64,000 bases of DNA, from positions 3,796,001-3,860,000 of the forward strand of contig NZ_LS483370.1 in the NCBI RefSeq assembly GCF_900475285.1. The letters are read 5' to 3'. The translations under genes were made by a program, and so were the position numbers. Below, piece after piece: positions 1-64,000 of this stretch. Source of the DNA: Pseudomonas taetrolens (lineage in GTDB: Bacteria > Pseudomonadota > Gammaproteobacteria > Pseudomonadales > Pseudomonadaceae). The notes beneath the pieces are model-generated. The model saw only the letters and a list, made by a program, of their open reading frames with translations, made no database searches and was not told the DNA's origin. The number at the start of each line of letters is the position of its first letter. The first letter of the stretch is position 1.

Positions 1-1
1 A

Positions 2-1117
2 CGTACCACCGGCCTGATGCAGCCAAAACTGCTGAAGAAGATCGAGAAGCAGACCCGCGATGAATTCGCGGACGGCATCGCCAGCTACGGCACCGACGCC
101 CTGCGTTTCACCTTCTGCTCGCTGGCGTCCACCGGTCGCGACATCAAGTTCGACATGGGTCGCGTTGAAGGTTATCGCAACTTCTGCAACAAGATCTGGA
201 ACGCCGCACGTTACGTGCTGGACAAGGGCGAAGACTGCGGCCAGAACGGCGAAGCCTACGAACTGTCGCTGGCCGACCGATGGATCATCTCCCAGCTGCA
301 ACGCACCGAAGCCGAAGTCACGCGTCATCTCGACCAGTTCCGTTTCGACCTGGCCGCCCAGGCCTTGTACGAGTTCATCTGGAACCAGTATTGCGACTGG
401 TACCTGGAACTGTCCAAGCCTGTGCTTTGGGACGAAAACGCACCGGTCGAGCGTCAGCGCGGCACCCGTCGCACCCTGGTACGCGTACTGGAAGTGGCCT
501 TGCGCCTGGCGCACCCGTTCATGCCGTTCATCACCGAAGAAATCTGGCAGCGCCTTGCGCCGCTAGCCGGCGTTGAAGGCAAGACCATCATGCTGCAGCC
601 ATGGCCGGTAGCGAACGAAGCCCGCATCGACCAGGCCGCCGAAGACGATATCGAATGGCTCAAGGGCCTGATGCTCGGCACACGCAACATCCGTGGCGAA
701 ATGAACATCGGTCCGGGCAAGCCATTGCAGCTGTACCTGAAAAACGTCAGCAGCGAAGATCAACGCCGTCTGACCGAGAATGATGCCTTGCTGAAAAAGC
801 TGGCTAAACTCGAATCGATCACCGTACTGCAAGACGGCGCCGAAGCACCGCTGTCCGCTACCGCTCTGGTAGGCGAGATGGAAGTGCTGGTGCCAATGGC
901 CGGCCTGATCGACAAAGATGCCGAGTTGGCACGCCTGGACAAGGAAATTCAGCGTCTGCATGGCGAAGTCGCGCGAGTGGGCGGCAAATTGTCGAATGCC
1001 GCGTTCGTTGACAAGGCTCCGGCCGAAGTGATCGAAAAAGAACGAGCCAAACTGGCCGAAGCCGAACAGGCCTTGAGCAAGTTGGCAGAACAGCACGCGC
1101 GGATTTCCAGCCTGTAA
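2..1117 (+). CDS. valS: Valyl-tRNA synthetase, C-terminal part (5' end outside window)
   Basis: Class I aminoacyl-tRNA synthetase that charges tRNA-Val. Only the last 371 codons are present; the open frame runs in from the left edge, so the catalytic HIGH and KMSKS regions lie upstream. The visible part begins just after the KMSKS loop region ([20 protein letters not shown]), followed by the anticodon-binding helical domain ([19 protein letters not shown], then [15 protein letters not shown]). The last ~70 residues form the C-terminal coiled-coil arm typical of ValS ([18 protein letters not shown]... [15 protein letters not shown]). The frame is intact to TAA. A paired REP element follows the stop codon. 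Identity is secure from the family signature and the length of the match. Confidence 0.97.
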
Positions 1118-1159
1118 TAACGCTGCGCACCTGATCGCGGGCAAGGCCTACTGCCCTTC

Positions 1160-1252
1160 TGTAGGAGCAAGCTTGCTTGCGATGGTCTAAAACGATAACG
1201 CGTACTTATGCCGCGTTATTGAGATCATCGCGAGCAAGCGCGCTCCTGCAGG
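1160..1252. repeat. REPIN: two REP sequences in inverted orientation
   Basis: TGTAGGAGCAAGCTTGCTTG at the left end and GAGCAAGCGCGCTCCTGCAG at the right end are inverted copies of the common Pseudomonas REP motif. They flank a core that holds a further hairpin (ATAACGCG...CGCGTTAT). This is the usual REPIN arrangement, placed between valS and rlmF, where it may stabilise or terminate the valS transcript. Confidence 0.85.
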
Positions 1253-1297
1253 GGTTTTGGGCCTTGCCCGCGATTGCTTTTGTGGAATGAATTGAAC

Positions 1298-2314
1298 ATG
1301 ACTACCCCACGCACTTCCAAAGCCACACGCCACAAGCCAAAGCCTGCCAGCGATGCCAAACCGGTCGAGCCGCGGGTCAAGCCCAGCCTGCACCCGCGCA
1401 ACCGCCATCAGGGCCGCTACGACTTCCCTCAGTTGATTTCGGTATGTCCGGAACTGGCCGAGTTCGTGATCATCAACCCGTACGGCAAAGAGAGCATCGA
1501 CTTCGCCAACCCGACTGCCGTGCGCGTATTCAACCGCGCCCTGCTCAAGGCGTTCTACGGCATTGCCCACTGGGACATCCCGGCCGACTACCTGTGCCCT
1601 CCGGTACCGGGTCGCGCTGACTACGTGCACTTTCTGGCTGACCTGCTGGCCAGCATCAACGATGGCGAAATCCCTCGCGGGCAAAACGTTCGCGTGCTCG
1701 ACATCGGTATGGGCGCCAACTGCGTCTACCCGCTGATCGGCCACAGCGAATACCGCTGGCAGTTCCTGGGCACCGAAGTCGACCCGACGGCCGTTAAAGC
1801 GGCCAAGGCGATTGTGCAGTCCAACAGCCTGAACAAAGCCATCAGCCTGCGCCTGCAACCCAATCCGCAGAAAATCCTGCTGGACCTGCTGGAAAGCAGC
1901 GAGCGCTTCGACCTGACCATGTGCAACCCGCCGTTCCACGCATCGCTGGACGAAGCGACACGCGGCAGCGAGCGTAAATGGCGCGCCCTGGGCAAGGCCG
2001 ATCCCAAGCGCAAACTGCCGGTTCTGAACTTTGGTGGCCAAGCGGCCGAATTGTGGTGTGAAGGTGGCGAGCAGCGCTTTGTCACGCAACTGATCCGCGA
2101 AAGCATCCAGGTGGGTCGTCAGATACTGTGGTTCAGTGTCCTGGTGTCCAAGGCTTCCAACTTGCCAGCCATCCAGACCGCCCTTAAAAAGGCCGGTGCT
2201 CGCGAAAGCCAAGTGGTGGACATGTCCCAGGGCAATAAGCAAAGCCGCTTCGTGGCCTGGACCTTCCATGACAAAGAGCAACAGCAAATGTGGCGGGAAA
2301 AGAACTGGAAGTAA
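1298..2314 (+). CDS. rlmF: 23S rRNA (adenine-1618-N6)-methyltransferase
   Basis: Predicted 338-residue SAM-dependent methyltransferase of the RlmF/YbiN family, which modifies A1618 of 23S rRNA. Seen in the sequence: the SAM-binding motif [16 protein letters not shown] near residue 130 and the N6-adenine methyltransferase motif CNPPFHAS near residue 210, followed by the family segment RKWRALGKA. The N-terminus is basic and low in complexity. ATG at 1298 ([11 protein letters not shown]) is chosen over the TTG 24 bases upstream because it begins the usual basic tail. The gene stands alone between a REPIN and a terminator shared with the convergent HU gene. Confidence 0.93.
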
Positions 2315-2326
2315 GCTGCACGTAAC

Positions 2327-2358
2327 CCTGCAGGAGCACGCAAGCTCGCTCCTGCAGG
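2327..2358. repeat. Palindromic REP-type hairpin
   Basis: CCTGCAGGAGC and GCTCCTGCAGG form an 11-bp inverted repeat around a 10-base loop. It resembles half of the REPIN at 1.2 kb and lies just after the rlmF stop codon. Confidence 0.6.
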
Positions 2359-2376
2359 TATTGCGCGCATAAAAAA

Positions 2377-2410
2377 GCCGCGCCCGGACACGTCCGGGCG
2401 CGGCTTTTTT
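2377..2410. terminator. Strong rho-independent terminator, bidirectional
   Basis: GCCGCGCCCGGAC and GTCCGGGCGCGGC form a 13-bp perfect stem with an AC loop. It is flanked by six A on the left and six T on the right, so it can end both the rlmF transcript and the convergent HU transcript. Confidence 0.92.
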
Positions 2411-2415
2411 AATGC

Positions 2416-2697
2416 TTACTTGTTAACAGCGTCAGTCAGGCCTTTGGCCACAACGAGCTTGATAACTTTTTTGGCAGCGATTTCGATGGCAGCGCCAGTC
2501 GAAGGGTTACGGCCAGTACGGGCAGGACGCTCGGTTACTTTCAGTTTGCCAATACCTGGCAGAGTGATTTCGCCGCCATTTTCCAATTGATCAGCAACGA
2601 TCTGGGCCAGTTGGTCCAGTGCGTTACGCGCGGTAGTTTTTGGCGCGTCGATGGCTTCAGCGATATCGGCGATCAGTTGGTCTTTAGTAATAGCCAT
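2416..2697 (-). CDS. hupA: HU-family nucleoid DNA-binding protein
   Basis: A 93-residue histone-like protein that bends DNA and compacts the nucleoid as a dimer. The whole chain matches the HU/IHF fold: N-terminal helices (MAITKDQLIADIAEAIDAP), then the beta-arm region with the family signature (GIGKLKVTERPARTGRNPST) carrying the conserved RNP proline motif, and a hydrophobic C-terminal helix. The symbol follows P. putida usage, where an HU gene lies in this valS-yejK neighbourhood; it is a paralogue of the HU gene next to lon. It has its own terminator downstream and a long upstream region. Confidence 0.93.
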   Translation of the reverse strand: MAITKDQLIADIAEAIDAPKTTARNALDQLAQIVADQLENGGEITLPGIGKLKVTERPARTGRNPSTGAAIEIAAKKVIKLVVAKGLTDAVNK

Positions 2698-3096
2698 TGA
2701 GATGTTCCTTCCCTATCAAATTCATTTGGTTTGCAGAGTGCAATGTCAGCCATCGAGCCAGATTTCAAGGGTCTGGCACACCCGTCAGCTTTCACGACGA
2801 ATCGCGAATGTAGATAGCGAAAACGGGGTTTGGTTCGACCTGACACATGCTGAATGCACGCTTTACGCCGTTACAGAGCGCAAGACCGGGCAAAACTAGC
2901 ACAGAGACGGCTAAATATCCGCCTCTACCTAGCCATTTGGTCAGCTTTATAGCCCTAAAACCCGAAAAAAACTGTCCGAACCCCTCTCATCCCCCCTAAA
3001 CCCCGGCGCAAGGGCTGACCCAAGGCTCAGGTGCGGTACACTTATCACTTTTTGGGGCCTGCGCTCCCAGCCCTCTCATTACTCGCCGAGAAGCCC
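2698..3096. other. Divergent intergenic region between the HU gene and yejK
   Basis: About 400 bases without a gene. It must hold the promoters of both flanking genes. For yejK, CTGACC (3015-3020) and TACACT (3037-3042), spaced by 16 bases, form a weak sigma-70-like candidate. I see no repeat, RNA or operator that I can name. Confidence 0.4.
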
Positions 3097-4101
3097 ATGC
3101 CGATCCGTCATTGCATCGTCCATTTGATTGAGAAAAAACCCGACGGTACGCCCGCAGTTCTCCACGCCCGTGACTCTGAACTGGCCGAATCGATGGCCAT
3201 CGAGAACATGCTCGCTGACCTCAACGAAAGCTATAACGCAAAGCAAGGTAAAGCCTGGGGCTTTTTCCATGCAGAATCCGGCGCCCATCCCTTCAGCGGC
3301 TGGCTCAAGGAATACTTCGAGGGAGGCAAGGACTTCACCGCTTTCAGCCGCGTCGCCGTTGAGCATCTGCAAAAGCTGATGGAGGAGTCCAACCTGTCCG
3401 TAGGTGGCCACGTACTGTTCGCGCATTATCAGCAAGGCATGACTGACTACCTCGCCATCGCCCTGCTGCACCACAGCGACGGCGTCGCCGTGAACGCTGA
3501 ACTCGACGTAACTCCCTCGCGGCATCTGGACCTCGGGCAATTGCACCTGGCTGCCCGGATCAATGTGTCCGAGTGGCAAAACAACAAGCAGTCCAAACAG
3601 TACATTTCGTTTATCAAAGGCAAGAACGGCAAGAAGGTCTCGGAATACTTCCGCGACTTCATCGGCTGCCAGGAAGGTGTCGACGGCCCGGGTGAAACCC
3701 GCACCCTGCTCAAGGCCTTCAGCGATTTCGTTGAAAGCGAAGACCTGCCCGAAGAGTCCGCTCGCGAAAAGACCAAAACGCTGGTCGATTACGCCAGCAG
3801 CCAGGCGAAAATCGGCGAGCCCATGGGGCTTGAGGAGTTGTCCGAACTGATCGACGAAGAGCGCCCAAAAGCGTTCTACGACCATATCCGCAACAAGGAC
3901 TACGGCCTGTCGCCCGAGATTCCGGCCGACAAACGCACCCTCAACCAGTTCCGCCGCTTCACAGGCCGCGCTGAGGGCTTGTCTATCAGCTTCGAAGCGC
4001 ACTTGCTGGGTTCCAAGATAGAGTTCGACGAAGAAGCCGGCACGCTGGTGATCAAAGGCCTGCCGACGCAATTGCTCGACCAGCTAAAGCGCAACAAGTG
4101 A
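3097..4101 (+). CDS. yejK: Nucleoid-associated protein YejK/NdpA
   Basis: Predicted 334-residue nucleoid-associated protein, the same size as the E. coli member (about 335). The N-terminus [17 protein letters not shown] and internal segments such as [15 protein letters not shown] and [20 protein letters not shown] are characteristic of the family. ATG at 3097 is preferred over the in-frame ATG 66 bases upstream, because homologues begin at MPIRH and a GAG-containing Shine-Dalgarno stretch precedes it. The stop codon overlaps the start of the next gene by one base, suggesting translational coupling. Its position beside an HU gene groups two nucleoid proteins. Confidence 0.92.
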
Positions 4102-4451
4102 TGCTCAGGGGCGTCCTGAAGAAGGTCCTGTTTATTCTGGTGGTGGTCGTGGTGTTCCAGAACTGGGGCAAGATCGAACGGCTGCTAAACCCGTCAGAGG
4201 CCGTGCCCGAACACACCAGGGCCAATGCCCGGGTGGTGCTGTATTCCACCGAGTGGTGCGGTTACTGCAAGGCCACACGACGTTTTCTGGACCAGAAAGG
4301 CATCCCGTTCAAAGAGTTTGATATCGAAAAGGACCCCGCAGCCCGACAGGCTTACGAAGCGTTGGGTGGACGCGGAATTCCCATACTGGATGTGAATGGC
4401 ACCCTGATCAGGGACTTCAACCCGGAGGCCATTCTGGCAGCGCTGAAGTAA
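4101..4451 (+). CDS. Membrane-anchored glutaredoxin-like protein
   Basis: A 116-residue protein with one N-terminal membrane segment ([14 protein letters not shown]) followed by a glutaredoxin fold. The redox motif WCGYC is near residue 51, the cis-Pro segment RGIPIL follows, and the C-terminus ends at [11 protein letters not shown]. Likely a thiol-disulfide oxidoreductase held at the inner membrane; its partner is unknown. The start ATG shares its A with the yejK stop codon, so the two genes are probably co-translated. The 3' end overlaps the convergent GIY-YIG gene by 35 bases. Confidence 0.85.
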
Positions 4452-4716
4452 CGGCCGACTGGCTTTGCACCAAACACTCTTTAGCGCTTTTCTTGAGCTT
4501 CTTGATCAGGCGTTCCTGTCGCAAGGCTTCGCCTTTGTCCGGCCAGGATTCGACATACACCAGAGCCACAGCCGGGCTCGAGGCAAAAAACCGCGCACCT
4601 TTGCCACTTTGATGCTTGGCAAAACGGCGCACGGGATCATCGCTGATGCCACAGTAAAGCGAGCCATTGGCCGCTCTTACCAAATAGACAAACCAGGGTT
4701 TTGCCAGCGTGACCAC
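4417..4716 (-). CDS. GIY-YIG nuclease superfamily protein (UPF0213-like)
   Basis: A 99-residue single-domain GIY-YIG protein. The motif appears as FVYLV...GSLYCGIS near residues 9-25, followed by the conserved Arg in [17 protein letters not shown] and the helix with the catalytic-type Glu ([14 protein letters not shown]). Small proteins of this family are widespread in bacteria and largely uncharacterised. A GTG start is used. The C-terminal extension ([13 protein letters not shown]) reads into the 3' end of the convergent glutaredoxin-like gene. Confidence 0.85.
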
Positions 4717-4725
4717 CCGCAGTCC

Positions 4726-5196
4726 TCAGCGACTCGCCTGAAAGGCCTTGAGCCCCTTGTGCGCTTGGGCCCTGATGGCGTTTTTCACCAGCGGCGTCCA
4801 GCCCAGCAACAGCCCCTTGGCACCCAATGCCTGACGCGACCAGCGCCAAAGGTCGAAGTGATCGTGGTGCTCGCAGATTTTGCCGTCGCGAAACACAAAG
4901 CGGGCCTGAATATCGTTGATCACAATCGCTCCGGTCTGGCCAAACTCATAGGTTGCGACCCAATGCGCACTGCCGCGTAGCGCATCGGCCTGCACTTGAT
5001 CGAATGTCAGGGTGAAATCCTTGGCCCGCGAGGTCAGCATGCGCCACATATCGGTAGCGTTCTGGCCGCGCAGCTCACCGAACACAGGATCACTGAACAG
5101 CACATCATCGGTGTAACACGCACTCATCGCTTCAGCATCAAGCCGTTGAAAGGCCTCATAGAAGCGGGTGATCAGCGCATGGTGCTCTTGGTTCAT
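4726..5196 (-). CDS. NTF2-like (SnoaL/ketosteroid isomerase fold) protein
   Basis: A 156-residue single-domain protein of the NTF2/SnoaL superfamily, recognised by HHALITRFYEAFQRLDAEAMSACYTDDVLFSDPVFGEL and the later FVFRDGKICEHHDHFDLWRW strand pattern. Members bind small hydrophobic ligands or act as isomerases or hydrolases; the substrate here cannot be inferred. ATG at 5196 (MNQEHH) is preferred, since the 15 codons upstream do not match the family. It ends 9 bases from the divergently read GIY-YIG gene and begins 66 bases downstream of the MFS gene, so it may be co-transcribed with that gene. Confidence 0.8.
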   Translation of the reverse strand: MNQEHHALITRFYEAFQRLDAEAMSACYTDDVLFSDPVFGELRGQNATDMWRMLTSRAKDFTLTFDQVQADALRGSAHWVATYEFGQTGAIVINDIQARFVFRDGKICEHHDHFDLWRWSRQALGAKGLLLGWTPLVKNAIRAQAHKGLKAFQASR

Positions 5197-5262
5197 CGCA
5201 GTGTCCGGGCATGTCAGGGATGTGAGCACAATAATCTGCAATGCCGCGAAACACTACGGACT

Positions 5263-6558
5263 TCAGATTTTCTCACTGCGCACATTGACATAACGTGCCC
5301 GCCCGGCCCCCAGCCCGGCGACCATTGCGCCCGCACCGACTACCGCAAAAATCCAGCCAAGGGCCTCCCAGCCTCCGGTTATCTCGTGAACCAGACCGAC
5401 AGCAAATGGCCCCATAGAGGCCACCGTGTAACCAATGCCTTGAGCCATGCCCGACAAATTGGCTGCCACATGGGCGTCCCGTGAGCGCAGCACGATCAGG
5501 GTCAACGCAAGGCTGAAGGTTCCGCCCTGCCCCAGCCCCAGTACAATCGCCCAGCCCCACAGGCCATCCAGCGGCGCATACAGACACCCGAAGAGGCCGG
5601 CCAGGGTCATGCTCATCACCAGCACGATGGCCAGCCGCTGATCCTTGCCACGGGTTGCCAGCCACGGCGCACTCAGCGCCGTCACCAGTTGCACGATAAC
5701 CGAGCCCGACATCACCAGCCCGGCCTGAGTCGGCGTCAGTCCCCGACCAATCAAAATAGAAGGCAGCCAGCCAAAAACGATATAGGACAAGGAAGATTGC
5801 AGGCCCATATAGAGCGTCACTTGCCAGGCCAGAGGATCCCGCAACAGGCCGCGAACCCGATAGGCCACGTGATGTGCACCTTGTCGCTTGCTCGTTTGCG
5901 GCAGCCAGAATATCGCAGCAACCACTGCGGGCAGCGCCCAGACTCCCAGGCCAATAGCCCAACTGTTGGAAAAGTAATCGCTCAGCGGCACCGTTGCCCC
6001 GGCAGCCAGCGCCGCACCCAGGCACAATGCCATGGTGTACACCCCGGTCATCGTCCCCGCATGCCCCGCAAAGTCGCGCTTGATGATGCCCGGCAACAAC
6101 ACCCCGATCACCCCAATACTGGCACCGGCCAGAATGCTCCCGGCAAACAGCCCCGTTTCGCCCAGGCAACTGCGCAACACAATACCGCCGCCCAGCACCA
6201 GCAAAATCCCCAATACCACACGCTCGGTCCCAAAGCGCCGAGCCAGCAACGGAGCCAAAGGCGCAAACAGCCCCAGGCAAAGCACGGGAAGCGTAGTCAG
6301 CAAACCCGCTTGCGCGGCCGACAGTCCCAGGCTTTCGGAAACCTCGCTGAGCAGCGGCGCCATGCTCGACAGTGCCGGACGCAAGTTCAGCGCCACCAGC
6401 ACCAGCCCCAGCAGCAACAACCATGGGCGGACCACCGCTGGAGCCTGCAGCGGTACCGGTTCATCGTCGGCCTCAGCGTCGATCAGCAGCTCTTCCAGAT
6501 CATCCAGATGACGAACGGGTTCGAGACTGTCGTTTGGAGGTGACGGTGGCCGGGACAT
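5263..6558 (-). CDS. MFS transporter, CynX/NimT family
   Basis: A 431-residue inner-membrane carrier with a cytoplasmic, acidic N-terminal tail (~45 residues) and about 12 hydrophobic segments. The core (LVLVALNLRPALSSMAPLLSEV near residue 55, LARRFGTERVV loop) matches the CynX/YeaN group that includes cyanate and 2-nitroimidazole carriers. The substrate is not deducible. The start at 6558 is supported by AGGAG eight bases upstream; an alternative ATG at 6582 would overlap the preceding gene. It is read in the same direction as the GntR gene 13 bases upstream, which probably regulates it. Confidence 0.88.
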   Translation of the reverse strand: MSRPPSPPNDSLEPVRHLDDLEELLIDAEADDEPVPLQAPAVVRPWLLLLGLVLVALNLRPALSSMAPLLSEVSESLGLSAAQAGLLTTLPVLCLGLFAPLAPLLARRFGTERVVLGILLVLGGGIVLRSCLGETGLFAGSILAGASIGVIGVLLPGIIKRDFAGHAGTMTGVYTMALCLGAALAAGATVPLSDYFSNSWAIGLGVWALPAVVAAIFWLPQTSKRQGAHHVAYRVRGLLRDPLAWQVTLYMGLQSSLSYIVFGWLPSILIGRGLTPTQAGLVMSGSVIVQLVTALSAPWLATRGKDQRLAIVLVMSMTLAGLFGCLYAPLDGLWGWAIVLGLGQGGTFSLALTLIVLRSRDAHVAANLSGMAQGIGYTVASMGPFAVGLVHEITGGWEALGWIFAVVGAGAMVAGLGAGRARYVNVRSEKI

Positions 6559-6571
6559 GGTTTTCTCCTGT

Positions 6572-7231
6572 TCAAGGTTCATTGATCAACGTCCGGCAGA
6601 GCGCCATGGCCTGCTGTGAGTCTTGTTGCTCAACGGCATCCAGCAACGCGCCATGCAGATCAAACACTGACTGGCGTCGCGGGTGAATATCCAGCGTTTG
6701 GCGTAACTGACTGGAAACAAGATTCGAGGTATAGCGATACAACTCGCTTAATGCAGGATTGTGCGCGGCATCGATCAGACACTGATGAAACAGCAGGTCG
6801 CAGCGGATGAAAGTATCGAGCTCGCCGTGATAGTGCTCGGCGCTGGCCTCGAGTGCCTGGCGCAACAGCTGCAAATCCTCGTCGGTCCGACGCTTGGCCG
6901 CCAACCCGACAGCTTCAACCTCAAGAATGCGTCGCGTCTCGCGTATCTGCGCAATTGAGCAGGACGACAAGACGCGCACGGTATCCATGGGATCAACACG
7001 CCCTCGCAGATAACTGCCATCGCCCTGGCGAATTTCGATCAAGCCGGCAAACGCCAGGACCCGCATGGCTTCTCGCACAGTGTTGCGGCTGATGTTCAAT
7101 TGCGCCGCCAATTCAGGTTCGGTAGGGAGTCGCTGACCCACCGCCCAGGTGCCGTTATTGATCCGCGCACGCAACTGCTCAAGGGCTTGATCGACAAGGG
7201 AGCGTTTTACCAGTGGTGATGCGTCTGTCAT
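6572..7231 (-). CDS. GntR-family regulator, FadR subfamily
   Basis: A 219-residue transcriptional regulator. The N-terminal winged helix (residues ~10-75) carries the GntR signature GQRLPTEPELAAQLNISRNTVREAMRVLAFAGLIEIRQGDGSYL. The all-helical FCD ligand domain follows, with metal/ligand residues in the pattern DLLFHQCLIDAAHN and later LHGALLDAVEQ. It is followed by the MFS gene on the same strand. The start at 7231 is preferred because the upstream in-frame codon at 7252 lies inside a 13-bp palindrome that looks like its own operator. Confidence 0.9.
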   Translation of the reverse strand: MTDASPLVKRSLVDQALEQLRARINNGTWAVGQRLPTEPELAAQLNISRNTVREAMRVLAFAGLIEIRQGDGSYLRGRVDPMDTVRVLSSCSIAQIRETRRILEVEAVGLAAKRRTDEDLQLLRQALEASAEHYHGELDTFIRCDLLFHQCLIDAAHNPALSELYRYTSNLVSSQLRQTLDIHPRRQSVFDLHGALLDAVEQQDSQQAMALCRTLINEP

Positions 7232-7247
7232 TGGGTTTGGTCTTTCG

Positions 7248-7260
7248 TCCAATCATTGGA
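7248..7260. promoter_or_regulatory. Probable operator of the GntR regulator
   Basis: TCCAATCATTGGA is a perfect 6+1+6 palindrome, 17 bases upstream of the chosen GntR start. FadR-subfamily proteins bind short palindromes of this kind, often with an NNTTGG/CCAANN core. Autoregulation is inferred. Confidence 0.55.
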
Positions 7261-7355
7261 TGAATTTTCTTACATCCTAGTCAGACCCACATGGAGGTGC
7301 AATCAACTAGAGATTAGAAAGCTCTAAAAAAACCGGATTAACCATTGAACATTAA

Positions 7356-7368
7356 ACCCTTTAAGGGT
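7356..7368. promoter_or_regulatory. Probable MqsA operator palindrome
   Basis: ACCCTTTAAGGGT is a perfect 6+1+6 palindrome 28 bases upstream of mqsR. It resembles the AACCTTTTAGGTT-type half-site pair bound by E. coli MqsA at its own promoter. An additional weaker inverted repeat (TAGAG...CTCTA) lies at 7308-7326. Confidence 0.6.
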
Positions 7369-7395
7369 AGTTTTTACGCTTCGAGGCAGCCTCTT

Positions 7396-7716
7396 ATGGA
7401 AAAGAAAACACCTCATTACAACCTCCAGTGCATCCAGTCCGACGTCCTCCGGCTCGGCGCTGTGGCCTTTACCAAAAGCGCACTGGATGGTGGACGAACC
7501 CTGGGGCTAACCCTCGCGCAAATGCAGCGGGTCATTGCTTCGCTCGAGCGCAGGGCGTTGCACAAGTCGATGTCGACCCATGCAGATCACAAGGTATGGC
7601 AGGACGTCTATTACGCTCAGGTCTACGGTTTGTTTATTTACATCAAAGTGACCTATCGCCCTGGCGGAGGGCCCCCGGTCATCGCTTTCAAGGAAAAAAC
7701 TGATGAGCAGACATGA
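7396..7716 (+). CDS. mqsR: MqsR-type mRNA interferase toxin
   Basis: A 106-residue toxin of the type II MqsR family, a RelE-fold ribonuclease that cleaves mRNA at GC-containing sites. Recognised by the N-terminus MEKKTPHYNL, the block LHKSMSTHADHKVWQDVYYAQV (conserved Lys and WQDVY with Gln) and the C-terminal VIAFKEK. Relative to E. coli MqsR (98 residues) the stretch before FKEK holds a Gly/Pro-rich insertion (RPGGGPP), and the His often listed near the active site is not obvious. The start at 7396 is set by the family N-terminus. The gene overlaps mqsA by 14 bases and precedes it, the toxin-first order normal for this system. Confidence 0.9.
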   Translation: MEKKTPHYNLQCIQSDVLRLGAVAFTKSALDGGRTLGLTLAQMQRVIASLERRALHKSMSTHADHKVWQDVYYAQVYGLFIYIKVTYRPGGGPPVIAFKEKTDEQT

Positions 7717-8179
7717 TTGCTATACCTGCGGTGCTCCCGGCGCCATGCAAGCCTTCAAGGGGCGCAGCCTGAGTGTGAGTTTCAAACAATTGACCCGCAT
7801 GGTGCACAGCCTGGCAGGCCACGAATGCACGGCGTGCGCAGAGATCGAATTCGACGCCCCCAGCGCAGAGCGGTATGCCCGGGCGGGAGATGAACTGATC
7901 GAGGATGCCAAACGGGTCATGGCAGACGAGATGAAGCGGATCCGGCGCAAGCTGCACTTCACTCAAAAAAGTGCGGTACAGCTATTGTCCGGCGGCGGCC
8001 ACAATGCCTTTAGCCGTTACGAACGGGCCGAGGTAGAGCCACCCAAGCCCTTGTTCGTGCTGATGCGCTTGCTGGACCGCCACCCTGAGCTGGCCCAGGA
8101 GCTGCAAGTGATCAATGCGTGCGACGACATCAATGCGCTGCTGCTGCAAAAAGAACAGCAGCGCCTGGGAGAGAATTGA
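7703..8179 (+). CDS. mqsA: MqsA-type antitoxin and autorepressor
   Basis: A 158-residue antitoxin with the two-domain MqsA layout. The N-terminal zinc-binding domain has Cys6/Cys9 and Cys42/Cys45 (CYTC and CTAC). The C-terminal Xre-type HTH has RRKLHFTQKSAVQLLSGGGHNAFSRYERAEVEPP, with the NAFSRYE recognition helix as in E. coli. It neutralises MqsR and represses the operon through the palindrome upstream of mqsR. It is about 27 residues longer than the E. coli protein because of a C-terminal tail (VINACDDINALLLQKEQQRLGEN). The neighbouring aapP gene is convergent. Confidence 0.92.
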   Translation: MSRHDCYTCGAPGAMQAFKGRSLSVSFKQLTRMVHSLAGHECTACAEIEFDAPSAERYARAGDELIEDAKRVMADEMKRIRRKLHFTQKSAVQLLSGGGHNAFSRYERAEVEPPKPLFVLMRLLDRHPELAQELQVINACDDINALLLQKEQQRLGEN

Positions 8180-8198
8180 AACAAGGGCGAACTGTGCA

Positions 8199-8230
8199 GC
8201 AACTGCCGCGCCTGTCGTCACAGCAGTTGC
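8199..8230. terminator. Inverted repeat between convergent mqsA and aapP
   Basis: GCAACTGC and GCAGTTGC form an 8-bp stem with a 16-base loop between the two convergent stop codons. There is no T-run, so termination is only a possibility. Confidence 0.35.
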
Positions 8231-8240
8231 CAGCACTGAA

Positions 8241-9005
8241 TCAATGCAGGATCTGATTAAGGAACAGTTGAGTTCGTTCGTTCTGCGGATGATCGAAGAA
8301 ATCATTCGGGGCCGCCTGCTCAACGATTTCGCCCTTGTCCATGAAAATCACCCGGTTGGCCACGGTACGGGCAAAGCCCATTTCGTGGGTCACGCACAAC
8401 ATGGTCATGCCGTCTTCAGCCAGGCCAATCATGGTGTCGAGCACCTCCTTGACCATCTCCGGGTCGAGCGCAGACGTAGGTTCATCGAACAGCATGATCT
8501 TGGGTTTCATGCACAGCGCCCGGGCAATCGCCACGCGCTGCTGCTGGCCACCCGACAATTGCCCAGGAAACTTGTGAGCCTGCTCCGGAATACGGACCCG
8601 CTCCAGGTAAGACATAGCGATCTCCTCCGCCTGACGCCTGGGCATTTTGCGCACCCACATCGGTGCCAGCGTGCAGTTTTGCAAAATGGTCAGGTGCGGG
8701 AACAGATTGAAGTGCTGAAACACCATGCCGACTTCACGGCGTACCGTTTCGATCTGCTTGATGTCATTGGTCAGCTCCACGCCGTCGACCACGATGCGAC
8801 CTTGCTGGTGCTCCTCGAGACGGTTCAGGCAACGAATGGTGGTCGACTTGCCCGAGCCTGAAGGGCCGCACAATACGATGCGTTCACCTGGCTGCACATT
8901 CAGGTTGATGTCCTTGAGTACATGAAACTGGCCATACCACTTGTTGACGCCCAGCATCTGGATAATGCCTTCAGGGTCCGCGGCTTTCTTGATTGCTTCA
9001 CTCAT
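8241..9005 (-). CDS. aapP: General L-amino-acid ABC transporter, ATP-binding subunit
   Basis: A 254-residue ATPase of the polar amino-acid ABC importers. Walker A is GPSGSGKST (47-55), the signature is LSGGQQQR (150-157), and Walker B is [12 protein letters not shown] (170-181). It energises uptake by the AapQM membrane pair fed by AapJ. It is the last gene of aapJQMP and starts 9 bases after aapM. Family knowledge (Rhizobium, Pseudomonas): broad specificity for L-amino acids, including glutamate and aspartate. Confidence 0.94.
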
Positions 9006-9014
9006 GTCGCACTC

Positions 9015-10112
9015 CTAACGCTTGTGACCAGTGTCCAGCTTGTGCTCCAGATGCATGGAGTAGCGGGACATGCCAAAACAGAAAATCCAGAACACCAACG
9101 CCGCAAACACATAGCCCTCAGTCGCCATCCCCAGCCACGCGGGATCGGCAGCCGCTTGCTTGACGCTATTGAGCAGGTCGAAGAGGCCAATGATGATCAC
9201 CAGACTGGTGTCCTTGAACAGGGCAATAAACGTGTTGACGATGCCGGGAATCACCAGCTTCAAGGCTTGCGGCAGAATCACCAGCCCCATGCTGCGCCAG
9301 TAACCAAGGCCCATTGCCGCCGCCGCTTCATACTGGCCCTTGGGAATGGCCTGCAAGCCACCGCGCACCACTTCTGCGACATACGCCGACTGGAACAAAA
9401 TGACCCCGATCAAGGCCCGCAGCAGTTTGTCGAAGTTCATGCCTTCAGGCAGGAACAACGGCAACATCACCGACGACATGAAGAGCACGGTGATCAGCGG
9501 CACGCCGCGCCAGAACTCGATAAATGTCACGCACACCACGCGCACCGCCGGCATCTCCGAACGGCGGCCCAATGCCAGCAGAATGCCGAGCGGCAAAGCC
9601 CCCGCGATGCCCACCGTCGCGATCACCAGGGTCAGCATCAAGCCTCCCCACTGACTGGTGGCTACGGTGCTCAGCCCCCCATAACCGCCGTGCAAGAGGC
9701 TGTAGGCCAAGATCGGGTACACCACCAGAAAGCTCAGCCCGTACACTACCTTGTGCCTGAAGCGCGAAACGAACAGCGGCGCGGCCCCCAGCACCGCCAG
9801 CCATACCGTCAGGTCCACCCTCCAGCGCAGCTCATGGGGGTAGTAGCCATACATGAACTGACCGAATCGCTGCTGAATGAACACCCAGCAGGCACCTTCC
9901 TTTGTGCAGTCGGAGCGGGTAGTGCCGACCCAGTTGGCATCCAGAAGCGTCCAGTTCAACAGCGGCGGCACGATCAACCAGATCAGGTAAAAGGCAAACA
10001 GGGTGAGCAAGGTATTGAGCCAACTGGAAAACAGATGGGTCCGTGCCCAGGCTACGATGCCGATGCGGTTGCCCGGCGGCGGCATGTCGGGTTTGAAAAC
10101 ATGAGTTGTCAT
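9015..10112 (-). CDS. aapM: General L-amino-acid ABC transporter, permease AapM
   Basis: A 365-residue inner-membrane permease. The N-terminal half is a long family-specific extension with a periplasmic segment (NWTLLDANWVGTTRSDCTKEGACW). The C-terminal half has the HisMQ-type permease domain with the EAA-like loop EVVRGGLQAIPKGQYEAAAAMGLG. This layout, longer than ordinary HisM/GltK proteins, is typical of AapM. It starts 10 bases after aapQ and pairs with it in the membrane. Confidence 0.93.
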   Translation of the reverse strand: MTTHVFKPDMPPPGNRIGIVAWARTHLFSSWLNTLLTLFAFYLIWLIVPPLLNWTLLDANWVGTTRSDCTKEGACWVFIQQRFGQFMYGYYPHELRWRVDLTVWLAVLGAAPLFVSRFRHKVVYGLSFLVVYPILAYSLLHGGYGGLSTVATSQWGGLMLTLVIATVGIAGALPLGILLALGRRSEMPAVRVVCVTFIEFWRGVPLITVLFMSSVMLPLFLPEGMNFDKLLRALIGVILFQSAYVAEVVRGGLQAIPKGQYEAAAAMGLGYWRSMGLVILPQALKLVIPGIVNTFIALFKDTSLVIIIGLFDLLNSVKQAAADPAWLGMATEGYVFAALVFWIFCFGMSRYSMHLEHKLDTGHKR

Positions 10113-10122
10113 CGTCCCGTCC

Positions 10123-11304
10123 TCATCGCTCGATCAGCGCAATACGCGTGTTGTACCAATTCATCAGCAACGAAATGCTGATACTGATTGCCAGGTACAC
10201 ACTCATGGTGATGGCGATGACCTCTATGGCCTGGCCGGTCTGGTTAAGGACCGTGCCGGCAAACAGAGAAACCATCTCCGGGTAGCCAATGCCAGCTGCC
10301 AGCGAAGAGTTTTTCACCAGGTTCAGGTATTGGCTGGTCAGTGGCGGAATGATCACCCGCAACGCCTGGGGAATGATGACCTTGCGCAACGTTGGTCCCG
10401 GGCGCATGCCCAGCGAATGTGCGGCTTCAGTCTGGCCGTGGCTGACCGACTTGATGCCCGAACGAACGATTTCGGCAATGAACGCTGCCGTGTAGACCGT
10501 CAAGGCAATGGTCAGCGCCAGCAGTTCCGGAATCAGTACCCAGCCCCCCACAAAGTTGAAGCCCTTGAGCTCAGGCATTTCCCACTGCACCGGTGCACCA
10601 GACACCACGCTGCACAGGCTCGGAATCACCAGCAGCAATCCCAAACCAACCCAGAATTTGTGGAATGGAACGCCGGTCTCCTCAAAACGCTTATTGGCCC
10701 AGCGCACCATGACCAGCACTGCCGCAATCGCCAGCAATACACTCGCCACAAATGGCCAAAAGGCATCGGTGCCAATGGCGGCCGGCATGTTCAGACCCCG
10801 GCTGCTCATATAGAAGGTGTCAGCGAAGTTGTGACTGTTACGCGGCCCCGGCATGGTCAGGAAGACCGCGAAGTACCAGAACAGGATTTGCAGCAAGGGG
10901 GGAATATTGCGAAATACCTCGACGTAAATCGTCGCCAGCTTGCTGATTATCCAGTTCGGGGATAACCGCGCGACACCAATGATAAAGCCCAGAATCGTCG
11001 CCAGAACCACTCCGATCCCCGACACCAGCAAGGTGTTGAGCAAGCCGATCAGAAATACCCGGGCATAACTGTCGGACTCGGTGTAATCAATCAAATGCTG
11101 CGCAATACCGAACCCGGCACTGCGCTCCAGAAAGCTGAAACCGGAGGTGATCCCGCGGTGCTCAAGGTTGGTCTGGGTATTGTGAAACAAGTACCAGCCC
11201 AACGAGACCACCAGCGCAACGGTGATGATCTGAAATAACCACGCGCGCACACGTGGGTCGCCAAGGCTGAGCCCCGGCTTGGGTGCGCCGACTTTAGTCT
11301 GCAT
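10123..11304 (-). CDS. aapQ: General L-amino-acid ABC transporter, permease AapQ
   Basis: A 393-residue permease, the partner of AapM. Hydrophobic segments near residues 20-40 and 85-115 flank the start of the transport domain. The EAA loop is EIVRSGIKSVSHGQTEAAHSLGMRPG in the C-terminal third. A large insertion between the first helices and the conserved domain is characteristic of AapQ. It is separated from aapJ by 96 bases, a spacing often seen between a highly expressed binding-protein gene and its permease genes. Confidence 0.93.
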   Translation of the reverse strand: MQTKVGAPKPGLSLGDPRVRAWLFQIITVALVVSLGWYLFHNTQTNLEHRGITSGFSFLERSAGFGIAQHLIDYTESDSYARVFLIGLLNTLLVSGIGVVLATILGFIIGVARLSPNWIISKLATIYVEVFRNIPPLLQILFWYFAVFLTMPGPRNSHNFADTFYMSSRGLNMPAAIGTDAFWPFVASVLLAIAAVLVMVRWANKRFEETGVPFHKFWVGLGLLLVIPSLCSVVSGAPVQWEMPELKGFNFVGGWVLIPELLALTIALTVYTAAFIAEIVRSGIKSVSHGQTEAAHSLGMRPGPTLRKVIIPQALRVIIPPLTSQYLNLVKNSSLAAGIGYPEMVSLFAGTVLNQTGQAIEVIAITMSVYLAISISISLLMNWYNTRIALIER

Positions 11305-11346
11305 GATGTGCCCCTGAAAAAATGGATCAGAACATCACCCGGCAGC

Positions 11347-11379
11347 AAGGGCCTGCTCGCGAATCGAAAACACGCCCTT
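11347..11379. repeat. Inverted repeat in the aapJ-aapQ intercistronic space
   Basis: AAGGGC...GCCCTT arms lie in the 96-base gap after aapJ. Intercistronic hairpins here commonly stabilise the binding-protein mRNA and lower downstream expression; that role is inferred only. Confidence 0.3.
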
Positions 11380-11400
11380 ACCTGCCAGGTGAAAGGTCCA

Positions 11401-12429
11401 TCAGCGCACAGGTGGTGCGTACTGGATGCCGCCGTTGTTCCACAGGGCGTTCAGCCCGCGGTCGATGGCCAGAGGGGAGCTTTTGCCCAGGTTTTTCTCG
11501 AACACTTCGCCGTAGTTACCCACTTGGCTGACGATCTGAACCACCCAGTCTTTGGGCAGTTTCAGGTCTTTGCCGTACTCTCCGTCAGCACCCAGCAAGC
11601 GGGCGACGTCCGGATTTTTGGTGGATTGGGCTTCAGCAACGACGTTTTTGGAGGTGATGCCTGCCTCTTCTGCATTGAGCATGGCGAACAAGGTCCACTT
11701 GACGATACTGAACCAGTCCTCATCGCCTTTGCGTACAACAGGGCCCAAAGGCTCTTTGGAAATGGTTTCCGGCAACACGACATAGTCGCCCGGGTTCGCC
11801 AGCTTGCTGCGCTGTGCATAGAGCTGCGATTTGTCGGAGGTCAGCACGTCGCAGCGACCGCTTTCCAGTGATTTGGCGCTTTCATCGGAGGTGTCGAACG
11901 TAATGGGGGTGTATTTGAGATTATTCGCCCGGAAGTAATCCGACACGTTAAGTTCAGTGGTGGTACCGGCCTGAATGCAGATGGTGGCCCCGTCCAGTTC
12001 CTTGGCACTTTTCACGCCCAGCTTGTTGTTGACCAAAAAGCCAACGCCGTCGTAATAAGTCACGCCCGCAAATACCATTCCCATTCCGGCATCACGTGAA
12101 CTGGTCCAGGTGGTGTTGCGCGACAACACGTCAACTTCGCCCGACTGCAGCGCGGTGAAACGCTCTTTGGCGTTCAACTGGCTGAATTTGACCTTGGTCG
12201 CATCGCCAAATACCGCGGCAGCCACCGCGCGGCAGATGTCAGCATCAATCCCCAGAATCTTTCCAGAAGCATCCGGCACCGAAAAGCCCGGCAAACCATC
12301 ACTGACACCACACTGCACAAAGCCCTTCTTTTTAACACCATCCAGCGTCGCACCTGCATGAGCAAAACCACTGATGCTCAATACAATCGCTGCGGTGGCC
12401 AGGGCCAAGGTGGATTTCAACTGCTTCAT
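11401..12429 (-). CDS. aapJ: General L-amino-acid ABC transporter, periplasmic binding protein
   Basis: A 342-residue periplasmic solute-binding protein. A signal peptide spans about residues 1-25 (MKQLKSTLALATAAIVLSISG, cleavage after AHA). Family 3 SBP motifs follow: GFSVPDASGKILGIDADICRAVAAAVFGD, then NAKERFTALQSGEVDVLSRNTTWT. The length and the C-terminal extension (SQVGNYGEVFEKNLGKSSPL) match AapJ/BztA. It is the first gene of the operon; a good GGAGG Shine-Dalgarno sequence precedes the ATG. Confidence 0.95.
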   Translation of the reverse strand: MKQLKSTLALATAAIVLSISGFAHAGATLDGVKKKGFVQCGVSDGLPGFSVPDASGKILGIDADICRAVAAAVFGDATKVKFSQLNAKERFTALQSGEVDVLSRNTTWTSSRDAGMGMVFAGVTYYDGVGFLVNNKLGVKSAKELDGATICIQAGTTTELNVSDYFRANNLKYTPITFDTSDESAKSLESGRCDVLTSDKSQLYAQRSKLANPGDYVVLPETISKEPLGPVVRKGDEDWFSIVKWTLFAMLNAEEAGITSKNVVAEAQSTKNPDVARLLGADGEYGKDLKLPKDWVVQIVSQVGNYGEVFEKNLGKSSPLAIDRGLNALWNNGGIQYAPPVR

Positions 12430-13508
<1,079 letters not shown>

Positions 13509-13592
13509 TACCGAAACATCCTGTCGTTCCCTACGCCGAGCCTGCGACATGCATTACACTGCCCGGCGTACACTCCTTAACCAACTGATGAG

Positions 13593-15083
13593 ATGACCGT
13601 GCTCAAAGCACTCAAAAAAATATTCGGCAAAAGCGAGGCTGAGCCACTCGCGCCAGCTTCCATTACACCTTCGAGCCCACCCAGCCCGCGTACCGACGCG
13701 CAACAGCCTGGCCGCTCCGCTCCTGTGCAAGCACCGGTGATCACGCCCGACGCCCAGCCAGCTCCCGAACACGTGCATATCGAAAAACCCAAAGCGCCAA
13801 AACCACGACGCGATACGGCACCAAAACCGCCGGTCATCCCGTGGAAGCTCGAAGATTTCACCGTCGAGCCGCAAGAAGGCAAAACCCGCTTTCATGATTT
13901 CAAGCTCACCCCCGAGCTGATGCACGCCATTCAAGACCTCGGATTCCCGTACTGCACGCCGATCCAGGCGCAAGTATTGGGCTATACCCTGAGCGGCCGC
14001 GACGCCATTGGCCGAGCTCAGACCGGTACCGGCAAGACTGCCGCCTTCCTGATCTCGATCATCAGCCAGCTGACCCAGACCCCGCCGCCCAAAGAACGCT
14101 ACATGGGTGAACCGCGCGCTCTGATCATCGCGCCGACCCGTGAACTGGTGGTGCAAATCGCCAAAGATGCTGCCGACCTGACCAAGTACACCGACCTGAA
14201 CGTGATGACGTTTGTGGGCGGCATGGACTTCGACAAGCAGCTCAAACAACTTGAAGCCCGCCATTGCGACATCCTGGTGGCCACGCCGGGGCGCCTGCTG
14301 GACTTCAACCAGCGCGGTGAAGTGCATCTGGACATGGTCGAAGTGATGGTGCTCGACGAAGCCGACCGCATGCTCGACATGGGTTTCATCCCGCAAGTGC
14401 GTCAGATCATTCGCCAGACACCGCCCAAGGCCGAACGCCAGACGCTGCTGTTCTCTGCGACCTTCACCGAAGACGTGATGAACCTGGCTAAACAGTGGAC
14501 CACTGACCCGGCCATCGTCGAAATCGAAGCGCAGAACGTGGCCAACGAGCTGGTGGAGCAACACGTCTACGCCGTTGCCGGGGCTGACAAATACAAATTG
14601 CTGTTCAACCTGGTGAACGATAACGGCTGGGAGCGCGTGATCGTGTTCGCCAACCGCAAAGATGAAGTGCGTCGCATCGAAGAACGCCTGGTGCGTGATG
14701 GCATCAACGCCGCCCAGCTGTCAGGCGATGTGCCGCAACACAAGCGGATCAAAACCCTCGAAGGCTTCCGCGAAGGCAAGGTTCGGGTGCTGGTAGCGAC
14801 CGATGTGGCAGGTCGAGGGATTCACATCGACGGCATCAGCCACGTGATCAACTTCACCCTACCGGAAGTCCCGGACGACTACGTACACCGTATCGGCCGT
14901 ACGGGGCGTGCCGGCGCGAGCGGCGTCTCCATCAGCTTTGCCGGTGAAGACGATTCGTACCAGCTGCCATCGATCGAAACCCTGCTGGGCCGCAAAATCA
15001 GCTGCGAAACCCCGCCGACAGAACTGCTGCGACCTGTTGTCCGGGCTGTGCGCAAGCCGAAGGACCCGACTGAGACCGCGTGA
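13593..15083 (+). CDS. rhlB: DEAD-box ATP-dependent RNA helicase RhlB
   Basis: A 496-residue helicase. Residues 1-85 are a low-complexity Pro/Ala/Lys-rich extension absent from the shorter E. coli RhlB (421). The core follows: Q motif ([10 protein letters not shown]), motif I AQTGTGKT, motif Ia PTRELV, motif II DEAD, motif III SAT, and C-terminal motifs [21 protein letters not shown] and [10 protein letters not shown]. It unwinds RNA duplexes and is expected to work with the RNA degradosome. A hairpin follows the stop codon. Confidence 0.9.
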
Positions 15084-15098
15084 TCAGCGGGAGAAAAG

Positions 15099-15123
15099 CG
15101 TAGCCGTCTAACACACGGCTACG
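15099..15123. terminator. Hairpin after rhlB
   Basis: CGTAGCCGT and ACGGCTACG form a 9-bp stem with a 7-base loop, between the convergent rhlB and moaE stop codons. No T-run follows, so terminator function is tentative. Confidence 0.45.
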
Positions 15124-15142
15124 TTGAGCGACTCAAATGACG

Positions 15143-15592
15143 CTACTTCCAGCGATCGGCGGCCGCGTGATCACTGGATCGACCGTCAACCCAGCGCGGG
15201 CCATCGGCGGTGTGTTCTTTCTTCCAGAAAGGGGCCCGGGTCTTCAGGTAGTCCATGACAAATTCGCAGGCCTCAAAGGCCGCCTGGCGGTGAGCGCTGG
15301 CCACGCCGACAAACACAATCGGCTCGCCCGGCTCCAGTGTCCCTACACGGTGTATGACTTCCAGCTTGAGTAACGGCCAGCGCTGCTCAGCCTCAGCGGC
15401 GATCCCGGCCAGTGCCTTTTCGGTCATCCCCGGGTAATGCTCCAGGTACATGCCCGCCACATCGTGCCCGTCATTGAAATCACGGACATAGCCGACAAAA
15501 CTCACCACTGCTCCGACACCCGCGTTGGCGGCCTGCATGGCGTTGACTTCAGCTCCCGGGTCAAAGGCCCCCGTTTGCACACGAATCGCCAT
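15143..15592 (-). CDS. moaE: Molybdopterin synthase large subunit MoaE
   Basis: A 149-residue catalytic subunit of molybdopterin synthase, which inserts two sulfurs into cPMP to make molybdopterin. Recognised by GAVVSFVGYVRDFNDG near residue 28, LEHYPGMTEKAL, HRVGTLEPGE and the active-site segment VMDYLKTRAPFWKKEH with its conserved lysines. It starts two bases after moaD ends, as expected for subunits made in fixed ratio. It is the third gene of moaC-moaD-moaE. Confidence 0.96.
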   Translation of the reverse strand: MAIRVQTGAFDPGAEVNAMQAANAGVGAVVSFVGYVRDFNDGHDVAGMYLEHYPGMTEKALAGIAAEAEQRWPLLKLEVIHRVGTLEPGEPIVFVGVASAHRQAAFEACEFVMDYLKTRAPFWKKEHTADGPRWVDGRSSDHAAADRWK

Positions 15593-15594
15593 CT

Positions 15595-15840
15595 TCAGCC
15601 TCCTGTCACGGTTGGAAAAAAGGCCACTTCATCGCCATCCTGCAGTGGCTCATCGAGCTTGCACAGCGCTTCATTGCGGGCACACATGAGCTGGGGTTCG
15701 GCCAATACGCCCCACTCCCCGCCCCGAGCCATCAGGGACTCGCGCAGGTGCTGAACCGTCGCAAACTCGCCGCTCACCGACAGCACATCCAGGCCCAACG
15801 CTTCTCTGTAACGTGCGAAGAACATGACGTTCAGGTTCAT
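15595..15840 (-). CDS. moaD: Molybdopterin synthase sulfur carrier subunit MoaD
   Basis: An 81-residue ubiquitin-fold sulfur carrier. It ends in the required C-terminal Gly-Gly (FFPTVTGG), which is thiocarboxylated and donates sulfur in the MoaE active site. The N-terminus [16 protein letters not shown] and [15 protein letters not shown] are family-typical. Its start overlaps the moaC stop codon by four bases. Confidence 0.96.
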
Positions 15841-16310
15841 GGGAGGTCCGCCTGGAAGTGCCCGCTTTTACCGCCGGACTTTTCCAGCACACGGACGCTT
15901 TCAATGGCCATGCCGCGGTCTACCGCCTTGCACATGTCATAGATCGTCAGCGCCGCCACACTCGCGGCGGTCAGGGCTTCCATCTCTACCCCGGTTTGCC
16001 CGGCCAGTTTGCAGCGCGCCACGATCAACACCGCATCGGTGCCCTGGGCGCTGAGTTCCAGCTTGACGCTGGTGAGCATCAGCGGGTGGCACAGCGGAAT
16101 CAGGTCGGAGGTTTTCTTGGCCGCTTGAATCCCGGCAATCCGTGCCACGGCAAATACATCCCCTTTGGGATGGCCGCCGCTGACGATCATGTCCAGGGTT
16201 TCAGGGCGCATCCGCACCACGGCTTGGGCCGTTGCTTCACGAGAGGTCACCGCTTTGTCGGTGACATCGACCATATTGGCGCGGCCTTGAGAATCTAAAT
16301 GAGTCAGCAC
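15837..16310 (-). CDS. moaC: Cyclic pyranopterin monophosphate synthase MoaC
   Basis: A 157-residue enzyme that converts 3',8-cyclo-7,8-dihydro-GTP to cPMP in molybdenum cofactor synthesis. Family motifs: [18 protein letters not shown] at the N-terminus, [27 protein letters not shown] and [28 protein letters not shown] start at 16310 is chosen because homologues begin there and GGAG lies seven bases upstream; the open frame extends 25 codons further without similarity. It is the first gene of moaCDE; no moaA or moaB is adjacent. Confidence 0.94.
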
Positions 16311-16474
16311 AGGGTTACTCCAGACAGGAACATCGATTGTAAACCCGAGGCGTCTTTTTTGCCCACGCGCGTTAAACCTGACCATCGACCTGACGAATAC
16401 CCGGCATCAGAACATCGAATTGGCCGCCCCACGGACTTCGCCGTACAACGTCTGAAAACATTGGAGACGTGCTT

Positions 16475-16921
16475 ATGTCGCTGTTGATTGCTATTGCTCT
16501 GAGCCTGCTTGCAGGCTTCGCGGTGCCCCTTCAAGCAGGCAGTAATGCCCGGCTGGGCGTGATACTGGGCCATCCCTTTTGGGCAACCGTCATCTCGCTA
16601 CTGGTCAGCGGGCTGGCGATTGCACTGCTGATGCTGATCGTCAAAGTGCCTCGCCCCAACCTCGTGGCACTCAGCGCCGGGCCGTGGTGGATCTGGCTAG
16701 GCGGTGTCGCCGGGGTGTTTTACATCACCGTCGCGCTGATGGTGGTACCGCGCCTGGGCGCGCTCAACTTCATCATGGCGGTGGTGGTGGGCCAACTGAT
16801 GATTTCGCTGCTCATGGATTACTTCGGCTTGCTGGGTTTGCCTCGGCATCCCCCCAGCCTGCAAAAAATCCTCGGCGTCAGCGTGGTGCTGGCCGGCTTT
16901 ATCATCGCCTCACGCGGCTGA
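16475..16921 (+). CDS. DMT superfamily membrane protein, YdcZ (DUF606) family
   Basis: A 148-residue inner-membrane protein with about five hydrophobic helices (MSLLIAIALSLLAGFAVPLQAGSNARLG; FWATVISLLVSGLAIALLMLIV; PWWIWLGGVAGVFYITVALMVVP; and so on). This half-size DMT architecture with the N-terminal QAGSNARLG motif is the YdcZ/DUF606 family. The function is unknown; small-molecule export is the usual guess. ATG at 16475 has GGAG upstream. It is convergent with the LysR gene. Confidence 0.85.
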   Translation: MSLLIAIALSLLAGFAVPLQAGSNARLGVILGHPFWATVISLLVSGLAIALLMLIVKVPRPNLVALSAGPWWIWLGGVAGVFYITVALMVVPRLGALNFIMAVVVGQLMISLLMDYFGLLGLPRHPPSLQKILGVSVVLAGFIIASRG

Positions 16922-16931
16922 GGCCACAGCG

Positions 16932-17840
16932 TCAGGCAGCAGCCGCGCTGACTTGCCTGACCCGCTCACGTAGCCAACGGTGGGCCGGATCGTCATTAAA
17001 GCGCTGATGCCAAACCTGTACATAGTTGAACGGTGCCACCGCCATCGGCGGCGCTCGTGCAATCAGCGTGTCGCCCAACGGCAGATTGTCCAGGGTACGG
17101 GTGGCCACGGTCAGGATCAGGTCGGTGCCGGCAATCATCCCCGGGGCTGCGCCCCAATGAGGCACGTTGACCGCCACCCGACGCTGTAAGCCGCGAGTGC
17201 GCAATACGTTGTCGATTTCGCCCTGGGTGTTGCCATCCGTGGACACCAGCAAATGCGGACGCGTCAGGTAGGTGTCCAGATCAAGCACTTCATTGTCTGG
17301 AAGCGACTGGCGATTGAGCAGGCAGGTAAAGGTTTCTTCAAACAGTACATCGCAGCCTACCTCCGCCGGCAACGCGGAAAACACCCCAAGCGCCAAGTCG
17401 ATCTTGCCGTGTTCGATCTGCTCCAGCATGCCGAGACGGCTGTCCTGGATGACTACCAGCGAGATGTCCGGTGCCTGCGCCCGCAACTGCACCAACAATT
17501 TTGGCAGCACGATCGCAGCCCCGTAATCGGACATCGCCACGCGGAAAGTGCGTTGTGAGTCCGCAGGCACAAAGCTCATGGAATGACCGAGCAGCGTTTC
17601 GATCTGCCCGAGGATGGTCTTGAGTGGAGCCTGGAGACTTTGTGCCCGCGCACTCAGCACCACCCCCTTGCCCTGCCGGATCAGCAGCGGGTCATCCAGC
17701 AACACCCTGAGTTTATTCAGCGAATGACTGATCGCTGGCTGACTCAAATGCAAACGTATACCGGTGCGAGTCACGTGCTTTTCCATGAGCAGCGCATCCA
17801 GCACCACCAGCAGATTCAAATCGATATTGCGCAGTAACAC
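16932..17840 (-). CDS. LysR-family transcriptional regulator, NodD-like
   Basis: A 302-residue LysR regulator. The N-terminal HTH reads MLLRNIDLNLLVVLDALLMEKHVTRTGIRLHLSQPAISHSLNKLR, a form typical of the NodD/LinR branch. The effector-binding domain starts near residue 95 (FRVAMSDYGAAIVLPKLL). A GTG start is preceded by a strong AGGAGG. The target is unknown: the genes on both sides are convergent or well separated, so there is no divergent partner to point at. Confidence 0.88.
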   Translation of the reverse strand: MLLRNIDLNLLVVLDALLMEKHVTRTGIRLHLSQPAISHSLNKLRVLLDDPLLIRQGKGVVLSARAQSLQAPLKTILGQIETLLGHSMSFVPADSQRTFRVAMSDYGAAIVLPKLLVQLRAQAPDISLVVIQDSRLGMLEQIEHGKIDLALGVFSALPAEVGCDVLFEETFTCLLNRQSLPDNEVLDLDTYLTRPHLLVSTDGNTQGEIDNVLRTRGLQRRVAVNVPHWGAAPGMIAGTDLILTVATRTLDNLPLGDTLIARAPPMAVAPFNYVQVWHQRFNDDPAHRWLRERVRQVSAAAA

Positions 17841-17974
17841 CCAAACCTCCTGTCATTCGTCACCCTGGGATGACCTTTCCCAAGCGAACACTGCTGCCTT
17901 GAACCAGATGCATGCAAATACAGCGTCTACTGCCAGCGAGCTTACCTCAGCGCGAACGTTTATGACCGGAACGC

Positions 17975-18001
17975 AATCGGGCGGCTCCTGGCCGCCCGAT
18001 T
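17975..18001. terminator. Hairpin terminator after the PhoH-family gene
   Basis: AATCGGGCGGC and GCCGCCCGATT form an 11-bp perfect stem with a 5-base loop, 20 bases past the phoH-like stop codon. No long T-run follows on the minus strand. Confidence 0.6.
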
Positions 18002-18020
18002 CCGAGTTAAACAATGGATA

Positions 18021-19415
18021 TCAGAGATGCGATTCGGCGTACTCGGCCAGAATCGAACGAGGTACCCCTTGCAGGGCAATGTGAACGCCGTTCGGGAAAT
18101 CCTTGAAGCGCTCCGTCAGGTAGGTCAGCCCCGAACTGGTAGCCGACAGGTACGGTGTATCGATTTGCGCCAGGTTGCCCAGGCACACCACTTTGGAACC
18201 TGCGCCGGCGCGGGTGATGATGGTTTTCATCTGGTGCGGCGTAAGGTTTTGGCATTCGTCGATCAGAATCAGGCTCTGCTGGAAACTGCGCCCCCGGATG
18301 TAGTTCAGGGATTTGAACTGCAAGGGCACCTTGCTCAGGATGTAATCGACGCTGCCATGCGTGTTTTCATCATCCATGTGCAGGGCTTCAAGGTTATCGG
18401 TAATGGCGCCGAGCCAAGGTTCCATCTTCTCGGCCTCGGTGCCCGGCAGGAAGCCGATCTCCTGATCCAGCCCTTGCACGCTGCGGGTACAGATAATCCG
18501 CCGGTAACGCTTGCTGACCATGGTTTGCTCAATGGCCGCCGCCAGCGCCAGGATGGTTTTACCTGAACCCGCCGCACCCGACAGGTTGACCAGATGGATA
18601 TCCGGATCGAGCAAGGCAAACAACGCCAGCCCCTGGTAAATGTCCCGTGGCTTCAAGCCCCAGGCCTCCTGGTGCAGCAGCGGTTCCTGGTGCATGTCGA
18701 GGATCAGCAGGTGATCCTTGCGCACCTCTTTGATCCAGCCGACAAAACCCTGCTCATCGATGATGAATTCATTGATGTGCACAGCCGGCAAGTTTTCGTT
18801 CATTTGCACCTGGTGCCAGGTGCGGCCATGACCCTGACGGGTTTCAACCTTGTTGACCCGGTCCCAGAATGAGCCGGTCATGGTGTGATAGCCGCGTGAC
18901 AGCATCGACACGTCGTCAACCAACTGGTCGGTACTGTAATCCTCAGACTCGATCCCGCAGGCCCGGGCCTTGAGCCGCATATTGATGTCTTTGGTCACCA
19001 GCACCACATGCAAACCGGGCTCACGGGCATGCAAATCAATCAGCTGGTTGATGATGATGTTGTCGTTGAGGGTTTCAGGAAGCAGCGCGTTGGGTTCTCT
19101 GCGCCGGTTCATCAAAATCGACAGAAAGCCCTTCGGTCCACTTTTTCCGCGCTGGATCGGTACGCCTTTTTCAACGTCTTCCGGCGATGCCACGCCCAGG
19201 GTCTGGTCAATCAGACGGATGGCCTGGCGGCACTCGGCTGCCACCAGTAGCTTGCCGGCTTTCAGTTTGTCGAGCTCTTCGAGAACGGTCATCGGGATGG
19301 TGACGTGGTGTTCCTCGAAGTTAAGCAATGCGTTTGGATCGTGAATCAGAACATTGGTATCGAGTACATAAAGGATTGGCTGGTTGGAAGAAGGAGTGCG
19401 TCCGTGATCATCCAT
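18021..19415 (-). CDS. PhoH family ATPase with N-terminal PIN domain (PhoH2 type)
   Basis: A 464-residue two-domain protein. Residues ~13-140 form a PIN ribonuclease domain with the acidic residues of LYVLDTNVLIHDP and LVTKDINMRLKA. Residues ~245-455 form a PhoH P-loop ATPase with Walker A GAAGSGKTILALAA and Walker B SLILIDECQNLTPHQMKTIITRAG. PIN-PhoH fusions act as RNA-unwinding, sequence-targeted ribonucleases in other bacteria; that activity is inferred here. It is transcribed alone, with about 330 bases upstream and a hairpin downstream. Confidence 0.9.
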   Translation of the reverse strand: MDDHGRTPSSNQPILYVLDTNVLIHDPNALLNFEEHHVTIPMTVLEELDKLKAGKLLVAAECRQAIRLIDQTLGVASPEDVEKGVPIQRGKSGPKGFLSILMNRRREPNALLPETLNDNIIINQLIDLHAREPGLHVVLVTKDINMRLKARACGIESEDYSTDQLVDDVSMLSRGYHTMTGSFWDRVNKVETRQGHGRTWHQVQMNENLPAVHINEFIIDEQGFVGWIKEVRKDHLLILDMHQEPLLHQEAWGLKPRDIYQGLALFALLDPDIHLVNLSGAAGSGKTILALAAAIEQTMVSKRYRRIICTRSVQGLDQEIGFLPGTEAEKMEPWLGAITDNLEALHMDDENTHGSVDYILSKVPLQFKSLNYIRGRSFQQSLILIDECQNLTPHQMKTIITRAGAGSKVVCLGNLAQIDTPYLSATSSGLTYLTERFKDFPNGVHIALQGVPRSILAEYAESHL

Positions 19416-19749
19416 ACTCGGTCACCTTTGTGGGAGCCATTCGACGCAATACCTCAACAGTGCTGCGCCTCGAAGTGACTGCCGAATCCATCTATCCATA
19501 TCAGATGAATGCCCCGCCCGATGGGTCCTGGAAGACGCCACCTGTGGTGCAGGTTTCGGCCGTCTGTCTTCGTAATACTCCAAAACACGTGACAAAAAAA
19601 AGTTTTTTTAACGCTTTGGCACTTTATTTCTCTGACTGACGAATAGCCTTGGCGGATACCCGGATCAGAGCTAGAGTCAGGTGTCTACCTGATACAAAAC
19701 AGCACGTTCTTGAGCCCTTCAGCGCCGTTTTCAGCCGTTGCCCGAGTCA
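19416..19749. other. Intergenic region upstream of the PhoH-family gene
   Basis: About 330 bases between the phoH-like gene and the 3' end of the NodB-like gene. The AT-rich stretch near 19590-19612 (runs of A followed by T) may mark a promoter region for the phoH-like gene. I see no convincing gene or structured element. Confidence 0.3.
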
Positions 19750-20871
19750 CTACCTGAACGCTGCGCACTCCTCCCAGCCCAACCCGCTTTGCGCGGTCGC
19801 CTTTAACAACCAGGGCAACGCGCTGCGCACTTTTACCTGTGTGTCGTGAAACGCAATCACCCCATGACGCCACAACAGCATCAGGCTCAATACACGGTGT
19901 GCCGACTGCTCGGCAGTCAGGCTGGCAGCCATGTCCTGAGAGTCAATGTCCCACAGCGCCACCCGCAGCCCCTGCGCCTGGAAAAACGCCCCGCTGTCTG
20001 CCCGTCGCTGCCCGTAAGGCGGGCGAAACAACGGTACATAACGCTGCGCCAATACCTGCCTGACGAGCGCCGAGCTGCGCAAAATCGAGTCCTGCCAGTC
20101 TTGCCAATGGCTGTGCGAACGATATTCCCATCCTTGCACCCCCACGCATTGCCCCTTGTACAGCGCCTGTACCGCCTGCGGGTTGCCCTGGTCGAGCCGG
20201 GTTTGCAAGGCACTGCCCAGTACAAAAAAGGTCGCGCTCATGGATTGCGTGCGCAGGTAATCGGTCAGCCAGTCGGTTGTGCCCGGCAAGGCGCTTGGGC
20301 CGCTGTCGAAGGTCAGCATGAACAGCCGGTCATTCATGCCTTCGCCACTGAACTCCTGCTCGCTGAAGAACCCGATTTCGCTGCTGATTTGCGGGAACAA
20401 TGCTGCCAGACGCAATTGCTCATCCAGATAACGCTGATGAAACATACGGCTCGGCTGCGCCCAGGCGGCGTAAAACGAATCATCGGTGATTTCGAACTTG
20501 CCGGCCTGCTTTCGCAAGCTGTCCAGGTCGTTGATGTAATAACAAAATGACGCATCCTGATCGCAACTTTGCTGGGCAAGTTTGTAGTTGGCCAACAGCC
20601 GCTGCCACATCCGTTTGCGCACAGCCTCGATGGCCTCCAGATTGATGGTTTTCAGCCCCAGGCGTTGCTTGAGGGCGTTTTCGTCCAGGATTTCGCTGGA
20701 CAGCAAGGCCCGGGAAAAGGTGAGGATTTCGGCGCGCGAGGCCACATCGAATAAAGCCGGGCTGGTGAGCGATTCGGGCCAGGTGCTGCGATCCAGCGTC
20801 GCCGGTTCATTGGGCACCGCCAGCGCTCCCAGGCACACCAGCCAGGCCGACAGGAAAAGAGCAATGCGCAC
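19750..20871 (-). CDS. NodB-like polysaccharide deacetylase homologue with altered metal site
   Basis: A 373-residue exported protein. A signal peptide covers about residues 1-18 (MRIALFLSAWLVCLGALA). An N-terminal helical region (~20-180) is followed by a NodB-type deacetylase domain. Motif 1 reads TFDSGP instead of TFDDGP, so the metal-binding second Asp is Ser. Motif 2 reads SHSHWQDW and lacks the second His of HSxxH. Motif 3 (RPPYG), motif 4 (WDIDSQD) and motif 5 (AFHDT) remain. It could be an inactive or binding-only deacetylase, or use a changed metal centre. It has no linked cell-wall genes. Confidence 0.8.
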   Translation of the reverse strand: MRIALFLSAWLVCLGALAVPNEPATLDRSTWPESLTSPALFDVASRAEILTFSRALLSSEILDENALKQRLGLKTINLEAIEAVRKRMWQRLLANYKLAQQSCDQDASFCYYINDLDSLRKQAGKFEITDDSFYAAWAQPSRMFHQRYLDEQLRLAALFPQISSEIGFFSEQEFSGEGMNDRLFMLTFDSGPSALPGTTDWLTDYLRTQSMSATFFVLGSALQTRLDQGNPQAVQALYKGQCVGVQGWEYRSHSHWQDWQDSILRSSALVRQVLAQRYVPLFRPPYGQRRADSGAFFQAQGLRVALWDIDSQDMAASLTAEQSAHRVLSLMLLWRHGVIAFHDTQVKVRSALPWLLKATAQSGLGWEECAAFR

Positions 20872-21037
20872 GGATTCATCTCCTTTTAAAAACTGGCAGC
20901 ACTATAACGCGGCTTATACCGATTACCTGTAGCCGCCGCGCCTGCAAACGCCGGTAATCGGCAAGCTATCGCCGTGATAGGTGGAGTCAAAACGTCCAAC
21001 CCCCTAGAATCCCCCGACGCTTAAAGGAGACGACCTC

Positions 21038-21817
21038 ATGCTGACGGTGATTTCACCCGCTAAAACCCTCGATTACGAAACGCCGCCGGCCACTGCGCGT
21101 TTTACCCTGCCGGACTATCTGGACCACTCCCAGGAACTGATCGAGCAGTTGCGCGAGTTGAGCCCGCAACAGATTGGCGAGCTGATGCACCTGTCCGACA
21201 AGCTCTCAGGCCTGAATGCCGCCCGCTTCGGCAGCTGGACCCCTGCCTTCACCCCGGCCAACGCCAAGCAGGCGCTGCTGGCATTCAAGGGCGATGTGTA
21301 CACCGGCCTGAACGCCGTGGACTTCAGCGAAGCCGATTTTGACTACGCGCAAACCCACCTGCGCATGCTCTCCGGGTTGTACGGCCTGCTGCGCCCGCTG
21401 GACTTGATGATGCCGTATCGCCTGGAGATGGGCACCAAACTGGCCAACGCCCGAGGCAAGGACCTGTATGCCTTCTGGGATACGCGCATCAGCGAATGGC
21501 TCAACGAAGCGCTGGCCGGGCAAGGCGATGACGTGCTGCTCAACCTGGCGTCCAATGAGTACTTCTCGGCGGTGAAAAAATCGGCCTTGAACGCGCGCAT
21601 TATCAATACCGAATTCAAGGACCTGAAAAACGGTCAGCACAAAATCATCAGTTTCTATGCCAAGAAAGCCCGCGGCATGATGAGCCGGTTCGTGATCAAG
21701 GAACGCATCAATAACCCGGATCACCTCAAGCAATTCGACGACCAGGGCTATCGCTTCAGCGCCGAACAGTCGAAGCCGGAGCTGTTGGTTTTTTTGCGTG
21801 ACCACGCCCCCGAATAA
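21038..21817 (+). CDS. yaaA: Peroxide stress protein YaaA (UPF0246)
   Basis: A 259-residue cytoplasmic protein, the family's usual length. The N-terminus [17 protein letters not shown] and internal segments [60 protein letters not shown] and [13 protein letters not shown] are diagnostic. In E. coli YaaA lowers free iron and limits oxidative DNA damage under peroxide stress. AAAGGAGACGACCTC precedes the ATG as a good ribosome binding site. It is a single-gene unit. Confidence 0.93.
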
Positions 21818-22028
21818 TGCCCGTCCTTGTGTAGCCGTCCTGGCCCGGCAAACCGCGACTCAGTGAGAAGCGGTATCCAAGCACCTCGCGATTCAAACCC
21901 TGAGCCTTGCCTGCTTGCAGCGCGAGGCCACAGGCCCCTAAAAGTCTGGCGCGAAACACAGCCTTTGACTTCGCGCCTTGATGCCGCGAGTTTCCCGGCT
22001 CATGCTTGCCTGACACTCACTCGGCGAG

Positions 22029-22502
22029 ATGTACGTCATGTTTATCGGCATTTTACTGATCATCACCTGGCTGGTGCTGCTCTTGCGCTACCCGTCCAAG
22101 GCGTTGCCGGTCTCGATGGCGGCACTTCTGGGGCTGGCCATCGTAGCGGCGTCTGTCGCCTGGCTGGATCACCGTGAAGCCCAGCAACTGGCACGCCTCG
22201 AACTGCGCCTGGTGTTTGCGCCCAACGAATGTCCGGCCGACCGCCCACTGAGTCTCACCCTGCGCAACAGTAATGATGTGCCGTTGACCGAACTGAGCTG
22301 GCACATCGCGGCCTATGCTCCCGGTGATACCGTCAACCTCGCTGAAAACCTCTACACCGCTCCACGCTACCGCGGCCCGGGCGAGCTGCAAGCCGGGGCA
22401 GCCTGGAAAGATTGCTTGCCGATGCCACCCTTGCGCGCCGGTTATCGTCCGCAAACCCTCGAATTCAAAGCAGAACGCCTGCAAGGCAGCTTCTCCAACT
22501 AA
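22029..22502 (+). CDS. Small membrane-anchored protein of unknown function
   Basis: A 157-residue protein with two N-terminal hydrophobic segments (MFIGILLIITWLVLLLRYP and VSMAALLGLAIVAASVAWL) and a C-terminal domain of about 100 residues, probably periplasmic. That domain is beta-like (LRLVFAPNECPADRPLSLTLRNSNDVPLTELSWHIAAY) and contains two Cys. Homologues in Pseudomonas are sometimes labelled multidrug transporter, but nothing in the chain supports transport. It is followed 32 bases later by an SDR gene. Confidence 0.75.
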   Translation: MYVMFIGILLIITWLVLLLRYPSKALPVSMAALLGLAIVAASVAWLDHREAQQLARLELRLVFAPNECPADRPLSLTLRNSNDVPLTELSWHIAAYAPGDTVNLAENLYTAPRYRGPGELQAGAAWKDCLPMPPLRAGYRPQTLEFKAERLQGSFSN

Positions 22503-22534
22503 TGCGCTGCTCGACCGCGCTCAAGGATATTTCG

Positions 22535-23359
22535 ATGTCTCGTGTTTTGATCACGGGTTGCTCCAGCGGCATTGGCCGAGCCTTGGCCGATACCTTCAAG
22601 GCACACGGCCACGATGTCTGGGCCAGTGCCCGCAAGCCAGATGATGTGGCGGAGTTGGCAGCGGCGGGTTTTAACGCCGTGCAACTGGATGTCAATGATC
22701 CCGCAGCCTTGACGCAACTGGCTGAACTTCTGACCGCCAATGGCAAGGGCCTCGATGTACTGATCAACAACGCCGGGTATGGCGCCATGGGGCCGGTGCT
22801 CGATAGCGGTGTTGCGGGCCTGCAGCAGCAGTTCGAAACCAATGTTTTTTCAGTGGTCGGGGTTACCCGGGCGCTGTTTTCAGCGTTGCGCTGCAACCAA
22901 GGGCTTGTGATCAATATCGGCAGTGTTTCCGGCGTGCTGGTGACGCCGTTCGCTGGGGCTTACTGCGCATCGAAAGCGGCCGTGCATGCCTTGAGCGAAG
23001 CCATGCGCATGGAGTTGGCACCGTTTGCAGTCCGGCTCATGGAAGTGCAACCGGGCGCCATCGACACGCATTTCGCAAAAAATGCCAGCGCCCAGGCAGA
23101 AGTGCTGATTGCGCAGAACTCCCCCTGGTGGCCCATGCGTGACGGGATCCGGGCTCGGGCCAGCGCCTCGCAAGACAACCCGACGCCGGTGGGCAAATTC
23201 GCCGATGCCGTGTTCAAAGCCAGCCAGAAAAGCCGGCCACCGGCGGTGTTGCGCTACGGCAATGGCAGCCGTGCCCTGCCGCTGCTGGCTGCGTTGTTGC
23301 CGCGGACACTGCTGCAAAAGGTATTGATGAAGCGGTTCGGCTTGAACACTACCCTTTGA
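22535..23359 (+). CDS. Short-chain dehydrogenase/reductase
   Basis: A 274-residue classical SDR. The Rossmann motif TGCSSGIGRALAD is at residues ~7-19, then NNAGYGAMGPV, the catalytic Ser in NIGSVSGVLVTPF and the catalytic pair YCASK. The extended C-terminus (~50 residues with LPLLAALLPRTLLQKVLMKRFGL) suggests membrane association. The cofactor is probably NADP(H), from the conserved RK in ASARKPDD after strand 2. The substrate is unknown. ATG at 22535 has AAGGA upstream; the longer open frame is not used. Confidence 0.85.
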   Translation: MSRVLITGCSSGIGRALADTFKAHGHDVWASARKPDDVAELAAAGFNAVQLDVNDPAALTQLAELLTANGKGLDVLINNAGYGAMGPVLDSGVAGLQQQFETNVFSVVGVTRALFSALRCNQGLVINIGSVSGVLVTPFAGAYCASKAAVHALSEAMRMELAPFAVRLMEVQPGAIDTHFAKNASAQAEVLIAQNSPWWPMRDGIRARASASQDNPTPVGKFADAVFKASQKSRPPAVLRYGNGSRALPLLAALLPRTLLQKVLMKRFGLNTTL

Positions 23360-23368
23360 AGCGTTTAA

Positions 23369-24253
23369 TCACCCCTGGCTTTTCATGAAATCAATAAACA
23401 CCCGTACCTTGAGCGGCAGGTGCCGGGTGTCGGGGTACAGCGCGTAGACCCCCTGGCGAGTGAAGTGCCAGCCAGGCAACAGGCGAACCAGTCGGCCGGC
23501 CTGTAAATCGTCCTCAACCAACCAGTCAGGCAAGATCGCCACGCCCTGCCCGGTTAACGCAAAGGCGCGCAGTACCGATGAATTATCCGCCTTGATCCGC
23601 GCCTTGCCCGGGTCAGGTTGATAGGACTGAACCGCTCCGCTGCTCACCCCGGTCACGCTCAACTCCCCAACCCGGCCATGCTCCAGCCACGGTGTTTGCT
23701 CCAGGGCCTGCACACTGTCGATGGCTGGCTGGCTCTTCACGAACGCTGGCGAAGCCACAGGCAAAATTTCAAACGTGCTCAGCTGTACGGCTCGATGGCT
23801 GGAATCCAGAATACGGCCCAGCCGCAGGGCCACGTCAAAACGCTCGGAGATCAAATCCGCGTGGGTCGACGAGGTCGACAGGTGCACGTTGAGCTCGGGG
23901 TGCAAGGTGCGGAACAGCTCCAGCGCAGGCACCACTTTAGCCAGCGCATACTCCACGGTCGTAGTGATCCTCAGCGTGCCCTTGAGTTCAGTGTGTTCGC
24001 TGCGCGCTTCGTCGATAGCCAGTTGTGCGGCCTCCAGCATGCTCAAGCAGCGCAGATAAAAGCGCTCCCCCGCCTCGGTCAGCGCCAGCCGCCGGGTGTT
24101 TCGCGTGAGCAACGTTACACCCAGCTCTGCCTCCAGCCGTTTGATGGTGAAACTGACCACGGCCCTGGTTTGCCCCAGTAAATCCGCTGCAGCCGTGAGG
24201 GAGCCGGCTTCGACCACGGCTTTGAAAGTGTCGAAACGATCAAGGCTAACCAT
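23369..24253 (-). CDS. LysR-family transcriptional regulator
   Basis: A 294-residue LysR regulator. The HTH spans residues ~1-60 (DRFDTFKAVVEAGSLTAAADLLGQTRAVVSFTIKRLEAELGVTLLTRNTRR) and the ligand domain follows (LKGTLRITTTVEYALAKVVPALELF). It is divergent from an MFS gene; a perfect 23-bp palindrome lies in the shared promoter region, 15 bases from its start codon. It most likely controls that transporter and itself. Confidence 0.9.
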   Translation of the reverse strand: MVSLDRFDTFKAVVEAGSLTAAADLLGQTRAVVSFTIKRLEAELGVTLLTRNTRRLALTEAGERFYLRCLSMLEAAQLAIDEARSEHTELKGTLRITTTVEYALAKVVPALELFRTLHPELNVHLSTSSTHADLISERFDVALRLGRILDSSHRAVQLSTFEILPVASPAFVKSQPAIDSVQALEQTPWLEHGRVGELSVTGVSSGAVQSYQPDPGKARIKADNSSVLRAFALTGQGVAILPDWLVEDDLQAGRLVRLLPGWHFTRQGVYALYPDTRHLPLKVRVFIDFMKSQG

Positions 24254-24267
24254 GCTGATTCCCGTCG

Positions 24268-24290
24268 ATTGTCAAAATAATTTTGACAAT
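24268..24290. promoter_or_regulatory. Perfect 23-bp operator palindrome in a LysR/MFS divergent promoter
   Basis: ATTGTCAAAAT and ATTTTGACAAT are exact inverted repeats around one central base. The site lies 15 bases upstream of the LysR start and 72 bases upstream of the MFS start. Length and symmetry suit a LysR dimer recognition site with a T-N11-A type core. Confidence 0.7.
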
Positions 24291-24362
24291 CTAGCAGCGC
24301 CCGGGCCGTTCCTCCAACGACAAAAGCCGCCTACTGTTCGGCTTCTGATCAAGGAGCCCGCC

Positions 24363-25586
24363 ATGGCCTATCGCAACAAAATCGCGCTGGTGTATTTGCT
24401 GGGCTTTGCGCTGGATCTGGTGAACATGTTTGCCGTCTCGATTGCCTACCCGCAGATCGGGCAAGAACTTCAGGCATCCGTCACACAACTGGCGTGGATC
24501 GGCAATGCCTACATGCTCGGCCTGACCCTGATCATTGTGCCCAGCGTGTGGCTGGCTGCGGTGCTGGGCGAAAAACGCCTGATGCTCATCTCGTTGCTGC
24601 TGTTCACCGTCGCCTCGTGGTGCGTGGCTCAGGCCGCTTCAGTTGAAGCGCTGATTGGCTGGCGGCTGCTGCAAGGCCTGGGCGGCGGTTTGTTGATACC
24701 CGTGGGACAGGCGATGGTGTATCGACAATTTCAGCCTCATGAACGGGCCCGCCTGACCTCGGTGATTTTGCTTGTGGCGCTGCTGGTGCCCGCTCTGTCC
24801 CCGGTGCTGGGAGGCTGGGTGGTTGAAGCATTGTCGTGGCGCTGGGTGTTTTACGCCAATTTACCTCTGGCCCTGCTTGCCCTGCTGTTGGCGCAGTGCT
24901 GGATCAAATCCGACGTTCGATCGGCCGCTCCCGTGTCTCTCGATCCCGGCAGCGTCGCGAGCGGTGCACGGCACATGGCGCACTTGCTTAAAAGCCCGCT
25001 GCTGCGGGTGGCTATGATGACTTATCTGTTCATTCCGGGAATTTTTATCGGCACGCAACTGGTGAGTATTTTGTACCTGCACCAACTGGGTTACAGCCCG
25101 GCACAAACCGGCGCGCTGATGCTGCCCTGGGCGCTGGCCTCGGCGCTGGGCATCACCTTGAGCCGCTGGCAATTCAATCGCCTTGGCCCCAAGCCGTTGC
25201 TGCTGCTGGGTATGAGCGCTCAAGCGCTGGGCATCGCCTTGTTGATGCACATTGAGGGCGGCCCTGCATTCCTGCCCGTGGCGCTGTATGCCCTCATGGG
25301 ATTTGGCGGCAGCCTGTGCAGCAGCACGGCACAAAACACCGCATTCATTGATGTCCCTGGCGAACACATGAGCCACGCCAGCGCACTGTGGAACCTCAAC
25401 CGGCAGTTGAGCTTCCTGATCGGCCCGGCACTGATGATGGCGCTGTTCAGCGCCTTGAGCACGATCACCTCGACGTCTCACGCCTTTGCCCTATGCTTTG
25501 CCATCGGCAGTGTGTTGACGCTGGTGCCGCTGATTCCCGTTTTGCGCCTCGATACTCCACGCGTGCTGGCCATGCTGGTGCCCTGA
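24363..25586 (+). CDS. MFS drug/metabolite efflux transporter, EmrB/QacA-like
   Basis: A 407-residue carrier with about 12 hydrophobic segments. The first helix pair (IALVYLLGFALDLVNMFAVSIAYPQIG) and motif C-like ALSPVLGGWVVEALSWRWVFYANLPLAL place it near the DHA efflux group. The start at 24363 follows AAGGAG; the open frame extends far upstream through the LysR gene and is not real there. The substrate is unknown, though inducible expression through the divergent LysR is likely. It is followed 14 bases later by a small NTF2-like gene. Confidence 0.87.
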   Translation: MAYRNKIALVYLLGFALDLVNMFAVSIAYPQIGQELQASVTQLAWIGNAYMLGLTLIIVPSVWLAAVLGEKRLMLISLLLFTVASWCVAQAASVEALIGWRLLQGLGGGLLIPVGQAMVYRQFQPHERARLTSVILLVALLVPALSPVLGGWVVEALSWRWVFYANLPLALLALLLAQCWIKSDVRSAAPVSLDPGSVASGARHMAHLLKSPLLRVAMMTYLFIPGIFIGTQLVSILYLHQLGYSPAQTGALMLPWALASALGITLSRWQFNRLGPKPLLLLGMSAQALGIALLMHIEGGPAFLPVALYALMGFGGSLCSSTAQNTAFIDVPGEHMSHASALWNLNRQLSFLIGPALMMALFSALSTITSTSHAFALCFAIGSVLTLVPLIPVLRLDTPRVLAMLVP

Positions 25587-25600
25587 CCCAAGAGAATGTG

Positions 25601-25996
25601 ATGACTGATTATTCGCGCTACTTCGACCTTGTAAAAGAAACTCACGTCGAGATTGAAGGTTGGTTTTCCGGGCTGGAGCCCGGCGTGCTTCCAACACTGC
25701 TGGCACGCTTCTCGGAGCAGTTCACGATGATTGCCCCCAACGGCAAGGCGCTGGATCTCAACGGGGTGGAAAGCCTGTTCGAGCAACTGCGCGGAGCGCG
25801 TCCCGGGCTGGTCATTACCCTCAGCGAGTTCAGGGGGATTGCCTTGCATGCAGGCGGCGCAGTGGTCAGCTATCGCGAGCTGCAAGAAGAACACAACGGC
25901 AACCGCACGGATCGGCGCGCAACCGTTGTATTCGAGCAAAATGCCGCCGGCGATGTGCTGTGGCGGCATTTGCATGAGACCTTTTGCGCGAACTGA
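25601..25996 (+). CDS. Small NTF2-like/DUF4440 protein
   Basis: A 131-residue protein whose pattern of helix then curved sheet (YFDLVKETHVEIEGWFSGLEPGVLPTLLARFSEQFTMIAPNGKALD, later TVVFEQNAAGDVLWRHLHETFC) fits the NTF2-like fold. It starts 14 bases after the MFS stop codon, so it is probably in the same transcript. Its role may be ligand binding or detoxification linked to the transporter, but nothing fixes this. Confidence 0.75.
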   Translation: MTDYSRYFDLVKETHVEIEGWFSGLEPGVLPTLLARFSEQFTMIAPNGKALDLNGVESLFEQLRGARPGLVITLSEFRGIALHAGGAVVSYRELQEEHNGNRTDRRATVVFEQNAAGDVLWRHLHETFCAN

Positions 25997-26004
25997 ATCC
26001 TCGA

Positions 26005-26883
26005 TCAGTGTGACGGATGCGCGTCCACCTGATCCTGCTCCACGATCACGGTACAGGTGGTACCGGCCGCCAGCAGGAAGCCTTCGGGGATTTCATCGAT
26101 GTGGATGCGCACCGGCACCCGCTGGGCCAGGCGAACCCAGTTGAATGTTGGGTTGACGTCAGCCACCAGCTCACGGCTCTCGGGGTTGTCGCGGTCATAA
26201 ATGCCCCGTGAGATGCTTTCCACGTGGCCCTTGAGTACCTCTCCACTCATCATTTGCAGATCGGCTTTGTCGCCCACGCGAATGTGCGGCAGTTTGGTTT
26301 CTTCGAAGAAGCCATACACCCAGAACGAGTTCATATCGATCACGGCCATTTTCGGGTCACCCACCCGCGCATAGTCGCCCCGATGCACATTCAGGTTGGT
26401 CACATAACCGTCAACGGTGGCCAGCACCTTGGTGCGTTTAAGGTCAAGTTTGGCCGCGTCCAATTGGGCCAGCGCATGCTGGTAATCAGCCAGCGCCGAG
26501 TCCGCGATATTGCTCGCATCGTCCCGGTTCTCGCGGGAGATCACCAGGTTGTCCATGTCCGCCCGGCGATGAGCGTTGACCTTGCGCATCTCCCAAGTGG
26601 CCTTGCGTGAGGCCACCAGCGATTGCGCCTGCTTGACCACGATTTCGTAGTGCTCCGGGTCGATTTCCAGCAGGACCTCACCCTTTTTGACCAACTGGTT
26701 GTCTTTGACCGGGACGTTGACCACGTAGCCGTTAACGTCCGCGGCGACGTTGATGATGTCGGCCCGTACGCGACCATCTCGGGTCCACGGAGTGTTCATG
26801 TAATGTTCCCAGAGGGTCCGGCCGATCCATATCGCAAGGGCCAAAACCAGCAAGGTGGCAAGCAGGCTGAAGAACTTTTTCAT
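26005..26883 (-). CDS. HlyD-family periplasmic adaptor, AaeA-like
   Basis: A 292-residue membrane fusion protein. One N-terminal membrane helix (FFSLLATLLVLALAIWIGRTLW) is followed by the biotinyl-lipoyl half-motifs (GRVRADIINVAADVNGYVVNVPVKDNQLVKKGEVLLEID and TVDGYVTNLNVHRGDYARVGDP) around a helical hairpin. This is the AaeA layout, which bridges a FUSC-type pump to the outer membrane. The start at 26883 has a GAC/GAG-rich leader; the open frame upstream lacks similarity. Fourth gene of the efflux operon. Confidence 0.88.
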   Translation of the reverse strand: MKKFFSLLATLLVLALAIWIGRTLWEHYMNTPWTRDGRVRADIINVAADVNGYVVNVPVKDNQLVKKGEVLLEIDPEHYEIVVKQAQSLVASRKATWEMRKVNAHRRADMDNLVISRENRDDASNIADSALADYQHALAQLDAAKLDLKRTKVLATVDGYVTNLNVHRGDYARVGDPKMAVIDMNSFWVYGFFEETKLPHIRVGDKADLQMMSGEVLKGHVESISRGIYDRDNPESRELVADVNPTFNWVRLAQRVPVRIHIDEIPEGFLLAAGTTCTVIVEQDQVDAHPSH

Positions 26884-26893
26884 CGGGTCGGTC

Positions 26894-27094
26894 TCAATGG
26901 TAAACAGTGAGCGCCATGGCGCCAAAAAGACAAGCAAACAGGCTCAGGCGCAGCAGCGCCGGATGCCAGAAGAAGCGGTACAGGTCGTAGCCGGAAAACA
27001 ACCGGTCAAAGCCCCATGCCAACCCCGCCGCAATAAAAAACATCAGGGTCATGGTGGGCATGTAGACGCCGTGGAAGGCGATTTCACGAGGCAT
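26894..27094 (-). CDS. DUF1656 small membrane protein, AaeX-like
   Basis: A 66-residue protein with two membrane helices (MTLMFFIAAGLAWGFDRLF and HPALLRLSLFACLFGAMALTVY). The N-terminus MPREIAFHGVYMPTMT is the DUF1656 signature. It sits between the FUSC pump gene, whose stop it overlaps, and the adaptor gene, the standard position of AaeX. Its function is unknown. Confidence 0.88.
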   Translation of the reverse strand: MPREIAFHGVYMPTMTLMFFIAAGLAWGFDRLFSGYDLYRFFWHPALLRLSLFACLFGAMALTVYH

Positions 27095-29270
27095 GTTCAA
27101 GTCCTTGCGGCTGGGCGTAGGCGGCCAGCGGCGATTGCGGGTCGAGCAGTGAGGTACGAATAAAGTGAAGGTAGCTTTGCACCCGGACCAGGGCCGAGGT
27201 GTCGAAGTTGCGGGCGAAGGGTTCGTCTGTGGCTTGTACCCGGGTAATCGCGTGATCCACGGCGATCAGGGCGCGCTCCAGATTGCTTTCGCTGGGGGCG
27301 ATGAACAGGCGCACCAGCGCACGCCCCATCACCCGAATCGCCTGGCGCCACGGCTGCGCCTCGGCATATGCCGGGTGAACCGGCAAGAGCGCCTGTTCTT
27401 TACGCAACTCGATAATCGCGTGCCCGACTTCCAGGACCACAAACATCCAGCGCAGCAATTCACGCTGTACCTTGGGCTGCCCGGCTGCCAGGCCATACGC
27501 CTGGTGCATCAGGTCGCGGGTGCGGCTCTCAAGGCTGGAACTCAGGCCGCGCAATTTACCGCTGATGGCGTACACCACTTGCTCACGTAAATCCTGCTCC
27601 AGACGGCTCCATAACCAGCGGCTGTTGGGCGGCAGGATGATTGCACCGGCCGCGGCACAGACCAGCATGCCCATGACCATCGCGATGTAGTCATTGATGA
27701 ACTGGTACGGGTTATAGATCGTCAGGTTGTCAGGAACCGAGCCGGTGCTGAAAAAGATCAGCAAACCCAGGCCGACACCGGCGTAGTTGGCCCGCGAGGT
27801 GAGAAACGATCCGAGCATGATGACCGGCGTCAGTACCAGGCAGAGCAAGGCGAAGCCGTCGATATGGGGCAGCACGAAGAACATTTCGACAAAGCCCACC
27901 AGTGCCCCGATAAAGGTACCGCAGGCCATCTGAAACGCCATGCGCTTGGGATTCGGGGTCGCCGCCGAAAGGCCCACGGTTGCGGCGGCAATCAGGGTCA
28001 TGGTGGCGCCACTGGGCCAGGCGGTCATCACCCAGTAGGTGCCGAGCACTGCCAGAATGAACGACGCCCGCAGCCCTGAAGCCGCCGCCGACCACCAGTT
28101 GGTCTGCGAGATAAAGGGTTGGTCCCAGCGCTCGCGCTCATGGGTGTGGTCGGCCAGCGAGGCGTGGGTCAACGCGTAACTGTGCAAATCGTCGACAAAG
28201 CGATACAGCAGTTCATAGGCGGTGTTGAAGTCGAGAAAGTCCGATGCACTGGGTTGCGTTTCGAGGAACTTCACCCGCAGCGTACGTACCTGCTCGGGCA
28301 AGGCGGCTTTGAACCCGGCCAACTGTTCGGCCAGCACCGCGGCGTCCTTGTCGGTCAAGGAGCGGCCCGTGTAGGTGTCGAGCAACCGGGCCAACAGCTC
28401 CAGCTCCGGCTCGATGGCCGACACCACTTGCTCCACGCCCCGGCTGCGCAAACGTGCGAGCAATTGGTGCAAGGCGTTAAAGCGTGTGGTGATGGCCATG
28501 AACTCGCTGTTGAGACGGCTCAGACGGCCGCTGCGACGGCGCATGTGCGGGTCTTCGAAGACCGTTACGCTGCGCATGCCTTCAAGGCCGACACTCTCGC
28601 CAATAAAGCGCACGTTACTGGCCTCATAGGCCGCTTGAGATGACTGCCCACGCAAGCCTTCGGCAACAAACCCGGCGAATACGCCAAAGCGCTGATAGAG
28701 CGCGTTGTGCATGGCTGCGCCAGCGGTCTTGGGCAAAATGGCTGCACTGATCAGGGTTGAGCACAGAATGCCCAGCGAGATTTCCAGCACGCGCCACACC
28801 GCAGCCATGAACGCGCCGTCGGGATGTGCCAGTGCCGGCAGGCCAACCATTGCCGCGGTATACCCCGCCAGGACAAAACCATAAGCACGAAAGTTGCGGC
28901 AGCGTGCGGCACCGGCCGAGCAAATACCGACCCAGATAGCCATCGCACCGAGAAACAGCACCGTGTTTTGCGCGAACAGCGCGATCAACGCAACCGTCAC
29001 TGCCGATCCGGTCAATGTGCCCAAAAACCGGTAAAAACTTTTGGCAAACACTTGGCCGCTTTGCGGCTGCATCACGATAAATACCGTGATCATCGCGGTG
29101 CGGGGTTGCGGCAATTCAAGACGCATGGCCAGCCACAGCGTCAAAAAGGCCGCGATCAACACTTTGAAAATATGCACCCAGGTCACGCCATCGCTGCGTG
29201 CCCAGTCAAAAAAGCCTCGGCGCCATTCCAGGGAATACAGCCAGCGTACCGGGGCGGGCAAATGGTTCAT
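27084..29270 (-). CDS. FUSC-family inner-membrane efflux pump, AaeB-like
   Basis: A 728-residue protein with two membrane domains of about five to six helices each (residues ~30-180 and ~390-530), separated by cytoplasmic helical regions. The double FUSC repeat appears as ITVFIVMQPQSGQVFAKSFYRFLGTLTGSAVTVALIALF and later WPSGATMTLIAAATVGLSAATPNPKRMAFQMACGTFIGALVGF. Family knowledge: AaeB exports aromatic carboxylic acids with AaeA. It has an outer-membrane factor gene upstream in the same operon. Confidence 0.9.
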   Translation of the reverse strand: MNHLPAPVRWLYSLEWRRGFFDWARSDGVTWVHIFKVLIAAFLTLWLAMRLELPQPRTAMITVFIVMQPQSGQVFAKSFYRFLGTLTGSAVTVALIALFAQNTVLFLGAMAIWVGICSAGAARCRNFRAYGFVLAGYTAAMVGLPALAHPDGAFMAAVWRVLEISLGILCSTLISAAILPKTAGAAMHNALYQRFGVFAGFVAEGLRGQSSQAAYEASNVRFIGESVGLEGMRSVTVFEDPHMRRRSGRLSRLNSEFMAITTRFNALHQLLARLRSRGVEQVVSAIEPELELLARLLDTYTGRSLTDKDAAVLAEQLAGFKAALPEQVRTLRVKFLETQPSASDFLDFNTAYELLYRFVDDLHSYALTHASLADHTHERERWDQPFISQTNWWSAAASGLRASFILAVLGTYWVMTAWPSGATMTLIAAATVGLSAATPNPKRMAFQMACGTFIGALVGFVEMFFVLPHIDGFALLCLVLTPVIMLGSFLTSRANYAGVGLGLLIFFSTGSVPDNLTIYNPYQFINDYIAMVMGMLVCAAAGAIILPPNSRWLWSRLEQDLREQVVYAISGKLRGLSSSLESRTRDLMHQAYGLAAGQPKVQRELLRWMFVVLEVGHAIIELRKEQALLPVHPAYAEAQPWRQAIRVMGRALVRLFIAPSESNLERALIAVDHAITRVQATDEPFARNFDTSALVRVQSYLHFIRTSLLDPQSPLAAYAQPQGLEHAS

Positions 29271-29328
29271 CTACAGGCTCTCAACGTTAGCCATCAGGGG
29301 TTTAAGCAGTCAGACGGACTGGCGCGTT

Positions 29329-30858
29329 TCAATGATCAAACAGCGCCATGATTGCCGGGGGTTTGTCCGGGACGTAGCGGTCGTCCTTGGGCACGTCGTT
29401 GCCGGCGCCCAAGCCGCCGCCCAGGGCGGTGACCAGTTCGGCGTGAGCACTCAGGCGAGCGGCCTGCACCTGTTGCTGGACTTGTTGCTGACGAAACAAC
29501 AGGGTCTGTGCATTGAGCACGTTGAGGTAGTCGGTCAAGCCGCGCTGGAAAGCGACCATCGCGATGTCGTAGGTTTTTTGCGCGGCGGCCACCGACTCGG
29601 CGGCGAACTCCTGCTGTTTTTCCATCGACTCGCGCTTGATCAACTGATCGGAGATCCCTTTAAGCGCCGTGATCAGCGTCTGGTTGTACTTGGCCACCGC
29701 CATGTCATAACCACCCGAGGCTGCCCCAAGCTGTGAGCGCAATCGACCGCCATCAAAAATCGGCAGCGAGATCGCCGGGCCGACGTTGTAATTGAGCTTC
29801 TTGCCGGTCAGGAACTCCAGCGCCCCGCCACCGGTGGCCATGAAACCGATACTGCCCACCAGGTCGACGTTGGGGTAGAAGCCTGCATGTGCCACATCGA
29901 TGCCACGTGCCTGTGCGGCGACTTCCCAGCGGCTGGCCACCACGTCCGGACGTTGTCCCAGCAATTCGGCAGGCAAGGTCGACGGCAGCTTGAGCGCCGT
30001 ACTCAGCGTCAGGGTCGGGCGCTTGAGACGCGCACCCTCGCCCGGGCCTTTACCGGCCAGCGCAGCCAACTGGTTACGGGTCAGGGCGATTTCTTCTTCC
30101 TGAGCGTCGATCTGACGATGAATTTCGGGCAGCGGTGCTTGCGCCTGACTGACCTCAAAGTGAGTACCAATGCCGCCATCCAGACGTTTTTGCGCCAGAT
30201 CGAGAATCTGCTCCTGCTGGTGCAGGGTCGATTCGATGATGTCGAGCTGGGCATAGTGCAGCGACAACTGGATGTAGGCGCGAATCACGTTGTTTTGCAA
30301 TTCAAGCTGCGCCTGACGTGCCTCGGCGGCACTCATGTGTGCCATGTCCACCGCCTGCTCCGTGGTGTTGCTTTCACGACCCCACAGGTCGAGGGCAAAG
30401 CTGAAGCCCAGGGCGGCGTTGTTGTCCCAGGTGGTGGAGTTGTCCAGCGCGCCGGGGCCATAGAATTGATCGGATGGCCAGTTATGGCGCTTGAGGGTCG
30501 ACTCGCCATTGATCTGCAGCGATTCGGCCGACTCGGCAATACCGGCCATGGCCTTGGCCTGACGGACACGCGCCGCGGCCATGGCCATGCTTGGGCTGCC
30601 CTGAACGGCCATATTGATCCAGGCATCCAATTGTGGGTCGCCATAAGCGTGCCACCATTGGGCCTTGGGCCAGTTTGCGTCTTGCGCGGCGCTTTGAATC
30701 GCCTCGTCGGTGGCCAACGTATTGGCAGCCAGCATCTTGCCTTCAGGGGCGATGCCACCAAAACCGATACAGCCATTTAATGCTAACGATAAAGCCAGGA
30801 CACTGAGGGCTTTAAGCTCTCTGCTGATGCGACGCGACACTGCTGCAAATTCCGTCAT
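29329..30858 (-). CDS. NodT/OprM-family outer-membrane efflux lipoprotein
   Basis: A 509-residue outer-membrane factor. A signal peptide ends in lipobox LNGC (Cys about residue 30), so the mature protein is a lipoprotein. Two OEP repeats follow (WWHAYGDPQLDAWINMAVQGSPSMAMAAARVRQAKAM and RPDVVASRWEVAAQARGIDVAHAGFYPNVDLVGSIGF). It is the first gene of a four-gene set OMF-FUSC-DUF1656-HlyD that would form a complete tripartite pump. The start at 30858 is chosen because it gives a proper signal peptide. Confidence 0.9.
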   Translation of the reverse strand: MTEFAAVSRRISRELKALSVLALSLALNGCIGFGGIAPEGKMLAANTLATDEAIQSAAQDANWPKAQWWHAYGDPQLDAWINMAVQGSPSMAMAAARVRQAKAMAGIAESAESLQINGESTLKRHNWPSDQFYGPGALDNSTTWDNNAALGFSFALDLWGRESNTTEQAVDMAHMSAAEARQAQLELQNNVIRAYIQLSLHYAQLDIIESTLHQQEQILDLAQKRLDGGIGTHFEVSQAQAPLPEIHRQIDAQEEEIALTRNQLAALAGKGPGEGARLKRPTLTLSTALKLPSTLPAELLGQRPDVVASRWEVAAQARGIDVAHAGFYPNVDLVGSIGFMATGGGALEFLTGKKLNYNVGPAISLPIFDGGRLRSQLGAASGGYDMAVAKYNQTLITALKGISDQLIKRESMEKQQEFAAESVAAAQKTYDIAMVAFQRGLTDYLNVLNAQTLLFRQQQVQQQVQAARLSAHAELVTALGGGLGAGNDVPKDDRYVPDKPPAIMALFDH

Positions 30859-31064
30859 GGAGGGAGGAGGCTTGAGGAATAGAAGTCTATGGCTTGGCAG
30901 GCGCAACGATAAGCTGGCATAACTGTGAATCTTTATTACCGTTCTTGGGATAATCCGTTGGTCGAATGCCCACCGGCCTGCAAACCTTGAAACTTCGTGT
31001 CACAATTTGTTGCTGCACTGTTTGTTTTGTTGTCGTCCCCCATATCGCCCCTTGAGAGCACTCC

Positions 31065-31997
31065 ATGGACACTTTGCAAAATATGCGCGCCTTCACCAGC
31101 GTGGCCGAGGCCGGAAGTTTCACGGCTGCCGCAGCCATGCTGGACACCACCACGGCTAACGTCTCGCGCGCGGTCTCCAACCTTGAGGCCCACCTGCAAA
31201 CCCGCTTGCTCAACCGTACGACCCGACGCATCGCCCTGACCGAAGCCGGCAAACGCTATTTGCTGCGCTGCGAGCAGATTCTGGCCTACGTCGAAGAGGC
31301 AGAAGCCGAAGCCAGTGACGCGCACTCACGTCCGGCAGGCCAATTGAAAGTGCACACCATGACCGGCATCGGTCAGCATTTTGTCATCGACGCCATCGCT
31401 CGCTACCGCAAGACACACCCGGACGTGACCTTCGACCTGACGCTTGCCAACCGCGTGCCCGACCTGCTCAACGAGGGTTACGACGTCTCCATCGTATTGG
31501 CCAGCGAGCTGCCGGACTCCGGGTTTGTGTCTCAGCGGCTGGGCATCACGTACAGCGTCGTGTGCGCCTCCCCCGACTACGTGAAAGCCAATGGCAACGC
31601 GGACAGGCCCGGTGACCTGCTCAACCATTCGTGCCTGCGCCTGGTCAGCCCGGTCATTGCCCTGGATAAATGGGTGTTCGAGGGGCCGGAAGGTCAGGAA
31701 ATGGTCTTGATCAATTCATCGCCGTTTCTGGTCAACTCGGCTGACGCGATGAAAACCGCGATTACCAGCGGCATGGGTGTCGGCATCCTGCCGTTGTATG
31801 CGGCAATCGAAGGCCTGCGTAACGGCACGCTGGTACGGATGATGCCCAAGTACCGCTCGCAGGAATTGAACCTGTACGCCATCTACCCGTCGCGCCAGTA
31901 CCTGGATGCGAAAATCAAAACCTGGGTCGAATACCTGCGCAGTTCCCTGCCGGACATTCTGACGGCGCACCAGAAGGAATTGACGGCCTACAGCTGA
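31065..31997 (+). CDS. LysR-family regulator, divergent from the efflux operon
   Basis: A 310-residue LysR protein. The HTH is MDTLQNMRAFTSVAEAGSFTAAAAMLDTTTANVSRAVSNLEAHLQTRLLNRTTRR; the effector domain begins LKVHTMTGIGQHFVIDAIARYRKTHPDVTFDL. It belongs to the large CrgA/AaeR-like branch. It is divergent from the AaeAB-like pump operon with about 200 bases between, and most likely activates it in response to an aromatic compound. I could not find a clear palindrome in the shared region. Confidence 0.88.
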   Translation: MDTLQNMRAFTSVAEAGSFTAAAAMLDTTTANVSRAVSNLEAHLQTRLLNRTTRRIALTEAGKRYLLRCEQILAYVEEAEAEASDAHSRPAGQLKVHTMTGIGQHFVIDAIARYRKTHPDVTFDLTLANRVPDLLNEGYDVSIVLASELPDSGFVSQRLGITYSVVCASPDYVKANGNADRPGDLLNHSCLRLVSPVIALDKWVFEGPEGQEMVLINSSPFLVNSADAMKTAITSGMGVGILPLYAAIEGLRNGTLVRMMPKYRSQELNLYAIYPSRQYLDAKIKTWVEYLRSSLPDILTAHQKELTAYS

Positions 31998-32093
31998 TGA
32001 CTGGATAGCGGTAGTGGCCCGCCGGACATTGGCGAACGACGGCGGAGAATGTTAGCGTGCTTACATTCCCGACAGCCGACGAGTCTTGTTCAG

Positions 32094-33083
32094 ATGAGCC
32101 TTTCTAGCGCAAAGAAAACCGTACTTGCCTTCAGCCGTGTCACCCCCGAAATGATCGAGCGCTTGCAGCAGGAATTCAATGTGATTGCTCCCAATCCCAA
32201 GCTGGGCGATATCAACGCCCAGTTTGAGGAAGCCTTGCCGCACGCCCATGGCTTGATCGGTGTCGGTCGCAAACTGGGGCGCAAGCAACTGGAAAATGCC
32301 CGGCAACTGCAAGTGGTATCCAGCGTATCGGTGGGTTACGACAACTACGATGTCGACTACTTCAACGAGCGCGGAATCATGCTCACCAACACCCCGGACG
32401 TGCTCACCGAAAGCACCGCCGACCTGGGTTTTGCACTGATCATGAGCAGCGCACGCCGGGTGGCTGAGCTGGATGCCTGGACCAAGGCCGGCCAGTGGCA
32501 AGCCAGCGTCCCGCCCGCTTTGTTTGGCAGCGATGTGTACGGCAAGACCCTGGGTATTGTCGGCATGGGCAACATCGGCGCGGCGATCGCCCGCCGGGGC
32601 CATCTGGGTTTCAACATGCCGATCCTCTACAGCGGCAACAGCCGTAAAGCCGAACTTGAGCAAAGCCTGGGGGCGCAGTTCCGCAGCCTTGACCAGTTAC
32701 TGGCCGAAGCAGACTTCGTGTGCCTGGTGGTGCCCTTGAGCGAGAAAACCAGACACCTGATCAGCCAGCGCGAACTGGGCCTGATGAAGTCGAGCGCGAT
32801 TCTGGTGAATATTTCCCGCGGGCCGGTAGTCGACGAACCTGCGCTGATCGAAGCCCTGCAAAACGGCACGATTCGCGGCGCCGGGCTGGACGTGTACGAG
32901 AAGGAACCCCTGGCTGAATCGCCACTGTTCCAGCTCAAAAACGCCGTCACCTTGCCGCACATTGGTTCGGCCACCCACGAAACCCGCGAAGCCATGGCCA
33001 ACCGCGCCCTGGACAACCTGCGCAGCGCGCTGCTGGGTGAACGCCCGCAGGACCTGGTCAACCCGCAAGTCTTCAAAGGCTAA
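32094..33083 (+). CDS. ghrB: D-2-hydroxyacid dehydrogenase (glyoxylate/2-ketogluconate reductase, GhrB-like)
   Basis: A 329-residue NAD(P)H-dependent enzyme, close to E. coli GhrB (324). NAD-binding motif GIVGMGNIGAAIARRG near residue 155; catalytic Arg in NISRGPVVDEPAL, Glu in DVYEKEPL and His in LPHIGSATHETR are all present. The likely reaction is reduction of glyoxylate, hydroxypyruvate or 2-ketogluconate. The start at 32094 is set by homologue length. No 2-ketogluconate genes are adjacent, so the substrate is unproven. A REP-like repeat cluster follows. Confidence 0.85.
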   Translation: MSLSSAKKTVLAFSRVTPEMIERLQQEFNVIAPNPKLGDINAQFEEALPHAHGLIGVGRKLGRKQLENARQLQVVSSVSVGYDNYDVDYFNERGIMLTNTPDVLTESTADLGFALIMSSARRVAELDAWTKAGQWQASVPPALFGSDVYGKTLGIVGMGNIGAAIARRGHLGFNMPILYSGNSRKAELEQSLGAQFRSLDQLLAEADFVCLVVPLSEKTRHLISQRELGLMKSSAILVNISRGPVVDEPALIEALQNGTIRGAGLDVYEKEPLAESPLFQLKNAVTLPHIGSATHETREAMANRALDNLRSALLGERPQDLVNPQVFKG

Positions 33084-33086
33084 ACC

Positions 33087-33200
33087 TGTAGCCGCTGCTA
33101 CAACAACGCCTTGCCGTGATATGGCCTCGTCCATACATTCTGTAGCAGCGGTCGAGCCGAGCGAGGCCGCGTCCGGCTGCGCAGCAGCCGTAGCAGCCGT
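33087..33200. repeat. REP-type repeat cluster
   Basis: TGTAGCCGCTGCTACA (33087-33102) and TGTAGCAGCGGTCGAGCC (from 33141) followed by several imperfect GTAGCAGC/GCTGCTGC arms are typical of the second common Pseudomonas REP class. They fill the space between convergent ghrB and the DMT exporter gene and may act as a terminator. Confidence 0.7.
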
Positions 33201-33204
33201 ACCT

Positions 33205-34101
33205 TCAGGCAAGCTTGGCGGTCATCGGTAACGGTTTGGGTTTGCGAAACACCAATACGTTGCCGAGCATCACCAGAACCAGCCCCGCCAAAGCCGGAGG
33301 GCTCCACTGGTAGCCTTCGGCGTAGGCCGACACGTTAAGCGCCACCAAGGGGAACAGCACGGTGCAGTAAGCAGCGCGCTCCGGCCCCATGCGCCCGACC
33401 AGAGTCAGGTACGCGGTAAACCCGATCACCGAACCCGGAATCACCAAGTACAGCAACGAGCCGACATACCGGGCATTCCATTCCATATTGAACGGAATCC
33501 CGCTTAACCCGCAGTACAACGCCAGCATGCTTGCGCCATAGAGCATGCCCCAGGCGTTGGTAGTCAACGGTTTGAGCCCGGCCTTCTGTTGCAGGCTCGA
33601 GAGCATGTTGCCCGCCGAAAAACACATCGTGCCAATCAGGGCCAGGCCGAGTCCCAGCAGGGTTTCGGGGCTGGCGGTGTGTCCGCTCAATTCCGGCCAG
33701 AACAACAGGCCCAAGCCGAGCAAGCCCAAAGCGCCACCGGCCACCACATTGCGCGCAATTTTCTGCTTGAAGAAAATCCGTGCGTTCAGCGCATTCCACA
33801 ACGTGGCTGTCGAAAACACCACCGCGATCAAGCCGGTCGGCACCCACTGGCTGGCGGTCAGGAAGCACATGAAATTGACACAAAACAGGCACAGTCCCTG
33901 CGCTAGGCATATCAAGTGACCGCGCTTGTTCATCACCTGCAGTTTGCGGCTGAGCAACAGCAAGGCAAACAGCACCAGCGCCGCCAGACCAAAGCGATAA
34001 ACAATGGACACTGGAATCGCCACCACCCCCAATTGCAACTTGAGAGCGATCCACGTGGTGCCCCAGATCAGCACCGTCAATAAATATAGGAATAGGTTCA
34101 T
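33205..34101 (-). CDS. EamA/DMT-family transporter
   Basis: A 298-residue membrane protein with about ten hydrophobic helices and two EamA repeats (MNLFLYLLTVLIWGTTWIALKLQ at the N-terminus; ETLLGLGLALIGTMCFSAGNM opening the second half). Likely an exporter of amino acids or metabolites. The start at 34101 gives the canonical family N-terminus. It is divergent from an AraC gene 134 bases away, which may regulate it. Confidence 0.87.
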   Translation of the reverse strand: MNLFLYLLTVLIWGTTWIALKLQLGVVAIPVSIVYRFGLAALVLFALLLLSRKLQVMNKRGHLICLAQGLCLFCVNFMCFLTASQWVPTGLIAVVFSTATLWNALNARIFFKQKIARNVVAGGALGLLGLGLLFWPELSGHTASPETLLGLGLALIGTMCFSAGNMLSSLQQKAGLKPLTTNAWGMLYGASMLALYCGLSGIPFNMEWNARYVGSLLYLVIPGSVIGFTAYLTLVGRMGPERAAYCTVLFPLVALNVSAYAEGYQWSPPALAGLVLVMLGNVLVFRKPKPLPMTAKLA

Positions 34102-34235
34102 GGCACGCTCCTGAAGATGGCCTTCAGTGTGCGGCTGTGCCCGTGGGCGCACTTGCACATTCTTGCGCTTTTGTTGGACCGGGGCTGGCAGCCCGGACGC
34201 GACGGAGTAGGATGCAACGTGTTGGAGAACAGACC

Positions 34236-35108
34236 ATGTCCGCACTCGATACCCTGCAAGTTTTTCAAGCCCTCAACAGCTCGCCCAATTCGCGGCTGGA
34301 GCATAGCGCCGAGCTGGGTGACGGCATGGCCGCAGCCCTGTGGAGCAATCACCACGACGCCCGTGAATACCAGGCACCGACGCACCACACGCTGTCGTGT
34401 TATATCGCTGGCGGCACCGAGACCTTTCGCCGCAGCAATCCCGGCAGCAAGGGCGCACCGGGCAAGCTCTGCGTATTGCCCGCCGGGCACCAGTCAGAGT
34501 GGGTCATCAACGGTGAAATCCGCCTGGCCCATGTGTACGTCAGTGCAGAACAATTCGCTTTGGGATGCATCACCCTGCTCGACCGCGAACCGCGCACCCT
34601 GCAATTGCGCGAGAGCACGTTTCTTGATGACCCGGAGCAAACCCGGCGCTTTCATCAATTGATCCGGATGAACTGGAATGAGCCCGGCGAACGCCTGCTT
34701 ACCAGCAGCCTGGCCAGTGCCCTGCTCGATCATGCATTGCTGAGCCAAATTGGACGCCGCGAAGGGCTGCAACTCAAGGGCGGATTGGCAGCCCATCAAC
34801 GCCGGCAACTGGTGGAGACCATTGAACACCACCTGGGTGAGCCCTTGAGCATCGGCCAATTAGCCGCGCAATGTGCGTTGTCGCCCTACCACTTTGCCCG
34901 CATGTTTCGCGAAAGCTTCGGCGTGCCGCCTCATCAATACCTGCTGGCACGGCGCCTGGCCCGGGCCCGCGACCTGTTGCGCAACTCATCCCTGGCCCTG
35001 GGCGATGTGGCGCTGGCGTGCGGTTTCGCCAGCGCCAGCCACTTCGCCAACCGCTTCAAGCAACACCTGGGCGGCACGCCGGGTGAATACCGGACGGCGT
35101 TCAGGTAA
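34236..35108 (+). CDS. AraC-family transcriptional regulator
   Basis: A 290-residue regulator. The N-terminal ~180 residues form a cupin-like ligand domain (SCYIAGGTETFRRSN... LCVLPAGHQSEWVINGEIRLAHVYV). The C-terminal double HTH carries the AraC signature (LSIGQLAAQCALSPYHFARMFRESFGVPPHQYLLARRLARARDLLRNSSLALGDVALACGFASASHFANRFKQHLGGTPGEYR). The start at 34236 has GGAG upstream. It is divergent from the DMT exporter; it ends six bases before the convergent TonB-receptor gene, with no terminator visible. Confidence 0.9.
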   Translation: MSALDTLQVFQALNSSPNSRLEHSAELGDGMAAALWSNHHDAREYQAPTHHTLSCYIAGGTETFRRSNPGSKGAPGKLCVLPAGHQSEWVINGEIRLAHVYVSAEQFALGCITLLDREPRTLQLRESTFLDDPEQTRRFHQLIRMNWNEPGERLLTSSLASALLDHALLSQIGRREGLQLKGGLAAHQRRQLVETIEHHLGEPLSIGQLAAQCALSPYHFARMFRESFGVPPHQYLLARRLARARDLLRNSSLALGDVALACGFASASHFANRFKQHLGGTPGEYRTAFR

Positions 35109-35113
35109 TGCGC

Positions 35114-37555
35114 TTAAAACGCCAACGTGCTGGAGAACGTCATCTGGCGCGAGTCGCCGATGGAAACGAACATGCGGCTCGCGGCCGAGGTGTAGTAAGT
35201 CCGGTCGAAGAGGTTTTTGACGTTGAACTGAAACGTTACCTTCTGCCCTTCGATCCGGGTGTCGTAGGTGGCGAACGCATCGGCCACGGTGTAGGCCGGC
35301 AGATCGAAATCGTTCAGCGCATCACCGGCCCGTTCGCCCACGTAACGTGCGCCCGCCCCCACCCGTAACGTGTCGCCCCCCACGATATTGCCGAAGTCAT
35401 AGACCGCCGACAGCGAACCGCTGTTTTTCGCCACGTTCTGCAAGCGCATGCCTTGGTAGGTCGTGTCTTTGGTCACTTCAGCATCGGTATAGGCATAGCT
35501 GCCGATCACGCTCCACTGATCGCTCAACTGACCGCTGACATCCAGTTCGAGGCCCCGTGACCGGACCTCGCCCGCCGCCGAATACACCGTTTCATCATCC
35601 ACCGTCGATGACACCAGGACATTGCGTTTTTTGATATCGAACAGGGCCACAGTGCCGGTAATGCGCCCCGGAATATCCAGTTTCGCGCCCAGTTCCCAGG
35701 ACTTGGCCTGCTCGGGCGCGATGGATGAGTCCAGCACCACGCCACCGCTCAACGGGGCGATGGTGGAGTTGGGCTTGAACGATTCGGTGTAGCTGCCATA
35801 GAACGACAACTCGTCGGTGTAGCGGTACACCAGACCGGCACGCGGGACCCACTTGACGCCATGGGTGTCGGTGTTGGCGGTGAACGGTATGCCTTTGCCA
35901 GCCAGTTGGTCGTACTTCTGGAAGCGGGCGCCCGCCACCAGAATCCACTGGTCGTTGAGGTGAATGGAATCCTGCATGAATAACGAGTCGCTGCGCAGCA
36001 AGTCGGTTTGATTGCTGTCACTGGCGCTGACCGTGGTGCCGGCAACTTCCTGGCCATACTCGGGGTTTTCGTAATCGAAGATGGACTGGCTATTCTGGCG
36101 GATCAACTCGGCACGGTGGATTTTGCGGTACTCGTCATCCACGCCAAATACCAGTTCATGCTGCATGCCCGCAGCGTTCACCTTGCCTTGCAGACTGACG
36201 GTGGTGAACCGGTCAGTGGAAATGGCGCCTTGGGTGCCGTCCATTTTTCGGGTCAGTGTGCCCGTGGCCGGATTGACTGCGGTAACACGCACCTGGCTGG
36301 CATCGTAGGTTTCGCGGTTCCAGCTGTAACCGAAGTGGGCTTTCCAGTCGTCGTTGAGGTCGTGATCGACTTCCAGGCGGTACAGGTCCGAACGCCCTTC
36401 CATGTTATTGAACGGTTCATCGAGGCGCCGCGTGGCCGGGATATCCAGCGGGTGATTGGTCGCCGGATTGATTGCGGTGCCTCGGTCAAAGGGTGATAGA
36501 AATTCGCGGTGTTCGTAGGCCAGCAACACTTGAGTGTTGTCGCCATACCAGGCCAGCGACGGTGCAATCAGCGTCTCGCGATGGGTGCCGAAATTGCGCC
36601 AGTAGTCTTCGTCTTCATGGTCAATGATCATCCGGTAAGCCAGCCCCGAATCCCCCAGCGGGCCCGTGCTGTCCAGGCTGGCGCCACTGCCGTTTTTCCC
36701 GGAACCATAAGTGGAGCCGCGCACGGTCAGCGCGTTGTATTGCTCCAGCTGTGGTTTTTTGCTGACCACATTGACCACCCCGCCCGGGTCCTGGATGCCG
36801 TACAGCAACGAGGCCGGTCCCTTGAGGACTTCGACGCGTTCGGTCGCAGCCCCCAGTGCCCGGCCCTGCACCAGCGGCATGCCATCGCGCATGATCGAGC
36901 CGTCACGGTTGTCGCCAAAACCGCGCTTCATCACCGAATCCTGCGTGCTGCCCAGCGTGTTGCCCTGGGTGATACCACTGACGTTGTTAAGCGCATCATC
37001 CAGATTACGGGGGGCCTGATCGCGAATCACCTGGGCGGCGACCACGTTGATGGTCTGCGGCGTTTCCATCGACGAGCCAGTACCGCGCATCACCGAAGTG
37101 GTGGCTGGCGGCTGATAGCCGGTGTCGGCGGGTGCCATCGAAGTAATGCTGGTGGCGCCGAGGTTCAGCGCGCCTGCGGTGGATTGAGGCTCCAGGGCAA
37201 AGGTGCGGGGATCGGTACGACGAGCATTGAAACCCGACTGCGCAAGCATCTGCTGCAAGGCCTGTTCGGCATGCATGCGGCCCTTGATGGCCGGCGCTTG
37301 CAAGCCGTAAGGCGCTTCGTCGGTATAGACCACGCTGAGGCCGGTCAAGCGGCTGAAGTCATTCAAGGCCCGGGGCAAGGGTTCGGCAGGCAGGTCAAAA
37401 TCAAACAGGGTGCCTGTCTGCTGTTGCGACGCCTCGGTCGCCATCGCCACACCCACCGGTGTTAACGCCAGCCCCGCCATCACCAGCGCAGAAGCCCCTA
37501 GCCATTGCTTTACCGAACCGCCTGCCACTGACGTTACCCTGGACTTCATACTCAT
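35114..37555 (-). CDS. TonB-dependent siderophore receptor with signalling domain
   Basis: An 813-residue outer-membrane receptor. A signal peptide covers ~1-40 (cleavage near VAMA). An N-terminal STN signalling domain (~47-105; FDLPAEPLPRALNDFSRLTGLSVVY...) contacts FecR-type proteins. The plug domain (~150-290) holds ETPQTINVVAAQVIRDQAPRNLDDALNNVSGI and VEVLKGPASLLYGIQDPGGVVN. A 22-strand barrel ends in aromatic F (MTFSSTLAF). This is a cell-surface-signalling receptor of the FiuA/FoxA hydroxamate type by resemblance; the ligand is inferred only. It follows sigma and FecR genes with a 111-base gap. Confidence 0.92.
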   Translation of the reverse strand: MSMKSRVTSVAGGSVKQWLGASALVMAGLALTPVGVAMATEASQQQTGTLFDFDLPAEPLPRALNDFSRLTGLSVVYTDEAPYGLQAPAIKGRMHAEQALQQMLAQSGFNARRTDPRTFALEPQSTAGALNLGATSITSMAPADTGYQPPATTSVMRGTGSSMETPQTINVVAAQVIRDQAPRNLDDALNNVSGITQGNTLGSTQDSVMKRGFGDNRDGSIMRDGMPLVQGRALGAATERVEVLKGPASLLYGIQDPGGVVNVVSKKPQLEQYNALTVRGSTYGSGKNGSGASLDSTGPLGDSGLAYRMIIDHEDEDYWRNFGTHRETLIAPSLAWYGDNTQVLLAYEHREFLSPFDRGTAINPATNHPLDIPATRRLDEPFNNMEGRSDLYRLEVDHDLNDDWKAHFGYSWNRETYDASQVRVTAVNPATGTLTRKMDGTQGAISTDRFTTVSLQGKVNAAGMQHELVFGVDDEYRKIHRAELIRQNSQSIFDYENPEYGQEVAGTTVSASDSNQTDLLRSDSLFMQDSIHLNDQWILVAGARFQKYDQLAGKGIPFTANTDTHGVKWVPRAGLVYRYTDELSFYGSYTESFKPNSTIAPLSGGVVLDSSIAPEQAKSWELGAKLDIPGRITGTVALFDIKKRNVLVSSTVDDETVYSAAGEVRSRGLELDVSGQLSDQWSVIGSYAYTDAEVTKDTTYQGMRLQNVAKNSGSLSAVYDFGNIVGGDTLRVGAGARYVGERAGDALNDFDLPAYTVADAFATYDTRIEGQKVTFQFNVKNLFDRTYYTSAASRMFVSIGDSRQMTFSSTLAF

Positions 37556-37666
37556 GACCTGTGTGTCGACCCGTTAGGGAATGCGAATTTTTCGCATTTT
37601 CAAGCACTACACGGATCAGCCCGAGGTTTACCTCACTACGCCGTGAAAAATAATTTCAGAGAGCAC

Positions 37667-38656
37667 TCAACGCAACACGATCAGCCGCCCCAACACATGG
37701 TGCTGCTCAAACCCGAGCACACCTTGCAAGGAATCGAGTACCGCTTGCGGGTCCTGGCTGGGGAAGCTGCCGCTGATGCGCCGCGCGCTCAGTTGGCTAT
37801 TGAGCAGCACAATCTGCCCTGGGTAATACCGTTTGAGGTCTGCCACGACCTCGGCCAGCGGCGTCCTGGAGTACGTCAGCCAACCTTCGCGCCAGGCCGA
37901 TCGTGCCCGGCTGTCGACCTGATGCACGGTATCGGTCGCGCCAGCGTCATAGGCCACTTGCTGATCGGCAGTGAGAATCTGCTGCGGCGCGCCCTTACCC
38001 GCCTTCACCCCGACCCGCCCCGACAAGACCGTAACCTGAGCGCCCTGCGGTTGCAGGCGCACTTCGAATTCCGTTCCCAGGACCCGCGCTTCACCCTCAC
38101 GGGCCACGACCACAAAGGGTTTACCGGTGTGGGACACCTGAAAGAAAGCCACGCCACGGCGCAACTGGACATACCGTTCGCTGCCGCTGAAGTCCACGGC
38201 AATAGCACTGTCGGCGTCGAGGGTCACCTGCGACTGGTCAGCCAAGGTCACAGTGCGGACTTGCCCCGGCGCACTGACATAATCGGCACCGAGATCATCC
38301 ACCCAGCGTGCCGGTTGCCAGCCGCCGAACACCCCAAGCATCAACAACAGGCTGGCGGCAACCGCCAACCCGCCGGACCAGCGCTTGAGGCGGCGGTCGC
38401 GGGGAACATCCATTGCCGACAAGTAGCGCCGCATCGCCAGCGCTTCTTCGTCAGCCAGCGTGCTGCCCGCCACTTCACTCAACTCCCATACGACCTGCGC
38501 CTGAGCGTAGGCCTCGGCATGCGCAGGATCGGCCTGTAGCCAACGGCTGAAGGTAGCCTGATCGCCACTGTCGGGCTGATCGTGCAACACGCTGAGCCAG
38601 GCCAGCGCAGCACGTTCCTGTTCAGGGGTGACCTGGATATTTGAACGAGTGATCAC
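37667..38656 (-). CDS. FecR-family anti-sigma regulator
   Basis: A 329-residue inner-membrane sigma regulator. The N-terminal cytoplasmic DUF4880 domain is at ~10-55 (AALAWLSVLHDQPDSGDQATFSRWLQADPAHAEAYAQAQVVW). One membrane helix (WSGGLAVAASLLLMLGVFGGW) is near residue 95, then the periplasmic FecR domain (VRTVTLADQSQVTLDADSAIAVDFS...). It transmits the signal from the receptor STN domain to the ECF sigma factor. A GTG start overlaps the sigma stop codon by four bases (GTGA), implying coupled translation. Confidence 0.92.
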   Translation of the reverse strand: MITRSNIQVTPEQERAALAWLSVLHDQPDSGDQATFSRWLQADPAHAEAYAQAQVVWELSEVAGSTLADEEALAMRRYLSAMDVPRDRRLKRWSGGLAVAASLLLMLGVFGGWQPARWVDDLGADYVSAPGQVRTVTLADQSQVTLDADSAIAVDFSGSERYVQLRRGVAFFQVSHTGKPFVVVAREGEARVLGTEFEVRLQPQGAQVTVLSGRVGVKAGKGAPQQILTADQQVAYDAGATDTVHQVDSRARSAWREGWLTYSRTPLAEVVADLKRYYPGQIVLLNSQLSARRISGSFPSQDPQAVLDSLQGVLGFEQHHVLGRLIVLR

Positions 38657-39228
38657 GGCGCAGCCCCTGATGGCGGTTCACGCAGACTGGCCTTGCAGGC
38701 CTCGAGGGCACGCATCATATGTTTTTCAACCGCACTTTGGGACACGCCCATGACGTTGGCGATATCGGCATAAGTACGCCCGTGAATCCGGTTAAGCAAA
38801 AAAATATGCCGTGTGCGTTCGGGCAAACGACGCAAGGCGGCCTCGACCTGACGCAAATCATTACCAGCCTCCAGTGCCGCCTGGGGCTCACTGCCCAGGG
38901 CATCCGGCTCAGGTTGCCAGTACTGGTTGACCCGCCCGCGTGAGCCTTCGCTGCGCAAATGGTCGATCGCGATATTCCCCGCACAGCGCAGCAAATACGT
39001 GCCCAACTCTTCAACCTGCACCAGAGGACGTCGCCAAAAACGCAGAAACAGATCCTGCACCAGGTCAGCAGCTGTTGCCCGGCATCCCACGCGGCGACTC
39101 ACCAGCGCTTCCATTTGTGGACGCTGGGATAAAAACACCTGCAGGAAATGCGCACGTCCATGGCGCATTTCACGGCCAGTGTTGTCCTCGGGTTCTGGTG
39201 GGGTCATGGGCGTCGGGAAGGAGGTCAA
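38653..39228 (-). CDS. FecI-type ECF sigma factor
   Basis: A 191-residue iron-starvation sigma factor. Region 2 is at ~45-95 (GCRATAADLVQDLFLRFWRRP... GTYLLRCAGNIAIDHLR); region 4 is at ~125-175 (VEAALRRLPERTRHIFLLNRIHGRTYADIANVMGVSQSAVEKHMMRALEAC). It directs transcription of the linked receptor gene when the siderophore is bound. A second ATG at codon 8 (39207) is an alternative start. A clear Fur box lies just upstream, so the gene is iron-repressed. Confidence 0.93.
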   Translation of the reverse strand: MTSFPTPMTPPEPEDNTGREMRHGRAHFLQVFLSQRPQMEALVSRRVGCRATAADLVQDLFLRFWRRPLVQVEELGTYLLRCAGNIAIDHLRSEGSRGRVNQYWQPEPDALGSEPQAALEAGNDLRQVEAALRRLPERTRHIFLLNRIHGRTYADIANVMGVSQSAVEKHMMRALEACKASLREPPSGAAP

Positions 39229-39619
39229 AAAGGAAGGCGATACTAATGATAAATATTCTCATAAGCAAAGCGACATGACGGGCTGCAGACACGCTATGCA
39301 ATCACCCACCCCTACAGCGCGAACAATTCTTGTTCTCTAGCGCATGATCTACCTGGCTAAGGCAATACGCCGGCGCCCCCCCGGACCCTGTACGTCCAGT
39401 CATCAGTCGCATTTTGATATAAACCCGCCAAAGCCCGCACCTGCTGGCTGTTCTTCCTGCCAAAGGCTGACACCGGTCATTGCGCGCGATCGTTCGTAAA
39501 AATAGTGCTTGAAATATTTGTTCATCGGCCCAAACACTGTAACTGAGCGCTGACGATGAACCTTTGAACACACGAGGCCGTCAGACCTCACACGAGCACG
39601 CTTATATAAGGGAAGAATT
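39229..39619. other. Divergent intergenic region between ECF sigma and ribosome-associated protein genes
   Basis: About 390 bases. The left end holds the Fur box. The right end holds an AT-rich promoter-like stretch TTATATAAG (39602-39610) just before the GGAAG ribosome binding site of the HPF/RaiA-type gene. Short open frames in both strands look like noise. Confidence 0.4.
39243..39264. promoter_or_regulatory. Fur box upstream of the ECF sigma gene
   Basis: AATGATAAATATTCTCAT (39245-39262) closely matches the Fur consensus GATAATGATAATCATTATC, in the AATGATAATNATTCTCATT form seen in many Pseudomonas iron-regulated promoters. It ends 36 bases upstream of the sigma start codon. Confidence 0.85.
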
Positions 39620-40048
39620 ATGCAAATTAACGTCTTTTCCGATAAACATATCGACAGTGACGAACGTCTCCAGGGATGGGTTAAAGCCACTGTCGAAGTT
39701 ACGCTCGAACGCCATCTGGAGGACCTGACCCGCGTCGAGGTCCATCTGAGTGATGAAAATGGCGGCAAGTCCGGTCCTAAAGACAAGCGCTGCAAAATGG
39801 AGGCACGACCTAAAGGTCACCAACCGATTTCCGTATCCCACGATGCTGACTCACTGACTCAAGCCGTCGAGGGTGCAACTACCAAACTGGAACACGCACT
39901 GGAGCACTTGTTCGGCAAGCTTCGTGGCAAACGCTCCGTGACCCTCGCCCCGGAAGGGTTTGAAGAGCACGAAGCCAAGCAGAGCGCTGACGCGCTACTG
40001 GAAGAAGAGTTTCTGGAGAAAGAAAAAGAACTCGAGCTCAATAGCTGA
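39620..40048 (+). CDS. HPF/RaiA-family ribosome-associated protein
   Basis: A 142-residue protein. The N-terminal ~100 residues have the HPF/YfiA pattern (MQINVFSDKHIDSDERLQGWVKATVEVTLERHLEDLTRVEVHLSDENGG... CKMEARPKGHQPISVSHDADSLTQAVEGATTKLEHALEHLFGKLRG). The tail is a highly charged helix (ALLEEEFLEKEKELELNS), not the dimerisation domain of long HPF. It is probably a stress- or stationary-phase ribosome-binding factor. It is separate from the rpoN-linked hpf gene expected elsewhere. A strong terminator follows. Confidence 0.82.
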   Translation: MQINVFSDKHIDSDERLQGWVKATVEVTLERHLEDLTRVEVHLSDENGGKSGPKDKRCKMEARPKGHQPISVSHDADSLTQAVEGATTKLEHALEHLFGKLRGKRSVTLAPEGFEEHEAKQSADALLEEEFLEKEKELELNS

Positions 40049-40071
40049 TCCAGCGTTCAGGACGCACTAAA

Positions 40072-40108
40072 AAAGGGCGGGCTTACTTCGGTAAGCCCGC
40101 CCTTTCTT
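40072..40108. terminator. Strong rho-independent terminator, bidirectional
   Basis: AAAGGGCGGGCTTAC, loop TTCG, GTAAGCCCGCCCTTT: a perfect 15-bp stem closed by a stable UUCG tetraloop. It lies between the convergent HPF-like gene and psiE. Confidence 0.93.
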
Positions 40109-40124
40109 GTACGACTCTTACGGG

Positions 40125-40625
40125 TTACAGCTCGCCCTTCTCCACTTCAGGATGCTCGCCGGAGCCGGCACCGGTCTTGCGGTGCGGGTTCTCGATCTTC
40201 ACCGAGGGGAACTGTGAAGATGCATAGCGCACCACCAGGATGGCCACCGCCAGCAACAGGATCGCCCCGGTCAGATACACAACCCCCATGTCTGGCGGAT
40301 TGTGATGCGATACGTTGGAAATCAGCAAACGGGTCAGCGCTGTGATCGCCACATAAATCAGAAAACGTACGGGCATGTGGTTGGTCTTGAAATAAATCCC
40401 GACCATGGCGCCCAGTTCGAGGTAGATAAACAGCAGCAGGATGTCATCGATAGAGATGTTGCCCTTCTCCACCATCTGCAGAAATTCCATCACCGCCGCC
40501 CACGCCGTCACGGCGCCAATGGCGAACAACGCCAGGTAATGGAAGGTTTCGACAAACAGATTCCCCATCGACTCTGCCAGTTCATGAACCTGACCACGTA
40601 GCTTTTCAGCTTTGTTAACTTTCAC
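40125..40625 (-). CDS. psiE: Phosphate-starvation-inducible protein PsiE
   Basis: A 166-residue inner-membrane protein with four hydrophobic segments (VETFHYLALFAIGAVTAWAAVMEFLQM; ISIDDILLLFIYLELGAMVGIYF; VRFLIYVAITALTRLLI; VVYLTGAILLLAVAILVV), followed by a charged tail (ENPHRKTGAGSGEHPEVEKGEL). The segment LFIYLELGAMVGIYFKTNHMPVRFLIYVAITALTR is the PsiE signature. The function is unknown; the E. coli gene responds to phosphate and cAMP-CRP. No Pho box was evident upstream. Confidence 0.9.
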   Translation of the reverse strand: MKVNKAEKLRGQVHELAESMGNLFVETFHYLALFAIGAVTAWAAVMEFLQMVEKGNISIDDILLLFIYLELGAMVGIYFKTNHMPVRFLIYVAITALTRLLISNVSHHNPPDMGVVYLTGAILLLAVAILVVRYASSQFPSVKIENPHRKTGAGSGEHPEVEKGEL

Positions 40626-40825
40626 GATGCAGCTCCTTGAATCGACTCAAACGGATCATCCGCGTTGCACATGACGCTTTCTGCATGCAGAAAAAAGGCC
40701 AGTAGCAGCAGATAAGATGATGGCCGACAGGGATTAGACACGTTGAGTACGCGCTGCGGGCCGTCAATTGCAGCTAGAGTAAAAAAGCCGCTATTCAAAT
40801 CCCGGCGATTGGCTTATCCTTTTAG

Positions 40826-40841
40826 CTGTATATAAATACAG
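40826..40841. promoter_or_regulatory. LexA (SOS) box upstream of yebG
   Basis: CTGTATATAAATACAG matches the LexA consensus CTGTATATATATACAG at all but one position and keeps both CTGT/ACAG ends. It lies 43 bases upstream of the yebG start codon. Confidence 0.93.
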
Positions 40842-40883
40842 TAATCGCAAGACAATTTATCGTGAAGGCATATGAGGTGGTAA

Positions 40884-41141
40884 ATGGCCGTCGAAGTGGT
40901 ATACCGCAGCAGCCGAGATCTGGAGCGTTTGTTCATGGATAAAGCCGAAGCTGACCGTCATGACAAAATGCTGGAGCTGGCCGAACTGCTGGCTGAAGTG
41001 TTGCAAAAGGCTGTGCCGTCCCTGAGCGAGCAGCAAGTAGAAGAAGCCGGTATCTACATGGCGAAAAATCGCGATGTCTTTGCCAAGGCCTTCAAGAGCC
41101 AGCCGGACGCCCTGTCCGAGTTGCTGGTCGAGAGCGAGTAA
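40884..41141 (+). CDS. yebG: YebG-family SOS-inducible protein
   Basis: An 85-residue protein matching YebG: N-terminus MAVEVVYRSSRDLERLFMDKAEADRHDKMLELAELLAEVL, then IYMAKNRDVFAKAFKSQPDAL. YebG is a DNA-damage-inducible protein of unknown biochemical role. A ribosome binding site GAGGTGG precedes the ATG, and the consensus LexA box upstream confirms SOS control. It is monocistronic. Confidence 0.92.
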   Translation: MAVEVVYRSSRDLERLFMDKAEADRHDKMLELAELLAEVLQKAVPSLSEQQVEEAGIYMAKNRDVFAKAFKSQPDALSELLVESE

Positions 41142-41166
41142 ATATCCCGCAGAAGGTGGGTTCCCC

Positions 41167-42204
41167 TTAACCCGTCCCTTCTGCTGCCGGATACAGCAGA
41201 CTCTGCGCCAGCTCATCCGACACCCTTGCCGGGGAGCGTTTTTCGGCCTGTGCGTGAGCATAGATCCCGGCCAGACGCTGGCTGATGCGTCGCAACTGCA
41301 AATTGATTGCCTCGGGCTGAGCCCCTTCATGGGTCAGGGCCAGGTAAATCAGTCCGCCTGAATTGATCACATAGTCGGGCGCATACAAAATTCCACGGCG
41401 CTCGAGTTGATCGGCCACTTGCAGGTTGGTCAGCTGATTATTCGCACACCCGGCCACGGCGGCGCAGCGCAATTGCGCCACGCTGTGCCAGTTAAGCACG
41501 CCGCCTAACCCGCAGGGCGCCAGAATGTCGCAAGGCGTGCTGAGCAACGCCTCACAGGCCACCGGGTGAGCACCCAGTTGTTCCATCGCCAGGCGAACCT
41601 TGCCCGGATCAGTGTCGCTGACCAGCAACTCTGCGCCTGCCGCATGCAGCTGCTCGGCCAATGCATACCCGACCTTGCCCAGCCCCTGAACCGCGACACG
41701 CAACCCCTCGAGGTTATCACTGCCCAAACGCCATGACGCTGAACTGCGGATTCCGGCAAAGACCCCCATTGCCGCATGGGGCGAAGGATCCCCCGCATCC
41801 GTGGTGCTGGTGACGTGTTGAGTGTGCTGAGCAATGCAGTCCATGTCGGCTGTCGAGGTGCCGCTGTCAATGGCCGTGATATAGCGGCCCGCGAGTTGCT
41901 CGACGCAACGGCCAAAGGCTTCAAACAATGCCGCTCTGCTCTCCACGTGCGCCGCACGCACAATCACCGCCTGCCCACCGCCAAACGCCAGCCCGGCCAA
42001 TGCAGCCTTGTAGCTCATGTCTTGCGCCAGGCGGACGGCATCGTTCAGCGCGCTTTCATCATTGGGATAGGCCAGGTAGCGGCAACCGCCCAATGCCGGA
42101 CCAAGACGACTGCTATGAACAGCAATCACCGCCTTGAGCCCGGTAACAGGGTCGACGCTGAGGTGAAGCGACTCGATATGAGCGCTTTGCATGAGAGCAA
42201 ACAT
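41167..42204 (-). CDS. Leucine dehydrogenase family protein lacking the catalytic lysine
   Basis: A 345-residue member of the Glu/Leu/Phe/Val dehydrogenase family. The substrate domain holds PALGGCRYLAYPNDESALNDAVRLAQDMSYKAALAGLAFGGGQAVI; the NAD domain holds VQGLGKVGYALAEQL near residue 165. The substrate-carboxylate lysine of MSYKAALAGL is kept. The second, catalytic lysine, normally in GGGKAVI, is Gln here (codon CAG). In characterised leucine dehydrogenases that lysine is the general base, so activity is doubtful or altered. I leave the symbol empty for this reason. Other segments (DSGTSTADMDCIAQ, CDILAPCGLGGVL) fit the family. Confidence 0.85.
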   Translation of the reverse strand: MFALMQSAHIESLHLSVDPVTGLKAVIAVHSSRLGPALGGCRYLAYPNDESALNDAVRLAQDMSYKAALAGLAFGGGQAVIVRAAHVESRAALFEAFGRCVEQLAGRYITAIDSGTSTADMDCIAQHTQHVTSTTDAGDPSPHAAMGVFAGIRSSASWRLGSDNLEGLRVAVQGLGKVGYALAEQLHAAGAELLVSDTDPGKVRLAMEQLGAHPVACEALLSTPCDILAPCGLGGVLNWHSVAQLRCAAVAGCANNQLTNLQVADQLERRGILYAPDYVINSGGLIYLALTHEGAQPEAINLQLRRISQRLAGIYAHAQAEKRSPARVSDELAQSLLYPAAEGTG

Positions 42205-42292
42205 AATGACCTGGCCCTCGAACAGTTACGGGTAACGCCAGTATAGGTCGCGTCCGAAAATCCGTTGAAGTGCGCAAGCATAAGATCGAGGT

Positions 42293-42314
42293 ATATGTGC
42301 GATTAAAGACATAT
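42293..42314. promoter_or_regulatory. Inverted repeat upstream of the leucine dehydrogenase homologue
   Basis: ATATGT and ACATAT, 10 bases apart, lie about 90 bases upstream of the start codon. This may be an operator; no regulator can be named. Confidence 0.35.
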
Positions 42315-42360
42315 CGGTTCAACCACCTGCGCGAACCAGGCAGCATGGCTTTTGGAAGAG

Positions 42361-42402
42361 ACCACCCCGTCGTTCGTCAGCGCTGACGAACGACGGGGTG
42401 GT
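42361..42402. repeat. Loopless 42-bp perfect palindrome after maiA
   Basis: The 21-base arm beginning ACCACCCCGTCGTTCGTCAG is followed directly by its exact reverse complement ending CGACGGGGTGGT. It lies 19 bases past the maiA stop codon, at the 3' end of the homogentisate operon. No T-run follows, so it may be an mRNA 3' stabiliser, a cruciform-forming site or a terminator of unusual form. Confidence 0.9.
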
Positions 42403-42421
42403 GATACCCGAATGCCCCGCG

Positions 42422-43072
42422 CTAGGCACTTGCCGGAGGCGGTGTATCGGGCTGCTGCGCCGGATGAGCCTTAATGAAGGCCGGGTGATTTTGCGCCAGT
42501 GCCAGCACCCGGCCAATGCGCGGGTATGACGCCAGCGACACTTTGAAACGCTCCGCAGCGTATGCCTGCGGAATCAGGTAAACATCCGCCAGCCCCGGCT
42601 CGGCACCAAAGCAGTAACCGCTGTCACCAATCAATTGCTCAACAGCCGTCAATCCTTGGCTGACCCAGTGATTGATCCATTGCACCACCTGCTCTTCATC
42701 CTGCCCGAGTTGCCGCAGCCGGTTGAGCACACTGACGTTGTGCAACGGGTGGATATCACAGGCTATCAAAGCCGCCACTGCCCGTTCATGAGCCCGGGTG
42801 GTGAGGTCTTTGGACAGCAGCGGCGATTGCGGATAACACTCTTCGAGGTATTCGATAATGGCCGGTGATTGCGTTAACACCTCACCGTCATCGGTGCGCA
42901 AGGCCGGCACGCGGCCTTGCGGGTTGATCGCCAGATACGCCGGCTGGCGGTGTTCGCCGCCCTCGGCGGCAATCAGGTTGATCGCCAGCGCCCGGTAATC
43001 CAGGCCCTTGAGTGCCAACGCAATACGCACCCGATACGACGATGTTGAGCGGTAGTAGGTGAAGAGATCCAT
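42422..43072 (-). CDS. maiA: Maleylacetoacetate isomerase (zeta-class GST)
   Basis: A 216-residue glutathione-dependent isomerase converting 4-maleylacetoacetate to fumarylacetoacetate. The N-terminal thioredoxin-fold domain holds YYRSTSSYRVRIALALKGLDY, the zeta-GST active-site segment (STSS in place of the eukaryotic SSCS), and INPQGRVPAL. The C-terminal helical domain holds DIHPLHNVSVLNRLRQL. Third gene of hmgA-fahA-maiA, 12 bases after fahA. Confidence 0.95.
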   Translation of the reverse strand: MDLFTYYRSTSSYRVRIALALKGLDYRALAINLIAAEGGEHRQPAYLAINPQGRVPALRTDDGEVLTQSPAIIEYLEECYPQSPLLSKDLTTRAHERAVAALIACDIHPLHNVSVLNRLRQLGQDEEQVVQWINHWVSQGLTAVEQLIGDSGYCFGAEPGLADVYLIPQAYAAERFKVSLASYPRIGRVLALAQNHPAFIKAHPAQQPDTPPPASA

Positions 43073-43084
43073 GATCCGTTCCTT

Positions 43085-44389
43085 TTAGCGCGCCGCGATG
43101 ACCTTGCCCCGGCACTCGCCAAATCCGATGGAGGAATAGCCTTCACGGATGCAACGTGCACGCAGGATGACTTCGTCGCCGTCTTCGAGGAATTTGCGAA
43201 CCTCGCCCGACGCCAGCTCGACCGGTAGTTTGCCGCCCTCGGTAATCTCCAGCAGGCTGCCCAGTTGCGAACGATCCGGGCCGGACAAGGTGCCCGAGCC
43301 GAACAGGTCGCCAGACTGTAATTGGCAGCCATTGACGCTGTGATGCGCCACCAGTTGCGCAGCTGTCCAGTACATGTTCAGGGTATTGCTCAGGCCAAGT
43401 CGATGGGCCGGCAGGTTTTGTTCACGCATTGATTCGGTGAGCAGCAGTACTTCAAGCTCGATGTCCAGCGCCCCTTTGGCCTGATCCTGGGGATCGAGCA
43501 AGTACGCCAACGGTTGCGGATCACCTTCAGGACGGGCCGGCTGAGCACGACGGAATGGTTCCAGCGCTTCGGCAGTCACCACCCACGGCGAGATGCTGGT
43601 AATAAAGCTTTTGGACAGAAACGGACCAAGCGGTTGGTATTCCCATGCCTGAATATCCCGGGCCGACCAATCGTTGAGCAGGCAGTAACCGGCAATGTGG
43701 TCGCCCGCTTCACTGACCGGGATCGGGTCGCCCATCTCGTTGCCCTGGCCGATCCAGATCCCCAGTTCCAGCTCGTAGTCCAGGCGTGCGCATGGGCCGA
43801 AGGCGGGCTCGGTCTGGCCCGCCGGCAAGGTCTGCCCCTTGGGACGGCGCACGTCCGCGCCGGACGCGCGAATGGTCGAGGCGCGGCCGTGGTAGCCAAT
43901 CGGCACGTATTTGTAGTTGGCCAGCAACGGATTATCAGGGCGAAACAGTTTGCCAACGTTTTTAGCGTGCTCGATACCGACGTAAAAGTCGGTGTAGTCG
44001 CCGATTTTTGCCGGTACCTGTAGCTCGCAATCCGCCGCCAGCGGCAGCAGCCTGGCACCTTGGGCTTCGATCTTGCCGCGCAAAGTGCTGCCTTCACTCA
44101 ACAACTCGAGCAAACGCTCACGCAAAGCCACACGGGCACTGCGGCCCAAGGCGAAAAACGCATTCAGCACGCCGCCCATAGTGGCCTCTACCGCCACTTT
44201 GGCCTGCCCTTCAAACAAGCCGGCCGCCAAGCCCGCCTCTAGGTCGAAGATGTGTTCGCCGATCGCAACACCGCTGCGTGGAGCCGAGCCGTTCAGGCTG
44301 AAGATACCCATCGGCAGGTTTTGCAAAGGAAAATCGCGGTGGCCGTTAGCCGAGACAATCCAGCTTTGGGTGAGAGTGGACAGGGTCAT
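43085..44389 (-). CDS. fahA: Fumarylacetoacetase
   Basis: A 434-residue hydrolase splitting fumarylacetoacetate to fumarate and acetoacetate, the last step of tyrosine breakdown. Family features: N-terminal FPLQNLPMGIFSLNGSAPRSGVAIGEHIFDL; the metal-binding acidic residues in DYTDFYVGIEHAKN and LDYELELGIWIGQGNEMG; the active-site block DWSARDIQAWEYQPLGPFLSKSF; and SGDLFGSGTLSGP. Starts a few bases after hmgA. Confidence 0.97.
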   Translation of the reverse strand: MTLSTLTQSWIVSANGHRDFPLQNLPMGIFSLNGSAPRSGVAIGEHIFDLEAGLAAGLFEGQAKVAVEATMGGVLNAFFALGRSARVALRERLLELLSEGSTLRGKIEAQGARLLPLAADCELQVPAKIGDYTDFYVGIEHAKNVGKLFRPDNPLLANYKYVPIGYHGRASTIRASGADVRRPKGQTLPAGQTEPAFGPCARLDYELELGIWIGQGNEMGDPIPVSEAGDHIAGYCLLNDWSARDIQAWEYQPLGPFLSKSFITSISPWVVTAEALEPFRRAQPARPEGDPQPLAYLLDPQDQAKGALDIELEVLLLTESMREQNLPAHRLGLSNTLNMYWTAAQLVAHHSVNGCQLQSGDLFGSGTLSGPDRSQLGSLLEITEGGKLPVELASGEVRKFLEDGDEVILRARCIREGYSSIGFGECRGKVIAAR

Positions 44390-44392
44390 GGC

Positions 44393-45697
44393 TTATCTCC
44401 GATTCGGGGTGAAGGTTGCGGGCAGCGAAGCCCAGCAAGCGTCGTAACTGGATTGCAATTGCGGGCACTCGAGGGCAAACCGACTAGGACGCAACACTTG
44501 GCTGGTTTCAAACATAAAGGCCATCGTGTTATCGATTTTGCTCGGTTGCAGCTCAGCTGCAATGGCTTTGGTGCAGGTTTCACCGTCCGGGCCATGGGCG
44601 CTCATGCAACTGTGCAGCGATGCCCCCCCCGGCAAGAAGCCTTCGGCCTTGGCGTCGTAACTGCCCTGGATCAGCCCCATGTATTCGTTCATCAAGTTGC
44701 GATGGAACCACGGTGGTCTGAAGGTTTTTTCTGCCACCATCCAGCGCGGCGGGAAAATGACGAAGTCCAGGTTAGCCAACCCCGGCACGCTGGTCGGCGA
44801 GGTCAGTACGGTAAAGATCGATGGATCGGGGTGGTCGAAGCTGACGGTGCCGATCGTGTTGAAACGTCGCAGGTCATATTTGTAAGGCACGTTATTACCG
44901 TGCCACGCCACGACGTTCAAGGGCGAGTGATCCAGCTCGCAACCCCAGAGCTCACCCAGAAACTTTTGCACCAGCACCGTGGTGCTCCGGTCGTCCTCGT
45001 AGTGGGCCACCGGGCTCAAAAAATCACGCGGATTGGCCAGCCCATTGCTGCCAATCGGTCCCAGATCCGGTAAACGCAGCACAGCACCGTGATTTTCGGC
45101 AACGTAGCCTCGAGCCTGCGCATCCAGCAATTCGACACGAAACTTGAGGCCGCGCGGGATCACGGCGATTTCCAAAGGTTCCAGCTCCAGCACACCCAGC
45201 TCGGTGCAAATGCGCAAACGGCCCTGCTCGGGTACGAGCAACAACTCGCCATCGGCATTGAAAAAGACCCGCTGCATGGAGATGTTGGCGCAGTAGTTGT
45301 AAATGCTGATGCCAGAAGGTTTTTGCGCCCCGCTGTTGGCGACCATACCGATCAACCCGTCGATGAAATCCGTGGGCTCATCAGGAATGGACAACGGGTT
45401 CCAACGCAAACGGTTGGGCGTGACCGGGCCTAACGGGCCACCGGCCAGTTGCCGCTCCAGCTTGATAAATGCCGGATGCTTGGCCGACGGCTGGATGCGG
45501 TACATCCAGGTACGGCGGGCTTCGCTGCGCGCCATGGTGAAGGCCGTGCCGGAAAACAATTCGGCGTACAGGCCATAAGGCACTTTTTGCGGGGAGTTCT
45601 GGCCGACTGGCAAAGCGCCCGGTAATGCTTCACTGCTGAATTCGTTGCCAAATCCGGATTGATAGACGGGAGTTGGCAAAGGCGAGTCGAGGTTCAT
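44393..45697 (-). CDS. hmgA: Homogentisate 1,2-dioxygenase
   Basis: A 434-residue non-haem iron dioxygenase that opens the homogentisate ring. The N-terminus ([26 protein letters not shown]) is diagnostic. The conserved C-terminal metal-site blocks are present: [29 protein letters not shown], with its His and Glu ligands, and SAHGPDGE near residue 368. First gene of hmgA-fahA-maiA; a divergent IclR gene and an operator-like palindrome lie upstream. Confidence 0.97.
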
Positions 45698-45773
45698 GGA
45701 GCCTCCAGAGTGGAGAAGGCAGATGACAGCGCCATGCCCTGAATCAGCCTGCGCGTCGCTGCATTATTTTTAT

Positions 45774-45800
45774 CGTAATTCAATTACGCATAACGTAATT
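45774..45800. promoter_or_regulatory. Probable HmgR operator in the hmgA/hmgR divergent promoter
   Basis: CGTAATTCAATTACG (45774-45788) is a perfect 7+1+7 palindrome. A further CGTAATT half-site begins at 45794, exactly 20 bases from the first, two helical turns on the same face. P. putida HmgR is known to bind a palindrome in this promoter. Confidence 0.65.
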
Positions 45801-45861
45801 TGATTGGTATTAAGCGTCAAGCTATAAAGACGCCCATTCGTCCCGAGATCCCAGAGCCTCC

Positions 45862-46656
45862 ATGGAAAAGCCCCGCAGCAGCAACGACAGCACCGGCAAG
45901 CAAAAAGTGCGTTCCGCCGAGGTCGGTACGGACATCCTCAAAGCGTTGGCCGAGTTATCACCCTCGACCTCGCTCTCGCGGTTGGCCGAGCACGTGCAAA
46001 TGCCTGCCAGCAAGGTGCACCGCTATTTACAGGCGCTGATTGCCAGTGGTTTTGCTGAACAAAATATCGCCACCAACCATTACGGCCTGGGTCGCGAGGC
46101 ATTGCGTGTGGGTTTGGCCGCACTGAGCAGCATGGACGTCCTCAAAGTCGCCGCCTTGCCCTTGGCAGAATTGCGCGATGACCTGAACGAAACCTGCTTT
46201 TTAGCGGTATGGGGAAATCAGGGCGCAACCGTGGTGCACATCGAACCGGCAGTACGGGCGATTACAGTGGTCACTCAACTGGGTTCGGTGCTACCGCTCC
46301 TGAGTTCATCCACCGGACTGGTGTTCAACGCCTTTCTACCCGACCGCGAAACCGCAGAGTTGCGCGAGCAGGAGCTGGCACACGATCAGATTCATCCTTT
46401 GGCAAAACCCGAGGATTACGCCGCATTACGCGAGCAAATTCGCCAGCGCGGCTTGCATTTCGTACACGGTTTGTTGATGCCGGGCGTGGATGCACTGTCC
46501 GCCCCCGTGTTCAGCGCCACCGGGCAAGTGGCCGGGGTGCTGACCGTGGTCGGCCCCACCTCGCTGTTTCATGCGGACGAAAACGGGCCCGCAGCCAAAC
46601 GGTTATTGGCCGCGAGCCAGGCCATCAGCTGGCGCATGGGTTATCAGCCAGACTGA
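45862..46656 (+). CDS. hmgR: IclR-family repressor of the homogentisate operon
   Basis: A 264-residue IclR regulator. The N-terminal winged helix (~20-80) holds VGTDILKALAELSPSTSLSRLAEHVQMPASKVHRYLQALIASGFAEQ. The C-terminal effector domain has TCFLAVWGNQGATVVHIEPAVRAITVVTQLGSVLPLLSSSTGLVFNAFLP. It is divergent from hmgA; the P. putida homologue HmgR represses hmgABC and is released by homogentisate. The same role is inferred from position and family. Confidence 0.9.
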   Translation: MEKPRSSNDSTGKQKVRSAEVGTDILKALAELSPSTSLSRLAEHVQMPASKVHRYLQALIASGFAEQNIATNHYGLGREALRVGLAALSSMDVLKVAALPLAELRDDLNETCFLAVWGNQGATVVHIEPAVRAITVVTQLGSVLPLLSSSTGLVFNAFLPDRETAELREQELAHDQIHPLAKPEDYAALREQIRQRGLHFVHGLLMPGVDALSAPVFSATGQVAGVLTVVGPTSLFHADENGPAAKRLLAASQAISWRMGYQPD

Positions 46657-46668
46657 CAACCTGCAGGA

Positions 46669-47043
46669 TCATAGATCCCACTTGTACCTGGATTCGTCCA
46701 GCAAGCGCTGGATCATTTTTTCGACGTCATACAAAGACAGCGTGTGGATCCGGTGAGTGTCTTCGAACGTCCACGGCTTGGCATACACGCCTGAAAGGCT
46801 TTGGTTATAGGTCGGTGCCATCCCGCGTTCAATGCTGTCGGTACCAATATCGACCAATGATTGAGTAAAGGTAAGCTTGGGGTCTACCACCGCGTGAACC
46901 GTGTTGACGTACACATCGTCACATAACATCCCCGATGGCTTGAGCTGCTCGTTCAAGAAGGCTCGTACGCGCTTGGTGTATGAAGTGATGTCATTCGACG
47001 TGATGATGCGTGGACTTGAGGGGAGGTCTTTCGGATCAATCAT
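46669..47043 (-). CDS. Hypothetical protein, no recognised family
   Basis: A 124-residue soluble protein that I do not recognise. It has no signal peptide or membrane helix. Features seen: a short polar N-terminus with PSSPR, a Tyr/Asn-rich middle (GMAPTYNQSLSGVYAKPWTFEDTHRIHTLSLYDVEKMIQRLLDESRYKW) and a single Cys. An AGGAG ribosome binding site lies 11 bases upstream of the ATG, which supports a real gene. It is convergent with hmgR 12 bases away and reads away from the candidate small-RNA region. Confidence 0.7.
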   Translation of the reverse strand: MIDPKDLPSSPRIITSNDITSYTKRVRAFLNEQLKPSGMLCDDVYVNTVHAVVDPKLTFTQSLVDIGTDSIERGMAPTYNQSLSGVYAKPWTFEDTHRIHTLSLYDVEKMIQRLLDESRYKWDL

Positions 47044-47336
47044 TGCGCTACTCCTGTTACTGCTCCCTGCCTATCAAAGCCTCATGCTGTGATCAAGTCT
47101 GCAGTGAGCAACCTGGTGAGTGCGCATTACACCCCGTGTTCCCGCCTCGTGCGCGGTACAAGATTATCGCGTGACATCCGTCCCTGAACGCCTACACCAG
47201 AGACAGCCTCGGCCCTATCAGACTGTTGCCGAAAACGTAACAGAGATTGTCGCAAAGCAGGCTTACTCCGACGCGCCCAAGCTCTTATTCTGGATGCATC
47301 TCCAGAGCAACGCAGTTGCTCTGCTACTCTCTTTAA

Positions 47337-47441
47337 GTGCATGGCCTTAAGCGGCCAGTCGCCCCCCGATTTACCCTGACGTTGATTTGTAGCTCCTTGA
47401 TGAACGTCTTCTTTGGCCGCTGTTCTACAGCGGCCTTTTTT
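47337..47441 (+). ncRNA. Candidate small regulatory RNA, about 105 nt
   Basis: Supported by a rho-independent terminator at its end, an internal hairpin near its 5' end (TGGCC TTAAGC GGCCA), a C-rich single-stranded segment (CGCCCCCCGATTTACCC) and no coding frame. A CTACTCT element at 47324-47330 resembles an RpoS-type -10 box and would give a start near 47337. Size and architecture recall Gac/RpoS-controlled small RNAs such as RgsA, but I cannot confirm identity from sequence alone. The 5' end and strand of expression are inferred. Confidence 0.45.
47415..47441 (+). terminator. Rho-independent terminator of the candidate small RNA
   Basis: GGCCGCTG, loop TTCTA, CAGCGGCC followed by six T. 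It is preceded by no open reading frame on the plus strand, which is why a non-coding transcript is proposed. Confidence 0.88.
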
Positions 47442-47532
47442 ATGCCCGTTATTGGCGAGCCTTGCGTTTACGAGACGCTACAACACACCTGGCGGCGCCA
47501 AGGACACCCAAAGTCCGCAACGCGGCCGCGGT

Positions 47533-48219
47533 TTAAAAGACGCTTGTCAGCAACGGTGCGGCAAACAGGTTGAGAATACCGGTCAGTACCATCACTAGGC
47601 CCGCTACCGAGCCTTCTTCGCTACCCACCTCTCGGGCACGGCTAACACCTGCGCCGTGGGCTCCTATACCGAACAGCGCACCGCGGGCCAGACTGCTGCG
47701 CAGTGGCAACCACTTGAGCAGGAGCCCGCCCAGCAGCGCACCAAATACACCGGTGAACATCACAAATACGGCGGTGAGTTCTGGCACCCCGCCCAAGTCC
47801 TGGGCAAGAGGCATGGCAAACGGTGTGGTGATGGAACGGGGCACCAGTGACATCGTCAATGAGGTGTCGAGCGCCAATGCCCTGGCCAGCCAGAATGAGC
47901 TGCCAATGGAGACTGCGCTGCCCGCCAGCATCCCCAGCAACAAGGCCCCCCAGTGCCGGGCCAACAGCTGGCGCTGTTGCCAGATAGGTACCGCAAAGGC
48001 AACTGTCACCGGCCCCAGTACCAGCATGAGCCAATGGGTGTTGCTCGCGTATTCGGAATACGCGGTATGCAATGGCACCGCGACGGCGAGCAACAAGGCC
48101 GGAACCAATATCAGAGGTGATAGCAAATAGCGTCCGGTGCGGCCATACAGCCAGCGGCTCAGGCTATACGTAAGCAGGGTGAACATCAGCCAGAACATCG
48201 GCATCACCTCAAACTTCAT
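47533..48219 (-). CDS. lrgB: LrgB/CidB-family membrane protein
   Basis: A 228-residue inner-membrane protein with about seven to eight hydrophobic helices. The LrgB signature is visible in LVPRSITTPFAMPLAQDLGGVPELTAVFVMFTGVFGALLG and RGALFGIGAHGAGVSRAREVGSEEGSVAGLVMVLTGI. The LrgAB/CidAB systems modulate murein hydrolase activity and are also implicated in pyruvate or other carboxylate transport. The start overlaps the lrgA stop codon by 11 bases. Confidence 0.92.
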   Translation of the reverse strand: MKFEVMPMFWLMFTLLTYSLSRWLYGRTGRYLLSPLILVPALLLAVAVPLHTAYSEYASNTHWLMLVLGPVTVAFAVPIWQQRQLLARHWGALLLGMLAGSAVSIGSSFWLARALALDTSLTMSLVPRSITTPFAMPLAQDLGGVPELTAVFVMFTGVFGALLGGLLLKWLPLRSSLARGALFGIGAHGAGVSRAREVGSEEGSVAGLVMVLTGILNLFAAPLLTSVF

Positions 48220-48595
48220 GGCGCATCCTCCAACGGCACACAGCCTCCACGGTAAATGCGGTGACGACCATGACCAGCAAGGTGCTGACCCCGATCACCA
48301 GCAGGATGCGCCAGCCTTCATCGCGCACAAGTACGCCGTAGTCGAGCAAACTCATCAACGCCGGAATAAAGAACAGCAGCATTTCAGCCATCAATACGCC
48401 AGCCCCCAGTTGCAGGGTCGCGGGCTTGATCCAACCCAGGGCAAAACCCAGTAACAGCAGCGCCATGCCGACCACACCACCGGGTATGGGTAAATGCCAG
48501 CCGCTCGCGATCTGGCACCCTATGAAGTAGATGGCGAGCAGTACGGCCAATTCGCTGACCATCCGCCCCAAGCGTTTTACATCAAAGCGTTTCAT
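48209..48595 (-). CDS. lrgA: LrgA/CidA-family holin-like protein
   Basis: A 128-residue holin-like inner-membrane protein with four hydrophobic helices and the family core ASGWHLPIPGGVVGMALLLLGFALGWIKPATLQLGAGVLMAEMLLFFIPALMSLLDY. It forms a two-gene operon with lrgB. A LysR gene is divergent with a palindromic operator between them, the same arrangement as CidR-controlled cidAB in Gram-positive bacteria. Confidence 0.92.
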   Translation of the reverse strand: MKRFDVKRLGRMVSELAVLLAIYFIGCQIASGWHLPIPGGVVGMALLLLGFALGWIKPATLQLGAGVLMAEMLLFFIPALMSLLDYGVLVRDEGWRILLVIGVSTLLVMVVTAFTVEAVCRWRMRHEV

Positions 48596-48604
48596 GTTGT
48601 TTCC

Positions 48605-48687
48605 ATTCCAGACTGGGCTTCAGTTTAAAGAACCCCCTTCCATCCCGAAAACGAATTGTTAGACTGACAGCCATTCCAAAGTGGAAT
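48605..48687. promoter_or_regulatory. Paired LysR operator sites between lrgA and the LysR gene
   Basis: ATTCCA-AAG-TGGAAT (48673-48687) is a perfect 6+3+6 palindrome just upstream of the LysR start. A second, partial copy ATTCCA-GAC-TGG lies at 48605-48616 next to the lrgA start. Both sharing TTCCA-N3-TGG suggests one regulator binding both promoters. Confidence 0.6.
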
Positions 48688-48694
48688 CTAGGTC

Positions 48695-49591
48695 ATGGAA
48701 TTCAAACAGCTACGAACATTTGTCGAGGTCGCACGTCAGGGTGGTTTCACTCAGGCGGCGCACACCCTGCATATCAGTCAGTCAGCGGTAAGCAAAAAGG
48801 TCGCTCAGCTTGAGCACAGCCTCGCCACGCCTTTGTTCGATCGACTGGGTTCTCATGTACGCCTGACGGCGGCAGGCAATGTGGTGCTGCTACGTGCTGA
48901 AAGCATGCTGCGTTTGCACAGGGAGTTACTGAGCGAACTCGATGATTTGAGCCATTTGGCGCGTGGCGAGCTGAAGCTGGGGTTGCCACTGCTGGGCAGT
49001 GATGCCCTGTTCGCCAGGTTGTTTGCAGAATACCGGCGGCGCTACCCGAATATTCAGGTGCAGTTACTTGAGGGAGGCAGTTTGAATATTGAACAAGCGG
49101 TGCTGAGTGGCGAACTGGAATTGGGCGGCAGTCTGACCCCCAAAAACCCGGCCTTCGCATACCAGCCGTTTTGCGATGAGCCGCTTGACGCTTTGCTGCC
49201 CGCTGACCATCCCTTGGCAGAGGACGGCAGCGTGCGGCTGGAGCAATTGGCCGACACCCCTTTTTTACTCTATCAACGCAGCTTTGTGCTCAACGACCGC
49301 TTGCTGCAAGCCTGTCAGCAGGTTGGCTTTACACCCAAAGAAGGCGGCCGGAGTGGCCAGGCGGATTTTCTGGTGGCGCTGGTGGCTGCCGGACAAGGGG
49401 CTGTCCTGTTGCCCAGCGTGGTTGCACGCGGCCTGGTACGTCCCGGTGTCGTGCGGTTAAAGCTGGTTGCACCCGACTATTTACGCTGGGATATCGCGTT
49501 TATCTGGCGAGACGGGGCGTATTTGTCGCGGGCAGCTCAAGCCTGGCTTGAGCTGCTGCGTGAACGCCCGGTTACTGGCTCAGTGCTTTGA
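48695..49591 (+). CDS. LysR-family regulator, probable control of lrgAB
   Basis: A 298-residue LysR protein of the CynR/CidR-like branch. HTH MEFKQLRTFVEVARQGGFTQAAHTLHISQSAVSKKVAQLEHSLATPLFDRLG at the N-terminus; effector domain from about residue 90 (GELKLGLPLLGSDALFARLFAEYRRRYPNIQVQLLEGG). It is divergent from lrgAB with 99 bases between and operator-like repeats at both ends of the gap. Its 3' end overlaps the convergent flavodoxin gene by 20 bases. Confidence 0.9.
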   Translation: MEFKQLRTFVEVARQGGFTQAAHTLHISQSAVSKKVAQLEHSLATPLFDRLGSHVRLTAAGNVVLLRAESMLRLHRELLSELDDLSHLARGELKLGLPLLGSDALFARLFAEYRRRYPNIQVQLLEGGSLNIEQAVLSGELELGGSLTPKNPAFAYQPFCDEPLDALLPADHPLAEDGSVRLEQLADTPFLLYQRSFVLNDRLLQACQQVGFTPKEGGRSGQADFLVALVAAGQGAVLLPSVVARGLVRPGVVRLKLVAPDYLRWDIAFIWRDGAYLSRAAQAWLELLRERPVTGSVL

Positions 49592-50027
49592 TCAAGTCAG
49601 CCAGCCAAGGCTCGGCATCACTTTCAGGGGTAACGCTCTCGCTGGAGTCCAGACGGAGCATGGGCAGCACTTCATTCACTCCCAGCTCGGCGAACAACTC
49701 GCGCATTTGCTCGCCGCCGCCGCAGAAGGTATCGCCATAACTCGAATCGCCCAGCCCCATCACCGCACCCGGCAAACCACGCAAGGCAGCCGGTAACTGG
49801 TCACGCAGGGCGCTGTAGAGCGGGATCAGATTGTCCGGCAGCTCGCCCATGCCAGTGGTGGAGGTCACGGCCAAAATGGCTTCTGGCGCAAACGCCAGAA
49901 CCTCGTCCAGGGTTGCACGCGGATTGAGCATGACCTCAAACCCTGCCTCGGCAAGCAGTTGCCTGGCATGACGAGCGACTTCTTCAGCGGTGCCGTACAC
50001 CGAGCCGGAAAGAATGGCGACTTTCAT
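49572..50027 (-). CDS. Flavodoxin, MioC-like
   Basis: A 151-residue flavodoxin. The FMN phosphate loop appears as ILSGSVYGTAEEVAR near residues 5-19 and the isoalloxazine loops as TSTTGMGELPDN and GLGDSSYGDTFCGGGEQM. This short form is MioC/YqcA-like and would be a cytoplasmic electron carrier. Redox partner unknown. The ATG at 50027 is preferred over a TTG one codon upstream. Confidence 0.9.
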   Translation of the reverse strand: MKVAILSGSVYGTAEEVARHARQLLAEAGFEVMLNPRATLDEVLAFAPEAILAVTSTTGMGELPDNLIPLYSALRDQLPAALRGLPGAVMGLGDSSYGDTFCGGGEQMRELFAELGVNEVLPMLRLDSSESVTPESDAEPWLADLIKALSQ

Positions 50028-50160
50028 CAATCTGATCCTGTAGCTGTCTAAAAGGTCTGGATGTTAACAGGTGAGGCACCGCTTCGGGGATGGCAACTGG
50101 ACGGCTCGCAACCATGCCCTAAAATAGGCCTTTTTGCCCGCCAGTCAGGAGCGACTATCG

Positions 50161-50628
50161 ATGATCAATGCCCGTTTGCTGCAACGCATGATAGACGCGA
50201 CCCAGGACGGCATTGTGATCGCCGAACAGGAAGGCGAAGACAACATCCTTATTTATGTGAACGCTGCTTTTGAAGCACTCACCGGCTACAGTCGCGACGA
50301 CATTCTTTATCAGGACTGCCGCTTCCTGCAGTCAGGCGATCGTGATCAGCCGGCGCTGGCGCTCATCCGCAAAGCCATCGCCAGTAGACAACCGGTCCGC
50401 CAGGTACTGCGCAACTACCGCAAGGATGGTTCGCACTTCTGGAATGAGTTGTCGATCACCCCGGTATTCAACGAAAGCGATCAACTGACTTACTTTATTG
50501 GCGTGCAAAAGGATGTCACCCCCCAGGTAAAAGCCGAGATGCGGGTGGCCCAGTTAGAAGCCCAACTCAGCGCGGTACAGGCAGAGCTGGAAGCACTGAA
50601 GGCGACGAGCGGTTATAACAAAACGTAA
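50161..50628 (+). CDS. Short LOV-domain blue-light photoreceptor
   Basis: A 155-residue protein closely resembling P. putida PpSB1-LOV/PpSB2-LOV: a single LOV domain with N-cap (MINARLLQRMIDATQDGIVIAE) and a C-terminal coiled-coil helix (VKAEMRVAQLEAQLSAVQAELEAL) but no effector domain. The photoactive Cys53 lies in DCRFLQ, and the flavin-contacting Asn and Gln are in NELSITP and IGVQKDV (Gln116). Arg61 is present while position 66 is Leu. It should form a flavin-cysteinyl adduct in blue light and act through a protein partner. The start at 50161 follows CAGGAGCGACTATCG and matches the homologous N-terminus. Confidence 0.92.
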   Translation: MINARLLQRMIDATQDGIVIAEQEGEDNILIYVNAAFEALTGYSRDDILYQDCRFLQSGDRDQPALALIRKAIASRQPVRQVLRNYRKDGSHFWNELSITPVFNESDQLTYFIGVQKDVTPQVKAEMRVAQLEAQLSAVQAELEALKATSGYNKT

Positions 50629-50634
50629 AAATAG

Positions 50635-50665
50635 CGGTCTGTACCTACGACTACAGACCGACTTT
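50635..50665 (+). terminator. Hairpin between the LOV gene and the next gene
   Basis: CGGTCTGTA and TACAGACCG form a 9-bp stem with an 8-base loop, followed by ACTTTTCG. It is a weak terminator or attenuator, seven bases after the LOV stop codon. Confidence 0.55.
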
Positions 50666-50676
50666 TCGAGCCCCAT

Positions 50677-51297
50677 ATGTCTCACGATGCTCTTTTGACC
50701 CAGGAAGAGCTGGATTTCATCCAGTCGATGCACCAAAGCCCTCTGTCGAATACAGGGGAAGCATCGTCAAGCCTGGTGGTTAACGGGGTCTCTCAAATAC
50801 GCGACTTGCTGACTCGATTGGCAGCCCATGAGCACGTCACAATCCACGCTCATATTGCCAATCAGCAAATGAGTTTTCCGCTGCGTCTGGTCGAAGACGA
50901 ATTCCATGCCCAGCATCTGGAGTTAGGAGCGCCCAGCATCTTCGAAGACGGACCCAAGGCCCGGCCATGGCGCATGACGCTGCCAGAACCGGTACCGCTG
51001 GAAAACATTCGTGGTAAGCCCGGGCATTTATGGGTCACCGAAATGTCGTTCAAGGGGCTTCTGGTTGAAGTGCGTAACGAGGCTCGCCCGCCTCGCCAGT
51101 TTTCGCAGTGGTTCTGCCCCGGGGGCCAAGAGCGGATTGCCCTGCGTGGCACCCTGGAGCGCAAGACCGAACTGGGTCTGTACGCCTATCGCCTGAGCCA
51201 ACGGGACCACGACGAAACCGAACGATTGCGCCAGTTCATTCTGCACCGGCATCGCCTGGTACATCCCGACCTGCACGCCAGCGCCCTCACCCCTTGA
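50677..51297 (+). CDS. Conserved protein of unknown function, possible degenerate PilZ domain
   Basis: A 206-residue soluble protein. The N-terminus MSHDALLTQEELDFIQSMHQSP resembles the short docking motif that opens FliM-type proteins (LLTQEELDFI), but the rest does not match FliM. The segment WVTEMSFKGLLVEVRNE recalls the PilZ pattern [DN]xSxxG, with Glu for Asp, and no clear RxxxR precedes it, so c-di-GMP binding is doubtful. It sits between the LOV and MerR genes, reading with the LOV gene, and its 3' end overlaps the convergent MerR gene by 11 bases. Confidence 0.7.
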   Translation: MSHDALLTQEELDFIQSMHQSPLSNTGEASSSLVVNGVSQIRDLLTRLAAHEHVTIHAHIANQQMSFPLRLVEDEFHAQHLELGAPSIFEDGPKARPWRMTLPEPVPLENIRGKPGHLWVTEMSFKGLLVEVRNEARPPRQFSQWFCPGGQERIALRGTLERKTELGLYAYRLSQRDHDETERLRQFILHRHRLVHPDLHASALTP

Positions 51298-52222
51298 GAT
51301 CAGCGTCCAGACGTTGATTCATCAGCACGGCGTCACTGCCCAAACAGCCAATGGATGTGCCCGCCAACGCTTCCTGGGCAACATTGGCTGCCTCACCCGC
51401 CAGCAATAATGAACAGTTCAGGGTATTTGCCAGCCGCTGCAGCCGCCGAACATGCGCCGTGCTCAGCGCACGATTGGCAAACAGCACCACGGCCTGAGGT
51501 TTCAGCTTCTCGCAAATCAGTGAGAGCTCGCCCAATGGCTGCCCCACAGCCAAAACCCTGACCACTCGATCGGTTCGGGTCAGGAGCAAACCGGCGACCA
51601 GCAACTCCAGCTCATGACACAGCTCAGGCAGCGCTACCAACACTACACGTTGCCGGGCACCCGCGGCCTGCAACTGCAAGCGGTGCTGGACCCGCCCGCG
51701 CAAGAACCCGTCCAGGAGCAACCACTCGCTGGTGCGACCGAATTCGTCCTGTTCTCTGAGCAACTGCTGCCACAGCGGCAGAAATATGGCCTGGAATACG
51801 ATGTCGACCGGGTAGATCGAGAAAATCTGCCCATACAGACGTTCAAGTTCCGCCTCATCGAAAGCACTGAGAGCGGCTCGGATACTCAAATGCCATTCGC
51901 TGTATTCGTCAGTTTCGATCCCTGCCTCCAGGGTTCTGGATCGGGGCTCACGCGTTAACAAGTCACCCACTTTACTGACTGTGACCCCGCGCTCGATCCA
52001 GCCAAGCACACGACGGACTGTCTCGATATCCGTCATGGAATACAAACGATGCCCACTTTCGGTGCGTGTTGGCTGTATCAATCCATATCGCCGCTCCCAG
52101 GCACGCAATGTCACCGGATTGACACCTGTGAGGCGGGCTACTTCACGAATCGGATAAAGATCTCCCGGCGCAGATGAATCGGCGGTCAGCGCAACGGGTT
52201 CAATATCAATAATCATGGGCAT
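51287..52222 (-). CDS. MerR-family regulator of the LitR/CarH type, class II-like (PplR homologue)
   Basis: A 311-residue regulator. The N-terminal MerR HTH (~20-85) holds YPIREVARLTGVNPVTLRAWERRYGLIQPTRTESGHRLYSMTDIETVRRVLGWIERGVTVSKVG. The rest has the helical-bundle plus Rossmann-like layout of B12-dependent LitR/CarH. The Trp-x9-Glu-His motif of the cobalamin site is not intact (W...SEWLL), and no ExHxxG lower-ligand motif is clear. It is thus a class II LitR that likely does not use B12. P. putida PplR proteins of this kind act with short LOV sensors; here the LOV gene is 660 bases away. It is divergent from folM. The start at 52222 (MPMIIDIEP) is the best of several Met. Confidence 0.88.
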   Translation of the reverse strand: MPMIIDIEPVALTADSSAPGDLYPIREVARLTGVNPVTLRAWERRYGLIQPTRTESGHRLYSMTDIETVRRVLGWIERGVTVSKVGDLLTREPRSRTLEAGIETDEYSEWHLSIRAALSAFDEAELERLYGQIFSIYPVDIVFQAIFLPLWQQLLREQDEFGRTSEWLLLDGFLRGRVQHRLQLQAAGARQRVVLVALPELCHELELLVAGLLLTRTDRVVRVLAVGQPLGELSLICEKLKPQAVVLFANRALSTAHVRRLQRLANTLNCSLLLAGEAANVAQEALAGTSIGCLGSDAVLMNQRLDADLKG

Positions 52223-52270
52223 ATGAAAGCCATCGACCAAATGTAGGTAAACGCATTCTACGCATTATGT

Positions 52271-52296
52271 CGCTACACCGCCTTGAGATACATACA
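52271..52296. promoter_or_regulatory. TACA-type repeats in the merR/folM divergent promoter region
   Basis: TACA occurs at 52274, 52289 and 52293; read on the minus strand this is TGTATG, 13 bases, then TGTAGC. P. putida PplR1 sites have been described as TRTACA-N12-TGTAYA, so this is an imperfect candidate with one extra spacer base. Confidence 0.3.
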
Positions 52297-52424
52297 ACGC
52301 GCCTCCCTTCGTCAATCAGGTTACCCAGAGACGCTTTGGCCCAGGCATGGCCGTTGCGCAACAGACGCTGGTATAGTTTTGTCATTACGCCACTACCCCG
52401 CTGTTTCTTTAGACCGAGCCTGTC

Positions 52425-53135
52425 ATGCCTTCTACTTCTGCCCCGATCCTGATCACTGGCGCCGGACAGCGCATTGGCTTGCATTGCGCGCAGCAACTGC
52501 TGGCTGAAGGTTTTCGGGTAATCATCAGTTACCGCAGCGAGAAGCCGGGCGTGCAAGCCCTGCGTGATCTGGGTGCGACAACATTACTCGCCGACTTTTC
52601 GACCCCGGACGGTATCCTCGATTTTATCGAGCGGCTCAAAAGCCATACCGACTGCCTGAGAGCCATTGTTCACAATGCATCGGCGTGGCTGGCGGAATGT
52701 ACCGACACCGAAATCAATGCGTTCAGTCACATGTTCAACGTCCACATGCTGGCGCCCTACTTGATCAATCTTCACTGCAGCGAACTGCTGGAACGCTCAA
52801 CACCTGCCGATATCGTGCACATCAGCGACGATGTCACACGCAAGGGCAGCAGCAAGCACATTGCTTATTGCGCCACCAAAGCCGGACTCGACAGCCTGAC
52901 CTTGTCATTCGCAGCTAAACTGGCGCCACGCATCAAAGTCAACGGCATCGCCCCGGCGCTGGTGCTGTTCAATCCTGATGACGATGCAGCGTACCGCACC
53001 AAAGCGCTGGCAAAATCCGCACTGGGCATCGAGCCCGGAGCCGAGGTGATCTACCAAAGCCTGCGTTATTTGCTGGATAACCCCTATGTCACCGGCACGA
53101 CCCTGACCGTCAATGGCGGCCGGCACCTCAAATGA
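52425..53135 (+). CDS. folM: Dihydromonapterin reductase FolM
   Basis: A 236-residue SDR-family pteridine reductase. The NADPH-binding motif is ITGAGQRIG (residues ~10-18), then NASAW and the catalytic YCATKAG. The family-specific ILITGAGQRIGLHCAQQLL opening and the HISDDVTRKGSSKHIAYCATK block match FolM. It reduces dihydromonapterin to tetrahydromonapterin. It is first in folM-folE-folX-DUF1244-hopJ and divergent from the LitR-like gene. Confidence 0.92.
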   Translation: MPSTSAPILITGAGQRIGLHCAQQLLAEGFRVIISYRSEKPGVQALRDLGATTLLADFSTPDGILDFIERLKSHTDCLRAIVHNASAWLAECTDTEINAFSHMFNVHMLAPYLINLHCSELLERSTPADIVHISDDVTRKGSSKHIAYCATKAGLDSLTLSFAAKLAPRIKVNGIAPALVLFNPDDDAAYRTKALAKSALGIEPGAEVIYQSLRYLLDNPYVTGTTLTVNGGRHLK

Positions 53136-53159
53136 GCCGCCCCGCGAGGAAGTATTTTC

Positions 53160-53720
53160 ATGAGCGCATCACTGCCTGAGCACTATCGCGAGATCCTTGT
53201 GGGTCTCGGTGAAAACCCCGACCGCGAAGGCTTGCTCGACACCCCAAAGCGTGCGGCCAAAGCCATGCAGTATCTGTGTCGTGGCTATGAGCAAAGCGTG
53301 GAAGAGATTGTAAATGGCGCCCTGTTCTCATCAGACAACGATGAAATGGTGATCGTCGCCGATATCGAGCTGTACTCCCTGTGCGAACACCACCTGCTAC
53401 CGTTTATCGGCAAGGCGCACGTGGCGTATATCCCGACCGGCAAAGTGCTGGGCCTGTCTAAAATTGCCCGTCTGGTCGACATGTTCGCCCGACGCCTGCA
53501 AATCCAGGAAAACCTCACTCGGGAAATCGCCGACGCCATTCAGAACATCACCCAGGCGGCTGGCGTGGCGGTCGTCATTGAAGCCAAGCACATGTGCATG
53601 ATGATGCGCGGTGTAGAAAAACAGAATTCGACCATGAACACTTCGGTCATGCTGGGCGCATTTCGCGAGCCAAGCACCCGTATGGAATTCTTGCAATTGA
53701 TTGGACGGAGCAAGCCGTAA
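53160..53720 (+). CDS. folE: GTP cyclohydrolase I
   Basis: A 186-residue zinc enzyme making 7,8-dihydroneopterin triphosphate from GTP. Zinc ligands are Cys75 and His78 (LCEHHLLPF) and Cys146 ([12 protein letters not shown]); the conserved [30 protein letters not shown] follows. It is placed between folM and folX, so its product probably feeds monapterin as well as folate. Light induction of folE is known in P. putida, which makes its nearness to LOV and LitR genes notable. Confidence 0.96.
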
Positions 53721-54091
53721 TGTCACAACTTCAACCAGGAATGGCCCGCATTCGCGTCAAGGACCTGTGCCTGCGCACCTATATCGGGATCAATGAAGAA
53801 GAGATCCTCAACAAGCAGGATGTGTTGATCAACCTCACCATCCTTTATGCCGCCCAGGATGCCGTGCGCGATAACGATATTGATCACGCGCTGAATTACC
53901 GCACCATCACCAAGGCCGTGATCCAGCATGTCGAAGACAACCGTTTCGCTCTGCTCGAACGCATGACCCAGGAATTGCTGGATCTGGTGATGGCCAATAC
54001 TGCCGTGCTGTATGCCGAGGTCGAAGTCGACAAACCCCACGCCCTGCGCTTTGCTGAATCCGTATCGATTACGCTCGCGGCGAGCCGCTAA
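53720..54091 (+). CDS. folX: Dihydroneopterin triphosphate 2'-epimerase FolX
   Basis: A 123-residue FolB/FolX-fold protein. The segment [34 protein letters not shown] and the C-terminal [19 protein letters not shown] are typical; the N-terminal FolX pattern and linkage to folM favour FolX over dihydroneopterin aldolase. It epimerises dihydroneopterin triphosphate to the monapterin form. ATG shares its A with the folE TAA stop codon. Confidence 0.9.
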
Positions 54092-54121
54092 GCTGCCACT
54101 TTCTCAATCCCGGTGCCCCCT

Positions 54122-54418
54122 ATGACGCCCCAAGAACGCCTTGAACTCGAAGCTGCCGCCTTCCGCCGGCTTGTCGCACACCTGGACAGCCGCAAAGACG
54201 TGCAGAACATTGACCTGATGAACCTCTCGGGTTTCTGCCGCAATTGCCTGTCCAAGTGGTACAAGGCCGCGGCTGACGAGCGGCAGATCGACCTCAGCCT
54301 CGATGATGCCCGCGAAGTGGTTTACGGCATGCCGTACGCCGAATGGAAATCCCTCTACCAGAAAGAAGCCAGCGCCGAACAATCCGCGGCGTTTGTCTCA
54401 GGAAAAAAGCATGACTGA
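54122..54418 (+). CDS. DUF1244 family protein
   Basis: A 98-residue protein of the DUF1244 family, recognised by the central block NIDLMNLSGFCRNCLSKWYKAAADERQ with a CRNC pair, followed by DDAREVVYGMPYAEWKSLYQKEA. The function is unknown; the CxxC could bind metal. It lies 30 bases after folX, on the same strand, and overlaps hopJ by eight bases. Confidence 0.9.
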   Translation: MTPQERLELEAAAFRRLVAHLDSRKDVQNIDLMNLSGFCRNCLSKWYKAAADERQIDLSLDDAREVVYGMPYAEWKSLYQKEASAEQSAAFVSGKKHD

Positions 54419-54752
54419 TTTAAATACCCTGCGCGCCAGCCTTAACCGGGGCGAACATCTGTTTGCCGACACCCTGGCGTTTATTGCCGCGCATTACGAC
54501 TACCAGCCCCAGGCGTTCAACAATGGCGGCGTGGAAAATGCCGCCGGGCAAAATGAAGGCTCGTGCAAAACCCTCGGCCTGGCCCTGCTGGAAGGGTTTA
54601 GCGATCAGGAAGCACTGCTGGCCTTTGGCGAGCACTATCGCTCGGTACTGGCGACGCCGGAAGGCACCGATCACGGCAACATTCGTGCGCTGATGGCTCG
54701 CGGCCTGGCTGGCGTTGAATTCCCTGCCCGTCCGCTGGTACGCAAGGCCTGA
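54411..54752 (+). CDS. HopJ-family protein
   Basis: A 113-residue protein of the HopJ family, named after a Pseudomonas syringae effector candidate but widespread in non-pathogens. The diagnostic core is FNNGGVENAAGQNEGSCKTLGLALLEGFSDQEALLAFGEHYRSVLATPEGTDHGNIRALM. No secretion signal is evident. It is the last gene of the fol operon, ahead of a strong terminator. Its role is likely cytoplasmic and housekeeping rather than virulence, but this is unproven. Confidence 0.9.
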   Translation: MTDLNTLRASLNRGEHLFADTLAFIAAHYDYQPQAFNNGGVENAAGQNEGSCKTLGLALLEGFSDQEALLAFGEHYRSVLATPEGTDHGNIRALMARGLAGVEFPARPLVRKA

Positions 54753-54786
54753 CACCCTCCCGCTGTTTCAGCGCACGAGCACGCAC

Positions 54787-54813
54787 AAAAAAACCGGCCG
54801 AGGCCGGTTTTTT
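54787..54813. terminator. Rho-independent terminator between convergent hopJ and trxB
   Basis: AAACCGGCC, loop GA, GGCCGGTTT with A and T runs on the two sides. It can serve both directions. Confidence 0.92.
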
Positions 54814-54829
54814 CATGCACCCAGGATCA

Positions 54830-56107
<1,278 letters not shown>

Positions 56108-56866
56108 ATGCCCGCCCCCGTTCTTTCAGGCCCCCAATACCTGCGTGAAGGCTTCAAGCTGGTACTCAGCCCCGGCCTTCGACTGTTCGTGCTGCTGCCG
56201 CTATTGATCAACCTGGTGCTGTTCGTCGGGTTGATCTATTTTGCCGGTCATCAGTTCAGTCTTTGGGTTGATACCTTGATGCCTTCATTGCCCAGCTGGC
56301 TCAGTTTTCTCAACTACTTGCTGTGGCCATTGTTTGTAGTACTGGTCGTGTTGATGGTGTTTTTTACCTTCACCATGCTGGCCAACATCATTGCTGCGCC
56401 ATTCAACGGTTTTCTCTCGGAGAAGGTCGAAGCCGTGGTACGCGGGATCGATAACTCCCCGCCCTTCAGTTGGGGTGAGCTGGTTGCCATGGTGCCGCGT
56501 ACCCTGGCCCGCGAAATGCGCAAACTGGGCTACTTTCTGCCGCGGGCCATTGCCTTGATGATCCTGTCGTTCATTCCCGTGCTCAATCTGATTGCAGCGC
56601 CTTTGTGGTTGTTCTTCGGGATCTGGATGATGGCCATTCAGTACATCGACTACCCGGCGGATAACCACAAGCTGGGCTGGAACGAGATGCTCGCCTGGCT
56701 GCGCGAAAAACGCTGGCAGAGCCTGAGCTTCGGCGGGATTGTGTATCTGGTGCTGTTGATTCCGGTGGTCAATCTGCTGATGATGCCGGCGGCAGTGGCC
56801 GGAGCGACGTTATTCTGGGTGCGCGAACGGGGTGATGAGGCGCTAAGCGCGTCCAGCCGCGGCTGA
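56108..56866 (+). CDS. cysZ: Sulfate transporter CysZ (EI24 family)
   Basis: A 252-residue inner-membrane protein, the usual CysZ length. Hydrophobic segments include [54 protein letters not shown] and [42 protein letters not shown]. Motifs [13 protein letters not shown] and [12 protein letters not shown] are family hallmarks. It imports sulfate for cysteine synthesis, which agrees with cysNC at the right edge. The start at 56108 gives the canonical N-terminus. Confidence 0.92.
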
Positions 56867-56930
56867 GCACTTCACAAATCCATCATCGCCGTGACACACC
56901 GTCGTCATGTCATCAGCCGAAACTGATGCC

Positions 56931-58121
56931 ATGACGACAGCACTGCATATCTCCCTGATTACCGAAACCTTCCCTCCCGAAATCAATGGTGTGGCCAACA
57001 CCCTTGGCCGGCTGTATGAGGGTCTGCGTGCACGCAATCATCAAGTAGAACTGGTACGCCCACGCCAGGCTGGCGACAGCAACCAACGCAGCAATCACGA
57101 ACTGATGCTGTGCCGAGGCTGGCCATTGCCGGGTTATCCTGGCCTGCAATGGGGCGTCACTTCGACACAACGATTGTTGAAGCGCTGGCAACAACAGCGT
57201 CCGGATGTCATTTACATCGCCACCGAAGGCCCACTGGGCTTGTGCGCCCTGCGCGTCGCCCGACGTTTGGGCATCGCCGTGATCAGCGGCTTTCACACCA
57301 ACTTCCAGCAATATTTCAGCCAATACGGTCTGGGCCTGTTTACCCGGGCCCTGATGCATTACTTGCGCTGGTTTCATAACCGCTCAACCCTGACGCTGGT
57401 ACCCAGTGCCAGCCAGCACCTTGAACTGGAGCGCAGGCATTTTGAACGGCTGGAGTTGTTGGCGCGCGGTGTCGACAGCCAGTTGTTCAGCCCGTCCAAA
57501 CGCCAGAATGCCTTGCGCCAGAGCTGGGGTCTCAGAGAAAACGATATCGCCCTGCTGCACGTGGGACGACTGGCTCCGGAAAAAAATCTGGGGGCACTCA
57601 AACACTGCCTCGACGCACTGCAAGCGCGTTATCCGCAACGACGTTTCAAGTTGATTGTGGTGGGCGACGGACCAAAACGGGTGTCACTGGAAGCCTCGTT
57701 GCCGGAAGCGATTTTTTGCGGGGTACAGTCCGGCGAGGCTTTGGCCTTGCACTACGCCTGTGGCGACGTATTTTTGTTCCCGAGCCTTACCGAGACGTTC
57801 GGCAATGTGGTGCTCGAAGCCCTGGCCGCCGGGCTGGGTGTCGTGGCGTATGACGAAGCCGCTGCCGGTCTGCATATCCGGCATGGCTACAACGGCGTGC
57901 TGGCCATGCCCGGCGATGAACATGCCTGGATCGAAGCCGCCTGCTGGTTGCTTGAAGAGCCCGAAACCTTGCGAACCATACGCCTCAATGCCCGCCGGCA
58001 TGCCAGCCGACACGGCTGGCCCGACATCATCGAACAGTTCGAAGGTCAGCTGTTGCGCGCGTGCGACAGCGAAACCGGGCTCGTAGCCGTTCCGGCTCCC
58101 GTCACAATCAAAAAGTCCTAG
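56931..58121 (+). CDS. GT4-family glycosyltransferase
   Basis: A 396-residue GT-B enzyme. The N-terminal half opens with HISLITETFPPEINGVANTLGRLYEGL, typical of GT4 mannosyl/glucosyltransferases; the C-terminal half has HVGRLAPEKNLGAL, VVGDGPKR and the donor-site E-x7-E of FLFPSLTETFGNVVLEALAAGLGVVAYD. The acceptor is unknown; lipid or cell-envelope glycosylation is the usual role of this Pseudomonas gene. An upstream ATG at 56907 is an alternative start. It shares a CTAG stop region with convergent gpx. Confidence 0.88.
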   Translation: MTTALHISLITETFPPEINGVANTLGRLYEGLRARNHQVELVRPRQAGDSNQRSNHELMLCRGWPLPGYPGLQWGVTSTQRLLKRWQQQRPDVIYIATEGPLGLCALRVARRLGIAVISGFHTNFQQYFSQYGLGLFTRALMHYLRWFHNRSTLTLVPSASQHLELERRHFERLELLARGVDSQLFSPSKRQNALRQSWGLRENDIALLHVGRLAPEKNLGALKHCLDALQARYPQRRFKLIVVGDGPKRVSLEASLPEAIFCGVQSGEALALHYACGDVFLFPSLTETFGNVVLEALAAGLGVVAYDEAAAGLHIRHGYNGVLAMPGDEHAWIEAACWLLEEPETLRTIRLNARRHASRHGWPDIIEQFEGQLLRACDSETGLVAVPAPVTIKKS

Positions 58122-58600
58122 AACAGAGCCTTTTCAATCGCCTGAATTACCAAGGCCTCGTCCGGTGCCGTGCGAGGTGAAAAGCGCGCCAGCACTCGAC
58201 CGTCCTGAGCCACCAGAAATTTCTCGAAGTTCCAGGTGATATCCCCCGGAAATTCGGCCCCCTCTCCCGCCAGCAAACGATAGAGCTGATGACGGTCAGC
58301 GCCGTTGACGTCCAGCTTGCTGCTCAACGGAAAACTGACACCGTAATTCAGGCTGCAAAACGCCTGGATTTCTTCTTCGGAGCCCGGTTCTTGTCCGGCG
58401 AATTGATTACACGGCACTCCCAACACACTGAAACCCTGGCCTTTATACTGCTGATACAGGTTTTCCAGCGCAGCGTATTGAGGGGTCAAACCACATTTTG
58501 AGGCGACGTTGACCACCAATACCACTCTGTCCTTGAGGGTTTCCAATGGCAGCGGCGTGCCATCCAGTGCGTCTAATACCAGTTCGTGAAAAGCGCTCAT
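58118..58600 (-). CDS. Glutathione peroxidase family protein (BtuE-like)
   Basis: A 160-residue thiol peroxidase. The active-site segment is VNVASKCGLTPQY with the peroxidatic Cys; the conserved Gln is in GVPCNQFAGQEPGSEEEIQAFC and the Trp in ITWNFEKFLVA. Enzymes of this bacterial type reduce organic peroxides and H2O2, often with thioredoxin. The start at 58600 (MSAFHEL) is the family start; the longer frame is not. Its stop overlaps that of the glycosyltransferase. Confidence 0.93.
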   Translation of the reverse strand: MSAFHELVLDALDGTPLPLETLKDRVVLVVNVASKCGLTPQYAALENLYQQYKGQGFSVLGVPCNQFAGQEPGSEEEIQAFCSLNYGVSFPLSSKLDVNGADRHQLYRLLAGEGAEFPGDITWNFEKFLVAQDGRVLARFSPRTAPDEALVIQAIEKALF

Positions 58601-58660
58601 GACGGACTCCAAGATTCCGGGACAGTGTTCAAACAATCGCTCAGACAATCGTCAAGGATG

Positions 58661-58682
58661 AAAAAAGGCGCCCGTAGGCGCC
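58661..58682 (-). terminator. Rho-independent terminator of slyD
   Basis: On the minus strand GGCGCC, loop TACG, GGCGCC followed by six T. It lies 40 bases after the slyD stop codon, between slyD and gpx. Confidence 0.85.
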
Positions 58683-58721
58683 CTCTTCTGGCTAGCTCGA
58701 ATGTGAGCGTAGCAGCAGTGA

Positions 58722-59207
58722 TCAGTGCTGATGACCGCCTTCACCGTGGACGTGACCGTGAGCAACTTCTTCTTCGCTCGCGTCACGAACAGCCACAACC
58801 TTCACTTTGAAGTTCAGGCGCTGACCGGCCAACGGGTGGTTGCCATCAACGGTTACGTCGTCACCGTCCAGATCACGGATGGTCACGATCTGCATTTGGC
58901 CGTCCGGCGCCGAAGCGTGGAACTGCATGCCGACTTCCAGTACGTCAACGCCTTCGAACATGCTGCGGTTCAAGGTGCTGACCAGCTCGGCAGAGTATTC
59001 GCCGTAAGCGTCTTCTGGCTCAACGGTAACATTCAGTTCATCACCAACGGCCTTGCCATCCAGTGCCTTTTCCAGACCCGGGATGATGTTACCTGCGCCT
59101 TGCAGGTAAACCAGCGGTGCGCCGCCGGCAGAGCTGTCGATGACCTCACCAGCGTCGTTGGTCAGGGTATAGTCGATGGAGACAGCCTTATTGGCGGCGA
59201 TCGTCAT
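58722..59207 (-). CDS. slyD: FKBP-type peptidyl-prolyl isomerase SlyD
   Basis: A 161-residue chaperone and prolyl isomerase. The FKBP part is split by an insert-in-flap domain (PEDAYGEYSAELVSTLNRSMFEG...), as in SlyD. N-terminal YTLTNDAGEVIDSSAGGAPLVYLQGAGNIIPGLEKALDGKAVGD is family-typical. The C-terminus is a short His-rich tail (HGHVHGEGGHQH), which binds nickel or other metals. The start at 59207 is chosen from homologues. Confidence 0.95.
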   Translation of the reverse strand: MTIAANKAVSIDYTLTNDAGEVIDSSAGGAPLVYLQGAGNIIPGLEKALDGKAVGDELNVTVEPEDAYGEYSAELVSTLNRSMFEGVDVLEVGMQFHASAPDGQMQIVTIRDLDGDDVTVDGNHPLAGQRLNFKVKVVAVRDASEEEVAHGHVHGEGGHQH

Positions 59208-59308
59208 GGGGCGAGACCTTTTGCAAAAAAATAATGAGTGCGCAAGTTTAACCAAGCAATCGCCTGAAAGCGAACACAACCAAACAGAACCAAGACCAAC
59301 GGATCACT

Positions 59309-59524
59309 TTGAAAACTTCAACAATCATTGGATGGCGTCAAGATGACGAGGGTCATTGGGTAGCCGTGCTGTCTTGCGGCCATACTCAGCACCACCGTCA
59401 CCAGCCGCCCTGGCAATCCCGGGCCTGGGTCCTTGACCCCCAGCAACGCCAATTAAAAATAGGCCAGCCCTTTGTGTGTGGCTGGTGTGCTCAAGAGGCG
59501 GATAGCGCTAATCTTGGCAATTGA
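59309..59524 (+). CDS. DUF3565 small zinc-ribbon-like protein
   Basis: A 71-residue protein of DUF3565. The core GWRQDDEGHWVAVLSCGHTQHHRHQPPWQSRAWVL and FVCGWCAQEA carry Cys/His pairs that suggest a small metal-binding fold. The only suitable start is TTG (TTG AAA ACT TCA), which places the N-terminus where homologues begin; no in-frame ATG or GTG fits. The ribosome binding site is weak. It lies between slyD (divergent) and pta. Confidence 0.8.
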   Translation: MKTSTIIGWRQDDEGHWVAVLSCGHTQHHRHQPPWQSRAWVLDPQQRQLKIGQPFVCGWCAQEADSANLGN

Positions 59525-59586
59525 TTCTTGGCATACGCCCCGTTCATCAGGTGTTGCCCTTGCACTGCTCACGTCAGGAAGCCCGC

Positions 59587-61686
59587 ATGCAAACTTTCTT
59601 TATCGCCCCCACTGATTTCGGTGTGGGCCTGACCTCTATTAGCCTTGGCCTGGTGCGTACACTGGAGCGCGCGGGTTTGAAAGTCGGTTTTTTCAAACCG
59701 ATTGCCCAACCGCACCCGGGAGATCTCGGGCCTGAGCGCTCGACCGAACTGATCGCCCGCACCCATGGTCTCAAGCCGCCCAAGCCGCTGGGACTGGCGC
59801 ATGTTGAACGCATGCTCGGTGACGGCCAGCTGGATGAACTGCTCGAAGAGATCATCAGCCTCTATCAGGAAGCGGCCATCGGCAAAGACGTGCTGATCGT
59901 CGAAGGCATGGTCCCGACCCGCACCGCCAGCTATGCCGCCCGGGTCAACCTGCACCTGGCAAAGAGCCTGGATGCCGAAGTGATTCTGGTCTCGGCGCCT
60001 GAAAACGAAGTGCTCACCGAACTCTCCGGCCGCGTCGAATTGCAAGCCCAGCTGTTTGGCGGCCCCAAAGACCCGAAAGTGCTGGGTGTGATCCTGAACA
60101 AGGTGCAGACCGACGAAAGCATGGACGTCTTCTCGGCGCGCCTGAAAGAGCATTCGCCGCTGCTGCGCAGCGGTGACTTCAAACTGCTGGGCTGCATTCC
60201 GTATCAACCTGAACTCAACGCACCGCGCACCCGCGACGTAGCTGACTTGCTCGGCGCTCAGGTACTGAATGCCGGGGACTACGAAACGCGGCGCATGTCG
60301 AAGATCATTTTGTGCGCCCGAACCGTCTTGAACACCCTGCAATTGCTCAAGCCGGGCGTACTGGTCGTCACCCCCGGCGACCGCGATGACATCATTCTGG
60401 CCGTGAGCCTCGCGGCCATGAACGGCGTACCGCTGGCAGGCTTGCTGCTGACCAGCGACACCCAGCCCGACCCGCGCCTCATGGAGCTTTGCCGAGGTGC
60501 ATTGCAAGCCGGGCTGCCCGTGCTGTCGGTCAGCACTGGTTCTTACGACACCGCCAATCGCTTGAACAGCTTGAACAAAGAGATCCCGATCGATGACCGC
60601 GAACGCGCGCAAATCATCACCGACTTTGTTGCCAGCCACCTCGACGCCCAATGGTTGCACCAGCGCTGCGGCACGCCTAGGGAAATGCGCCTGACCCCTG
60701 CAGTATTCCGCTATCAGCTGATCCAGCGCGCTCAGCAAGCCAACAAGCGCATCGTCCTGCCCGAAGGCAGCGAGCCGTTGACCGTGCAGGCCGCGGCTAT
60801 CTGCCAGGCACGCGGCATCGCGCGTTGCGTGCTGCTGGCCAAACCCGAAGAGGTTCAGGCGGTGGCCAAGGCTCACGGCTTTGAACTGCCTGAAGGGCTG
60901 GAGATCCTCGACCCGGACCAGATTCGCGCACGCTACGTCGAACCGATGGTGGCGTTGCGCAAGACCAAAAGCATCAATGCTCCGATGGCCGAACAACAGC
61001 TCGAAGACACCGTTGTGATCGGCACCATGATGCTGGCGCTGGACGAGGTCGACGGCCTGGTTTCGGGCGTCATCCATTCGACGGCCAACACCATCCGCCC
61101 TGCCCTGCAACTGATCAAGACCGCACCGGGTTGCACGCTGGTGTCATCGGTATTTTTCATGCTGTTCCCGGAACAGGTACTGGTCTACGGCGACTGCGTG
61201 ATGAACCCGCACCCGTCTGCCGCGGAACTGGCCGAAATCGCCCTGCAGAGCGCTGACTCGGCTGCCGCCGTCGGGATCACCCCGCGCGTGGCGATGATCA
61301 GCTACTCCAGCGATGAGTCGGCCAGCGGTGAAGAAGTCGAGAAGGTCCGCGAAGCCACATTGCTGGCCCATGAAGCGCAACGGGGATTGTTGATTGATGG
61401 CCCGCTGCAATATGACGCCGCCGCCAATGAGGTCATTGCCAGACAACTGGCGCCTAACAGCCAGGTGGCTGGCCGGGCCACGGTGTTTGTATTCCCCGAC
61501 CTGAATACCGGCAACACCACCCACAAAGCTGTACAGCGCAGCGCTGATTGCGTCAGCCTTGGCCCCATGCTGCAAGGCTTGCGCAAACCGGTGAACGATC
61601 TGCCACGCGGCGCGCAAGTGGACGACATCGTCTACACCATCGCCCTCACGGCGATTCAAGCCGATAACCGACCTATGGATGTGTAA
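59587..61686 (+). CDS. pta: Phosphate acetyltransferase
   Basis: A 699-residue long-form Pta: an N-terminal P-loop/DRTGG region (MQTFFIAPTDFGVGLTSISLGLVRTLERAGLKVGFFKPIAQ... MSKIILCARTVLNTLQLLKPGVLVVTPGDRDDIILAV) and a C-terminal catalytic domain from about residue 370 (KRIVLPEGSEPLTVQAA, DGLVSGVIHSTANTIRPALQLI, FPDLNTGNTTHKAVQR). It interconverts acetyl-CoA and acetyl phosphate. The start at 59587 matches homologues. In several pseudomonads ackA lies beside pta; here only DUF3565 does. The downstream acyltransferase follows without a gap. Confidence 0.95.
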   Translation: MQTFFIAPTDFGVGLTSISLGLVRTLERAGLKVGFFKPIAQPHPGDLGPERSTELIARTHGLKPPKPLGLAHVERMLGDGQLDELLEEIISLYQEAAIGKDVLIVEGMVPTRTASYAARVNLHLAKSLDAEVILVSAPENEVLTELSGRVELQAQLFGGPKDPKVLGVILNKVQTDESMDVFSARLKEHSPLLRSGDFKLLGCIPYQPELNAPRTRDVADLLGAQVLNAGDYETRRMSKIILCARTVLNTLQLLKPGVLVVTPGDRDDIILAVSLAAMNGVPLAGLLLTSDTQPDPRLMELCRGALQAGLPVLSVSTGSYDTANRLNSLNKEIPIDDRERAQIITDFVASHLDAQWLHQRCGTPREMRLTPAVFRYQLIQRAQQANKRIVLPEGSEPLTVQAAAICQARGIARCVLLAKPEEVQAVAKAHGFELPEGLEILDPDQIRARYVEPMVALRKTKSINAPMAEQQLEDTVVIGTMMLALDEVDGLVSGVIHSTANTIRPALQLIKTAPGCTLVSSVFFMLFPEQVLVYGDCVMNPHPSAAELAEIALQSADSAAAVGITPRVAMISYSSDESASGEEVEKVREATLLAHEAQRGLLIDGPLQYDAAANEVIARQLAPNSQVAGRATVFVFPDLNTGNTTHKAVQRSADCVSLGPMLQGLRKPVNDLPRGAQVDDIVYTIALTAIQADNRPMDV

Positions 61687-62592
61687 ATGCTGGACTTTCT
61701 GCCTGCGCCGCTACGCGGTGTGATTGCTTCACTGCTGCTGGCGATCAACACCATCGTGTGTTGTACACCGCTGTTCGTGGTCGCCCTGTTCAAACTGTGC
61801 CTGCCGTTTCCCGCGGCACAGCGGGCAACCGACTGGCTGATGCGCCATATCCATGAAGCCTGGATCAGCAATAACTCGCGCTGGATGGATTTACTGCGCA
61901 AGACCCGTTGGCACATCAAGGGTCTGGAAGGCCTCGACTACGAACACTCGTACCTGATCACCAGCAACCACCAGAGCTGGGTCGACATCATGGTGCTGCA
62001 ATACGTGCTCAATAAACGCATCCGGCCGCTGAAGTTTTTCCTCAAACAGGAACTGATCTGGGTGCCCGTGATTGGCCTTGCCTGGTGGGCCCTGGGCTTT
62101 CCGTTCATGAAGCGCTACTCCAAGGCATACCTGGCCAAACACCCGGAGAAAAAAGGCGCAGACCTGGCCACCACCCGTAAAACCTGTGCCAAGTTCAAAG
62201 ACCAGTCCGTGGGCATCTTCAACTTCGTTGAAGGCACGCGCTTCACCGAAGCCAAGCATGCGCAGCAGAACTCGCCGTTCCGTTACCTGCTCAAGCCCAA
62301 GGCCGGTGGCATTGCTTTTGTGCTGGACGCCATGGGTGAGCAGCTGCAATCGATCGTCAACGTGACCATCCACTATCCGGGCGGGCGTCCGGGTTATTGG
62401 GATTTGTTGTGTGGCAACGTGCGCGACGTGGTGGTGGTGTTTGAGGAGTTGAACATACCGGCTGAGTTTATCGGCAAGAACTACGATCAAGACCCTGAAT
62501 ACCGGCTGGCATTTCAAGGGTGGATCAACCAGTTGTGGGAAGACAAGGACCGGCTGCTGGGTGAGTTGCATCGCAAATACCCGCCGCGTTGA
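61687..62592 (+). CDS. PlsC-type acyltransferase, YihG-like
   Basis: A 301-residue membrane-associated acyltransferase. One N-terminal hydrophobic segment (GVIASLLLAINTIVCCTPLFVVALF), then the catalytic NHQSWVD (HX4D type), KFFLKQELIWVPVIGLAWWALGFPFMKR and FVEGTRFT (EGTR) motifs. This is the YihG/LPLAT branch that acylates lysophospholipids. Its ATG follows the pta stop codon directly, so the two are co-transcribed. A REPIN and terminator follow. Confidence 0.9.
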   Translation: MLDFLPAPLRGVIASLLLAINTIVCCTPLFVVALFKLCLPFPAAQRATDWLMRHIHEAWISNNSRWMDLLRKTRWHIKGLEGLDYEHSYLITSNHQSWVDIMVLQYVLNKRIRPLKFFLKQELIWVPVIGLAWWALGFPFMKRYSKAYLAKHPEKKGADLATTRKTCAKFKDQSVGIFNFVEGTRFTEAKHAQQNSPFRYLLKPKAGGIAFVLDAMGEQLQSIVNVTIHYPGGRPGYWDLLCGNVRDVVVVFEELNIPAEFIGKNYDQDPEYRLAFQGWINQLWEDKDRLLGELHRKYPPR

Positions 62593-62600
62593 CCAAACCT

Positions 62601-62680
62601 CTGCAGGAGCGCGCTTGCCCGCGCGAGAATCACCTTGGTGTCTCAGACTCACCGGGGGCATTGCGAGCAAGCGCGTCTGC
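62601..62680. repeat. REPIN: two REP sequences in inverted orientation
   Basis: CTGCAGGAGCGCGCTTGCCC at the left and GCGAGCAAGCGCGTCTGC at the right are inverted REP copies of the same class as at 1.2 kb. They lie just after the acyltransferase stop codon. Confidence 0.8.
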
Positions 62681-62700
62681 AAAGTGCCGTGACCTGTAAC

Positions 62701-62741
62701 AAAAAGCCCGCCACCGATTTCCCGGGGGCGGGCTTTTTTTT
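62701..62741. terminator. Rho-independent terminator between acyltransferase and cysNC
   Basis: AAAAAGCCCGCC and GGCGGGCTTTTTTTT form a 12-bp stem with a 14-base loop and T-run. It can serve both convergent transcripts. Confidence 0.9.
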
Positions 62742-62749
62742 CAGTGCGG

Positions 62750-64000
62750 CTAGATCGCGCCGCGCTGGCGCAACAGGTCCAGCACCAACTTCACGCTGTC
62801 TTCCAGTGACAACGATTGAGTGTCAACCACCAGGTCGGCATTCAACGGTACGTCATAAGGGAAGGACTCGCCCGGGATGTTGTCGCCACCCGCCGCGTAC
62901 AGACCTTGCGGATCACGCTCGGCACATACGGCCGGCGAGGCCTGCACATAGACCGTCAACAGGCGGTCACTGCCGATCAACGCCTTGGCCTGCTGGCGGC
63001 CTTCTGCATCCGGAGCCACGAACGCGGCCAGGGTCAGCAGGCCGGCTTCGTTGAACTGACGCGCCACGTGCGCGGCACGACGCCAGTTCTCGGTGCGACC
63101 GGCACGGTCCTGCGGCAAACCTTTATTCAGGTCGTGGCGCAGGTTCTGGCCATCGAGGACGAACACCGCACGGCCCATGTCAAACAGCTTGCGCTCGACC
63201 GCGTACGCCAGGGTGCTTTTACCTGCACCCGACAGGCCGCTGAACAGCACGGTCGCCGGTTGCTGGCCAAAGCGCTGGGCACGCTCTTCAGTGGCCACGT
63301 GGGCCAGCTTACCATGATGTGTCGCGCTGCCATGGCTCAAAGCTTGAGCGACGATCATGCCGGCGCCCACGGTGCCATTGGTCAGGCGGTCGATAATAAT
63401 GAACGAACCGGTGGTGCGGTTGCTGGTGTAACCGTCCAGGGCAATCGGCGCGTCGAGGCTGATCTTGACCTTGCCGATCTCGTTCAGCTGCAAGGCGCTC
63501 GCCGGTCCTTCCTCCAGAGTGTTCACATCGACTTTGTTGACGATGCTGGCAATCGAGCCCGGTACGTAGCTGGTCGCACGCTTGATGTCGTACTTCTTAC
63601 CCGGCAGCATCGGCTCTTCAGCCATCCATACCAGCATGGCTTCGAAGTTGTCAGTCACCAGCGGCAGGTTGTCGGCATGCACCAACAGGTCGCCACGGGA
63701 GATGTCGATTTCGTCTTCCATGGTCAGCGTAACGGCCTGACCTGGACCTGCATGTTCCAGCTCGCCTTCAAACGTGACGATGGACTTGACGCGGCTGCTC
63801 TTGCCCGACGGCAGCACAACGATTTCATCGCCCTTGTGCACAATGCCGCTGGCCAACGTACCGGCAAAACCACGGAAGTTCAGGTTAGGACGGTTCACGT
63901 ACTGCACCGGGAAACGCAGATCGGTCAGGTTGCGATCGGCTGCCACTTCTACGGTTTCGAGAATTTCCATCAGCGACTGACCGGTGTACCACGGCGAACG
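62750..64000 (-). CDS. cysN: Bifunctional sulfate adenylyltransferase subunit 1/adenylylsulfate kinase (3' part)
   Basis: The C-terminal ~416 residues of a CysNC fusion; the 5' end lies beyond the right edge. The first part ([32 protein letters not shown]...) is the CysN GTPase domain 2/3 region. The second part is the CysC kinase with P-loop GLSGAGKST and [15 protein letters not shown]. Where E. coli CysC has its phospho-Ser (ISP), this protein has Ala (FVAPDAEG). The enzyme makes APS and PAPS in sulfate assimilation, in line with nearby cysZ. The usual cysD partner would lie upstream, outside the window. Confidence 0.94.

Follow-up and report, generated by a model that had tools for sequence, protein, structure and literature searches.

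The best-described relative of the locus analysed here is a cluster of Pseudomonas mendocina NBRC 14162 in which pmSB-LOV, PME15565, pmlR2, folM, folE and folX follow one another (PMC9758184, in its available part, as for all statements from this source below). There, light induces folM 2.4- to 2.5-fold and folE 1.6- to 3.3-fold, gel shifts show PmlR2 on folM promoter DNA, a site reading TGTACA-N12-GGTATA stands 95 bp upstream of the folM start codon, and PmSB-LOV acts as a light-dependent anti-repressor of PmlR2 (PMC9758184). PmlR2 also leaves a footprint on promoter P6650, which has the layout TTGACT-N16-TATGAT, and the single transcript described there spans folM, folE and folX only (PMC9758184). 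The same source gives the LitR operator consensus as T(G/A)TACA-N12-TGTA(C/T)A and reports light induction of folE in P. putida KT2440, as the original prediction for our locus had said. Pterin genes as a light output are therefore not new: a link from blue light to pterin supply, which that prediction had offered as a novel physiological output, is already in print through the reported induction of folM and folE in P. mendocina (PMC9758184). A second line of published work, again in its available part, gives the name RudS to a TudS-DUF1722 protein, a tRNA 4-thiouridine desulfidase, and places rudS in a light-responsive photolyase operon of Pseudomonas (PMC11417400).

Among the literature matches listed, none was found, by title or abstract start, to study a LOV-LitR switch in P. 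fragi, and none was found to hold expression or binding data for the host organism of our locus. The listed matches that combine P. fragi with blue light deal with food preservation, photosensitisers and other topics. In P. putida KT2440, a regulon of PpSB-LOV and PplR1 to PplR3, reportedly described by Sumi in 2020, is said to share the operator consensus and to have a photolyase gene as target; our locus resembles it in its short LOV plus class II LitR, its operator consensus and its photolyase gene target, and differs in that KT2440 is said to carry three LitR and two short LOV proteins, compared to two LitR and one short LOV found here.

The window is a stretch of 64,000 nucleotides of Pseudomonas taetrolens DNA, taken from a genome assembled as one 4.84 Mb contig. 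We read its light-sensing locus as the known Pseudomonas LOV-LitR photoswitch, with a surviving target, the rudS-litR1-phrB run, in trans, with folM to hopJ probably outside its direct control or only weakly under it, and with a 206-aa protein as a neighbour (probability about 0.68). The features are as follows.

50161–50628, + strand: short LOV blue-light photoreceptor of the PpSB/PmSB-LOV type, 155 aa, Cys53 within DCRFLQ
50677–51297, + strand: 206-aa protein, its C-terminal domain predicted to be PilZ-like, standing at the position of P. mendocina PME15565
51287–52216, - strand: class II LitR-like (PmlR2/PplR3-like) MerR regulator, 309 aa, without the B12-ligand stretches of CarH
52352–52375, + strand: putative LitR operator in eroded form, overlying the folM -10 region, with distal half CGTTGC, a 12-base spacer and the proximal half GGTATA kept
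52425–53135, + strand: folM, dihydromonapterin reductase (NF005066, 353.8 bits, cut-off 249)
53160–53720, + strand: folE, GTP cyclohydrolase I (passes a curated equivalog cut-off; one of two folE genes in the genome)
53720–54091, + strand: folX, dihydroneopterin triphosphate 2'-epimerase (NF008418, 193.2 bits, cut-off 152)
54113–54418, + strand: DUF1244 protein (PF06844, passes Pfam)
54411–54752, + strand: HopJ-family protein (Pfam name only; in the same place in most sampled loci)
54796–54809, + strand: terminator-like stem followed by a T-rich tail, 3' of hopJ (weak scan)

All eight genes are open frames where the original prediction had placed them. The survey of synteny across Pseudomonas that it had proposed found the LOV gene, the 206-aa gene and the MerR gene together in 81 of 100 sampled genus loci, so the gene order is not due to chance; 80 of the 100 loci were located via the 206-aa gene and 20 via LOV, which leaves only MerR, folM and the other genes as free observations. 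This set overlaps in part with a second set of named relatives (80 LOV loci). By LOV identity the closest named relatives are Pseudomonas sp. NKUCC02_KPG (88%) and P. fragi D12 (86%), followed by P. bubulae, P. paraversuta, P. weihenstephanensis, P. helleri, P. psychrophila, P. saxonica and P. lundensis, in a list from which the host itself may be missing; this ranking puts the host near P. fragi. The stem at 54796–54809 is weak, because the terminator scan of the region found three candidates against 5.3 expected by shuffling, and a sigma-70 promoter scan likewise gave no excess over shuffles (2 versus 2.0). A candidate terminator between the LOV gene and the 206-aa gene, a hairpin at 50635–50660, was rejected, as it was not seen in 13 relatives folded.

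The photoreceptor is a bare LOV core with the adduct cysteine at residue 53 and no effector domain: PAS/LOV matches cover about residues 6 to 120 of 155, and no other family lies above the Pfam cut-off. Its best PDB matches are chains titled sensory box protein or similar, which, together with the domain matches and Cys53, bears out the predicted PpSB-LOV-like receptor. Compared to the NCBIfam YtvA family the protein scores 156 bits, under the cut-off of 250, and covers only positions 1 to 133 of 243. It is the sole short LOV of the host genome at E≤1e-10.

The adjoining regulator (51287–52216) combines a MerR helix-turn-helix (HTH) with a similarity to CarH that stays under the cut-off (92 of 400 bits). 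This order of HTH and CarH-like region is shared with CarH/LitR of Thermus thermophilus, presumably the organism of the matched structure entries, whereas the B12-ligand stretches are not kept. In the structure comparison, EEH and ERHEIG of CarH align with SEW and LCHELE of the window LitR, the ligand stretches being located by the residues that we take to bind B12; the expectation of a LitR/CarH-type MerR protein without an intact B12 motif thus agrees with how these stretches differ from the CarH/LitR structures. A MerR HTH, a CarH-like region apparently devoid of B12-ligand residues and a directly adjoining short LOV gene are the marks of a class II LitR, a class that rests on a published tree. 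PmlR2, PplR2 and PplR3 also adjoin a short LOV, while PmlR1 and PplR1 do not, and these published relatives sense light via a LOV partner, unlike CarH/LitR. The host genome holds two LitR homologues, identical in 45 of 75 aligned columns of the HTH, and three further weak MerR matches (E 3.4e-5 to 8.4e-4).

Across the genus, LOV and LitR were jointly present or jointly absent in 98 of the 100 sampled loci: both in 86, neither in 12. Two loci have LOV without MerR (L179 and L190, in which no other cluster gene was detected beyond the 206-aa gene), and no locus has MerR without LOV. The 12 loci without LOV were chosen because no LOV was listed for them, so that the finding is the absence of MerR from all of them. 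Each of these 12 genomes keeps LitR1 beside phrB; a second LitR was not found in ten, and the remaining two carry LOV elsewhere, with a second LitR adjoining it that has perfect tandem boxes of its own.

The 206-aa protein follows a different pattern, matched in 191 of 199 genus genomes and in 19 of 20 listed genomes without LOV at E≤1e-30, while seven of the eight genomes that lack it have a LOV match (G123 only at 4.6e-31). Its gene is missing at 5 of 88 LOV-bearing loci of the 100-locus set and at 10 of 80 named LOV loci, the two sets overlapping; its presence in 12 of 12 LOV-less sampled loci shows nothing, since those loci were located by it. Given these differing counts, LOV and LitR belong together as a unit, and the gene of the 206-aa protein is kept widely and independently of them. 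No Pfam family, PilZ included, matched it above cut-off, but a PilZ-like fold is predicted for about residues 97 to 199, and the N-terminal residues of the structure model are mostly at pLDDT <50. PilZ domains bear a c-di-GMP motif made up of RxxxR and [DN]xSxxG. In the window protein these positions read RPWR and ExSxxG (with D at the latter in some orthologues), so that it differs from the PilZ proteins YcgR and MrkH in both parts of the motif as well as in lacking a Pfam PilZ match. A light-specific role for the protein was set aside, its presence not being tied to LOV across genomes, and judged by its distribution it appears to be a neighbour rather than part of the switch.

We then consider the operator on which the switch could act at folM, using rules that derive from a consensus in two species. 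A scan of the window for this consensus at up to three mismatches gave 26 matches against 24.4 expected by shuffling, every one of them at three mismatches; none was found at up to two anywhere in the window, and none at up to three between litR and folM. The folM promoters of the genus share a conserved core, TGTACA-N10-CTGGTATA, whose proximal half falls within the -10 region. Its window counterpart at 52352–52375 reads CGTTGC-N10-CTGGTATA, and because CGTTGC takes the place of TGTACA before an unchanged remainder, we regard the site as homologous and half eroded, with the proximal half-site and the extended -10 kept. The same decay marks the near relatives of the P. fragi group (L211, L213–L220, L222 and L228–L230, grouped by LOV rank and taxonomic background; L214, L218 and L220 are also in the 100-locus set): at the homologous site, none of the 13 named near relatives that have folM shows a box at up to two mismatches, and in their alignment the distal half has changed, whereas 12 of 13 keep CTGGTATAG, L218 having CTGCTATAG instead.

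Elsewhere in the genus the operator comes and goes. A FolM orthologue of at least 60% was found in 76 of the 100 sampled loci; the other 24 had none in the stretch, and in 21 of them a short-chain dehydrogenase (SDR) about 40% alike stands in its place. If a site with zero or one mismatch no further than 300 bp from folM is counted as a box, the 71 LOV-bearing loci with FolM comprise 18 with a box, eight with two mismatches and 45 with none, and the five loci with FolM but without LOV comprise four with a box and one with none; among 78 named loci with folM there were nine boxes, six sites with two mismatches and 63 without. P. batumici (L226) is an example of a boxed relative. In a midpoint-rooted tree of eight joined short proteins (L179 and L190 on long branches), used only for this, boxed folM loci are scattered and the clade of the window has no box. 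Since 18 of 71 LOV-bearing loci keep a good box, folM is likely to be under light control in other Pseudomonas. The contiguity of sensor, regulator and pterin genes, which had been taken as a sign of control, is no evidence of it: the 12.5 kb around LOV-LitR of P. fragi D12 showed no folM operon, and the four boxed folM loci named above have neither LOV nor LitR beside them.

The window also lacks a gene. In 92 of the 100 loci (by tblastn) and in all 13 named near relatives that have folM, litR and folM are separated by a gene of 189 codons that encodes an ABM domain (PF03992); 78 of the 80 named loci have a gene at this place, one of them as a partial match of 41%. In the host genome litR and folM are 208 bp apart and the ABM gene is absent there; nor was it found elsewhere in the genome, a negative that carries little weight for want of a positive control, although this protein as tblastn query did match the 92 loci just named. 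This loss is not unique to the host, as the gene is also missing in eight other sampled loci.

Genome-wide, operator matches at up to two mismatches numbered 240, compared to 199 for the reversed pattern, so the weak matches are mostly noise. Three boxes were perfect and 13 had one mismatch, and only three of these 16 lie outside ORFs of at least 100 codons: two that are perfect and stand 50 bp from each other upstream of rudS-litR1-phrB, and one with a single mismatch ahead of the adjoining FAD oxidoreductase gene. The rudS-litR1-phrB run (C1:3908876-3912270) lies 60 kb away and encodes a tRNA 4-thiouridine desulfidase with TudS and DUF1722 domains, the second LitR and a DNA photolyase. Its tandem boxes (8795 and 8845 of L036) overlie the promoter, with TTGACT falling within the first box and TATGAT following 16 bases on, between the boxes, a layout shared with P6650, the P. 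mendocina promoter that PmlR2 footprints. Of 199 genus genomes, 125 carry the tandem box, the host and its four closest in the tree (G106, G116, G132 and G196) among them, and the reversed tandem pattern gave zero matches in every genome; the 74 genomes without the exact tandem at up to three mismatches may hold a single box or another spacing, which the pattern would miss. Where its position relative to rudS was checked, in the host (L036) and L199–L210, 12 of 12 relatives of the run had at least one perfect box. These boxes do not track LOV, being kept beside LitR1 in all 12 genomes sampled for the absence of LOV from the locus, and are therefore no proof that the LOV-linked LitR acts there, a point that weighs somewhat against our reading. 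No operator at up to three mismatches was found in 3.5 kb around the second folE (0.98 expected by chance), and no CryB-type gene (PF04244) matched in the host genome; the control search matched 3 of 14 named genomes.

For binding, photochemistry and repression in this species we infer the following course, set beside the gene content, conservation and operator presence or absence that were observed. In the dark, LitR (51287–52216) would bind promoters carrying T(G/A)TACA-N12-TGTA(C/T)A and repress them. Blue light would form a Cys53-FMN adduct in the LOV protein, and the lit protein, by analogy with P. mendocina, would bind LitR and take it off the DNA. The surviving target here would be the rudS-litR1-phrB run, perhaps together with the FAD oxidoreductase gene that precedes it. 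The folM promoter keeps the remnants of an operator over its -10 box, with the distal half-site decayed. Because the folM operator is worn away and the rudS boxes are perfect, DNA-repair genes in another part of the genome are the more probable target of the switch.

The chief rival holds that the adjacent LitR directly represses the entire folM-hopJ operon, which blue light would then induce here as it does folM-folE-folX in P. mendocina. It draws on the contiguity with LOV-LitR, on the retained proximal half-site and extended -10, and on the P. mendocina data, in which folM and folE are induced and PmlR2 binds the folM promoter (PMC9758184, available part). The two loci are alike in short LOV, hypothetical protein, class II LitR, folM-folE-folX, Cys53 and the lack of a full B12 module; yet the P. 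mendocina folM has TGTACA-N12-GGTATA and responds to light, whereas the distal half here is CGTTGC, neither the consensus nor the P. mendocina form of the operator stands before folM, and the published single transcript covers only folM, folE and folX in the available text (PMC9758184). Since the P. mendocina site is itself imperfect, a weak site could still work, but the decay of the distal half-site means that direct light control of folM-hopJ is probably absent or only weak here, and this rival is unlikely. Less likely again is a folM response that is indirect, or runs via LitR1, or uses a diverged operator near 52242–52296. Four of the five FolM loci without LOV-LitR keep a box in genomes where the only LitR found lies beside phrB, which favours LitR1, and TGTA/TACA half-sites do occur in the litR-folM intergenic stretch; the four at 52242–52296, however, show no 18-base period and by eye are not shared by the near relatives, and a hidden operator of other spacing near merR was rejected.

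Two further readings are very improbable. One makes the PilZ-like protein a third, non-transcriptional arm of the switch that links blue light to motility or c-di-GMP, the transcriptional arm at folM having been discarded in this lineage. The other, to which we give slightly less credence still, sees the LOV and LitR genes as relics without a working output, in keeping with a genome small for the genus sample (4.84 Mb) that has no PF04244 match, no folM operator and no ABM gene, but against it stand two intact frames, the kept photochemical cysteine and the perfect boxes before rudS. Of the original interpretation, a photoswitch-type LOV/class II LitR pair contiguous with folM-folE-folX stands, its novelty does not, and control of folM in this host is doubtful with the distal half-site lost.

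The locus thus adds one more host to an already known light switch, whose likely live output here is the photoprotection operon in trans; direct light control of folM-hopJ is possible, with the sequence speaking against it. The regulator pair is widely kept while the operator at its neighbouring target comes and goes, and the published pterin light output is not transferable across Pseudomonas on gene neighbourhood alone. The conserved hypothetical protein of the cluster gains a predicted fold, and for P. fragi relatives a small photoprotection regulon would be expected.

In 92 of the 100 Pseudomonas loci sampled for gene content, the interval between litR and folM holds a gene for an ABM-domain protein (PF03992, 189 codons). 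This gene is absent from the litR-folM interval of the window (52217-52424), and a search of the same genome found no copy elsewhere. At 50677-51297 the window encodes a conserved, unnamed protein of the cluster with a predicted PilZ-like domain, which was not reported in the Pfam scan. Between this gene and that of the LOV photoreceptor lies a hairpin of nine pairs (50635-50660), which was not seen among the relatives folded.

The composition of the fol genes also varies among loci. At 21 loci (L144, L147, L148, L156-L158, L161 and L163-L176), the place of folM is occupied by an SDR only about 40% like FolM, after which DUF1244 and hopJ are still present; folE and folX had no match within the stretch of these loci. 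The genome of the window carries a second folE:

Contig C1 of the window's own genome (G000), 3123493-3124023 (locus L291): second folE

A LitR box was looked for near this second copy, and none was found.

In P. fragi D12 (L212, 8000-12465), folM does not come after the LOV-LitR unit; the genes in its place look like ctlX and those for an ornithine cyclodeaminase and an amino-acid transporter, as named from reading the ORFs and not from a family search. Loci L197 and L198 each carry a second LOV-LitR pair at a different site, with its own perfect tandem boxes just past LOV.

In L178, L181, L183 and L185, closely spaced TGTACA-like repeats lie approximately 60-110 bp from the litR start, a sign of possible self-regulation in these loci. 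Good folM boxes are kept in L145, L151, L152 and L160, which have neither LOV nor LitR, and therefore another LitR, the phrB-associated LitR1, may use those boxes.
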